Source: Acanthamoeba sp. SK_2022b (lineage: Eukaryota > Discosea > Longamoebia > Acanthamoebidae). Taken from it: a DNA stretch of 64,000 nucleotides. A model generated the notes under the pieces. The model was not told where the DNA came from. It did no database searches and saw nothing but the letters and a program-made list of their open reading frames with translations. Positions 1 to 64,000 of the stretch are shown here, one piece after another. Position numbers and translations under genes: made by a program. The DNA is taken from positions 178,385 through 242,384 of the forward strand of contig JANDJZ010000005.1 in the NCBI GenBank assembly GCA_027943245.1, read 5' to 3'. Numbering within the stretch: the stretch's first letter is position 1; every line of letters begins with the position of its first letter.

Positions 1-425
1 GCGTCCGGGTGATTTCCGCATCTCAGTGATCCCCTACAATCTGAGACGACGAATCACCTTCAAGCATTTTGTGGTGGTGAACACCGAGCCCTACCGTGGC
101 GAGTTCGTTTGGCTCCAGGTAAGTAGGAAATGTTGGGTGTGCAGTACACGCTCGCGAGAGGGGAAGTTACTCAAGGTGAGATTTGGGGCGACATCAGGCG
201 CCCAAGGGAGCGGACATGAAGTCGGTCGAGACGGAGCGAGACCTGCTGCTCAAGTCCGACAAAATGAAGCGGTACAAGAGCATCCGCGATCTAATCAAGG
301 ACAACCAAAAGAGCCTGGGCATCAAGTACGATCGCTACATCGACGCTCACACTACCACCTTTTCCAAGAACGGCGGCAACAACAACTGGGCTCCGCCTCG
401 CGTGAGCTCCATGCAGGATGTGTAG
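1..425 (+). CDS. C-terminal part of an SH2-like protein (5' truncated by window)
   Basis: Only the last two exons are present. Exon 1 (bases 2-118) reads RPGDFRISVIP then FKHFVVV. It is joined across an intron (about 119-200, GTAAGT donor, CAG acceptor) to an exon ending in QDV and TAG at 423-425. The pattern PGDFxIS, then KHFVVV, then YKSIRDLIKDN resembles SH2 strands B and D and the final FxSLxxLV helix, so a C-terminal SH2-like fold is my best guess. The phosphotyrosine-binding arginine would lie at or before the window edge and cannot be checked. No catalytic domain is visible. The tail is rich in Asn and Gly. The assignment is tentative; a plain hypothetical protein is the fallback. Confidence 0.5.
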
Positions 426-822
426 ACGACCTTTACCCCTTCTACCCTACTCTCCTCTTGTTCCTTATTGAGGAGAAAGGCGGCCATGGTAAGGGCATGC
501 CAAGCCAGATGTGTAGCCACGAGGCCGCGACGAAGGTGCAACTTGGGTGTGTAATTTATTTGCCGTACATGCGACAATGGACGAGTTTGGGTCGTCCCAA
601 GGGAACGCGGGCTGGCCGCAAGTGACACTTGTTATCGTTGTTGTGTGTCTGGTTTTTGTAGTTGCCAACGCCTTGTTTTGTTGAGTTTTCTAGACGCGTT
701 TGCGCTTTAACGAACGCGTTTACCTTTTTCTACCAAAGAGAGCTCCGCTTTCCAGGTGACCAGCCCTAACGGCGGATAGACGTTTAGCAGTGAAGAACCG
801 CGCTCAACCGCCACAAGACACG
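426..822. other. Intergenic region between the SH2-like gene and the DH-PH gene
   Basis: About 400 bases. The first part is a T/C-rich 3' flank after the TAG at 425. The rest should hold the DH-PH promoter and 5' UTR. ORFs on either strand lack domain signatures and I see no RNA gene or clear TATA box. Confidence 0.5.
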
Positions 823-3800
823 ATGAACGCTACCAAGGGTAAGGCTGTTGAGATGCCTCCTCAGCAACAGAATCCCCTCTTTGCTGGACGCCCTCCAAGG
901 GGGGCGTTGCCCGTACCACCAGGGCGATCATCGGTGGTCGAAAAGGACTTCCCGGGCACTCCTTCCACCGGTTCACTGTCCTCTACGTCTCCCTCAACCA
1001 CCTCCCAACCGTCGCCCCCTACTTTGCGATCTACTTCCTACATCCATCGATCCACAACGTCCTGCTCAGGAAACTCTATCAAAGTGGTCTCTGCTCTGGC
1101 GACGCCATCTAGTGTCACGCCCTTGGGAGGCTCGCATGTACAACGCCCCGGGGGCGGAGTCACCTTTGGACCTCCCTCCGTCGCCCCCTCCCAAGTCCGC
1201 AGCGCTACGGTGTCAGGGCGCCAAACGGCGGCCACAATCTCCTCATCTGCGCCTACGCGTCACTCAGAAACCGGCCGCTCTGCGCCATTGCCCGCGCCTC
1301 CAGAAACAGCTACCCCACTTCCCCAATTGACACGATCGAACACATTCTCACAACCTTCCCCCGCACCTACCACTGGTGCCGCTTCGTTCACTCGTCCGGC
1401 AGCCTCGCGTCCGTCTGGCGCTGTCCCGCAGCGACCGGCGTCCGCTGCCTTCACGCAAGCCACCGTCTCCAAGTCACTAACGTCAACTCAGCCAGATGCA
1501 TCATCGCGGGCAATGGCCAGGCTTTCAAAAGCCAGCTCACAGTTGCCGCGCGCTGGCGCCATCACTACGCTGAACAATCTCAGCCCGGAAGACCTCGCGC
1601 TCGAGGAGCGCCTTGCGCGCCTATGGGGCAGACCAGTTGGCTCACCCTGCACAGCGCTTGAGCGCAACATAGGAAAACGCTTGCGGTCCAACGGTACGGG
1701 TGTGTTGTCAGGTCCCAGAGCATACACTAATATACACCATTTCCAGACGAGGTGAACAAATTTGTGAAGGGTATGGTCCGCCTACAGCGGCTAGCGGCGC
1801 CCATCCGCAAGAAGGTGAAGAACATACACTACCGACGCAATGTGGCACAGGAGATACTCAAAACGGAAGAGTTCTACGTGGAAAGCCTGGATATCCTGCT
1901 ATGTGTATGCTCGTTTGCCTACCTCACCCATTTCTGCCTAACTGACGGCGCTTCTTCGCCAGACTTTCTTGGAACCACTACAAAAGCTGGCATCCCAAAA
2001 GAAGGAACAACTGCCACAGATCAGCAACCTCATATCCAATTTGGTGGTAGGTCAACAGCAACGAGCATCAAGATGCAACCACCTAACAGGAATGCACCAT
2101 TTTTGCAGATCATCAGGAACTTCAACAAAACGCTACTGCAAGACATGCGACCACGATTAGAAGCGTGGAGTGAGAATCAGTGCATTGGTGACATCTTTGT
2201 CTCCACGGTATGCCTCTACCACAACGCTAACCAATCTTCAGAGCCTTACCTCCTCCTCCCAACCACTTGCAGAGTATGTACCTGAAATCGTACACCCTGT
2301 ACGTAAGTATGTACAACGGCGCCACCACGGAGTTGGTTGATTGTTGCAAGCGTAACCCCGAACTTGATGCCTTCCTCGCTGTGCGTTCACTTGGCCATAA
2401 AACCTCCCCCCATATGCAATCCCGCTCATGTTATCCCTTCGGCCTTCACCTCATCTATCCCACAGGCTCAGTCCGAACAAGCCTCCCGGCAATCCATCTA
2501 TGCATACCTGATCCAGCCCGTGCAGCGCATCCCCCGCTACCGGTAATCCGCCGCGCTGAGCTTTCTTTAGTTGTCGTGTCTGACCGAGTATCTCTCCGAC
2601 ATAAGCATGTTGCTGGCGGACCTGCTAAAGCACACCCCATCAACGCACAAAGACTACGCCAACCTGGACAAGGCTACAAACCTGGTCGGAGAGGTGGCCA
2701 CAGCAGTCAACAGCAAGGCTGCCGAAGCCGAGCGCATCGCCAAGGTCATCGAGATCCAGAATCGATTGCTCGATTGTACAGTGGTGCGTTACTCTCCTCT
2801 TGGTGCTCGGAAGTTCACGATCATGTGATTCACGCTATGGCTTCATGTGCTTGGGTAGGGGCTGGTTACCCCCAGTCGACGGTACCTGCAGAGCAGCGTG
2901 GTGATGCTATGGGACAACAACATGAAGCCTGACCAAGCCGAGAGACGGGTCATCTTCCTCTTTAACGATCTCATCGTAGAGGCGAAGCCAACGAAGAAGG
3001 GGGGTGAAGACGACAAGCTAAAGTTCAAACAAAACTATCACCTTGCGCGCCTCCACCCCGTGGTCTCGGACGAAGGTAAGGCCTAGCCAGTCGCTGTACC
3101 TTGAGACAATACGACGACCCCTCACATCTTTGGCAGAGAGTCGATCGGAGCACAACTACGGCATCTTCATGGTAATGGAAGGAGGCGAGACAATGCTCAA
3201 GCTGTTCTTCAAGGAAAGAGCAGAACGCGATAAGATCAGAGAGGAGCTAAAGAACACGCTCGATGAACTCAAAGTCAATAGGCAGAAATACGAAGGTAGA
3301 ATCGGTTTATGACGCACGCTGATGTAATCGTCTCACTCGTACGAGTGGCTTCAATCAGAACTGGTCGACAAGCGAGCCCGCGAGCGAGCAGAGAAGACCA
3401 AGGAGATGTTCGATGCCAGATACAGCCTCAACTCTTCAGAGGGTAGGTAGCCCTTGCACTCATTGGTCACAATTTCACATCTCACCGATGTGCGAACGCT
3501 GCCAGACCACCCAACGGCAGATGGGAGCAAGGACAGCAAATGGGATGCACGACTTAAGGCAATGAAAGAGAGGCAGGCGGCCCTCCGACAGCAGCCCGTA
3601 CACAATCCTCAACCTCAAAGGCCATGTGCTCGTCCTGATCGTTGTGATGCGAGCACAGGAAGACAGCCCGCATACCAAGAGTCGCAGCTTGAGCACGAGT
3701 ACTCCACAGACACAAGTGACTCAGCCCGCACAGAACCATGAAGGAAGGGCAGGAACCCAATCGGCCAGATATTCGCTGCCGCCCACGCTGATGCCGCCTG

Positions 3801-3955
3801 CGCCCTCTCCATTGGACGAGAAGCTGAGAAACAGCGGAGGTAACGTGCCAGCGAAGCAACAAAAGAAGAAAGGAAACATCAGCAGGCTCAGCGCCTTCTT
3901 CGGCGGCTCTTCGTCGGGAAAGAAGACGCTCAAGGACAAGGACGCCACGGCATAG
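823..3955 (+). CDS. Rho guanine nucleotide exchange factor (DH-PH)
   Basis: Predicted activator of Rho/Rac GTPases at membranes. The start ATG at 823 opens a long Ser/Thr/Pro-rich, probably disordered N-terminus (about 290 residues). The DH domain follows: RRNVAQEILKTEEFYVESL (about 1830-1890), NFNKTLLQDMRPRLEAW, LKSYTLYVSMYNGATTEL, and the signature IQPVQRIPRYR at about 2510-2540 continuing as LLADLLKHTP. A PH domain follows (about 2900-3280; RRVIFLFNDLIVEAKP, then MLKLFFKERAERDKIREEL). It ends in a basic Pro/Ser tail with an SRLSAFFGGSSSGKK segment. About ten short introns are needed, several phase 0, with GT-AG borders. DH followed by PH is the standard catalytic unit. The Rho target cannot be read from the sequence. 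Confidence 0.88.
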
Positions 3956-4031
3956 AACGGCACAACAATTAATTGTTTTATATTTGGCGTTTATTTACGG
4001 ATTGGCAACGAAACTAAGCAAAAATAGAGTG

Positions 4032-4037
4032 AATAAA
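4032..4037 (+). terminator. Polyadenylation signal AATAAA
   Basis: AATAAA 77 bases after the DH-PH stop codon, in an A/T-rich stretch before the convergent TLC gene. Confidence 0.5.
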
Positions 4038-4182
4038 CACGTGTACGCCTAACCTTCCACTCTGTGATAAGTCCGTTTACCTGTGCTGCTCCACTGTTGG
4101 TCCGTCCGGCGTCTAGTCTCTCCTCCTCTTTCTCTCTCTCTTCGTCGCTCCTCGCCTCTTTGTTGCCAGGTCGAGTGAGTCT

Positions 4183-5144
4183 CTACTCCTTCTTCCTCGC
4201 CTTGTCGTTGGCGGCGGCGGCAGCGGCGGCGGCGACAGAGGTCGAACTCGGGGCCTTGGGCGCTCTGGTGGCGAACTTGACGATGGAGTAAAACCAATAG
4301 CAGTTGAGGCCGTTGAGGAGGAGGATGGCGAAGTAGAAGTAGTACATGACGCCCACGTTGGCCATGTTGGAAGTGGTGGCAATATAACGGTGGATGTCCT
4401 GCCACACGACTGCCGAGTAGCCGCAGCCGGAGATAATACGAAAGAGAAAGAAGGTGCCCACGAGCAGGGCCGCGTTGGCCTTCTTGATAGGGTTGGCGTT
4501 CGGCACTCCCAGCTTGTCCATGAACCAATGCAGGTTGAGAAACGGCGTGCTGGCCTCGAACGTCAAGTAGAAGTAGCCATAGTACATGAACACTCCATCC
4601 TGGAGTAGCACGCGAGAGCGGTGCGCGTCAGTGGACAGCATGATTAATGCACACAACACACGATTAAATCGTGGTGTTCGGTTGCGTTTGCAGAGTTGTT
4701 GAGTGCAGAGGGGCGTACGAGAGAGCCGAGGAAGGTAAAGAGGCAGCCCAGAGCGTGAAGAAGGAAGCCCAGCTGGAACTCCTTGAAGTAGATGACGCAC
4801 ATGACCGCGTCCCAGATGAAGTAGCCGCAGGCGGTGATCATGGTCGCGTAGGCCCAGCTCGAGTAGGCATGGAGATGGTCAGCCTTGAGCGGCTCGTCGA
4901 AGAGCAGGCCCCACATGGCGGCATAGCAGATGAGGACCGCATGCAGGAAAGCCACGATGCGATTATCCCATTGCATCTTCAGCTTGAAGGGCAGGCCTCG
5001 ATAGGTAGCCGACACACGGTGAGAGATGGGAGCTGACGCAAGGTAGACAGCTGTCCAGATGATGGTCGACGCCACGAGGTACGGCCCATGCACGAATGTC
5101 AGATCCGAGAGCTTGTTGGCCCAGTCCGCAGAGTACGAATTCAT
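4183..5144 (-). CDS. TLC-domain multispanning membrane protein (TMEM56/TLCD4-like)
   Basis: Two exons. Exon 1 starts at ATG 5144 (MNSYSADWANKLSDL) and runs to a GTACG donor at 4718. Exon 2 starts after a CAG acceptor near 4601 (DGVFMYYGYFYL) and ends at 4183 with a basic KARKKE tail and an alanine run. Several hydrophobic helices are visible. The motif FEASTPFLNLHWF in exon 2 matches the TLC hallmark of the TMEM56/TLCD4 branch. TLC proteins (TRAM, LAG1, CLN8) act in the ER or related membranes, in lipid synthesis or sensing. The LAG1 ceramide-synthase double-His motif is not apparent, so ceramide synthase is unlikely. The basic C-terminus resembles a dilysine ER-retrieval signal (inference). 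The upstream neighbour is a DGAT2-type enzyme, also an ER lipid protein. Confidence 0.85.
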
Positions 5145-5723
5145 CTTGAGGATTGTGGCTCGCGCTGTAGAATCTACGGTCGCCAAGATCAATAAGACTA
5201 CTGGTGAGCTTTGCCAAAGAGAAATGGAATGATGATTCTTACGCGATTTTTTCAGGACGCTTAAAGATTGACTAATTTCAAAGAACGAAAGAGACGGACG
5301 AAAGGCATGGAGGATGTGAGGAGGGAGCTACCTGACGCAGAGGACGACGAGACAGAGAACAGACAGAAGAAAGAAGACAGAGTATGCACTGGAAAAAAAA
5401 GGCAGACCAATGTTGGTGGAACCGGTCACGTGCACTCCGCCTTTGGGCCCGGAAAGTGCCGCTGCGGGCCTGGGTGCCGATACCGTGGGATGGCGACATC
5501 AAATGCCACTCTTCACTCAGAGCTCTGTTGCGTATCCTTTCCTGTCCCTTACCACCTCCCTTCCTAAAACAGATATTTGTTGGCCTCAGTTGCGTGGCCA
5601 CCCCCCTGGAGCGGCGAAAGGTTCCGGTGGCTGCTGACGATCTCGGCGGCCGCCTGGTGGCTGGGTGTACTGTGCGAAGTGAGGAAGCCGGCCAGGGAGG
5701 CATGCTAAATGAAGCGCGTCGTG
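5145..5723. other. Intergenic region between DGAT2-like and TLC genes
   Basis: Both flanking genes are on the minus strand, so this holds the DGAT2-like 3' end and the TLC promoter. It contains a CACGTG E-box at 5427-5432. The overlapping ORFs on both strands (for example minus 5278-5703) are low-complexity and show no domain signature. No RNA gene seen. Confidence 0.45.
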
Positions 5724-7169
5724 TTAAAGAATCTTGATATCACTCTTGCGGTCTTTGTCATAGACGTCCTTGTACTGGTCGTAGAGGGCGACGAGGGCTT
5801 CCACATAACGAGTGTGCCACTCGTCAATCTCCTCTTGCGTTGGCGCCGTCAGGTGCGGCAGTTCGAGCGGCTTGCCCTGCAAGAGATGAAGGAGGCATGG
5901 TGACTCCTAAGAAACCAGAACGATACCACGCGCTCACATTATACGTACCACAACGGTGGTGATGGGTCGTCTGTGGGGTAGTACGCCAAAGTCGTAGTTG
6001 AAGATGCCGCGACCCTGGAAGAGCGGGAGGGAGAACCCCAGCTTTTTCTGCAGAGTGTCCTGGAAGTTGCGTAGCTTACTGCTCCACACAACCCGCAACG
6101 ATCAGCCGGACAACCAGAGTGGCGACAATAGGCAACAATGTGATGGAACGACGACGTACCTTCCCTTTGGATTGGGCAGCTGGGCGAACAGGTTGTTCTC
6201 GCCAAAGGAGTAGATTGGGACCAGCGCTGCGCCATGCTGAAGTGCGACCTTGACGAAGCCCTTCCTGTTCTTGAGTGTGAGGTTGTTGATACCGGGGTGT
6301 GCATCTAGCGCCTGTGTGTGATATCGAGTACACAGTGAACCCGATAAGCCAGTGGTAAACAAACGATTATTGTTTTTTGAATACCAGAATGCAAGCACTA
6401 TTCGATGACAAAGCACAGCGTGTACCTCCTGCGCACCGCCAATGACGATGAGGATGGAGCTTCCTGGACCACGAGACAAATTGTAGTGGCACGAGGCTGC
6501 CGACACATCGCACATGCCAGCAGCCAGCACAAGCTCGCGGGCAAAAGGAGTGTAGAAATTGAGCTTCAGCGTGAGTACCCGCAGGTCAATCCCTGTTGAC
6601 AGTGGTATCGTGGTAAGACCCGATGCAGAGTGTGAGCTGGGGGCACCTGAAGAGGAATAGTACCGGGGAACTTTTTAGGGAAATCAGTGACCTCAGTGCC
6701 GAAGTTGCTGATCGCGCCCAGCGAGATGACGCCGTGAGGGTGATAGCAAAAGATGTAGTTCTTTTCTGGGTTCAGGTCGGCCGTCTTGACCAGCTCAATC
6801 GGGAAGTAGTCTCTGCCAATACAACAACCACGCGGCGTTGAGATCATGGGGTGTCTGCGAGTGCAGTTGGTGCATGAATGTAAATGAACCTCACCTGAAC
6901 AGGTTCCAAATGCGCAGTGTGCGGAAGAACCGGCTGGGCCTGCCGCCCTGGGTCGGCGCCTTGTCGAAGAACAGAATCCTGCCCCACCGGTGAACACCGT
7001 CAACAACGCCAGAAGGGGTGTGCGTGCTTGTGCGTGTGGCGCGGCCACGGTACCATAAGAGGTAAGGGACGAGGAGGGGCCACAGGGCGGGGAGGAGCAC
7101 GAAGTAAAGGGTCAACGACAGAGGTACGAGCACCAGCGGGCTGAGGGCAACCCAGAACAGCACGCCCAC
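5724..7169 (-). CDS. DGAT2: Diacylglycerol O-acyltransferase 2 family enzyme
   Basis: Predicted ER acyltransferase for the final step of triacylglycerol synthesis (acyl-CoA plus diacylglycerol), or a related monoacylglycerol/wax acyltransferase. It begins with a hydrophobic hairpin ([20 protein letters not shown]), then [10 protein letters not shown] carrying the catalytic YHPHG motif (about 6740-6780). IGGAQE follows near 6430, then [18 protein letters not shown] and YSFGENN (about 6190-6280), [10 protein letters not shown] and [16 protein letters not shown]. It ends in RKSDIKIL at TAA 5724-5726. About six introns break the gene. The upstream border is unclear: the reading frame at 7169 begins at an AG acceptor, and a short first exon starting at ATG 7273 joins in frame through a GTGGCT donor, but this is unproven. 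Confidence 0.9.
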
Positions 7170-7556
7170 TGATCACAAAATCAGATCATTAATTATTATT
7201 ACTACTAGTACGACAGATTGTTGCTTGGGGTTGTAAATTAGGAGCCACGAGATCGAGATTGTGGGCAGTACATGTTTGGAGTCTTCGCGTCCACGGGACA
7301 TTCAGTGGGGCCCACCTCACCATGGCTACAGTCAACAAACTCTATAAGATCTGTGCTCAACACTCGCGAAGCCGCACCCCGAACAGGAACGCCACGCTTC
7401 CCTGGCCGAAGAGGCGCACACATGTTTCGCCCCGCTCGCCACAGGTCCCCAAGCGGGTCTGGGGAGCGAATTGGACGTTCGCCCCTGGCGGGAAAGACGC
7501 AAACAAATTATTGCAACGCTGTTGGGATCTGGCGTGTAAGGTACACGAGGGCGCGT
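7170..7556. other. Gap between FYVE-DH stop and DGAT2-like body
   Basis: Probably holds the DGAT2-like promoter and a short first coding exon (candidate ATG at 7273). A CTGGCGGGAAAG stretch near 7485-7496 resembles half of an E2F element, and its significance is doubtful. No other gene is supported. Confidence 0.4.
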
Positions 7557-9704
7557 CTACGTAGCGCCCGCACCGCGAGAGGTGGAGGTGCGGATAAGGC
7601 GTGCTCGGGTGGAGAGATCCGCGAGCAGACGATCGATCAAGTGGATGGCGCTTTGGAGTTGTGGCCAGTCGGGGTGGTCTGCTTCCGTGTTGCGGCACAT
7701 CTCCTGCGCTCATGCACGCATTTGCCCTCAGTCCACTTATGTCATCACGCCCAATACACCAGCTTACCTTGAGGAAGCGTTTGTAAAGGGGTATTCGCTG
7801 GATAGGCAGAAGCAGGAATGCCTCCAACGGCATTCCACCAACCTCCTTGCGCTTCTCGAAAGTCTGGCGCACAAACGTGAGCGGAGCCCGACGTTCGGGC
7901 TTACGGAAGTGAGGGTACCTCGCGGAGAGGCAGAAACTCGGGTACGGTTGGCAGGAGGCGCTGGGTGTGCAGGGCAAGGTTATAGGCGCAGAGGTAGGGA
8001 GCATAGTGCGCTCCCATCCACTCTGCCTGCATGCCCACCACGGAATGAGCTCATTGCTGTTCATAAGAATTGCTAAGAGTCCTTTACGATGTACCTGGCG
8101 GAGGAACACCGCGCCTATGGTCGACTGTGAGTTCCAGCTTCGTGCCAGTCGCATCAAAGTGTGGTACAGGCTCGAGTGGCAACGGTAGATGGCCTCCATG
8201 TGCACCAACATCTGCGCGGATGGGCGGATGTAAGTGACCAGACGGCCAGAGGCTATGCGGGTCGAGGTACGCTGTGGAGGTCAAGGTAGGCGAGCGAGTT
8301 GCACTTGCGCAGAGGTTGGCCCAAATGCTGCATCCCGCGCCGTTTGAAGCGCGGTAGTTAGGGTGGTCGTGCACTTAAGAGCTTGCAATAGCAAAGAGAA
8401 GCACCTGGAGAATGAGATGTAGGCGATAGAGGTATATCTTTTCCTTCTGTACGAGCTGCATCACGCTCTCCCTCCGGCCGTTGCTCTCTAAAGAACGATG
8501 ATGGTGGATGGAGTGACATGCCAAGATCAGAAGCGCATAGCGTACTAGGTCGGTGGTTGGTGTCCGAAGATCCCGAAGCAGAGGAGGGCCGCGGAGGTGA
8601 CGAGTCGCGAGGGGGTGGCGGAAGTGATGGCGGTGAGAGCGCGTGAGCAGCCGGTAGTGGTACACGACCGGCGCGGTCGGTCTTGGGGCTCGTGGGTTGT
8701 CGATTAGGTTTCCGTTTCTCTGCTGTCGGGACTGAACTGAGCGCCAATGCTCCATCCAACCCACAAGCGAAAACACGCCGCAAGAGGAGCCTTGCCTTTT
8801 GCTAGCAGCTTATGTTGAGGCAGTGGAAAGAAGAAGATCAGCTCTTCAGACAGCTGACGATAGCTACCCTCGGTTCCTGCTACATGAGCGCGTGACCATC
8901 AGTTGGAGAGCGCTCCGCAGGCTGCACTTGCAGATGCAGCAGTGATGAGGTACCGTCCGGCGTTGTGGGAAAGAGGGGAGCAGAGGCGGCGAAACACGTG
9001 CGGCAGAGGCGCACCGCATGAGCATCTGCCCATAACTTGCGCCTATGTCCCGAACACGGATTGCAAAAGATCTCTGCCGTGTTTCAAACAGTAGCAGTCA
9101 ACACAGTGTCCAACGGGCTCTCTGCGCAAGGCGTACCTCCGCAGCCCCTGCAGTGATGCTGTACCCCGCACAAACGGCACACGCGCACATCAGCACTGGG
9201 CGTGTGTGATTGAGACAGGCGGAGACGCACCCGTCGCAGTATGAGGGTGAACCGTACGCCGCACTCGGTGCAGAGTTCTACTTCGTGGTCAGGGCGCCAT
9301 ACCAAAGACGCCCTTTCGCCGGGACTCGCCACCATCAACGCTTCGCGCGGTTGTTCGGGCAAAGGCTCCTCTTCCTCTTTCCTTTCTTCTTCCCTATCCT
9401 TTTCCTCTTCTCCTTTCGTTCTGCTCTCGTCATGAAAGACTGGGTTGACACGAAGCGTTGTGGAGGAAGGACGAGTTGTCGGGAGCAACAAAGAGGAAGA
9501 AGAGGACGAGGCGAGAGAAGAAAAAGAAGAAAACGAGGAAGAGGGAAGGCAGGCAGAGAGGCGCCGAAGATTGGGCGGGGCAGAAGGAGTCTCCTCCCAC
9601 GCGTCGCCCCCGTCACTGCCAGACGCGGCTTCGGACGGAGGCACCAGCATCAGATAGCGCTCGACCGATGACGTGGGCGTGAAGGTCAAGCGCGACGCCG
9701 ACAT
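7557..9704 (-). CDS. FYVE zinc finger plus DH-domain RhoGEF
   Basis: Start ATG 9704 (MSASRLTFTPTSS), then a Ser/Glu-rich N-terminus. A FYVE finger (about 8960-9290) follows in several exons: WRPDHEVELCTECGVRF, HHCRGCGG, EIFCNPCS, and AVRLCRTCF. These supply the four Cys pairs, the WxxD motif, an HHCRxCG core and an RLC motif that in FYVE domains binds PtdIns3P on endosomes. Next comes a DH domain: RRESVMQLVQKEKIYLYRL (about 8400-8470), HMEAIYRCHSSLYHTLMRL, and PLEAFLLLPIQRIPLYKRFLK (about 7780-7850). It ends in IHLIDRLLADLSTR and a TAG at 7557-7559. I cannot find a PH domain after the DH. Metazoan FGD proteins have the opposite order (DH-PH-FYVE), so this looks like an amoebal architecture coupling endosomal lipid to Rho activation. 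Confidence 0.8.
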
Positions 9705-9727
9705 CTTCACCTTGGCTGAGTTTTTGT

Positions 9728-9735
9728 TTTATATA
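9728..9735 (-). promoter_or_regulatory. TATA-like element upstream of the FYVE-DH gene
   Basis: On the minus strand the bases read TATATAAA, about 25-30 bases before the ATG at 9704. The whole gap to the upstream gene's stop (9798) is only 93 bases, so promoter and 5' UTR must be very short. Confidence 0.4.
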
Positions 9736-9797
9736 TATTTGTTTTTTTGTGTATTTGTCTGGAAGTAACTTGCGCCGACCAATCACCAAGCGAGCAA

Positions 9798-11289
9798 TTA
9801 ATTATTAATAAAAGTATCGTGTTCTCGTGGCGCGGCGCCAGAGGGCGGGACGTAAGCTGCGCGGGGCGACGCGGAAGGTCGTGGGTGTGGAGCACCAGGC
9901 GTTGTTGAGAGGATAGAGGAGTCGGCAAAGAGTGGCGAGCTGTCTTGTAGGGAGGGCAGCAGGGTTGCCTCCGATTCATTGGCGCCACCGGTCTCTTGCG
10001 ACGCTTCTTCGCTCCGTCGGTTCTCGCCTCCTCGTTCTCCCTCTTCCTCCGGCGGTGCCACTTCGTAGCGGTCGGCGCGGCTCTCTCGTCGCAGGATGGT
10101 GCCATCAAGGATGAGCGGATTGTAGGCTCCCGTCCCGCCTTCACCCACAACGCCTTCCGTAGTCGTTGTAGGCTGCGGCGGATTGGAGGGTCGGTGTGAG
10201 GAGAGGCCGTCGTGTTGCTTGAGGGTGCCATCAGCGCTGGCTAATGCGGGAGGAGATGGGGGAGGAGAAGGCGCCGGGCTGGTGGGAGCAGACGACGCTC
10301 GCACGGGGAGAGAAGGTGGAGGTGTTGGATTCCTCCTCGTCCCGCGGCTGCTGCCGGTGCTCGTCTCGCGCAGTGAGGGGCGTTGACGCGACAGTGTGCT
10401 GGTGTAGAGGCTCTGTCCGCTGTCTCCTGCGTCTCTCTTTCTCTTCGCCGCCTGCTCATGTCCGACCATCAGTATGCTACTGCCTTCGTTCAGCCAGAAG
10501 TGTAGGGGACTTTGTACGGCTGCGATGGAGTCAGTGACGGGAAGCGCGTAGCAGGTGAAACAAACTCGCAGCTGGTTGGACGCCGAGTACCCCATCTCGG
10601 GCAGCGCCTTTCTGAAACGCGTGCACAGGCCACAGAATACATCTGGACCACCGCCGAGATGTTAATTTAAATTCGTAGTGCTTTAATGAGGAGAACAATA
10701 GCGAGGGAGGACGACGCACTCCCACATTGGCGGCAATGGTGCTTCTCGACGACGTCCGAGCAAAGTCGGTTCAGTACGAGACGTAGTACTAAGCACATCT
10801 TTAATTTAATTGGGAAAGAGGAAATGATGTACCCGTCGGTTCATAATGGAGAAGGACGCAGCACAGAGGTAGCAATCGGTTGCGTTCTTGTCTGGCACCC
10901 ATGAAGGACGCGGTGCGACGACTAGGTCCGAACTGGCCCTACTCGCTATCGCTGCGGCTCCGTTCTTCTTGTTAAGCGCTCCTCCCTGTGTTCCTTTGAG
11001 GGGGGACAGAGCGCTGGCCCTCTGCTTGCGCACCTCCTGCAACATCCTCGAGCACACCGAGAACGAACACCGCAACACGAAATTCACAACAATATGAAGG
11101 AAAAAACGAACAAACCAAAAGGAAAATGTTTTTCCTTGCCCCATCTCTCCCAAACACGAAAAAATCGCCGGTTACACAAAAGGAAAGAGAACAGTTTCCT
11201 GTTGTAACTGTTGCCAGGGAACAGGCATAAAGATAAGAAAGGACCGAACTAGACCGTTTGAGCCAGACATCTGGTTGACCGGAACTCAT
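9798..11289 (-). CDS. FYVE zinc-finger protein with Pro/Ser-rich tail
   Basis: Start ATG 11289 (MSSGQPDVWLKRSSS). FYVE pieces are spread over three exons: PSWVPDKNATDCYLCAASF then NRR (about 10830-10900), KHHCRQCGSA (about 10715-10745), and DVFCGLCTRFRKALPEMGY then LRVCFTCYA (about 10550-10650). Together these give WxxD, R(K)HHCRxCG and RVC, the PtdIns3P-binding signature, so endosomal targeting is expected. The C-terminal 250 residues are Pro/Ser/Thr-rich and acidic with no recognisable fold. The stop is TAA at 9798. A second FYVE gene follows head-to-tail 93 bases downstream. The fingers are too different to call a recent duplication by eye. Confidence 0.85.
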
Positions 11290-11340
11290 TGTGTGAAATG
11301 TACAAAAGAACAGGTGTGTTTACAGGAGCGTTGACGAAGA

Positions 11341-12411
11341 CTAGAGGCTGATGCTAAGATCTCGAAAGAGGTAGTCATCTACAGTGGGCGGTTGATACTG
11401 CCTGGCTACGCTGCTGCTGGTATGGGTGGCCCAGTAGCCATCATTGTCCGGGCGGCTGCTGTAGCCGATGAGGTTGGCGTAGAAGTAGGGCCCCTGCGGA
11501 GCTACACGTCTCCCCAGCAGAAGGCATTCGTCGCACATGCAGTCGTCACGTGAACGGTTGGGTGAGGACAAGGGGGCCGAGGCAGAGGCGTTGGTCCCCA
11601 CAAACGGGGAGAAGGCGTCTGAAGTGTAGGCGAAAGTGTCAAGGGGCCGGGTGGGTGATGGGAAGGAAGCGGGAGAGGAGTCGCCGGCGCGGGCTGTGTG
11701 TGCGCTTTCATAGTAGCTAGGTTGGTTCTGAACGAGCTGCCGCCCACGGACGGCTTCATCGATGCTGTCTGGAGAAAAGGGCGAAGACGGGTTGCTGCTG
11801 GCCGCGGAACCGCTTTGGGTCTCGTAGTGCTTGGCCTGCTTCAACGGCGCTTCCCAAAGCCGGGCTTGTCCTCCTCCAGCGACATGTCGCTGGTAGAGCG
11901 ATGAACCCTGGAGCCGCGGAGTAGTGGCGATGCCTTGCCACCGGAAAGACTTGTACGAATGTCTGGTTGCTCCGCGCGTGCCTATGCGCGAGCTCTTCAG
12001 GCCGGGGAACGCGCGGTGCACCAACTTGCCGAACATCGACGCCCGCAGCGGTTCGGTTCCCTCGTCCTTAAAATGAGCAACGTAGAGGCGGTAGACGTCC
12101 TCCTTGGCCATCGACTCCTTGCAGCCTGTCTCGAAACTCTCCTGTAGCCTGTGTCACGTTGGAGAGCGGCAGAAGTAAGACCATTTTGGTCTACACGTAC
12201 GTCAAGCTGTTCGTGAGGAAAGGTACCACAAGATGACCCCCGCTTTAGACTGGTCTTGATGCTGCTTGTTGCTCCATGAAGATAGCCGACTTCGAAAGTC
12301 AGAGTCGTCGATGAGGCGGGCAGAGCGAGGTTTGGTGGCGCTCTTCATGAAGCTCTCGTGGCGGAGTAAGCTCTCAACTAATTTCTCTCCTCGAAATGCC
12401 TGGGAGGACAC
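11341..12411 (-). CDS. RFX-type winged-helix transcription factor
   Basis: The DNA-binding domain is clear (about 11930-12250). VILWLQESFETGCKESMAKE is rebuilt across an intron whose donor GTACC (near 12230) and CAG acceptor (near 12137) join in frame. It continues with VYRLYVAHFKDEG, EPLRASMFGKLVHRAFPGL and SSRIGTRG. This matches the RFX fold, in which the LxTRRLGTRG-like segment inserts into X-box DNA. The C-terminal half (to stop at 11341) is Ser/Pro/Gln-rich, typical of an activation region. The 5' end is uncertain. The frame is open upstream to about 12560 (NRH-containing, Ser/Arg-rich) without a good ATG, so one or more upstream exons probably exist. The gene ends 51 bases before the FYVE gene start. 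Confidence 0.85.
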
Positions 12412-13084
12412 GGGTGTGAGGTCGTCGCTGATTGTCGCTGAGTGCCGGTTCTGGCGGAAGCTCTCGGCTAAGCCTGCTCTCGCTTTTCTTGATACGCCTG
12501 GAAGAATGTGGGAGGTTTGTTTGCTCGAGAAGTGCCGGTTATGGAGAGGAAGCTCTCGGCTGAATGGTGATCACGATATGAAGAATGGTGACTGCAGCTG
12601 GTTTATCGTGGCGAAGGCAGGTAAACAATGACGGTTCAAGCAGAGCTGAGGCTTTTTGTGTTGTCAACGGGTCGCCGGGCGCCGCTACATAAAGCCGAAA
12701 CCAAGAATACCCCATTGCTTGCCTTTTCCGTTCGACATGGCAATTGGATCACTGATAAAAACGTGCTTGTAACCGCGCAGCGTTGCCATGGACTTGGGAG
12801 CATTAATGGGCATGACCTGCACTTACCTGGGTGTAGCATGAGCACCCTTTTTGGGGCCTGGGATGCGGCAGTGTTTTCATTGACTGCTCGATGCAGTCTT
12901 GATCAAAATTTAGCTACTCCGTCGAGGAGAACCGCCAGTTTTGGATAGAGGTAATCAGATTTTCAGCTACGCGCCAGCCAAATCGCCAGGTTATGCAAGG
13001 AGGCTCTCACACAGATAAAGAAAAAAAAAAATGCTATGAAAAAGCGAGTTTCTTGGGTGGTTTCCTGGAACAAACCTAGCGAAG
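12412..13084. other. Divergent upstream region of RFX (-) and NBAS (+)
   Basis: Likely holds the missing RFX 5' exon(s) on the minus strand up to about 12560 or beyond, and the NBAS promoter. On the minus strand an ATG near 12839 is followed by a consensus GTAAGT donor, so it is one candidate first exon. The plus-strand frame 12266-12631 looks like an antisense shadow. No RNA gene seen. Confidence 0.4.
12441..12563. repeat. Imperfect direct repeat, unit about 30 bases, 90 bases apart
   Basis: AGTGCCGGTT followed by GAAGCTCTCGGCT occurs at about 12441-12471 and again at about 12531-12563, with a short variable middle. On the minus strand the first copy encodes an AESFRQNRHS-like peptide in the presumed RFX N-terminus. 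Confidence 0.55.
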
Positions 13085-16000
13085 ATGGCAGATGGCGATG
13101 ACAGGCGCGCCGACTCCAGGGGAGGGAGCGAGGACTGGTCATATGAGGACGCCAGGTGTGGTCAAGAGGATAAGAATATGCAGTCCAGAGTATTGTACGA
13201 TCTGCTGGATCTCTCACCCAAGGACAGATGGACATACGATGAAGAGCAGGTACCTCACTGCACCCAAATGCGGCTCGTGCCTGTGCCGAAATCAGTCCTC
13301 CAGCAGGATTTCATTGTTGTCATTTTTTGCATTATAATGGCAGGAGGGCGAAGATGTGAGGCGACGTCGTCTGGGGCCCTTGAAGTTGGTGGCAACTCAG
13401 CTACAGTGGTTAGGACAGGAGGTAGTGCCAGCAGCGCTAACTGAGCTGGGCCTCTCTTCGCTCTACGGCGCTGAGTCTGTGAGCGCCGTGGTGCGGTGGG
13501 CTCCCGCTGCCCTGCGCCACCACCGCAGCCGCGCACCTGAATGGACACTAGCCCTGTCGCCCGCCGGCGACGCATTAGCGATTGTGCAGAACCTACAAGT
13601 ATCGTTCCGCTACGCGACCGACAACTTTCGCATCACCAAGATGAACTGGAAGGGTACTTTCGTTGCCTCGAGTAGAGCGTCGTTGCTCTTTATAGAAGTG
13701 GCCTCACATCTTTCATGGCAGTGCCCAGCACACTTCAGGGGCCAGCCATGCAATGGCGCTACTGTGCATGGACCGAGGACTCCAAATACTTTGCCGTGGG
13801 TACCGTCACGGGCCACGTCTACGGTACCTGTCCTGCTGCCTGATGTATGAGCGTGCCGTGGAGCTTGACAAGTGCCTTTGCTTCCCTTAATAGTTTTGCA
13901 GAAGGGCACCGTCAAGCACACCATCGACCTTCGGCAGCTGGGATTGGCTAAGGCATTGGCTGGCCTTGCGTTCCGTCGAGGGGGGATTGTAGATAGGACA
14001 AGACGAGGGTGCGACCTTTCCGAGGACGAGTCCGGTGATGGAGTCAATATAGCTGTGCTAACGCGCATGTTTGCACGTACCATCAGAGTCGAGCTGATCC
14101 TCATTACCCACGAGAGAAAGGTTTGGCGGGTTCCGCTACCCAAGCTCGCCATCGGCATCGACCCCGCGTCGCCGGATATAAGGGCGTTGGATGTCAGCAA
14201 CCACCACCACAGCGTCGGAGCCATCGCCTACTACCCCCGGTCAGATCTTCTTGCCATTGCGGGAGGCCCGCACCCGTTCGGTGGCCGCGCCAAGGACGGT
14301 ACGGCTCTCGCCGGCTCCTCGCTCTGCCTCATTTGGGGACTAATCGGTGATCTCGATTAGAGGGGACGCTGTCCTTGTGGCGTTTGTCCGACGCGCCTCC
14401 ATACTTTGCGCTGGCGCACAGCACCGTGTCCATCACCCAGGCAGACCATATGGCAGGTCGAGGGGTCCTCGCACCTGTCATCCAATACTTTTCCAAATTC
14501 AACACCAGGGCCATCTACCACAAGGTACTACACAGTGCACCTCGCGAGCGGACCCCATGCCCTCTGCTCACCTGGCAAGTCGGGTCACAGGCCGTGTTCT
14601 CGCCCAACGGAGAGAAGATTGCAGTGCTGGACCTCACAGGCCGGGTAGACGTGCACACCACAATGGGCCCGTCGTATGGCCAACTGGCCAGCTGGAGCTG
14701 CGAGGAGCTCTCGGCTCTCATTACATCACTCCCGCCGGCTGCCTCCTCTCGGATTGTAACTCACGGTTAGCTTCACTTTTCCAGTGTTGCGCTCCTTTGA
14801 CTCTCCACATTGACGCTAACCTTTGCACCTCCTTTGCTGTCGTGACGACCAGTTGTGGACTTGGGATGGTGGTCTGACGAGTCCCTGCTCCTCTCCTTCG
14901 CCACCGGCGAGGTCATCATCTCGCCGCTTCATCGCCTACAGAATTTACTCGGTCCGTTCCGCCTCCCATACACTGCGCCGTGTCCACGACAGCCCCTGAA
15001 CGCTCTTCCATGCAGGCCTTTCTGGTGCTGCCGAGATCTTTGAGAAGCAGCCGTCGGTCACCAGCATCGCTGGCCACAAGGCGTTCGTGCTCGAGTGCCG
15101 CCAGCAATCGGTGGCTGTGGCCTACTCATCCACGACCGAGCATCGGCCCAACCGGTGCGGCCTTTCTCGCCTCGGTTTTACCGCGGTAATGCGCTCGTTC
15201 CTGATCGTGAGTGCGACACTAGCCGACCCGCCGACACGCCTCAGGAACTGAGCACTGTGCGATGGCTCGCACAGTGGCTGCGCAACTACGCATGGGAGGT
15301 GGCCGAACACTTTTGGAGCCCCGACTGGTGGCTCAACTCTCTGAGGTCCTTCCTTACTCATCCCATCAATCACCATTCTCCTCTCGCCCGGCACGCTTTC
15401 TCATCAGATTCGTCACCACCTGCAGCGCATCCATGATGCGTCGACTCAACTTGCGCAAGACCTACCGACTGCTCGCTCTGAGGCAGACCACTCCTCTCAA
15501 GCTCTGCCTCAAGTTCTTGCAGCAGGAAAGGTGCTATGTTTTCTTTGACTGCTTCTCTAAATCATTTATTCAACAATTTCTCTGGTGCCCTGCCAGGTAT
15601 GAAGAAGCGCTCAATTTGGCGCAGGTGTACAACTTGAACACGGATCTCGTGTACCAGAAACAATGGGCAGCTGCGCCTGTCAGCCCCGAGTCTATCAAGG
15701 TGCGTCCCTTGCCCGCCGCGTTCACATCCTGGGGGGTGAGTGGGGATTGGCTGACGATCGCCTGTCTCTTTCGTGCTCTTTGTATTTGCATGTCGATCGC
15801 AGAATTACCTCAATCGCATCTATGACCAGCGGTGGGTGCTTTGGGAATGTCATCGACGCGTACCCAATGACCCACAAGCTATCGAGCTCCTCCTTGAATA
15901 CGGTAAAATGCACTCCTCTCCCCTCCCGTCTCACATTATATCCTGACTCGCTTGGTTAGGGCTACGACACACGGTCCCTACGTGGATGTACGAGTACCGC

Positions 16001-19000
16001 GCACCGGACAATGCTGAGCGCGCTGGCGCCACCACTACCCTCTCTTTCGGGCTCACCAAACCAGTTGCCAAGCGGTGCGTCGAGCTGTCCTTCATGTCGC
16101 CCACATAGAGCGACCCTGGTTAACACCTCTTCGCACAGACTCTCGAGCGGTGACAAGGAGCTCTGCTTGCATCGGCTCCTGTTCTTGCAGTACCTCGATA
16201 GACTGCGCACATTCCGCCAGATCATCAAAGACAGTACGATCGCTCATTCTCGCTTCTTCTGTCGCATTTCCGCTGTACGAGCCGACCCTCACTTTTGCCG
16301 TTCTTTTGCGACCCAAGGCGAGTTCTGCGCATCCACGTTCCTTAAATTTCGCAGCTGCGAGCTGCTGACAGCTGCCAAGGACTATGCGCGGGACGAGAAC
16401 TTCGATGCGGTGGAGGTCATGCTCGCTCACCACCTCGAGCTTCTGGTGCCGCACCTCCTCGAGATCCTGTCCCAGTGCCCCGAGACCACTCCGCCCTCCA
16501 GCTACGAGCGCCTTCTGCCGCCGTTCCTGTCTTTGCCTGGTAAGCAAAAGTCACCTTCACTGCCTCACATGGGCCTCCTAACACTTTGATGTGCTCTCTG
16601 CAGACAAGCAAACCTCGTCATTGCGGGAGCCTGATTGGGTAGAAGACGAAGAGATCTTGGCCGCCCTTGGCATCGGCTCCAAGAACGACCTCCAACAGAT
16701 GTACTCTCTGCTGCACACCTCGGCTGCCTCACCCAGACCGCTATTAGCGGTGTCGACATCGTCTTCCTCGTCCGGCCCAGCCAGGACCGAGACTGGTACC
16801 TCCATCTTGGCCTGGCAACTGCTCCCATCATCCTTTTTGTTAACCTCGCAAATATGGCTGTCGCAGATGTCGCCCGGCTGGACTTTCGAAACAGCGAGGA
16901 TGTGTACTACGACGACAAGCAGTACCTCGCCGAGACCATCAGCGGCGAGGAGACGGCTCCCGCTGCAGGTGTCGAGCTCTCCCTCGACCAAGTCGAACGG
17001 TGGTATCAAGAGAGGTATGCGCGCGTTCCCACAAGTGTTTTAACTACACACTCACTCTTGCCCGGTGCATCCAGGGCGAAGGAGATTGACGAGACATCGG
17101 GACAACTGGAGAATGCGCTGATCTTGATCGAGTGTGGCCTGAAGCGAGGTGTGAAGGGGCTTGAGGCGGTGCACAATGAGCTGATCACTCTCTCGTCGCT
17201 CGTTTATGATGACGACAACCCCTTGCAACACTATCACGCAAGTGCCAAGTCGGCTGTCGGTAAGCGGGATCGCAAGCAGTCCCCTGTGGCCGATGCCCAT
17301 GCGTCGTCGAATGCCTTCATCTCGTTTCACCGCTTCCACGACCTGAGCGACGATGCCAAGCTCCATCTGCTGCTCGCTGACTCAACGGACGAGACCCTGA
17401 TGAAGAACATCAAGACGCGGGCACTGCCCTTCCTGCAGCGCCTGGGGAAGCACAACAAGGACGAGACTCTCCTGTTGCGTCAGTGGCTGGTTAGCGTGGC
17501 TCAGGGAGACCGCTTCCACTGGTGTGCCCTCATCATACAGGTGCGGTATCGCTTTGTTCTGGAATGTTCAAACGGCTCATCGTTGACCATGTGCAGGCGA
17601 GCCGACCAACCAAAGACAATCCGGAGGAAAACCGCGTAATCAACTCGCCGCGCGAGCTCATGCGGACGGCCTTGGAAGTTGTCTATGCGTGCCCCAACAC
17701 CTCTGCTCACGCCATCCAGCAGATGGGCATAATCTTCGAGGTGCCTTGCCTTAATATCTTTGTCTATGTGAGGCTCCCTCTCCCCCCTGCCTGCCCTCAC
17801 TGTCCTCATACAGTCACTTCCGGAGCGAGAGCCCGGAGCCAGCGAAGATGAAACGGACCTGGCGCTCCATAACCGCGTCGATCGACTGGAGAAGCACCTC
17901 AACGCCAATGAGATCCTTCTCAAATAGTACTGCCATCCCTCACACCTTGTTGATGAGAGTTGTGACGGCACTCACTCCACTCCAGCGAGCTCGCGCAGCC
18001 GATGAGCTTCTTCCAGCAGTATGATGCCAACTCGACCGACTTGAGCACTGCGCACGCCCTCCTTCACCGCATGGCCCAACGTGTGGTGCGCGCCGGAGGC
18101 GAGTCGAACCAAGTTTGGATGGATCTTCTCAAGGACATGCTCGTCCTTCGCGACCAGGTTAATGACCCCCCCACGTTAGCTCTTGCCGCCTTTAATCCTA
18201 AAAGCCCTTTTCGTGCATCGCAGGTGTTCACCAACATTGGCGATGAATTCTGCTATCGCCTGTTCTGCTCGACCCTTCTCCACACCGGACGTATGTCAAT
18301 CTCCCAACAGCCCTTGCGTGTATTGTTCGCTAAGCGACAGTGTTACATGTAGGCTTCGAATTGGCGGCCGAGTATCTGCGACAGCTCGGCCGGACCACGG
18401 CAGAGGACTTGATCATCGAGGCCGCACGACTCCATTTCAATTCGGCAGCGTCGCCTCACCATCGCGAAATGGCGATGGCCAAGCGCTGGTGCGTTCTTCA
18501 CCTGACCTGCCGCGCTCTCCGCTATTCTGCTCTCGCCTTTATTTTTATCATTGACCGATCGCAGCCTTTCCATGGTGCCTCTCTCCGCCGCACTCGCTGC
18601 CGAGCGTGACCTCATCGACGGCGTCAAGTTGCTCAGCAAGTAACGTGTTCCCCAGCATCTGCTCCTCCTAGAACATTGTGGGCTCAACGCAAGACGTGGT
18701 GTTTTGCCGTACAGGCTTGGCCTCCACCTGCTGCCAGTGCAGATAAGGCTGCGCCTCAATGCCGTGGATCAGCTAGTGGCTCAGCTCCTCGAGACCAACC
18801 CGGAGTGCGTCCCCTGCCACGCCTGCGTGTGCGCAGTTGCCGCTGGCACTGACACCGTGTGCTTTCTGCGATTCTGCAGAGTGTACAGGGAGGTGGACGA
18901 GTTGCAGCAGGTTGGCTCGTTGTTGGGCGCAAGTGTGGAAACGAAGGAAAAGATAAGTTTGATCATTGCACGGACTGCCTTCGAGCAACGCGACTACGAG

Positions 19001-22000
19001 ACTGCACATGAGGTGCGTCTTCACACGCTCACAGCCACTCGTCGCTGTCCTGATGCGAAAGTGCTGACAATGGCGGTATGTCAACGATCAGGTGTGCCAA
19101 AAGCTGATGGCCTTGGGCAACACGGCGGTCAGCTCCATTTGTGCCGACCTGGCTCGTGCCCACGATTATCGCGATGTCCGCGCTCGGCTGTTACTGGTAT
19201 ACCGCGTGCATCCTCGCTCCGACATCTTCCATTCGCCTTGCTCACAGCTTGCCTTTAATCCTCGTGCAGGCTTCATTTGCGCTGACCCACTGCGAGGTCA
19301 CCGCTGTGGGCGATCTCTTGGCGCTCTATCGGCAGCTCGAGGCTCGCGTGCAGGCTGACACAACTCTGGCAGCCGCGCCATCAGAAGCTAAGGCCCTCCC
19401 ATCTGGTCCGCCCACTCCTCGTGTGTTCGTAGCATTGTACATGTCGTACTCACGTCCACTCTGCAGAAAGCCAAGTGGCGGCTGCCAAGGAGGAGGAGGA
19501 GGAGGAAGGCATTGTAAACACCGCACTGAGCCAAGAGCTGCAGGTGTTATCCAACGCAGCGGCCGAATCGCGCAGACTCAAAGCCGCGCGCTTCTTCCCG
19601 GCCCACCCTTTCTATGGCCCACAGCACTCGAGCCTCGAAGAGTACGTGCTCACGCCCCATTGCCCATCCATCGCCTCCACTGTGCTCATTGGTTGGGCGT
19701 GCTTCGATGGGACAGGCCGGCAGTGGAGACACCGCACACAGAGATCGGAGCAGACGAAGCCCTTCTTCGCCTATCGCTCGTGGCAGACGGTGACAGAGTT
19801 GACCCTGGCGTTGTGGCCCGGCTGGCCAGGGCCAACGCGCACGCTGACCTTCCCCTCACGTTCGCCTACCTCGCCGCCGCTGACCAGGTACATCAGCACC
19901 GCACGCGCACACTTTAGGGTCCGTTCGCTTACGGCCATCACTTTCCCAGGATGACGCAGCAGACGAGCTGTTTGGAGACATGGCCAACCGAGCACGCGAT
20001 GGCGACTGGGGCGCGATGCGTGCGGAGGAGGAGCAGTGGCGTTTGGCCGGATGTTACTACTTCGCCCTGCGCTGCCTGATCTACCTCCTCCACGCCGTTC
20101 CCTCGCTCACCCTGGTATTGCACTATTTTCAAAACCACTGCGGAGGCCTCTGTTGGGCTGCTTATTTATTTGGACTCGGGTGCGCGTTGTGCCTGTCACA
20201 GGCGGGAGTGGACCAGAGCCTGTTCCACGACCAAGACATGGCCTCGGTGGTTCAGCGTCTGCAGGACCTGCTTGATGGCCGGTACCTCGAAGAGCACAAG
20301 TACGAGCGCCATTGCTTCCTTTGTACTCGCCTTCCTGTTTACGCGCCTCTCCCCAGCGTCGGGGTGGAGCCTATCGAACGAACCCTCGATCGATTCAAGA
20401 GCAGCTACGCCCGGTTGTGCACGGCCCGCCAAGAACGACAGCTGGCGGTACCCCCTTCACCACGCTTCCCCCCCTCTGCAAACTGGGCAAGCTTCGTATT
20501 AACGGACCCCATGCGTGCGCAGGAGGTGAGCGGTGACGTCGACAAGGACCGACTCACCACGGATCAGGTCTATGGGTACGTCGGGCAGCGTTCGCTCACG
20601 CGCTCGCTTCGCTTGCCACACTCACCTTTCCACCCCTGCAGCAAGGAAGTGCTGTTGGGACTGGGCCGCACCTCCAAGAAGGCCGCGCTCACTGTGGCGT
20701 TCACCCTCGCGCGACGCTACACCTTTCCTGAGTACCTTGTGCGTTCCTCCCCCCTCACCCTTTATGCCTTCCTATGTCTCCCGCGTGTCCCTGCATAATT
20801 GATCGCCGTGTGTCATCAGGTGGCCATCGAGAGCTTGGAGCACACCTTGCGCAACCCTGAGACTTCAGCCCAGAGCTTCAACGACCTGGCCGCCTTCCTT
20901 GCTCCTCGACTACAGGGCGCCGACCCCGACGTACGTTTTCTTGCAACGTCCTTCTCTCTCAACTGTTCTATTGCATTCGGCTCATCAACGCCACGCCACC
21001 CACGCGTCCGTCAGGTGGTGAGCGTTAGGCTGCAGCAGATGGTCTGCTCCGGCCTCCGCCCCGCCGCACTTCTGCGGCTGGTGCGTCAGCTGACGTCGTG
21101 CTCTCCCGCTCTCGCCTCGCATTTCCCTTCGGGTCCTCCTGCCCTTGCTCACCTCTACGACCGCGCCCTTGCTCACCTACTCGCGGCCGCTACCGAGTCC
21201 GTGACCCTTCTCTTTTTATATTTATTTATGATTTAAGATGTGTTGTCTTTCGCTTTCGTTCTTTCTCGCTTTCTCTCTTTTCCGCAGCCCGGGTCTGACT
21301 TGATCTCATGTACCCTAGCAACGCGGAAGGTCAAGAGGCCTGGCAAGAAGAGCTACTCCCGCCCCCGTCCTTTTCCCTGTCGGCGAGCGGGACCCGGGCC
21401 CTCGCGGATGTTACGCTATCGGAATCCACCGTGCCTCCTTCGTCCCTGCTGCCATGGGACCCAGTTCCGCGATCCCTTGTTTTGCCGTCCCTGCTTAGGC
21501 TTCTGGCCTCACTCGGCGACGAGGAGGACAACGACACCTCCCCTCCCGATGAGAGTGACTCATCGTTGGGTCCACACGTCGCTAGCGCCCGGCAAAGCGT
21601 GTCTGCGGCGCTCCGCACCTTCCTGCACGCAGAGGGATCTGAAGCGGAGCAGAACCCCGAAGACACCTCAGCGCTGCTCAACCTGACGGAGGTGCGAGGG
21701 CGTATCATCGTGGCTCAGGCGCTGGATCAGTGGGCGCAACAGCGGGCCGACGCCTGGTGGCACGCGGAAGGTGCCACAAGCGGAGGTGGCGACAACGAGG
21801 ACACGAACACGATTGCACCGACTCACGACGCGGCGCTGCTCGCGCGCTATCGCGCTACGGCCATCCTGCTCACGACGTGGCCCCAGCTTAGCCAGGTGGC
21901 CCCTGCTCGCCATGCCTGCTATAACCGCGTGCATGAGACCTTCGCGATTGACTCCTTCTTCATGTGTAGGAGGATGTTCGGGCGAGCCTCCGTTCCACAG

Positions 22001-22879
22001 AGGCTAGGGTGGCGTTGTTTGGGCGGCTTCTGGAAGGAGCCCCCAGCGCGGAGCAGATCCCGAACCTGGCTCAGTTGCTCCTCCTGTGGTACTGCCACCT
22101 TTTGGTCGCTGCTCCTCCTCCCTCTCACTGCAAGGCCACTCACCGGGGCCGGTCGGCCATGATAGGATGGAGGAGGGCAAGGCCGTGTGGCGTGAGCCGT
22201 GGGCTCGGCTCTTGGGCGAGCTCGTGCGCCTCGACGAGGACGCCGCGCTTATCTCTCTGCGACGAGGGCCGGCCTCGTGTGTGCTCGGCCAAGCGGTGCG
22301 CAGCTCTTTGGCCAAGTGACCGCAGCGACCATTGCCTGATCCCGATGTGTTATCGATGTCGCACAGGAAGAGGAGGCCATCGCCGCGCAGCTTGGCAGTA
22401 GGCCTACCACCGATACCCATCAGCTGCTCCGAGTGTACTGCAAGTTCTGCCTTCTCTCGCGTTACCCGTTGCTTGCCGATGCCGCCGTTGCGCGCATGGC
22501 GCGCGAGTCCGACGCCGACGAGACCGTGCCATGGGTGGACGGCGAGCTGTTGGGCGTTATCCTCGCCTCGCCTCACCTTCCCCGCTTTACCGCCACCCCC
22601 TACTTCCCGCGCCTCACTCACCACCTTCTTCACGAATGTGCTTCGCCAGCTTCGCTGGCCCTCGCGGCTTCCTCGCTCTGCCTCGCCAGGCAACACATGT
22701 GCGCTGCGGCGCTGGTAGGCCGCGCGCTGGCGCTGGCGACACCCCTCCGCACGGCCCACAACGCGTTGGCTCTCCTCGCCCGCTTCCTCCACTCTCACGC
22801 CACCATTGAAGCCAGCTGCGCCGCAGCCCTTCACCAGCTGTCGAGCGATTGCCCCGCCTCCGCAACATCAACGCCGTGA
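13085..22879 (+). CDS. NBAS: NBAS/Sec39-type protein of the Golgi-to-ER tethering complex
   Basis: Very large multi-exon gene; metazoan NBAS is about 2,370 residues and this span could encode a similar size. Start ATG 13085 (MADGDDRRADSRGG). The N-terminal beta-propeller is seen as EWTLALSPAGDALAIVQ (about 13540), MQWRYCAWTEDSKYFAVG (about 13750-13800), GAIAYYPRSDLLAIAGG and VDLGWWSDESLLLSFATG (about 14850). The Sec39 region follows: PLKLCLKFLQQE, YEEALNLAQVYNLNTDLVYQ with QWAAAPVS (about 15590-15700), WVLWECHRRVPNDP, then LKRGVKGLEAVHNELITL (about 17140-17200) and LSDDAKLHLLLADSTDE. The rest is alpha-helical, ending in a TGA at 22877-22879. NBAS works with RINT1/ZW10 (Dsl1/NRZ) as an ER tether for COPI vesicles, and metazoan NBAS also supports nonsense-mediated decay. 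Dozens of short introns make the exact protein uncertain, but the identity is secure. Confidence 0.88.
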
Positions 22880-23043
22880 CCGGCTTTAAATTGTTGGCCA
22901 GGTTCACATAAATTGCTTCCCTCTTGCCTAATTAATTCGCATTTCTTTTCTTTTTGCCTTCACGAAAAAGTGGCGTATTCCATCAGCAGCGAGTGGACAA
23001 CACGCACAGGCATCGAGCGTAATTACAACTCAAAACCAACAGA

Positions 23044-24816
23044 ATGTCGGACGATGAGGATTTCATGAACGAGGATGAGGAGTTCGACATGGACGACTAT
23101 GGGGAGGAAGACTTTGATATGGGTGGATCCGACCAAGAGGGCTCAGGCTCTGAAGGCGAAATCGAAGAGGAGGACAAGATTCGCAATCAGTACCATATGA
23201 GCAGAGGTATGCCGTTTGATGCCACACTTGTTGCCAACGTTTAATTTGCTCTCTGCTGCTTGGTGGGGGGGGGGGGCAAGTGAAATGGTTCCTGCACTAA
23301 TGCTGTGGATCTGCTTCACAGATTTGGCTGACGAAGAGGGGATTGATGAGGCCATCGCTGGCTTGGAGAAGGTAATGAAGATGGAGAAAGAATGGCAGGG
23401 CAAGCACGGCTCCTGGTCTTTCAAGGCTCTCAAGCGCATCATCAGCTTCACCTTCAAGCTGGGCGACGAGAAGCGCCTCATGGAGCGTTTCGATGAGCTT
23501 CTCACGTACAACTCGAAGGCCAACGACATCTCAGAGAACGATCTCTTCAAGGGCATCGAGAAGATTCTCAACACGGTTTCCACTGCCGCTGCTGCGCAGA
23601 CCGAGCTCGCGCTCAAGCTCTACGGCAAGGCCCTGGCGGCCATGAAGGCGGCCAAGAACGAGAACCTCTGGTCTAAGACCAGCCTCAAGCTCGCGCAGAA
23701 GATGTTCGACAAGGGTCTCCACTCGAAGCAGCTCGACAAGATCCTGGCCGAGCTCGAGGAGTCGTGCAAGCTGCCCGACGGCAGCGAGAACCCCAAGAAG
23801 GCCAGTCTGCTGCTCGACGTCTACGCGCTGCAGATTCAGCTGCACATGGAGCGCAAGGACCGCAAGAAGACCAAGGAGCTCTCCGAGAAGGGCTTCGCGC
23901 TGGCCAAGAACAACCCGGGCATCCTCAACAGCAAGCTGGCCATCTTCCACTTTGTTGGCGGCAAGCTCCACATGGAGCAGCACAACTACAAGGAGGCCTA
24001 CGCTGCCTTCTTCGAGGCCTTCAACTTCTTCGAGGAGTCCTACTTCCGCCTCAAGATCCCGTGCCTCAAGTACATCGTCGTTGCCACCATGCTCATGCTC
24101 GGCGAGATCAGCCCCTTTGCCGACGCTCAGGCCAAGACGTACGACCTCCACGCTCCTGACTGCTTCGTCAATGGAGCTAGCTGCTCATCCACTCCCTTTC
24201 TCGCCGTTTGTCGTCGTCGTCGTTGTTGCGTGCGACCTGCGCAGGCTGCAGAACAACCCGGAGATCAAGCCCATGGCCGACCTCCTCAACGCCTACCAGC
24301 ACAACGAGATCAACAGGGTGGAGAAGATCCTCAAGGACAACAAGACGGTCATCATGGGCGATCCCTTCATCGAGCAGTTCATCAAGAACATCCTTCGGGA
24401 GATCCGTACCAAGGTGCTCCTCGAGCTCATCAGGCCCTACACCCGAGTGGCCGTCCCCTTCATCGCCAAGGTACCTTGTCGTGTCGGTTAACGCCTCTCT
24501 GTTCGCGAAAATGAAACGCTAACTCCCCTCGTGTGACAGCAATTGAACATTACGGCGGCCGAAGTGCAGGAGCTGCTGGTTTTCCTCATCCTCGACCACA
24601 AGATCAACGGCAACATCGATCAGGTCAACCAGCTCCTCGTCCTCCGCGGCGAGTACTGTCTCCCCTCTTTTCTCCTCTGCTGCTCTCCTTTCTGCCCTCC
24701 CGCTCACGCCCTTGCGCACCGCACGCAGATTGGAGAGCGCCAAGTACCGCTACATCGAGAAGTGGAGCACTCAGCTGCACAGCATCCACAACGTCGTCCT
24801 CAACAAGGTCGCCTAA
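23044..24816 (+). CDS. CSN2: COP9 signalosome complex subunit 2
   Basis: Subunit of the deneddylase that removes NEDD8 from cullins. ATG 23044 opens MSDDEDFMNEDEEFDMDDYG, the acidic start shared by CSN2/ALIEN proteins. After an intron with a long G run (about 23262) come the helical repeats (DEAIAGLEKVMKMEKEWQGK; GSWSFKALKRIISFTFKLGD) and the PCI region. A donor GTACG at 24139 removes about 100 bases so that AQAKT joins LQNNPEIKPM. Then follow DPFIEQFIKN, VLLELIRPYTRVAVPFIAK, LNITAAEVQELLVFLILDHK, GNIDQVNQLL, and an end of YRYIEKWSTQLHSIHNVVLN before TAA 24814-24816. The order and length match CSN2 (about 440-450 residues). Confidence 0.95.
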
Positions 24817-24949
24817 CTGCTTTCCTTGACCGACCCGTAGCTGCCCTTTGTTGGTGTTGTACCGTGTGTTCGTTTGCGAAGAAGGCGTTCTTCTGTTTTC
24901 TTTTTGGCCGCGGAAAGGATAATTCCAGGAACTTAAAGTTTTGTGACGA

Positions 24950-24962
24950 TTTTGGCGGGAAA
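24950..24962 (+). promoter_or_regulatory. E2F-type element TTTTGGCGGGAAA
   Basis: Exact match to the classical E2F/DP consensus TTTSSCGC with palindromic flank, about 100 bases upstream of the CHD gene's presumed ATG (25061) and in the gap after CSN2. Confidence 0.55.
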
Positions 24963-24969
24963 CCCTCAC

Positions 24970-24980
24970 TTGGCGCCAAA
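24970..24980. promoter_or_regulatory. Second E2F-like palindrome TTGGCGCCAAA
   Basis: Lies 7 bases beyond the first E2F element. The inverted repeat reads TTTGGCGCCAA on the other strand. A related palindrome occurs upstream of POLD1 at 60251. Confidence 0.45.
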
Positions 24981-25060
24981 GACCGGACACAACAAAGTCC
25001 GGACGCAGGCAAGGGGGCCTTTGTGCGTTACACCTGGTGCGTGGAGAGGCCGAAGCAGGG

Positions 25061-32428
<7,368 letters not shown>

Positions 32429-32563
32429 GCGAGTGGGTTGCGTTTTGTGACACAAAACCCACGACCACACAGGCCACACGCTTTTTTTGCCCTACCCAAC
32501 CCCCTGTGCCCTTTCAGAACAGCTGCTGTTGCGGTTGGTGGTGCAAGAAGGCGGCGACGGCCA

Positions 32564-34105
32564 TCAAAAGTCGGGGAAGGAGTCAGGGAACGACTTGGAG
32601 TGGGCGTAGTAGCTGCCGCGTGGCCTGCCCTCGAGCGTGTAGGGACGGCCGTAGTTCTGGAGGGCAGCCTTGTCCGCCGCCTGCGTGGCCTTGGGGTCCA
32701 CATCGGCGCCCTCGAGCGCGTCGCCCGCGGCGGTGAAGTGGTAGACGCGCTCCGGGCCGCCGCCAAGCACGCCCACGCCTCCAAAGTCCACCTGCTGCCA
32801 CTGGGCGAGCGTCTCGTGGCTGGTGCCGTAGCGAGCGTAGCACTGACGGTGAATCTCATCGTAGTCCACGCCCTTGCCTGGAGGACGAGCCACGCACGCG
32901 CGCGTTAGCCATGAACGAACGCCACCTTGGGCACGGGTTGTGCACAATCGCAGTCCTACCCTTGAAGTGGCGGATGACGTCCTCGATGGCCATCGTGTCC
33001 GGCTCGGCCAGGGGCTCGTTGAGCTGCAGCACCGCACGCACGTACTCGAGCGGGAAGAACCGCCCGTGCGTAAAGTGAGTGCCTGCGCGCCACCACGAGG
33101 CAGACCCGAGGTGAGCTCTTGCCCACAGAGCGGGGGGGGAGGGGGAGAAGGGAGAAAGGACGAGAGGGCCATGCCTTGGAGGTAGAGGGCGTATTGGAAG
33201 GGGAGGAAGGGCGGGATCATGAACTGGACGTGGAGGTGGTATTGGGAGGGCGGGTAGTTGAAGCCGGCCGCCGCGTGCTCCTTGAGCTGGGCCAGGGTCA
33301 GGCCGCCCTTGAGGACCTTGGCGCGCCAGGCCTCGTCGGCGTAGAACTGGTCCTCGACCGCCTGCCAGCAGTGGCCCACGAGGCGATCGATGAGGGCCAG
33401 GCCACGGGCGGGGTCCTTCAGGAGGTGGCGCCAGTCGGGCATGTAGGCGCTCGTGGGCACGGCGTTGAGGTGGCACGGCGTGAGGGCCAGCAAGTCGTCA
33501 AAGACCAGCGACTCCTCGTCCTCGTGCCTCAGCGACACCGTGAGCGGGAACGGGCCTGGTGTAGGGGTGTGTGTGTGTCGGTCGACGAGGAAGCGGAGCG
33601 GACAAGGGGGCTCACGTCCACGCACCCTTCTCGATGCCATAGACGAAGCCGACGAAGACGTTGTTGGTGAAGGAGATAGGGGTGGTGGAGAGGTCGCGCC
33701 CACAGCCGTTGCAGGACGGCAGGGTGAAGGCCACAGGCTTACCGCAGCCCTCGCACTTGCGCACCTTGTTGCGCAGCTGCCGCATGAGGGCCGGCGCCTG
33801 TTCGTGCCGCTTGGCAAAGTCTTCCACGCTGCCCGCGTTCGGCGCCACCGTCAGCCCCGCCCGCTGGTCCACGCTCGGGAAGTTGCTCGCCTTGGCCTGA
33901 ACAAATAAACAAACGACCAAAAAAAAACATCAAAAATAATAAATTTTAGAAATTTTTGTTAAAAAGGGGGACAGCGTACGGCGACGAGGTAGGCGATGCG
34001 GCCGTCAGCCAGTCGGAAGGCACCAGGGCCGCTGGTAAGGAGGTCCTTGGGCAGCTCTTCCCACAGCGTCTTGGCTTCGGTAAACAGACCTTCCTTTGCT
34101 TCCAT
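32564..34105 (-). CDS. HIT-like protein of the GalT/Ap4A-phosphorylase branch with a zinc ribbon
   Basis: Start ATG 34105 (MEAKEGLFTEAKTLWEEL). Exon 1 ends at a GTACGC donor near 33979, and the next exon starts at AKASNFPSVDQ. A CEGCG-x9-CNGCG four-cysteine module (about 33690-33760) suggests a zinc ribbon. Further on are FGFVYGIEKGAW-like and VSLRHEDEESLVFDDLLAL, then FNYPPSQYHLHVQFMIPP (about 33210-33270). QYHLHVQF fits HxHxQ, the form used by galactose-1-phosphate uridylyltransferase and Ap4A phosphorylases, where Gln replaces the third His of the triad. The C-terminus (YDEIHRQCYARYGTS, ending PDSFPDF) matches nothing I know. Nucleotidyl transfer or dinucleotide phosphorolysis is therefore inference; the substrate is unknown. 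It diverges from the deformylase with only 116 bases between the ATGs. Confidence 0.65.
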
Positions 34106-34221
34106 CTTGTTGGTGCCTTCGTGGTGGTCAAAGTCACCTTTTCTTCCGCGAACGGCCAAATAAGCACCAAAAAATAAAACATAAAATAACGACCAAGAAA
34201 ACAGTATCAATCCAAGCAGGC
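34106..34221. promoter_or_regulatory. Short divergent promoter region
   Basis: 116 bases separate the ATG of the HIT-like gene (-) and the ATG of the deformylase (+). It is A/T-rich near the plus-strand start and must hold both 5' UTRs. Confidence 0.5.
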
Positions 34222-35117
34222 ATGTCGTCGGTGTTGGGTTCCCTATTCAAGGGCGCGGGCGGTGCAGCTGCACCGAGTGCCACGGCCGCAGCATCCACGC
34301 TGAGCATTGTGAGGATGGGAAATCCAGCGCTGCGCCTGGCATCTCGGCCCTTCAGCAGAGATGAGATTGTGAGCGCGACGGCACGCGGACTCGTGAGAGA
34401 CATGATTGACACCATGCACTCTAGCAAGGGCATCGGGCTGGCTGCTCCGCAAGTTGGCATCAACAAGCAGCTCGTCATCGTCCATCTTCCGGCCGACCCC
34501 GATCTTCCCCACCTGCAGCGTGAGTATTTTATTTATTTATAATTTATTTAGAAATAATTTTATAAAAATTATTCTAATTAAAATACTCAATTATTCGTTT
34601 GGGCTGTGTTGGTGTGATACGCAGCGGTCCCTCTGATGGCGCTGTTCAACCCGAAGCTCACGGTGCACCGACCAACGGAGAAGATGCCCATGTGCGAGTC
34701 CTGTCTCTCCGTGCCTGGTACCGCGCTCACCACACCCACACCACTGGCTCCGGAGACACCCACCCTCCCTGGCCGAGCTCGCTCACCTGTGGCGTGCGGC
34801 GCCAGGGCTGGTGGGCAAGGTGTGGCGCCAGCGCTACGTGCGCGTGGAGTACGTGGACGCCGAGGGCAAGGACCGCCGTCTGGAGGCTAGCGGGTACATC
34901 GCGGGCATGCTCCAACACGAGATCGATCACATCAACGCCAGGCTCTTTGTCGATCTCGTCAAGCCCGGTAGGCACCCGTCCCCTCTATGGTGCCCTATGC
35001 CGCGGCATTAACCCATCTCAATGCCGTCATACAGGAGAGCTCTATTTCCAGGACGAGTTCAGCGAGTACAACATGGATGCGTTCGTCGACGAGGGCACTC
35101 TCCGCGTCCACCAGTGA
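34222..35117 (+). CDS. PDF: Peptide deformylase (likely organellar)
   Basis: Removes the formyl group from N-terminal formyl-Met of organelle-made proteins. Start ATG 34222. The N-terminus (MSSVLGSLFKGAGG, Ala/Ser-rich with Lys/Arg and few acids) resembles a mitochondrial presequence. Motif 1 is GIGLAAPQ (34431-34454). Motif 2 reads ESCLSVPG across an intron, where bacterial enzymes have EGCLS; the metal-binding Cys is kept. Motif 3 is QHEIDH (34913-34930), supplying two metal His and the catalytic Glu. There are three introns: after LPHLQ, within SVPG, and within KPG. The end is DEGTLRVHQ with TGA 35115-35117. About 200 residues, normal for the family. The importin-alpha gene starts 159 bases downstream. 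Confidence 0.93.
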
Positions 35118-35276
35118 CGCCCACAGCTGCCTTCTTTCCTCCTGTACATTTCGTTAATTTAAAAAACAAATTAAAAAACAATCGTGGGCCTTGGTTGTTC
35201 CTGGAACAGCTTTAAGCGTTTCGGGCCAACAGATAACATAAGCGCATAAGTTTATTATCAAACCGGAAAGCCGACA

Positions 35277-36783
35277 ATGACAACTCCCCCCCAGCTGGAG
35301 CGCCTGCCGGCCTTGGTGGCTGCGGTCTTCTCGGACGACCCCCAGCAGCAGATGGCGGCCACGGTCGAGTTTAGGAACCTCCTCTCCGGCGAGCAGAGAG
35401 GGCCTGCGGAAACGGTTGTGGCTGCGGGAGTGCTTCCACGCTTCTTGCAGTTCCTCACCTGCAACCACAACCCGACGCTCCAGTATGAAGTCGTCTGGAT
35501 CCTGACCAACATCGCTTCGGGGTCCTCACAGCATACAAGAGTCATCGTTGAGATAGGTGCCGTGCCCATCCTTGTGCAACTCCTATCGTCAAACAACGAC
35601 GAGCTCCGCGAGGTGGTGCGTAGTGCTCTTCCTCACCTCTCCCTTCACAACTGCTTGGTGTGACATGTTTTTCTTCGCCTGCCTCCAAAGGCCGTATGGG
35701 CTCTCGGCAACATTGCCGGTGATTCGCCCCAGTGCCGCGACTTGGTCCTTCAGCAGCATGGCGTGATGCTGCCTCTCCTGACGATCCTGGTCGACTCTGG
35801 GAAGCTCTCGCTGCTCAGGAAAGCCACCTGGACCCTCTCCAACTTGTGCCGGGGCAAACCTCAGCCCCACTTCGAGCTCGTTCGCCTCGCTCCCCCTATC
35901 CTCGCCCGCCTCATCTTTTCGACTGATGTGGAGATTCTCTCCGATGCTTGCTGGGCTCTGGCGTATCTCGCCGAGGGCACGAACGATAGAATCCAGGCCG
36001 TCGTCGACGCCGGCGTCTGCCGCCGCTTGGTCGAGCTCCTCCTGTGCGTCCCGAATCGCGCCCCCAACAAACGTATTAATGACTGTCTCGATTGACGAAC
36101 CTCTCTGCTCCAGGCACTCCTCGTACAGCGTGGTGACGCCTGCCCTCAGGACTGTGGGCCAAATCGTCACCGGTGACGACAATCAGACCATGGAGATTGT
36201 CCGCGCCACTGGCCTCCAAAGCCTGCGCTCTCTCCTGGACAGTCCAAGAAAGCAGATCAGGAGGGAGGCCTGCTGGGCCATCTCCAACATCGCTGCTGGC
36301 AACTGGAGCTTGACCCAGGCGGTGCTCGACACAGACATCCTCCCGCCTCTCCTCCGCCTGCTGGCCATTGACAACATCGACGTCCAGAAGGAGGCCGCCT
36401 GGGCCGTTTCGAATACTACCAGCAATGCCACTGCGGAACAGGCCCACTACCTCGTCTCCCAGGGCTGCGCCAAGGCCTTGTGCGACCTCCTCACCGCCAG
36501 CGACTCTGAAGTCGTCGCCGTTGCCCTCGACGGCCTCACGAATATCCTCCAGGCAGGCGATTGTGACGCCTCCGGTGGTCCCAACCGATTCGCCAGCGAC
36601 TTGGAGGCCGAGGGCCTGGTCGATCGGCTCCACTCGCTTAGCTCGCCCGAGTTGTCCGCCAAAGTCGCGCGCATCCTGCAAAAATACTTCGACGACGACG
36701 CCGACATGGAGGAGTGCGACCGAACAACGCCGGGAATGCATTCCCCCTTCTCCTTCGCCGGCTTCCACGCAACGCTGCCCTGA
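35277..36783 (+). CDS. Importin-alpha-like armadillo protein lacking the IBB domain
   Basis: Cargo adaptor that recognises classical nuclear localisation signals. ATG 35277 leads directly into ARM repeats: [105 protein letters not shown], and [16 protein letters not shown]. The W-x3-N array that binds NLS side chains is largely present, with Gln where GNIVTG has Asn. The C-terminus is acidic (DDDADMEE), with TGA 36781-36783. The usual N-terminal Arg/Lys-rich importin-beta-binding stretch (60-90 residues) is absent, and the 159 bases back to the deformylase stop do not encode one. Two introns. The protein may work without importin-beta or act as a regulator (inference). Confidence 0.9.
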
Positions 36784-36854
36784 TGGGCACCGACCGACGG
36801 CCATGAGCAAACGGTGCATTAAAGCCTTTCCCCACCACGTCACGCCGGGGAACA

Positions 36855-39437
36855 TCAGCCTCGTCGCTTCTTCTTCTCCGCCTCTTCGGCCTTCCTCTTC
36901 TCCTCCTCGGCCTCCTGCTTGAGGGCCTCGTGGTTGAAGATGGGCACCGGCTGGGTGGCCTGGTAGGCCCGGAACCAGTAGGGGTCGGCCTCGGCCTCCT
37001 GCGCAAAGCGGAGGATGGCTTCGCGCGGGTCTTCCTCCCGCTCCGTCTTCTTGATCAGCGTCTTCATCATGTGGTGCGTCAACGAGCTGCCCACGTGGCC
37101 TCTACGCAAATTCCAACACAACACACGACCACGGCAGTCAGTTGCAGCTCAACGGGCGCCCTGGTTTGGCGCGTGGGTTGGTTGGTCGGGACGTACGCAT
37201 GGCCAGGGCCGTTGAGGGGGAGGTCGGGCTTGCGGGACTTGACGGGGTCCTGCCGGTCCTTGAGCTTCTGCTTCTTGGCCGAGGGCTGGTCCTTGAACAT
37301 GGGCAGCGCGTGCGGCGTGTGGATGGCAAAGTGCTGGATGCTGTCCGACGGGTCCTTCCTCCTCTTCTGCTTGTACACCGACAGCAGCGCGCCGTTGGTG
37401 CTCCGCATCGGGTCGTAGTAGACGTGCGTCACAGCATCTGCACCAAGGCGCGAACGAGATCGCAACGTGAGCACCCTCTGCCCTCCCCCCCCAAGCAGAT
37501 GTGTACACGGGCACTCGACGCGAAATGTACCTCCACAGCCCACGATGATTTGGTTGAGCTTTGGGTGCCAGAGGATGCGGTTCACGCTGCCACCGGCGAC
37601 AGCTGAGTGCGGCGAAGAGGTAGAAAGTACAGCCGGAGAGAGGTAAGCCACGCGGTGTGATGTGCGGGCAGAGCGCACGCGCGAGGCCACGACGTACCGA
37701 TCTGTCGCACTTTCTCGCCCGTGCTCCGGTCAAAGAAGACCAGGGAGGCGGCGCCCTCGCCCTTCTTCACGCTGGTGCCGGTGATGATGAACTTCTCGTC
37801 GGGGCTGAATATGACGTCCGTGTTGCCAAAGCTCACCAGATCGGACATCGTGTTGACCGCCTGCTTCAAGTTCCTCGTGTCCCACACTATTGATATTTTA
37901 CGCAAAGGCAACGTGCGCCGTCAGTGGTGTCGGGGGGAGGGGCATGTCATATGGAGTAGAGGTCTGGGGACAGGGGCGCGATGTGTACCCTTGACGGTGT
38001 CGTCTTGCGCGCGGGTAAGGAGCGTGTGCCCGTCCCTGGAGAAGGTCAGGCACGATATGTCTCCGCCGTGAGCCGTTCGGAGCATCTGCTTGGGCCGGGC
38101 GTAGGGGCCCTTGGTCGGCCAGATCCACACCGAGCCGTCCTGCACCGCCCGGGCGACGAACAGCGTCAAACACCGTGCCGCCACGCCACACGCGAAAATT
38201 TCCATGCACGCGCCCCGGGACACACGTACCTCGCCGCCGCCAGCGATGAGGGAGCCGTCGGGAGAAAACGCACATCCGGAGACGGGCAGACGGGTCGTGT
38301 TCCTGGCGTCCCTGAACTTGATGACCGTCTTCTGCTTGGTCGTGTCGTTGGCGTCCCAGAGTCGGATCGTGCTGTCCGCAGCGGACGTCATGAAGGTGTT
38401 GGGGTCGGTCGGGTGCCACGCTCCTGAAAAATGGGCGCAAGGGGGATTGCGCGCGTTAGCATGGGCACCGTGGGTCAATGGGGGTTCGCCGCCGAGGCAT
38501 GGATTACCTTGCGTCAGCGCGGCGACGTGTCCCTTTGTGTTGCCCATGTCCAGCAGGTACATGTCCCCCCTCGGGCACTCGGCACTGTTATAACGATGGG
38601 CAATCCACAGCAACACGGAGGCGTTAGAGGAAAGCGTTGATCGTGATGGAAGGCGACGAAGCAGGTCCCAGAGCGAGGTGAGGGGCAAGGAGGAGGCAGA
38701 GAGAGGGTACATTTCGTGTCCGTCTCGCGAGTAGATCTTGGCCTTGGCGCTGCCGGTGGTGACGAGGAACTGATCGCCGTTGATGGTGTAGGACAGCGAG
38801 CGCACCTGATGGCCCGAGTGCGGCTCCACGTCGCGGAAGGAGCGGTGCGCGCTGTCCATGCCCGCAAAGTCCCAGAAGCGCACCGTGTAGTCGTTCGAAC
38901 CGGTCAGCAGACGGGCGCCGCCCGGATCCAGTGCCAGCGCAGTGATGGCCTGTGTGTGAGCACGCACAAGAAGTGGTGAGGACGGACGCCACAGTGCGAG
39001 CAAGACACCGGCAGTGTACGTACTTTGGTGTGACCCTTGAGCTTGATTTCATGGGAAACGGGGAGCAGCTTGTCGTACTCGTTGGTCTCTGTGTCCTCCT
39101 CCTCAACTTCTACCTCTTCGATCTCCTCCACGACTCGCGTCTTGGGCTTGGGCGGCCCGATCACTACGTATCCCTTTTTGCCCAGCAGCGATTGGCCCTC
39201 ATCCGTGATGATGGCCTTGCTGGCATCCGAAACTGAGATGCCTGATCCACCCGTTTCTTCATCGCCATCATTTTCGTCTGTGATCTTGCGCTTGCGCACG
39301 AGCGTTACCCGCTTGGTGCGCTTTGTTTCGTTTAGTTTTTCGCTCACATCCACCTTTTGCTTCTTGGCTCCGAAAGACTGCGGCAGGAACGAACGCAGAA
39401 GATCATCATCGCGATTGCTCGATCCTCCCCTCTTCAT
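36855..39437 (-). CDS. WDR70: WD-repeat protein 70 homologue
   Basis: Start ATG 39437 (MKRGGSSNRDDDLLRSFLP). Acidic N-terminal region with EEIEEVEVEEEDTE, then WD repeats: ITALALDPGGARLLTG, YTVRFWDFAGMDSAHRSF, GDMYLLDMGNTKGHVAALTQG, AWHPTDPNTFMTSAADSTIRL, GCAFSPDGSLIAGGGEDGSV, DVIFSPDEKFIITGTSVKKG and ILWHPKLNQIIVGCG. The C-terminal part HVYYDPMRSTNGALLSVYKQ, TPHALPMFKD and DPREAILRFAQEAEADPYW is diagnostic of WDR70. It ends in a coiled KRKAEEAEKKKRRG tail at 36855. In yeast and human cells WDR70 works with the CRL4-DDB1 ligase in chromatin responses to DNA breaks. Roughly eight short introns. It converges on importin-alpha with about 70 bases between stops. Confidence 0.93.
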
Positions 39438-39557
39438 CTCTCTAATCGAAATATAAAATGTCTTTTTGTCAGATTGATAAAAGCTGTGAGCTTTTTATTT
39501 TCTCTGCTTTTTCCTTTTGTGTCGACACCAAGCACGTGTGGAGTGCAAGGTCGGAGC

Positions 39558-42500
39558 TCACTGACGCTCCAGACGCAGGATGAAGGTGCGGATCTCCATG
39601 GGGCGCAGGTCCACAACGGGCAAGTCGGCGCTGACTTCCTTCCTCGGCTCCTCGTTCTAGACGGCGGCGGGGCATTTGTGTAAGCGATTGTATAGAACTG
39701 ATGAGTGACTGCGCTGTACCTGAGCGATCGAGGAGGCGGTCTTCCACTTGTAGCGCTTCACCTGGCTCTTGAGCTGATTGGCCGAAAGGTTCATCTCGGA
39801 GATCTTGGTCACCCTCAGGTTCTTGAAGATCGACGACAGATCGACCTGGGCGGGCTTGGAAAGGCTCGAGTCCTCACCCACGGCGTAGATGTGTGTCAAA
39901 CGCAGCAGGACCTCGCCGGTGAGGGCCAATGTGCGGAGGTTGAGCAGGTGCACGTTGGGCGGAAGGGCCGACACCAGCGGCAGGTAGGTGTCTTTGTACG
40001 ATCCGAACCAGGAGTTGGCATTGCCCTGTCCTCTCCCACGTCAGTACCACGCAAGGCTAGCACTGAAAAGGAGTGAGTTGACTGCACGTACAGAGTAGTC
40101 AGCAAAGAGGACGGTGGGCGGGTTGTTGATGTGGTAGGCCATGGTGCGCAGGGCACGGCCACCATCCTGGACGGGCGTGAACGCCAGGCGGTGGACCGTG
40201 CGCACGGCTTCGGTCTCGTTCAAAGGCTCACCCACTCCGCGGTAATCGTCATGAAGCAGACGCCTGTGCAGCATCACCTGCGATACGTTTGCATTGCAAC
40301 GGAGGTGGTTACATCAATACCGTCGACATACGTGGGAAGAGTTGACACAGCAGGGAGGCGGGAGAGGGATTACCTCAAGCTCACCGTCGGCCACACTGCC
40401 GCAGGCCTGGCTGCGGTCGTTGACGACCCTGGTGATGATGTTCGCAAACGTCAGCAGGCATGCCATGCGTTTGGGGGAGGAGATGAAGACGTGTGGCATT
40501 ACGTAATCTGAGCGTTTCCGCTGCGCAAGAAGGCAGCCGAGTTCATGGGGTAGTAGTTGCCTGCCACCGGCTCGGTGACGTTGAGATGCCATGTCGGGCG
40601 GTAGTTGTAGCGCCTCTTCTGCATCTCCTGGCCCTGCGAGTCTGTGTACCAGGTCGAGTCCGTGCTGAACCCACGCGTCGCGTAACGCGTGATGACCTGC
40701 GAGAGATCAAACGCAGAAGTAAAAACGTATGGGTTTCATGTTAATCGATGCCAGCACACGAACGCAGACGCACGAAACATACCTCCTTGCCGCGGTGATC
40801 AGAGATGTCGATGGGCCCGATGGTGTACTCGAACTCGAGGAAGGGCTGGTCGGCGTACAGGCGCACGGTCTGGGTGGCCCATGTATTGAACACCTGGCGC
40901 ACCTCTGCGCAAGCGCTATCAGCAGGAAGATGGCGACAAAACCAGAGAGGGGAAGAGAGTGGAAGAAGGAAGACGAGAGCTTTACCCGAAGACAGGGCGC
41001 CCTTGATGAACTGAATTGTGGGGATGTTGTCCTTGGTCATGTTGAAGGCGTAGGTCTCGTTTGGACGGAAGATGTAGGCGCCGCTGGGCTGAGTGGAAAG
41101 CTTGTTGTTGCCCGTGCTCGAGTTATACCTGCACTTACACACGTTGATCAGCGAGTTACTCCGGCCAAAACGGGAGGACTCATGTCGCCGGCACACGTAC
41201 CACAAGAGACCCTGGTCGATGAAGACCTTTTGGCCGGTCTGCAGGTTCTCGACCAGCTCCAGGCGGTTGGTGACCGAGGAGAAAGTGGCCCGCAGGTACT
41301 TGTTCTCCAGCACCGCAGCCCTATCGCCGCTCGGCACCAGCTTGTGGGTCACCGCATCACTGTAGTCATCGCCATCGTCAACAATAACAACACGAACCGA
41401 CGAGCCCGTGAGGACAACAAACACCGCAACCTCGGAACACACTCGGCGGGCCCGAAAGCGTACGTGGAGGACTCGTCGATAAGAGCCAGCTTGCGTTCGC
41501 TGGACGAGCCGCGCTGGAGGACAAAGGACAGGTAGCCCATGGGAGGCAGGTCGAGCGAGAACTCGAGGATGAACGGGAGGCCCGAGGGATCGTTGCTGCG
41601 GACGACCTGGGTCGCGATCGCCACCTTGGAGCTCACCACCACTGCACGAGCGTGAGTGCGGAAGGGGGGGGGGCGAACACACAGGCGATACGCCGCAGGG
41701 CGGAGGCGGGGACGCGACATACCGCTGACTTCCGGGACGGGGACGGGGATGCGGAAGTTGAAGGTGCGAGTCCAGGCCAGGGGGTTGTAGGCCACCACGG
41801 GCACGGGGCCGTTGGCGAGTTGGGCGGTGGCAGGGCAGATGCTCATGTTGAGGTACGGGCAGTAGGAGAACTTGGGCAGGCTCTGGGACGTCTGGCGAGC
41901 CAGCAGCTTTCCGACCACCTCCGAAACCACCTCCTGCGCGTGATCGCTGCCGATGGACAGGCGCTCCGCATAGTCTGCGTGTGTGCGCGTGAACGTGAGT
42001 AAACGTTAGCTGCTGGGGCGAGCCGCGAGGTATGTCACACCGTCGGCGACGTGCTGCTTCTCGGTGCCTGCCACGGCGTCGTGGTGCTGCGCGACTCCCA
42101 TAGCCTGCGACACAGACGACGGAGTAGGGGGACTTGGACTCCGGGATCGATTGCTGCAATTGAGAGGACGGGCAGCATACCTGGGCGAGGACTTCGTATT
42201 TCCTGATGTTTTCTTGGCTGGCAGCGCCATCGACGTCTCCGCGCGCTGTGGTGATGAGCTTCTCGGTCGCGTGCAGCAGGTTCGAGCGGGTGCGCACGTA
42301 ACCTGCGACGGCATTGAGGAGGAGGGGAGGTTAAGGGCAAAGCGAAACGTTACCCATTGTTGGAGGGAGGTGGTGCGGTACCCTTGAGCGCAGGGCGAGA
42401 GGTGAAGTAGCCGGTCCAGAAGCAGTGAGGGCAGTCAGCGTAGGGGAAGAAGTCGTCGGTCTTGACAGTCCAAGCGATGTTCTTCTCCTCGGCGGCCTTG

Positions 42501-44383
42501 TGCACGTACTATCGCCACGATAGAGATGAGCCACCTGAGCCTAAACAAGTCAAACACGACTGCAACGCTCAGGGCGCCGTACCTCAATGTAGATCGAGGG
42601 AGTGCTGTAGAACACGTTAAGTTCATACTCGGGATGAGCGTTGATGTAGCGGATCAGCTTGTCCATGTTCTGCACACAAAAGTGGCGTAGAATCAAGTAA
42701 AGGTCATTCTACCATGTACGCGCTACCCCCCGAACAAACCACGTGTGCTAAAGTAACGACCAAAAGAAAGTAAGGCACCTTGAAGTTGATGTTGGCGTTC
42801 TCGTACTGGAAGTCGGAGCCGAACGCGAGCATGATGTTGTTGGTACGGTAGCTGCGGACGGACGTGTCAATCAAAAGCACGGGCCCGAAGCGCTTCTAAG
42901 CAAGAGGCTCCCACGTACGCCAACTGCCTGGTCTTGATCTCAGCCGCCAGCTTATCGGCGCGCTCCTTGATGTTGACACCGAACAGACGCGGGTCGTCCT
43001 GGATCGGCGGAACGTCGTCACACTGGAAGCAGAACCCGTCCGGAGGACCATAGCCGTCTATAGGTGCGAAGCCAGAGTCAGCCCGAGCAGAGAAGATGGA
43101 GGCTCGATGGACCAGGGTCCAGTGGTCGGGGGCTGGGCATGTACCATACATGACCGAGGTGAAGATCTCGGTCTCCTGGCCAAGTGACTCGGAGCCCCTC
43201 CACACGATCTCCATCTCCTTGGTCTTGTTGCGGAGCGCGTAGTCCTGGTAGTCGATCCTCGAGAAGAAGAAGGCTGGAGTACAGTAACAGCGTCACATCA
43301 TCAGGAGCAACTCATTTGTAAGAGCGTGGCCATTTTTCTGGTAGGCGGCAGCAGTTCTTGCACGAGATGTACCGTTGAAGCCCATCTGAGCAAAGAGCGA
43401 AGCCTGCGTGGAGGCATGGCCGAAGGGGTCTGCGCGCAGTGTGTGGGTCAGCCGGCAACGCAACAGATAGGTGTGCATCGCCAATCACCGTGCGCGTTGG
43501 GGCATACCAATGTGCCAACCGATGGTGGGCCGCACGCCAAACTCCCTCTCCAAGAAGAGGTGTCCCTCCGTCATTTGATCGATGACCGCTGCACCACACA
43601 AACGGCCATCGAGGTGTGAGAGAAAAGGGATACGGCGGATGCGACGAGGCGTGTGTTTGGGGGGGGAGGGGATTACCAGGGTAGAGGGTTCCGGCTTCGT
43701 CGTTCATGCACCATCCGCCGTTGATGAACTCCAGGCGGCGCGCACCAACGAGGCTACGCACGACGGTCTTCATGTCTTCCGACTGCTCGTTCCACCACCT
43801 CTCGAAGAAGGCGATTTCCACGTAGATGAACCTGCGAGCGCACGTCGTCACGGCAGCTCAGCCGACCGTGGCCCAGTGGCACCTGCCCACCGCTGCGAGC
43901 GGGTCGTACCTTCTCTCCGGGTTCTGCAGGAGGGCCGCGATGACGGAGTCGAGAATGTACTGCACTCCGGCATGCTGGATGGTGTTGTTCGCACCGTAAT
44001 AGTACTCGTCCACCGTTTTCAGCCATCCCACGTCCTAGACCCACACCCTTAGCATCAGTGCCCTTCTCTTCGTAACCTTATTAATAATAGCGAACTTAAT
44101 AGATCGTCAATATTGATCAATAACTGTTGCTCCGTTGGTTAGTTTGTATTGATTTAACGAGCCGGCCTATTGGGAGTGCCTAATCGAGACTACACACTCA
44201 AAAGCACACAGATTTAAAGGATCTAGTGGAGGGAAAACAACAAAGGAATAAATTAACAAAGGGGGATGAGTAACGTACGTCGTGGGTGTGCGGCACTACG
44301 TGAAGATTGGTTACCTCGGCGCTCGCGCAGCCAGCCCAAGCGAAGAACGCTGCCACAAAGATGAAGATGCTTATGGCCTTCAT
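39558..44383 (-). CDS. Lysosomal-type alpha-mannosidase (glycoside hydrolase family 38)
   Basis: Hydrolyses alpha-linked mannose from N-glycans in the lysosome or outside the cell. Start ATG 44383 begins a signal peptide ([22 protein letters not shown], cleaved before EVTNLHVV). The active-site motif [12 protein letters not shown] is rebuilt across an intron. Next come [15 protein letters not shown] and the nucleophile motif [16 protein letters not shown] (about 43380-43510). The middle has [39 protein letters not shown] and [24 protein letters not shown] (about 41960-42100), all typical of MAN2B1-like enzymes. C-terminal beta-sandwich blocks follow ([30 protein letters not shown]), ending in LERQ with TGA at 39558-39560. 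About twenty introns. Length is around 1,000 residues, normal for the family. Confidence 0.92.
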
Positions 44384-44720
44384 CGTGGGCGGCCTTGTGT
44401 GGGGATACAGTGCGGGCGTAGTTGCTGTCCGCCTTTTCATTGCTCCCACAGCTGCCATTGGTTGACCTTGGCGTCAAATAGGACGCACGCAGCCGCGCGT
44501 AAGCGGTGCGCTCACCAATGTGGGCCAGGCGTCGCTTCGACAAGCAGCAGTCAGTCTGTCCATACAACCCCTTTAGCCTTCCCTTCTGATCATCACCATC
44601 AGTAGCTTTGAGATGGAAATTGTTTGTCACGCGTTCGAAGAGAGTGAAAGCCCAGCCAGGCGACATGTACAGTGCTATGCATTCATTTCTCCGTTTTCAT
44701 CAGCTTACATTCACGCTGGC
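44384..44720. other. Gap between YbaB-like stop and mannosidase start
   Basis: Minus-strand promoter and 5' region of the mannosidase and 3' end of the YbaB-like gene. One frame extends the mannosidase N-terminus upstream, but the signal peptide fits ATG 44383. Nothing else seen. Confidence 0.45.
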
Positions 44721-45198
44721 TCATCGTGGAGACCGGTCGTTGTCGTCATCGCGTGGAGGAGGCTCAGGCCGAGGTTCAATGTCGTCATCGTTCGCACTCT
44801 CCTCAAGCACCTTGAAGAGAGCCTTTTGCGATTCCTCTATCGTCGCCCTCTCGACCTGCACCGGTGATAGACCGGTTAGATTTATAAAAATAACTAGAAA
44901 CCAAAATCCTGATGTAGGTGCGAGCCTGTGTCATGGCAGTGTTCCACGCGGTGAGGGTGAGGTCCTCTATTGCCCCCACGTGGTGGCTACCGAGGGCAGG
45001 ATCGATCTTGAAATCGATCAGACGGCCCAGCCCGTCCATCTGCAGGGCCACCATCCCGCCCCCAGCCTCCCCCGCAAATCGTCGCTCCTCGAGTGCTCGC
45101 GCCATGCCGCGCGTCCATCCGCGTCCCTTGCCCAGCACTGCCTTGAGCCGCCGCATTGCCTCCTCCATTCCCTCCGCTCCTCCCTTGTGCCGCCACAT
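44721..45198 (-). CDS. YbaB/EbfC family nucleoid-associated-like protein
   Basis: Small protein of about 140 residues. ATG 45198 starts MWRHKGGAEGMEEAMRRLK. The core GEAGGGMVALQMDGLGRLID, then FKIDPAL, then AIEDLTLTAWNTAMTQ matches the YbaB/EbfC dimer fold of bacterial DNA-binding proteins. An intron follows, and the second exon reads VERATIEESQKALFKVLEES and ends in an acidic Pro-rich tail (PRPEPPPRDDDND) with TGA at 44721-44723. The donor is ambiguous: either GTTTCT after RIL or a GC-type donor right after MTQ, which gives the better family alignment. Such proteins are rare in eukaryotes apart from organelle-targeted copies. No clear presequence is visible. The gene starts only 48 bases after the MUS81 stop. 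Confidence 0.75.
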
Positions 45199-45225
45199 CT
45201 TGCCCTTATGTTTTTTTTTTTGTTT

Positions 45226-45231
45226 TTTATT
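45226..45231 (-). terminator. Polyadenylation signal for MUS81 in a 48-base gap
   Basis: AATAAA on the minus strand, 16 bases after the MUS81 stop and about 28 bases before the YbaB-like ATG, in an A-rich run. Confidence 0.45.
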
Positions 45232-45246
45232 TTTTGGTATTTCTTG

Positions 45247-48200
45247 TTAAAAAGATATCGACTTTTCTTGCTGTGGTCCGAAGATCTCGGCTAGTGCTTC
45301 GTATATCGCCCGGCTGTTGATGGTGCCCGCTAAAGGGTTGGTCTGCTCCTGTGTGTCACCATCCTTCTGTTGCTGTAGTTTCTCCGCAAAGTGGTGATGA
45401 TGCAGGGCGTCGATAAGGCTCGTGGGCGTGGGGTAGGCTCGAGAGATGGCGAGCGCGTCGGTGTGCGAGATGCCAGGCACGTAGAGGAGCATGCGGGCCC
45501 AGGTGCCCAGCTCAGCGTTGAGAAAGTTGTGCTTCTTGAAGGCGGTCTGGAAGGCCCGGAACGAGTACTCGCTGCCATCGAGGCCGTGTTTGTTGTAGTG
45601 CCGGCGCAGGCGCTTGGTCATGCGCCACACATAGGCCGCCGTGTCGTACTGCGTGAACACGTGTTCGATGAAGAGGTTGTTCCGCCCTCGTGGCTGGCTC
45701 TCGATTTCCATCAGGAAGAAGTCGATGATCGCGTCAAAGCTCTCCCTGATCGCGTGGGACCTCGCAGGGTCAGCAACCACGTGCGCTCTTGGGTTGGGCA
45801 GCAGTACCGCGGGAGCTGTGGGTTGGTTGCATAGGGCTGCTCGAGGAGAAAGACAGTGTTGAGTCGACTCCCCTTCAGCCGTCGATACTGGTCGTCCAAT
45901 CTCGTGTCATGCAGTGAGGCCACGAGGTCCCGCATCGTCTTGCGCTCCACGATCCAGTCCAGCACCACCTCCTCTCTCGGCCACTTCGTAGGCACGCATA
46001 CGAGCCTGTCAACCCATTGGTCGGCGACCAGTGAGTGGGGTGGTCAGCGTACCGAGAGCACGTCGGTCGGGCACCGCCTCCGAGCCACCCAGATATAGTC
46101 CCCGAGGGAGAGGCCTCGCCGGTCGATAGCGATGCCTCGCTCCCGGAGGTCGTCCTGTCTCTCGTCAAAGCATTCCCACACCTTGTCGGTGATGCCCTTC
46201 GCTTCCGAGCTGCAGTGATAGCCCCATCTAGATCAGCAACAATCCGGGAGGAGCTACACTCGAACGGGGAAAGGCCAAACCTGTCGGTGACGAGCACCAC
46301 CTCCCAATCGCGCTTGAACTCCTCCGGGCTCACCTCCACTCGCCTCGGCTCCCGATAGGGCGAGGCCTCGAGATCGTCGTCAGCGCCAGACCTGCCCGTG
46401 GTGGTGCTTCCGAAAGCGCTACCCATGCCCCATGGCTTGGAGTCAATCGCCTGTTGACAGTACAACCGCGGCAGCGGGAAAGGTCAGCCATGGTTGACGA
46501 GCGCGTGATTGAGAAGGGTAAAGAGAGCGAGTCGAGTACTGAAAACGGAGAGGTCGATTCTGCACCTGCGCTCTCTGACGTCTCGACCGGTCCAGTAGGT
46601 TGTGGCGCCACTCCCCGCTGCTGGGTGTGGCGGAGGTAGGGGCGACAGTGGCCGTGGAAGCCGATGTGCCAGAGGAGGTGGTGCACGTGGACACGGGTCT
46701 ATCTACCTCGATGTCCCCGTTGTTGCCTGTGAAGCTGGCCAAATTGGTGGCGGCGGGGGCCAAGAGAGCAGCAAGGCCTGGTGGCGATGTTGCGCGATAG
46801 GGCGAGGAAGCGCACGACAACGCCAAGGGCGCCGGAGACGCGGACGAGGGGCGAGGCGCAGATGAAGGGAGGAGTGCGGGTGTGCTGGCGGCACGCGTCA
46901 GGTCCCGTGTGGGAAGAGGAGGAGAGGAAGACGAGGGCCGCGGAGGTTGTGAGGCTGGCGGCGGCAGAGTGGGGAGAGTTGGCAGGGGGACGTTATCTCG
47001 ATGGCGTCTTTGCATGTCGACGCTGATGGCCTCGAGCGCCATCAGGCACCCTTCCTCGGTAAGACCGCACCTCTGTGCTCCTGTAGCGACGATTACCACA
47101 ACGATGACATGACGACAGACACGCTCAGGTGAGACATGGAGCTCCTGGGGGGGGGGGCTCTGGGAAGTCCATATGGAAGTACTTTCTTCGTGCACGGCAA
47201 CAGCTCCCCTCTTGAGAGTGGCCTTGACGATATTCCAGACGCACTGAGGCTGTAAAAGTGGCGTTGAAACGGAATTGGGTGAGCACACGGGGACTCGCAT
47301 AGGTTGCGTACAGTGAAGCGGGCGGTGACGCACGCCTTCTCCTGCAATGCGCGGGCAGTAAAGTTTCATTATGGGGAACAACTCCTGCGGACCTGCGCTT
47401 GTATGCCCCGCCTGCAAGGGAGAGGAGAAGCACACTATCAATCGCTCGGGTCCTGTGTTGACCAACGACAGCCAGGTAAACGAAAAAGGCAGAATAACGT
47501 GCCTGGCGGAGCATGTGAAGGGCAATAAGGAGAGCGCAGGGCCCGGTGAAGGACTTGAAGCGATAGTCCTGCTTCCCAATGCCCGACGATGGTGACGTGG
47601 ATGGCGACGTGCGACCGAGCGGCGAGCTACTCAACACATCGGAGCTGCTTGGCCTGCGCTCCTCGACAGTCACCGGTGCTGGCGAGGTCGCCGTCTCTGC
47701 AGTTGGTTGTTGTACGCTGGGTTCGTGCGTCGCTACGCCCCTGTGAACACACGGGCGCACAAGTAAGCAGGGCGCATGCGCGGCAATGGAGTCCCCGTTC
47801 GTACCGCGCGTAGGTATTGCACAGGGCGATGAAGTTGGCGGAGACATGTGCGAGCACAGAGTCTGCTCCCGGCATCCTTTTAAGCCAGTCGGGGGCGGTC
47901 ACGCTGTCGCAAATGACCGCGGCCAGACAGGCGATGATGTGCTTGCACCAGCCCTTCTGTACACATATTCACATGTCAAGCCAATCGCGCGCGTGCACAC
48001 GCCAGTTGGTTGCCTGACGTACATGGTGCCGCGAGGCGGACGTTTGACGTGCACACAGGCACTCCGCGCGTTTGAAGCTTCGCCCAAAGTCAATGATCAC
48101 TTGATACGAGTCCGCGTGCTGCCCCAGCACGCGGAACTCAATGCGGCGGTCCGGCAGCTCATGCCGTGCGATCACAGCGCCCACGAGGTAGTAGGCCAGA

Positions 48201-50106
48201 CCTCGTTGCACCGACCCTTTGTCAGGCGCATACGCTTCCAGATATGCCGGGAACAACTCCATGACATTGGTCGCTCCTACGACATGTCTGAGATGAGACC
48301 TTCAAAAATGTTGAGGCTACAGCACATCCACGGCGTACCGCGCATACGTTCGGGCAGCTGACCGGGCCGAGCCGAAGGAGCAGCAGCGCCGGTGCGAGCT
48401 TTCTTGGCATGGGGTTCGTCGGCCTGCGCATTTGCGCTCGCGGTTGGAGCCACGGCGGGCAGGTCTGGAAGGGACGCATTGCGGCGCGATCGTTTTGCAC
48501 CGACTGTTTTGCCAACGAACGCGCTCAGAAGTTGCCGCTCGTGACGTGTCGGTGCACCACCAAATAAGGAGGCGGATGACGACGTACCGACCGCCGTGGT
48601 GCTCGCAGCCACGGAAGGGCTGGCAGCCCCGGAAGGTGACACGGGCGCACTGTGGCTCCCTGCCACGACCGCGCGATGTGAGGTCTGTCTGAGGCCTGTA
48701 CCAAGAGAACAGGAGCCAAACCTGGAATCGCAGAGGGCGAGGAGAAGCTCAACACTCGAGCAGATCTGCTTCTGTTGGGCGGCGGTGCCGGCGAGGTGCG
48801 CACGGGCGACACCACCCGCTGCTCTGGTGCTGGGCTCGCTGGAGCTTGGGCGAGTTCTTTGCGCAGGATCTCCGCCGCGTGGAGGATCACCCGCTGATGT
48901 CCTGCGCAATAATCAGTGCGGGAACGCCAAGTCGAATCTGTGTCAGGAAGCAGGGCTTACCGAGCAGCGTGATGCCCATCGCGTTGAGGTCCTCCGCAGA
49001 CAGGTACTGCAGCTCCACGGGTCGCGTGAAGCCATTTTGCGCTAATCGCTCCGCATACTGGCACGTGTAGCGGAACGTTAGCGTTGGGGTGAGCACTTTC
49101 ACTTGTGTTGACGCACGAGAGCGCAGCGTGGATACCTGAGGATAGCCGAGCATGACCAGCCAGTCCCCAACAAAGGAGCTTCCGAGGAGGCCCGCATTTG
49201 TTGTTTGCCCAGGCGAAGCCAGCTGCATTGTGGGAGACGTAGCCGACAGCCGTCGTTGGCCGTTCGGCGTTGGTGTTGCACTTCCTCTTCGTGAAGCTGC
49301 GCGACCGCGTGTAGAATCAGTCAATTGTGAGCACACAGCTAGGGGACAGCCACGGGGAAGCATACATGACGAAGGCGACCTCGGCGATAGAGGCCTAGAG
49401 AGCGGAGGAGGTATCTCATAGACGTCCGCATCCACTTTTGTTTGTACGTGACTTGCGGTTTGTGCTTTCACCTCGATTACCTCTGGCTCGTCTTCCTGCG
49501 TCAAGTCAAGGAGAAAGCTGTCCTCGGAGCGCGTAACCTGCATTCACGATCAAGTGAGATCAGAGAGCAAAAGGAGCATCGGGACTGGAGATTGTGTACT
49601 CGAGAGGGAGTGGCCGATGCCTGTTGTTTGGCGGGAGGAAGGGTGCCTTCGCGCTCGTCGGAGATCATGGTGCCGAGCTGCTGAATCAGGGTCGTCCGAA
49701 TGGCCGTGTCCACTGCATCAGACGCCCACGCTAGTAGCACAGCAGCAGCGTGAGCTGGCGTAACAACGGTTCAAGGCATGAGCCACAAACGCATGCGGTA
49801 CCGCCAATGCCCCTAAAGGATGTGAGCTCTTCGCCCCGTTGGATAGGCAGCGGGTACTCCCTCAGGCACTCCACCACCTACGCAGCGCCCCACGCACCAC
49901 GTGCTTCAAATTTTGAGTGATCAACTCGGCTGTCAGTCGCCTATGGCATGAAGATGAGGATAGACCTTGAGAAGGGTGTGCGATTTGTTGGCTTCGCCGT
50001 TCTGCGCAAACTCGCGATGTCGCACCAGCAAGTTCCCCGCTACACTCCTGTTCCAATCTGCTGCAGTAGGAGCCGTTGGGCCTATCGTTTCTTCGTCCTT
50101 CTTCAT
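45247..50106 (-). CDS. MUS81: MUS81 structure-specific endonuclease with inserted SAM and SWIM modules
   Basis: ERCC4-type nuclease that cuts branched DNA at stalled forks and recombination intermediates. Start ATG 50106 (MKKDEETIGPTAPTAADWNR). NKSHTLLK joins VVECLREYPLPIQRGEELTS and FRGIG (about 49830-49990): the MUS81 N-terminal helix-hairpin-helix. Then come a SAM domain, a SWIM finger, and a winged helix (YRFKSFTGPCALLIALH; WNIVKATLKRGAVAV; GLTEEGCLMALEAI at 47050-47560). The nuclease follows: VVLVTDSSEAKG (rebuilt over an intron), GLSLGDYIWVARR, LDWIVERKTMRDLVASLHD with the catalytic ERKxxxD (about 45920-45960). The end has the second HhH MLLYVPGISHTDALAISRA and TAA 45247-45249. Catalytic residues are intact, so it is MUS81 rather than EME1. 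It looks roughly twice the usual 550-630 residues. One N-terminal exon carries the SIM-like PEVIEV. Confidence 0.88.
47915..48070 (-). other. SWIM-type zinc finger encoded within MUS81
   Basis: AECLCARQTSASRHH joins KGWCKHIIACLAAVI across a GTACGT...CAG intron, giving CxC-x13-CxH, the SWIM pattern (seen for example in the recombination factor SWS1/ZSWIM7 and in MULE transposases). It is preceded by FRVLGQHADSYQVIIDFG, which fits the beta strands before SWIM fingers. The exon then runs to CNTYAR and joins GVATHEPSV in frame. Confidence 0.75.
48848..49180 (-). other. SAM domain encoded within MUS81
   Basis: FVGDWLVMLGYPQ, YAERLAQNGFTRPVELQYLS, AEDLNAMGITLLG and HQRVILHAAEILRKEL, rebuilt over two introns, give the five-helix SAM pattern (W...L...Y...F......L..L...DL...GI...G.R..IL..I..L). 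SAM domains mediate protein oligomerisation or RNA/protein binding. Confidence 0.8.
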
Positions 50107-50263
50107 TTGCTAGATGAGTTTTTGTTTGGCAAAAAAAAAAAAGAAAAAGAGAAATTAAGTATCATAATAAATAAATGCATTTATTGTGGCCGTTCAGTGC
50201 GAAAGCCGTGGGGAAGGAGGGTCTCGTGTGAGGTGTGAGAGTGATTGCGGTGGTGGGAGGAGA

Positions 50264-51056
50264 CTACTTGAAGCGGGCGTAGGTATAACCGTACGCTTGC
50301 ATATCCTTGGCGAAAGCCTGCACGCAGTTACCACGTCAGCAAACGAGCAGCAGAACGCGCAGCAATTACATGAAGATCACCTGTTCCGCTGCCGCATCGT
50401 CGGGAAGGTGCTGCAGGATCCACTCGTAGGATGCCACAAACCCGCTCAGCGTCAGCCAGCCCTGCATAACCACACACGCGGATGAAGTCAGGATCTATGA
50501 GATAAGCGCTCAACCTGTGGTAGCACGAAACGCTACGGCAACGCAGGTACCTCGTCGTTGGTCTCGAAGTGTGACCGGATGAACTCGGCCATCTCTGGCG
50601 TAATTCGCTGGCCTGCGTAGAAGTGGTGTGTGAGCCAGCAGGAGCAAACTAGTAAAATAAGGATAGGCCACAGTGCTTAACTGGCAGGGTAGGTTACCTT
50701 CGGTGAGGAACACGAGGTGGTCGAGCTCAGCATCATTGAGAGCGCCATCGCCGTCAAGATCGAGCTGCGTCGCAAAGATCTCAGCCAGCTTGGCTTTCAA
50801 GTTGTCTGTCAGTCGTCGGTCAGGCGTCACCAGGGTCTGAACAGTAATGAAGGAAACGAGGGTGAGATCAGCGCCAAGCTGCACTTGATTTTTTGTTGAC
50901 CGAATGCGCGCTGGGGGGGAGCACCTGGATGTGTTTGTTGGGGCGTTGGCGAGTGAGCAAGAAGGCGATGCCACCAGCTGCAATAGCAGCTGCCAGTCCT
51001 CCAGCAATCCACACCCATTTTGAGGAAGGGTTGCCAGTGAGTGAGTCCATGCTCAT
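50264..51056 (-). CDS. Membrane-anchored EF-hand protein
   Basis: ATG 51056 starts MSMDSLTGNPSSKWVW, followed by one transmembrane helix (IAGGLAAAIAAGGIAFLLT) and a basic flank, so it is probably N-terminally anchored with the calcium-binding part in the cytosol. After an intron comes RRLTDNLKAKLAEIFATQ and a full EF-hand loop DLDGDGALNDAELD (about 50720-50760). ITPEMAEFIRSHFETNDEGW then LTLSGFVASYEWILQHLPD suggests a degenerate partner EF-hand. The LTLxGF signature recalls the EF-hand-associated region of Miro GTPases, but no GTPase domain is present. The end is MQAYGYTYARFK with TAG 50264-50266. About 150 residues in four or five exons. The membrane it sits in is unknown. Confidence 0.7.
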
Positions 51057-51353
51057 GCAATCTGAACTTGCTTGGTTTCTCTTTATTTTCCTCTGAGCCC
51101 GTTTTCCCCAACGCGTCCAATATCAAAGCGGTGGTGCTAAACATGCCCTGTTTTGGAAGTAGTTGGTGCCGCAGGGAGATCATGCTTATGCTTGTTACGG
51201 TTCATCCTACGAGGGATAGAATGTCGTACCTTGGCCATTGATCAGGGGTTGCTGGTGTTGCTGGCTTGCATTCCTGCCGCGAATTACTTCCACTAAAATA
51301 AACGCACAAAGTTGGGCTTGAGTCCGAGAGAAACAACAACAAGCACAACAGAA

Positions 51354-52334
51354 ATGACAGCGCCCGCACCAGTGTGGACGTTTTACAAGCAAGGGTCGTG
51401 GTTGCCCTATGGTGCGCACGAAACGGTGCAGATCGAGCTTGCATTCAAGGTCCCCGTTCCTCACTGTGAATTTGATTTTGCACCGTCTCATCTTCTGCCG
51501 TCCTGTTCCAGGCAGGCAAGTCAAACATCAATCTGGGACCTTGTTGGATAGACTTCATGCGGTACGTTGGTTTACTCGTCCTCTTTTTTTTAACCTTCGT
51601 CTTTAACACTGTTCACTCAGCATGGAGGAACATGACGGCAAGAACCCCATGCTGATCACCAAGGTTCGGCGCACTGTCCCTCCTGCGGCACCCGCACCGG
51701 CCCCGACGCCTTCACCTGCACCCGTCAGTCCTGCGTCCCCAGGTATGCTGTTAGTTGTTTGGGAGTGTGCCCTGTTTGTTGCCTGACGCCATCTCTTCGG
51801 ACAGCGACATCGGGAGCACCGGCACCCACGACCACCGCTGCACCCGCGTCCACAGCTGCAGCCCCTGACGTGGCGGTGGCAGCTGATCCAGAGCCTGCTC
51901 CTGCTGCGACGGACGCGGCCTCTTCCAGCTCTGCGCCGTCGAGGGTAAGTGCCTGCTATTCCGTGGCGCACAGCTGACCTATGCTCACCGTACTCCACAA
52001 TCCTTGATCAAAGAAACGAACGCTCAGTAAGGAGAAAGACGATGACGATGACAGCGCTGGCGACAGTGACGACGATGGAGAAGAGGGAAGAAAACGTGCT
52101 CGTGGCAGAAGGCAAGCGGACAAGACCGATGATGTCCCCGCCCAAGAAGACGAACCTGCGGAGGCGCAACAAGCCCCAAACGGCTCGGACAGCAACACCG
52201 AGCCCGAGGCAGATGCCACCACGACTTCAACCGCCTCCTCGGGGCCACCGCCGGCAAAGAAGAAGAGGAGGTTCAACCTTAAGAAGTCATCCACCTCCCC
52301 TTCTTCCTCTTCTGCCTCTACCGACGCCGCGTAA
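51354..52334 (+). CDS. WWE-domain protein with acidic/basic disordered tail
   Basis: ATG 51354. The WWE module is split over three exons: PVWTFYKQGSWLPYGAHETV and QIELAFK, then NINLGPCWIDFMR, then MEEHDGKNP (51354-51650). WWE domains bind the iso-ADP-ribose unit of poly-ADP-ribose, or partners, in ubiquitin ligases (RNF146, HUWE1, Deltex) and PARPs. The rest is a Pro/Ala/Thr-rich linker, an acidic DDDDDSAGDSDDDGEEG stretch, KRAR and KKKRR clusters that look like nuclear localisation signals, and a Ser-rich end before TAA 52332-52334. No catalytic domain follows in this frame. An AATAAA sits 26 bases after the stop, and a RING gene begins 62 bases downstream on the same strand, which invites a functional link (inference). 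Confidence 0.82.
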
Positions 52335-52359
52335 CTTGGGTTGCGTTTTTGCATTCTCC

Positions 52360-52365
52360 AATAAA
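52360..52365 (+). terminator. Polyadenylation signal AATAAA of the WWE gene
   Basis: Lies between the WWE stop (52334) and the next ATG (52397). Confidence 0.5.
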
Positions 52366-52396
52366 CACAAAACCCACACACGGGAAGAGAAGAGAG

Positions 52397-53590
52397 ATGG
52401 GCAACAATACAAGTGGACGCAGGCCAAGCGTGTCCCGCGAAGACACGGGGGAGGCCTCCTTCGACGACGATGAGGGCACGAGAAAAGGTGCACCGTCCTT
52501 TGCCGCCCTACAACGCGACGTTTGCCTCGCACAACGAAGGTCCCCCCCTCTGCTTAGTGCTTCTCATCTCATGCAAACATCTTCCGTTGAGGGACAGATG
52601 GTGCACTTTGATTTCATCTTTGGCTCTTTGGTTCAGTTGGTTTTTATTTTAACTGCATTTTTATTTTTTAAATGAAATAAATAATAGCAACAAGTTGTTT
52701 ACCGTGGTACAAGTACAGAGCGAACGAGGTGTGGGGCGAGCAGGGCGGCCTGCGATTGGGCCTGGAGCTGGTGCCTGCAGACCTGCAGGCGGTCCCACTG
52801 CGACCCCTCTGGCGACGATACGCGCGTATTCTTGTGACCGTCGTATGTGTCCCTCCCGCCATGTTGTTGAGTCTGCCATTGGCACCATGTTGATGTGTGG
52901 TGTGACATCAATCGCGCAGAAGGACGGAGGGAAAGCGGGAGTGAGCGACGGCGTATACAAACTCTCGTGGAAGGATTTCTACCGGCTATTTGCGGTGCTG
53001 GGACGCCTTCATCAACGTCCTCCGGAGACCAACAGGTACGATCCCGCGCCACGGCTGTTCTCCACCGCAGAACAGCATAGAGCGATGATACAAGGTTTCT
53101 TATCACGATTTCATTAGCAGCTCTGATGAGCCTGAGGACAACAAGGACGAATGCACAATCTGCCTGGTACTGCCTTAGCAGTGTGTGTTCAATGAAATGT
53201 GTGTTTTCATTTTGCAGTTGTTGTTGTTTTTTATTAAGAATATTATTATTTTTTTTACTTGGTTATTATTTATATATATTAAAAAAAGAGCTCATCTTTG
53301 ACTGTGCGTGAGGCCATAGGAGCGATCAGCACAGGTGGTCTTAGCGTGCACTCATGCTTTCTGCCAACCGTGCATCGATTCCTGGTGCGCCTACTCACTT
53401 TACCCATTCTCCAGCCGCAGAATCCTAACTGGTCTTGATCAGGCGAGAGCGAAGTTCCACGTGTCCCATGTGTCGGGACGCCCTAAGCCGCAATCCCGAT
53501 GATGAGTGGGTGCTCACCGCTCCTGCCATCGCACTCGATCCTGACTTTCTCCTCGCGCAGTTCCTCGCCCACCTCCCCCGCGCCACCTGA
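52397..53590 (+). CDS. RNF141-like RING E3 ligase with myristoylation-type N-terminus
   Basis: ATG 52397 gives MGNNTSGRRPSVSRED, a good N-myristoylation consensus (G2, S/T6), as in metazoan RNF141 (MGQQIS). Middle exons (LVPADLQAVPLRPLWRRYAR; AIGTMLMCGVTSIAQKDGG; VYKLSWKDFYRLFAVLGRLH) follow the RNF141 N-terminal domain. The C3HC4 RING is split by an intron: DECTICL (about 53148), then LACTHAFCQPCIDSWC (about 53345-53380), then STCPMCRDALSRNPDDEWVL (about 53455-53510). The end LDPDFLLAQFLAHLPRAT also matches the RNF141 C-terminus; the stop is TGA 53588-53590. Predicted ubiquitin ligase at a membrane. The long A/T-rich stretch 53217-53290 is intronic. The precise joints between the middle exons were not resolved. 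Confidence 0.8.
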
Positions 53591-53606
53591 CCTTTCCCGC
53601 CACAGA

Positions 53607-53612
53607 AATAAA
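53607..53612 (+). terminator. Polyadenylation signal AATAAA of the RING gene
   Basis: 17 bases after the RING gene stop and about 60 bases before the next ATG at 53675. Confidence 0.45.
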
Positions 53613-53674
53613 AAGGCTGTTATATTTTTTTATATTTTCTTTTTTCCGTTGCTTTTTCCGCCTTACCTGCGCGC

Positions 53675-54851
53675 ATGGAGAACGGCGTGAGCAGGGGAGG
53701 GCACCCGCCAACGGATACCCCGCTGCTGCACCGCAAAGTGACGCTGGGAGATGTGCTGCACCTGCCCGTCTGGAAAGACTACCCCTCCGATGGAATCCCA
53801 CTGCGACCAGCAGCGGGTCCTCCAGGGCAAAGGCTGTTCCTTCGCTTTGGCCGACCGGCCACTGCCCTCTGTTGCGTTCGGTTCGCCTGCCACCCCCTCA
53901 GCACGCTGTGCTGTGCACGTCATTGACGTAATCGCATGTGACACAGAGTGATGGGAGTCGTTCTGCGACTGCAGCACGACGCAGCCAAGAAGAGCGTTGT
54001 GCTCTACATCGACGACTCGACGGGCGTGGTGCGAGTGGAGTACCCCGCGATCAACTTGGCCTACGTTGTCAAGCGCCCTGAGGTCGGGGACCTCCTTGAC
54101 TTCCTGGGCGAGATCTGCTCCGACCCCACCAGCGGCGAGCGGTACATCAACGCTTACGGGTAAGGAGTGCTCTGCGTCATGTGCGATGCTGCCCCTTGGC
54201 GCGGTGTGGTTTTGGCTGGTTTCACGCTCACACACGTAAGTTGGTAGGATGGACCAGAAGAAAGACGGGAACTGGGAGGCGCTGCGGTACCTCGAGCTGG
54301 TGGACCTGTACCGACACCACTACTACCGAGATGCCTTCAAAGACGACGCCGCCGCCGATCCCATGGCCGTCGTGCCTCAAGAGGACGAGGATCGGCGCGC
54401 TGAATACGCCGCCGCAATGAGTGGAGGAGGCTCCCATCGCAACTCACAGCGGCAGCGCCGTCTCGACGAGACGCCTGCCTTCTCTGGCAATCAGCGGGTA
54501 GCATCCTCTCCCTCGCCTCCACAGCCACAAGTCGCCAGTGTGGAGACGCCCACCGACGGTGCCCCCGCTTCCCCCACCCTTGAGCCCCGATGAGCTGCGA
54601 GTGCTGATGTATCGGGGCGCGGACAGGGGCGGCGATTGAAGCGATGCTGCGACAGACGGGCAGCGCTACGCTCACAGAGATTGCCCACCGCTTCCCCAAC
54701 TGCCGCAACCTCGCCGATGTGCTGGAGAACGTGCGCATTCCCCCCCCCCCCGCAGCTTTGACGGCGTGCCTGGTCTCACGACGCCGCCACCGACCAGATG
54801 ATGCTGGATGGGTTGCTTTACGAGAAGGAGGGCCGCTACCATCCGCTGTGA
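53675..54851 (+). CDS. STN1: STN1-like OB-fold protein (CST complex)
   Basis: ATG 53675 (MENGVSRGGHPPTDTPLLHR) leads to VTLGDVLHLPVWKDYP. After an intron, RVMGVVLRLQHDAAKKSVVL with YIDDSTGVVRVEYP (53944-54050), and VGDLLDFLGEICSDPTSGER before WEALRYLELVDLYRHHYYRD, form an OB fold of the STN1/RPA32 type. A Ser/Pro-rich linker (54400-54590) follows. The 3' part, in another frame after an unresolved intron, reads AIEAMLRQTGSATLTEIAHR and FPNCRNLADVLEN, then an intron with a C-run acceptor, then DGLLYEKEGRYHPL with TGA 54849-54851. That is a winged helix like the STN1 C-terminus. CST (CTC1-STN1-TEN1) helps polymerase alpha fill in telomeric and fork-stalled C-strand DNA. RPA32 is the alternative; the DDSTGVVR pattern fits both. 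Confidence 0.68.
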
Positions 54852-54976
54852 ATACACGCTGGCTCTGGCTGGATGAACCAAAAGGAGAGGGACGCGGAGA
54901 GGGGACAACACAACACTTTCTTTGGGTGAGGGCAGCAGCAGCAGCTGCTGCGCGGGGTCGCTTTCAGACACAGCGC

Positions 54977-57330
54977 TTAGGCGTTGGTCTGGAAGAACTT
55001 GAGGGTGCGGTCGAGGGAAGTGGAGGCGAGGAGGTGGGCGTGCTGGCCGAAGAGCACGCCGGTGGCCTGCGCAGAGTGGTCGGTGAGGGTGACGAGCGGC
55101 TCCATGAGCTTGCCCGCAAAGCCGTAGACCCTGATGTCGGAGCCACCGACGGCCAGGTACTTGCCCGAGTAGTCGAACGCCACCGACGCCAGCTCCGAGT
55201 CGGGCAGCGAGATGGTCTGGAACGACTTGAGCTTCCTCAGATCCCACAGGCGCACTGTTTGGAAATAGGCGACCGTGAGTTGGCGCGGGAGGCAAAGGCC
55301 AACGTTGGGTGGAGCCGGTGGGCTTACCGGTGTGGTCATCGCCGGCGCTGGCCATGTAGAAGCCGTTCTCGGAGAAGGCGAGCGAGCGGACGGCCCCGGT
55401 GTGACCGTCGAAGGTGGCGACGTTGCCCAGCGACTTCAGATCCCACACGCGCACCTTGGCAGTGCTCGTGCCCGTGCTGTAGATGAGACCTGTCCCCCCA
55501 TCACGCCACAACCCCACAGCGATTAGCGCCAAAGCAACCCAGGCGACGGCGCGGGGGGGGGGGTACCGTCGGGGTGGAAGCTGGCGGCATGGACGGACTC
55601 CTGGATGGGCGCAGGAACGGAGACGAGGGTGCGCTGGCTGGAGAGGTCGGAGAAGGCCCAGGAGCCGTTGAGAGACGCCGAGGCGAAGAAGTCGCCGGTG
55701 GGGTGAAGCGAGAGCGACACCACCTCAGCGCCGCCGTGGGGCTGCAGGTGGCCGGCGGCGGCGTATCGAGGAATGCCGTTCTCCTCCTCGCCCTGCGTGT
55801 GTGTGCGTGCGTGCGTGCGCGCGAGTCAGAAAAGGATGTGCGGCGAGTGGCCTTGGAAGAAGCGCATATACCTGAGGGGCGGCCCACAGGCGCACAGTGC
55901 CGTCGTGAGACGCAGACAACAGCAGATCGCGCTCCTAGCAACCACACGCAAAGGCATTAGCGAAACAACGCCTATCGCATGCGAACGAGACCAGGTACTG
56001 GCGGTAGTGGGGGGGTACGGGGTGGAAGGCGACGCGGTCGACGCGCTTGGTGTGCCCAGTGAGGGCCGGGGCAGCAACGCCGGTCTCACGGTTCAGGACC
56101 ACGACGTTGCGATCAACGCCGCCGGTAGCCACCTGCGTAGCACACAGCGTGTGAGCGCAGGGCCAACCAACCAATCAACCGATACGGCAAGTAATGGCGC
56201 GCGGATGCGTTACCAGCTTCTGGTTGGGGTGGAGGTCGAGGCACAGGATGCCGGGCTTGCTCGAGGAGTGAGTAGGGTGGCTCGACGCCAGGTGGAGGGA
56301 CTTGATCTGTTCCTCCGTGGCAGTCTCCTTGGGCACCGTACGCTTCTTCCGCTCGGCAGTGAGCCTGGAGCGACCGTCAGTTATCAGTAACCTCTCCCCC
56401 CCCCTTCATCTTTCGCGGCGTGGCGAAGAGCAGGACACGTACTGCTTGGACACGGACAGAAGCCTCTGCTTCACCTGCTCGGGGATGCCGGCACCTCCCT
56501 CGACGTCCATGCCGTCAGCGCTGCCTCCTGCAGCTCCCGCGTCAGTTGCCGGTTGGAGGGAGGGAGGGGGGGGGGGCAGTGAACGGGAGGGAGGAGGGCC
56601 ACAAACCGGAAGGACCGGCGGCGCTGGGCTGGGCCTGGGCCGTCGACAGAGCGCTGTTGTGGAGAACGGCGGCGATGAAGAGGTCAGAAAAACGACTAGT
56701 CTATTGGGCGAGGTTACGCACGTTCTGGCTTCATCACGCTCGCGGGTGAGGCGCGCAATCACGCGGCAGGCGGCGTCCTGCTGGTACAGCGCATGGGCGA
56801 GCTGCTGTCTGGCCTACCAGATTTTAAGTAACTGAGGGTGAGCTCAATTGCGGAGAGATTTGCACACTAAGATTATCGATTGAGGAAAGTACAAGATTGA
56901 GCTGTTGCTTGAGGCTGTAGCATTCGAGCATGGCCGCATCCCACTCATTCTGGAACAGTTGCAGCATGCTGGGAACGCTCGTGCCAGTCGCCGGACGCGG
57001 GCGCACACTTCGGTTCACTACAATTGGAACAATGTCACTACCGCTCATGCATGTGGTTCATTTTGGCGCTGGAATCATACCCTTGAGGGGAAGCAGGTCA
57101 TCCGCATCGAGAGTCTGGCCGGTGACGGGGCAGCGACGATCATTGGCAGCCAAATACTTTTCAATCAGACGCTTCTCGAAAACATGACCAGTTGATCGTG
57201 AAACCACCGCCTCCTCAGCCTCCTGTCCCGACACTGCCGATTGAAATAAAAATTAGAACGATTCCCACTTCCTGCGGCTTGACCGAGCTCGTATCGAGCG
57301 TGGATACGTACATGAGCAGATGAGCGACAT
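54977..57330 (-). CDS. PRPF19: PRP19 pre-mRNA-processing factor 19, U-box E3 ligase
   Basis: Scaffold of the NineTeen complex in spliceosome activation and DNA-damage signalling. ATG 57330: MSLICS joins [20 protein letters not shown] across a GTACGT...CAG intron, then [20 protein letters not shown]: a U-box. Then [20 protein letters not shown] and [15 protein letters not shown], followed by [20 protein letters not shown], the Prp19 tetramerising coiled coil. Seven WD blades run to 54977 ([20 protein letters not shown] 54977-54979). An intron at about 55550-55560 begins GTACC followed by a C run, and another at about 56567 contains a C run. About 500 residues, as expected. It converges on the STN1-like gene with 125 bases between stops. 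Confidence 0.95.
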
Positions 57331-57756
57331 CCTCCTTTATCTTCTCGGCTTCAACAAAAGAACGTTCTGCACTTTTTAGTATTTTATTTATTTCCTTGTT
57401 TTCTAATGAAACATTTTTTTGTTTGTGTCCTCAAAAAAAGGAGTTGTAAGCGCGTGGGAGGAGGAGATGTGGGGAGGAGACGACCACCGCAATTGCTGTA
57501 CAGCGCGAGCTGGCTTGACGGCCAACTACAGAGAGGGTCTGTCGGCGGAGGAGGAGATGAAGGGACAATAGTGGAAGCCGGGGAGAGATGTGGGGAGGAA
57601 GAACGGGGAGGCCTGGCGGCTGGAGAAACGTTTTCGGGGGGCGGCACCTGGTGCGAGGTCGGGCGTGGCGGCAGAGGAGAGTGGGTAGTTGTGGTGGTGG
57701 TGGTGGTGGTGGAGATGGTGCGAGTGAGTGGTTGAGTCGCGAAGGGAAAGAAAAGC
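57331..57756. other. Gap between GSK3 stop and PRP19 start
   Basis: Both neighbours are on the minus strand. It contains A/T-rich sequence near PRP19 and a G-rich region with a (GTG)n run at about 57690-57714 close to the GSK3 3' end. No gene supported. Confidence 0.5.
57690..57714 (+). repeat. (GTG)n trinucleotide run
   Basis: About eight GTG units in the 3' flank of GSK3; on the minus strand this reads CAC repeats. Confidence 0.85.
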
Positions 57757-59692
57757 TTAGTTGTCGCTGGTCGACGTGTTGGACGCGGCTTCGTCGCCGT
57801 CGTCGGCCTCGCCCTCTTGCTCTGCCCCATCGTCGTCCTCGTGCACTCCGCCGCGCGCCCACTCTGGGACGAGCTTGCTGTACAGGTGGCTGTAGCCCGT
57901 CATCTCTGCAACACAGACGTTCACAAATATGAGTGACACTCCAGTATCCTTTCCACTGTCGCGCAGTTGTGGGGCCGCACCGGCAGAGGTGAAGTTAAAG
58001 AGGCGAGAGATGGGCAGCTTCCTGCCCGAGGGAAGCACGGTATTGGGGTCGCGCAGTTCGTCGAAAAAGGGGTGGGCACAGGCCTCGAGCGGAGAGACGC
58101 GCGACGTTGGGTCGTACTGGAGGATTCTCGACACCAAATCGATGGCTTCTGGAGGGGTCCGCGACCTGAACACCTGTCGTAGTGGCGACGATAAGCACAC
58201 AATGCGTATCACGCGACTCGAAGGGGACAAGTACTCTGTTCCAGGGATGGGCCTTGATTTGCGGGAACTTGAACTCGGTGTAATGTTCGTTCATGGCCTG
58301 AATCTGCTCGCGTGTGGGTGTGCCCAACACCTTGATGATCTCCACCAGCTGGTCCACCCCGCTCTCGCCCGGGAAGAGCGGCTGGCCGAGCAGCAGCTCC
58401 GCTAGCACGCATCCCATTGACCAAATGTCTGCAGCATGCCGGCGTCATTAGCGACGGCCTCCAAAGCGGACGTGACCAGGAGGAGGAACGCACCGATGGC
58501 CGTGGTGTAGGTGGTGGAACCGAAAATGAGCTCGGGAGCACGGTAGTAGCGACTGCAGATGTAGGAAACGTTGGGTTCGCTCTTAACGAGGACTTTGGCG
58601 CTACCAAAGTCACAGAGCTTGAGGATGCCAGACTGAGGGTCCAGCAACAGGTTTTGAGGCTGAGGAGCAGGAACGTGTCGCATGGTTAGACTTGACCGTG
58701 GAGAAGCGGATCTGCCGGGCAGGGCATGGATACCTTGATATCACGGTGGCAGATTCCTTGGGAGTGGATGTAGGCGAGAGAACGGCAGAGCTGGTAGATA
58801 TAGAGCTGCATGACATCGACGGTGAGCGGAGGGACTAGACAAACCACAAACGAGGCAGAGCGGTACCTTGACATAAATAGGCGGAAGAGTTTGCTTCATC
58901 TTGGTGTAGTGCCGCGAGACCCTGTACACCGTTTCCGGGACATAGTCAAGGACCAGGTTGAGATAGAGCTCATCGGGCTTGTCGCCGCTGGAGTAGAAAC
59001 TGTTCTTGAGCGCCACCACATTGGGGTGCGACAGCAGACGCATGATCTGCAACTCGCGGTTCTATGACAGGTGTTGTGTACGCGCGTTAGGCCTGGCATT
59101 TCATGCCTTGTGTCCATGCTTTAGGGGTATCGCATGTACCTTGAACCTCTTGTCCTGGAGTACTTTTTTGATGGCTACAACCTCACCCGTGCCGACGGTG
59201 GTTGCCTGGAACACGACACCAAACGAACCATGGCCAACGATGCGATCGACCTGGTACGTGACGCCATTCCCCTTCATGGTGTTGCCAGGCATAACTTTGC
59301 CCCGGTATGACTTGTCCTCAGCTGCAGTATAATGGAAATGATAAGACAAAAGCCGCAAATTACGGAAGATCTTTCCCAAGATTGGAGAGATTCAGAGCAC
59401 AATTGAGGTAAAAATGAGATGTTGGATGGTAGTTGAGGATTAATTTGGTCCTGGAGGGGAGATGATATAAACTGAAGGGGTGAAGAAAGAAGGGCGCTGA
59501 ACCAAGAGAGGCCTTTGCCGCAGGCTTGGAAGAAGACGATGACGAACCGGAGGCGGGGGGAGCGGCATCACCCGTTCGGGCCTTGCTGCCCTGGGCGGCC
59601 TTGGGGTCTTTGCTGGCCCCCGATTGGCCGCTAACGCCACCGGTCTTTGCCTTGTTGCCTGAAGATGTGGATCCTGCTGGTTGCTGCCTCAT
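57757..59692 (-). CDS. GSK3: Glycogen synthase kinase 3
   Basis: CMGC Ser/Thr kinase. ATG 59692 ([19 protein letters not shown]), then a Ser/Ala/Lys-rich N-terminus. The kinase domain: [20 protein letters not shown] (Gly loop), [15 protein letters not shown] (catalytic Lys), [15 protein letters not shown] then [19 protein letters not shown] (DFG), and [18 protein letters not shown], which keeps the activation-loop Tyr and the Arg/Lys pocket typical of GSK3. [40 protein letters not shown] and [20 protein letters not shown] complete it. The acidic tail ends SNTSTSDN with TAA 57757-57759. About eight introns. The short Gly-rich Akt-site N-terminus of vertebrate GSK3 is not evident, so inhibition by N-terminal phosphorylation may be absent (inference). 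Confidence 0.95.
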
Positions 59693-60250
59693 CGCGTTCG
59701 ATAAATTTACGTAGGACCTAACGTGTTCTGCACCCACAGGATGGATGAGAAAAAGGCCACAGAATCCAGTATCGAGGTAAGAGACTACCGTAAAAATGTA
59801 GATGAGAAGCAGAAAATAAATTGAGGGGAGGAATGGGAAAGAAACAAACACACGAGGACCAGATAAAGAATGGAGGCAATATCAACCCCACCAAAGAAAA
59901 GTAAGACAATTAGGTCCCACCTCCAAGGCAAGTGGTTTCCCCAGCGCGGCACTTGGCCTCTTTTTTCCTTCTCTTCTCTTGCCTTGTCTCCTCCTTTACG
60001 TCGTGCAGTGATGGAGTCGGCGCGCGAGAAATCGAATTCGTTGAGCCAGGCGCGGGGTAACACGGGGGTACACCAAGAGGGGAGGTGCAGCTCAGGGCCG
60101 AGGAATTTGTGTGCAGCTCCTGTGGGCGGAAAAAGTCCAGTTTCTGCCCATACCGCCCACCGTTCCTCTCCGCCCCAATAACGGACGGCAGTTACAAAAC
60201 TTTGGCAGATTGCTTTTGGAGGTTCCAAATTTTTTCAAGAAGAGTTTGCG

Positions 60251-60262
60251 TTGGCGCCAAAA
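60251..60262. promoter_or_regulatory. E2F-like palindrome TTGGCGCCAAAA upstream of POLD1
   Basis: The opposite strand reads TTTTGGCGCCAA, fitting TTTSSCGC. It lies about 90 bases before the POLD1 ATG, a gene that is S-phase regulated in many eukaryotes. Confidence 0.55.
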
Positions 60263-60324
60263 CGCAAGACAAGGCGCCACTCAACCATTCGCGGGCCTTC
60301 CCTCGATAACGCGTGATACAATCA

Positions 60325-60331
60325 TATATAA
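60325..60331 (+). promoter_or_regulatory. TATA-like element TATATAA before POLD1
   Basis: Only 16 bases from the ATG at 60348. This is close even for a very short 5' UTR, so the start could also lie in a later ATG or the match could be chance. Confidence 0.3.
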
Positions 60332-60347
60332 CGTCCTCAACTTAGGT

Positions 60348-63300
60348 ATGAAGAGGGCAAGCAACGCCAAGAATTCCCGTTCGCAAGAATCCAAGCGGCG
60401 CAAGGCCGAGCAAGATGCAACAGATGAATTCGATGAAGAAGGAGAAGGAGAGTGGGCTGACCCTGACGACATCCCAATGAGCTGGCCTCGTTCTACCCCT
60501 TCCTGCGCCCTTGATCCTACCATGCCATTTGGTACCAGCAATTTCTCAGCCCATTTCTATCACGAGACCCATGTTGAAATTGTGCCCATGGCGTTCTGGA
60601 TGAAGTTTTTCAGCAGCTCGACTTGGACTACACCTTGGGCGAGCCCCACGCTACCATGGCAGACTGGAAGGAGGGCCCCGTGCCCATCATCCATATGTAT
60701 GGCCTGACGAGGGAGGGACACAGCGTGTTGGTGCACTTGCACGGAGTGCTGCCCTACTTCTACGTTCCTGCCCCACATGCGCAATTCACCGAGAGCGACT
60801 GCGAGAGCTTCCGTGTTGCGTTGAATGTACAGCTCCTGCCGTGGTCTTGGGCCTTCGCCTTCTTGCTCTGTCCTTTTTCGCTCATGCTCATCCCTGGTCT
60901 GGTTGGCGAACAGAGGCGCTGCGCAAGCCATGCTCGCGGCAGCAAGGAGCGCAAGGACTACGTCATCGCTGTCGAGGTGGAGCAGAAAGAATCCATCATG
61001 GGTTATCACGCCGATAAGCGGAAGCCCTTCTTGCGCATCACGATGGCCATGCCCCCTCTCGTGCCTGCCGCCAGAGGTCAGGACTCCCTTTCCATCTTCA
61101 ACCTCCCCCCTCGACATGGCGCCTGACCTTCTTCCGCCTCTCAGGCATTCTGGAGTCTGGGCTCGTGTTTGATGGTTACCCGGGAGGCAGAACTTTCCAG
61201 ACGTACGAATCCAATATCGCGTTCGTGCTGCGCTTCATGATCGACAAGAAGATGACGGGTGCCGCCTGGCTTGAGCTCACTGCCAACAAGTACCAAGTGG
61301 TCCCCGACGATAAAAAGGTCTCCCACTGCCAATTCGAGCTTCACGCCAAGTACGTGTGCCCCCGCCATTAAACCTGACGTCTGGAGAGGCGTCTTATCGT
61401 AAGCTATCCCCAAACAGGGAAACAGATATCTCTAGCCACGCTCCTGAGGGTGTGTGGTCCGACATTGCGCCCTTTCGCGTTCTCTCCTTCGGTCAGTGGC
61501 CCCGACTCTCCTCTCTCAACTTCCTTCTGTGCTGACCCTCACTTTGGTCTCCTTCAGATATCGAGTGCGCGGGCAGGCGAGGCGTGTTCCCCGAGCCGGA
61601 GCAGGACCCGGTGATCCAGATCGCTAACGTGGTGTCTGTGCAAGGAGAAGGCGGTCCAATCATCAAAAATGTCTTTACTGTTCGCAAGTGCAGTCCCATC
61701 GCCGGCGCAGAAGTGCGTTGTTACAAAACAGAGGTACGCACTGCCCGTGTGAGACCGACACGGCCGTGTGTGCGACTGACGGGCCACGACGCCACGTTGT
61801 TCGATTATTTGTGATCACAGGAGGAGATGCTCCTGGCATGGCGCAAGTTCGTAGAGATCGTGGATCCGGACATCCTCACGGGCTACAACATAATCAATTT
61901 CGATACCTGGTACCTGCTCACGCGTGCTCAGGCGCTAGGTCTCGGCGACTTCCCCTTCTGGGGTCGCATCAAGAATCAGGTATGGCTCGCGCCAGTCTTT
62001 CCAGTGACGTGATGCCTGCTCACCACCTCTCATCCTCCCCTCTCAGCGTTCTACGATGAAGGACACAACGTTTTCGTCCAAGGCCTTTGGCAAGCGTGAC
62101 TCTAAGGAGATAAAGATCGGTGGCCGCGTACAATTGGACGTCCTGCTTGTGATCACGCGTGACTACAAGCTCCGTTCGTACACTCTTAACTACGTCTCCC
62201 AACACTTCTTGGAGGAGCAGAAGGAAGACGTGCATGTACGTATGCGAGCAGATCGGCGCTTTCTCGGCTTTAGCTCATAGGGAGCCTAGTCTCACTTGTT
62301 GGGCTCTCCAACTCTCTACAGCACTCGATCATCTCAGATTTGTACAATGGCACAAACGACCAGCGGAGGCGCTTGGCCGTCTACTGTATCAAGGATGCAT
62401 TGCTGCCGCAGCGTTTGCTCGACAAGCTCATGTGCATCATCAACTACATCGGTACATCGTGTGTCTCATCGAGACCGCATCTTCACGATTTGGGCTTGCC
62501 TGGTATTCACCGTGGCGCTGTGGCTTCGGTTTCCCACTGTTCTCTGAACAGAAATGGCGCGAGTGACTGGTGTTCCGATAGCCTTCCTTCTGACTCGTGG
62601 CCAGCAAGTCAAGGTCCTCTCGCAGCTCTACCGTATTGCCAACGCCGAAGACCTCCTTATCCCCGCTGGTATCCTCGCACTGCTTTCCCTGTCCGAGTGG
62701 GCCCCTTCCGCTAACGATGTTCCTACTCTTCATCGTCGATGCCCTGCAGTCAAGGTGAACAAGCCTACGAACGAAGATGGCGGCAAGGGCTACAAGGGAG
62801 CCATCGTGATCGCCCCCAAGACCGCCTACTACGACGTGCCCATCGCCACCCTCGATTTCGCCTCGCTGTATCCCTCCATCATGATCGCCCACAACCTGTG
62901 CTACTCCACGCTTCTTGCCCCCAACGAAGTCCACACCTATGCACGTATGTCCTTCTCCTCCCTTTGTGGCACCACGGCACCTTAGTCATTTTCGGAACAC
63001 ACCAAACGCAGCGGAGGCGTACGAGAAGAGTCCCGGAGGTGAGTGCTTTGTTCGGGAGGAAACCAAGCCTGGTCTGCTGCCGCGCATTCTCAAGGGTCTG
63101 CTGGAGGCTCGTGCCCGCGCTAAAGCCCAGATGAAGAATGAGAAGAACCCCTTCAAGCAGGTTAGGCTGAGCGTGTCCTGCTTCTCTTCGCGAGCGTAAG
63201 CTCACACTCTTCTCTCTCTCTCTCTCTCTCTTCGCTACACCACAATCAGGCGGTGCTGAACGGCAGGCAGCTGGCGCTGAAGGTGTCGGCCAATTCGGTG

Positions 63301-64000
63301 TACGGTTTCACCGGCGCCACGATTGGCAAGCTGCCTTGCCTGGCCATTTCGTCGGCAGTCACCGCTTACGGTCGTGCCATGATTGAAAGGACCCAGGCCA
63401 CCGTGCTGGAGCGCTACCGCGTCGAGAACGGCTACTCCCACAATGCTGACGTCATCTACGGTGACACGGATTCAGTCATGGTCAACTTTGGCGTCAAGAC
63501 CGTCGAGGAGGCGATGCGGCTGGGGAGAGAGGCGGCCGATTTCATCACAAGCCACTGCTTCGAGCAGCCGATCAAGCTCGAGTTCGAGAAGGTGTACTAC
63601 CCGTACCTGCTCATCAGCAAGAAGCGATACGCCGGCCTGTGGTGGGGCCGACCGGACAAGTACGACCACATGGACGCCAAGGGTATCGAGACGGTGCGCC
63701 GCGACAACTGTGCGCTTGTGCGCAACGTCGTACAGGAGTGCCTGGACCGCATCCTCATCGAGCGCAACACCGAGTCGGCGGTGGACTACGTCAAGCAGAT
63801 CATCTCCGACTTGCTGTGCAATCGGCTCGACCTGTCGCTGCTGGTGATCACCAAACAGATCTCGCGCAGCAGCGAAGACTACAAGGCCAAGCAGGCGCAC
63901 GTGGAGCTCGCCGAGCGAATGGCCAAGCGCGACGCCGGATCGGCGCCCGTGGTGGGCGACCGCGTGCCCTACGTCATCGTAAAGGGCGCCAAGGGCTCGC
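60348..64000 (+). CDS. POLD1: DNA polymerase delta catalytic subunit (3' truncated by window)
   Basis: Replicative B-family polymerase. ATG 60348: [19 protein letters not shown], a basic nuclear-type start, then [10 protein letters not shown] and [10 protein letters not shown]. Exonuclease domain: [20 protein letters not shown] (Exo I; DIEC at about 61559), [20 protein letters not shown] (Exo II, with TW where LP is usual), and [17 protein letters not shown] (Exo III). Polymerase domain: [20 protein letters not shown] (motif A, about 62840), [20 protein letters not shown] (motif B), and [14 protein letters not shown] (motif C, about 63450), then [20 protein letters not shown]. The frame is open to base 64000, so the thumb and the C-terminal zinc/FeS cysteines lie outside. 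At least ten short introns, one with a (CT)n tract at 63211-63231. Confidence 0.96.
63211..63231 (+). repeat. (CT)n tract before a POLD1 splice acceptor
   Basis: Ten CT units in the intron between NPFKQ and AVLNGRQ; it would act as an extended polypyrimidine tract. Confidence 0.8.

Follow-up and report, generated by a model that had tools for sequence, protein, structure and literature searches.

A putative second MUS81-family nuclease gene with SAM and SWIM domains in Acanthamoeba sp. SK_2022b

The nuclease MUS81, which cuts DNA flaps or junctions with an EME partner, is mostly treated as a single catalytic gene that has a dedicated partner. In animals, as in an ordinary MUS81 predicted in the genome of Acanthamoeba sp. 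SK_2022b (C501), the protein carries an N-terminal helix-hairpin-helix (HhH) with YPLP, the ERCC4 residues D...E, GD and ERKxxxD, and a C-terminal HhH; the first two recur in the predicted protein considered here, and a divergent region at its C-terminus may correspond to the third. Human MUS81 also has a winged helix (WH) similar to the putative one of this protein, a module present in most MUS81 orthologues, nematode and fruit fly being exceptions (PMC3834828). XPF, as which we read gene C614 of the same genome, and archaeal XPF/Hef have the ERCC4 catalytic motif in common with it, and its putative SWIM finger shares the motif CxC...CxHxxA given for the SWS1/Shu2 family in PMC6316741, but the SWS1-like gene of this genome (C349) is a separate one. 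Compared with MUS81, the protein differs in an inserted SAM and SWIM and in a strongly diverged nuclease. Among the matches listed for literature on MUS81 with SAM or SWIM, Acanthamoeba and Amoebozoa included, no title or abstract opening describes such a gene.

Predicted modules that can be joined in one open spliced frame

The window, that is, the whole stretch of 64,000 nucleotides analysed, holds the gene on its minus strand. The following features were assigned, with exons chosen manually from sequence and homology, not from RNA:

45247..50106, minus strand, MUS81-like gene with SAM and SWIM, 18 exons, CDS of 3582 nt including the stop, 1193 aa
Exons 1-6, minus strand, 50106-49966, 49877-49802, 49712-49600, 49537-49366, 49296-49136, 49057-48961
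Exons 7-12, minus strand, 48901-48722, 48659-48339, 48276-48023, 47956-47805, 47740-47503, 47411-47334
Exons 13-18, minus strand, 47249-47183, 47080-46566, 46450-46281, 46209-46053, 45983-45808, 45760-45247
49660..50049, minus strand, MUS81-type N-terminal HhH, aa 20-90, with YPLPI at 55 and FRGIG at 68
48852..49180, minus strand, SAM domain, aa 207-270, exons 5-7
47915..48223, minus strand, SWIM zinc-finger domain, aa 439-519, exons 9-10, with CxC at 48061-48053 and CxH at 47947-47939
47031..47580, minus strand, winged helix, aa 610-700, exons 11-14
45828..46303, minus strand, ERCC4 nuclease, aa 905-1016, with D911, E914, GD 948-949 and ERKxxxD 977-983
45259..45501, minus strand, divergent C-terminal (HhH)2-like region, aa 1110-1190

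The 17 introns of this model are 47-115 nt long, 16 being GT-AG and one GC-AG (47502-47412), the frame is open throughout, and the modules predicted on this one strand can all be joined into a single spliced frame. The HhH of MUS81 type comes first, followed by SAM and SWIM, the putative winged helix, the ERCC4 domain that bears the catalytic residues and, last, the C-terminal HhH-like region; the module order and strand given in the preliminary description are the same in the 18-exon model, and the five exon joins proposed there are all in frame. These predictions support a MUS81-family nuclease in which SAM and SWIM are placed between the HhH and the winged helix.

When the joined protein was searched with the domain profiles that had been proposed for it, ERCC4 (1.5e-16) and SAM (SAM_2 4.8e-13, SAM_1 9.3e-11) scored over their Pfam cut-offs, but the MUS81-HhH profile HHH_8 stayed under its cut-off of 30 with the N-terminal piece (2.9e-5, 24.8 bits) and Pfam SWIM gave no match. 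The SAM domain of the preliminary description is therefore clear by SAM_2; searched against its own genome, the SAM piece gave 11 matches, three of them the window gene itself and the other eight at E 9.5e-4 to 0.46. In the nuclease, alignment with MUS81 and XPF showed that the catalytic residues are kept, GD...ERKxxxD included (ERKxxxD at 45947-45927), and the domain is nearer MUS81 than XPF, Hef, FANCM or EME1, the window protein matching zebrafish MUS81 in the PDB at 7.8e-13 (50 bits). In NCBIfam, a prokaryotic library, the nuclease reached archaeal Xpf at 7.1e-4 and Hef at 0.012, both far under cut-offs, and no relative was found when the piece was scanned in viral contigs and prokaryotic genome contigs. 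The protein database returned one of 2533 candidates at E <= 1 for the nuclease region (P0001, an ERCC4-type nuclease, E 0.21) and none at E <= 0.001 among the 8000 candidates scored for the full-length protein, an absence that carries little weight because those searches returned no clear eukaryotic MUS81.

An N-terminal HhH of MUS81 type was found, though HHH_8 is below its cut-off: the alignment score of the window HhH with that of C501 (33 residues) was reached by none of 2000 shuffles, and intron 1 is identical in position and phase in the two genes. The PDB search with the HhH was weak, placing MUS81 HhH chains (E 0.74 and 0.96) below two unrelated chains. A putative winged helix between HhH and nuclease, as in MUS81, is moderately supported by its alignment with the solved structure of human MUS81 (2mc3), whose score was reached once in 2000 trials when aa 596-720 were shuffled and once in 500 when the entire protein was; the Pfam search of this piece gave no match, and the PDB search gave five weak matches, all unrelated. 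The C-terminal piece, where MUS81 has the (HhH)2 that serves in pairing with EME1, matched Pfam EME1-MUS81_C at 0.0073 (17 bits), below the cut-off of 27.4.

A putative SWIM module similar to prokaryotic SWIMs and not of SWS1 type

The SWIM finger claimed in the preliminary description was matched neither by Pfam at E 10 nor by NCBIfam, and was absent from the seven Pfam SWIM matches across the whole genome, but tblastn and a model built from five tblastn sequences both spoke for it. In tblastn, 37 plasmid records were found at E <= 10, mainly SWIM or helicase genes, 30 of them near-identical Pseudosulfitobacter helicase matches at 6e-4; the other records comprised one Sulfitobacter SNF2-related gene at 2e-3, four with a SWIM annotation (E from 0.03 to 8) and two that lie antisense to annotated genes and were taken as chance. 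Pfam SWIM was over its cut-off in all three of the matched proteins scanned. The five-sequence model scored the window SWIM at 46.3 bits, whereas none of 2000 shuffles scored above 5.6, a test biased upward because its sequences had been found with the window's own SWIM. The finger thus has CxC...CxHxxA together with homology to established SWIM proteins. Elsewhere, the PDB gave nothing at E 10, the protein database gave none at E <= 1 among 132 candidates for the region, the viral contigs scanned gave no relative, and in its own genome the piece matched one further place (E 0.091) besides its own locus.

With the SWIMs of prokaryotic SNF2/DEAD-type helicases and SWIM-family proteins, the window SWIM shares RGxxY, V..., a YxVxI-like strand and CxC...CKHxxA in the same order. 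However, the helicase SWIMs are N-terminal, whereas this one lies inside a nuclease, and its gap from CxC to CxH has 13 residues against 5 to 7 in theirs. The SWS1 analogy drawn earlier fails, since prokaryote-derived SWIM models score the window at 32-49 bits and the C349 protein and human SWS1 at only about 0-8. C349 is SWS1-like by 37% identity over 142 residues to human SWS1, with which BLAST of the window SWIM aligned two short stretches (E 0.19 and 0.84); BLAST against C349 gave nothing at E 10, and a PDB search with the C349 protein found no SWS1, only weak unrelated chains.

One gene or two

Genes neighbouring the locus are tightly packed. We infer a single transcript for the whole of 45247..50106, while two adjacent genes, one for HhH-SAM (50106 to about 48340) and one for SWIM-WH-nuclease starting at Met aa 419 or 426, or else a break between SWIM and WH, are an unlikely alternative. 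The close packing of neighbours agrees with two genes, as do the in-frame Met residues that the model has at aa 419 and 426. The best open path of the linker was equalled in 7 of 300 shuffles for HhH-SAM, in 57 for SAM-SWIM and in 60 for SWIM-WH (25 of 300 for the WH-nuclease control), so the latter two linkers of the gene, at 57/300 and 60/300, are not significantly open, which again suits a division. The codon score of the model frame beat both other forward frames in none of four linkers, and the openness and codon tests are not decisive for one gene. Moreover, if intron 47804-47741 stayed unspliced, the exon-11 frame would be open back beyond ATG 47847 (ORF 47898-47125). That ATG, however, is out of the SWIM frame and within the SWIM exon 47956-47805, therefore a start there makes the two genes overlap; with a break after SWIM, the spliced frame has no Met ahead of the winged helix. 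Division would also leave a MUS81 HhH without nuclease and a WH-nuclease without HhH, adjoining in MUS81 order. AATAAA stands at 45231, directly past the stop of the gene, and no polyadenylation-type signal was found between the HhH-SAM and SWIM-WH-nuclease parts (three motifs; an estimated 1 to 2 expected by chance), a weak argument against a split.

A probable additional MUS81-family nuclease

C501, with 794 aa, is a predicted ordinary MUS81 whose nuclease piece matches zebrafish MUS81 in the PDB at 1.6e-48 (169 bits). Neither SAM nor SWIM was matched in it, and its winged helix is not clear, the alignment score being reached by 143 of 500 shuffles and, for aa 281-380, by 81 of 2000. C501 is far nearer animal MUS81 than the window protein is, which speaks against the window gene as the genome's MUS81 orthologue. 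Across 238 positions of the nuclease, the window protein and C501 are 27% identical, and the distance of the window nuclease to C501 is no smaller than that to animal MUS81. C753 is a predicted EME1, with human EME1 chains among its best PDB matches (1.3e-21 and 1.9e-21).

A decaying paralogue, or a non-cutting protein used for DNA binding only, would account for this strong divergence (27% to the C501 nuclease; 50 bits to zebrafish MUS81 against 169 for C501) and for two family profiles, HHH_8 and EME1-MUS81_C, under cut-off, but is quite improbable given 1193 open codons across 18 exons with standard splice dinucleotides, the retained catalytic residues and AATAAA at 45231 close behind the stop. 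That this gene is the organism's self-contained MUS81, in which SAM and SWIM stand in by fusion for separate proteins of the kind of SWS1 or EME1, agrees with the domain order and catalytic residues described but is scarcely credible, as the genome has predicted genes for MUS81 (C501), EME1 (C753) and an SWS1-like protein (C349) and the window SWIM is not SWS1-type. The replacement of separate partners claimed in the preliminary description is contradicted by these three genes if they are active; because the genome also has predicted genes for an ordinary MUS81 and for the partner usual for it, the window gene looks like an added variant.

The gene is thus probably a second, divergent member of the MUS81 family beside the ordinary MUS81-EME1 pair, coding for a DNA-structure-selective endonuclease whose assembly and targeting SAM and SWIM would alter. 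The ERCC4 domain would nick branched DNA at flaps or junctions using metal ions, the HhH and winged helix would bind the substrate, and SAM would either link copies of the protein or dock to a different protein that has a SAM. As the SWIMs fronting prokaryotic helicases may do, the SWIM zinc module would provide a further contact with DNA or protein. The Pro/Ser/Ala/Thr/Gly-rich linkers may serve as flexible tethers, and the probable partner of the protein is either EME1, shared with the ordinary MUS81, or another copy of itself. We tentatively suggest, as a rather doubtful extension, an undescribed MUS81 subfamily working without EME1, in which SAM would bring about self-assembly on DNA and a SWIM captured from a prokaryotic/SNF2-type source would direct the enzyme to those structures of recombination or of forks that are not dealt with by the ordinary MUS81-EME1. 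If the reading as an additional nuclease is right, the SWIM of this nuclease would have come from a source other than the SWS1 line, and a genome with a MUS81-EME1 pair plus a SAM/SWIM paralogue with intact catalytic residues would be a natural test of new targeting or EME1 independence.

Gene model and MUS81-type modules

In this study, the gene was modelled manually, guided by splice signals and by homology, and its neighbours in the window lie on the same strand.

Nuclease gene and flanking genes in the window
About 50820-50264, minus strand: EF-hand-like protein gene, upstream of the nuclease gene (EF-hand_7, 9.8e-6, 26.3 bits, below the cut-off of 30)
50106-45247, minus strand: nuclease gene, MUS81 family, 18 exons
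About 45198-44721, minus strand: YbaB/EbfC DNA-binding family gene (Pfam, 3.3e-11)

The YbaB/EbfC gene starts about 50 bases past the stop of the nuclease gene. The model contains 17 introns of 47-115 nt, 16 of them GT-AG and the remaining one (47502-47412) GC-AG, and holds an open frame of 1193 codons, with the stop ending at 45247. All five exon joins proposed in the preliminary description (R/VTRSED, LLG/HQRVIL, MRG/ATNVMEL, HH/KGWCKH and YAR/GVATHE) are in frame in the 18-exon model.

Profile searches of the joined protein bore out two of the modules that had been named from the sequence alone, as Pfam ERCC4 (1.5e-16) and both SAM_2 (4.8e-13) and SAM_1 (9.3e-11) scored over their cut-offs. 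The nuclease carries the catalytic residues D911, E914, GD at 948-949 and ERKxxxD at 977-983, and in the prokaryotic library NCBIfam it weakly matches archaeal Xpf and Hef, far below the cut-off. Among the 34 distinct PDB sequences matched by the protein at E <= 0.1, four are MUS81, aligned across the nuclease, and the other 30 align across the SAM stretch. Pfam HHH_8 and EME1-MUS81_C remained below cut-off both on the joined protein and on separately scanned pieces; the C-terminal pairing region is diverged, and the N-terminal piece alone reached the solved MUS81 HhH chains in PDB only at E 0.74 and 0.96. The winged helix was matched by no profile. Of the 98 residues used from the human MUS81 winged helix (2mc3), 89 align to about aa 610-698. 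When aa 596-720 were shuffled 2000 times, the alignment score was reached once, and it was likewise reached once when the full-length protein was shuffled 500 times.

The SWIM module

The proposed SWIM finger found no support in Pfam or NCBIfam, but was recovered by sequence comparison. The SWIM piece gave no Pfam match at E 10 and no NCBIfam match, and when Pfam SWIM was searched over the whole genome, all 7 matches lay elsewhere. On the other hand, tblastn against 72,556 plasmid records (E <= 10) returned 37, of which 30 are near-identical Pseudosulfitobacter matches to a gene annotated as a DEAD/DEAH box helicase (E 6e-4), one is a Sulfitobacter SNF2-related protein (E 2e-3) and four are genes annotated SWIM (E 0.03, 0.2, 0.5 and 8). 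The remaining two of the 37 (E 3 and 4), antisense to annotated genes, were taken as chance. Three tblastn-matched proteins, one helicase and two SWIM-family proteins, were scanned with Pfam, and SWIM was over cut-off in all three.

A model made from five of the matched sequences, with the Sulfitobacter near-duplicate (L014) excluded, gave the window protein 46.3 bits vs 5.6 for the top of 2000 shuffles, and 32.5-49.1 bits when each sequence was removed in turn, a test biased upward because the five sequences were found using the window's SWIM. The tblastn result is the cleaner evidence for this module.

The top Pfam SWIM match of the genome (2.3e-6) lies at 67073-67159 of contig C153, and its CxC is preceded by a YTVTI strand. 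The C153 SWIM is a possible candidate for an internal source of the SWIM in the window.

Probable continuity of the gene

The order of the modules, namely MUS81 HhH, SAM, SWIM, MUS81 winged helix and MUS81 nuclease, argues from the sequence for their belonging to one gene, because a break would split MUS81's own parts. Between aa 533 and 632 the spliced frame is without Met. The ATG at 47847, named in the preliminary description, lies inside exon 10 in a frame that differs from that of SWIM, and it reaches exon 11 only if the intron 47804-47741 is retained.

The openness of the linkers was assessed by a dynamic-programming test of open paths against 300 shuffles, at the intron number of the model. 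The observed value was reached by 7 of 300 shuffles for the HhH-SAM linker, 57 for SAM-SWIM, 60 for SWIM-winged helix and 25 for the control, winged helix-nuclease, which weakly backs a single gene. The codon score favoured the model frame in none of the four linkers. AATAAA occurs at 50185, after the preceding gene on the same strand, and at 45231, after the nuclease gene, and between these sites AATAAA, ATTAAA and AGTAAA are all absent; this lends weak support to a single gene, since base composition predicts one or two such motifs in the interval by chance.

Related genes and putative role

Related genes elsewhere in the same genome
Contig C501, L024:2776-5754, plus strand: ordinary MUS81, 794 aa, without a clear winged helix
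Contig C753, L025:3564-1507, minus strand: EME1, 472 aa
Contig C349:31753-32026, plus strand: SWS1/ZSWIM7-like gene

Unlike the window protein, the C501 MUS81 has no clear winged-helix match, its score being reached by 143 of 500 whole-protein shuffles and by 81 of 2000 shuffles of aa 281-380. The ERK motif was not seen in the C753 EME1 sequence. Among the literature matches listed, none describes the window gene; PMC7641356 reports Mus81 in Cochliopodium.

In passages of PMC5344696, the HhH of human MUS81 is described as binding DNA with a preference for single strands and as the contact for SLX4, and PMC3834828 describes DNA binding by the winged helix and lower activity upon its deletion. 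By analogy with human MUS81, branched DNA should be recognised by the HhH and winged helix of the window protein and cut by its ERCC4 nuclease, while SAM and SWIM, as putative additions in the HhH-winged helix linker, may serve in assembly or docking and in an extra contact to DNA or protein, respectively.
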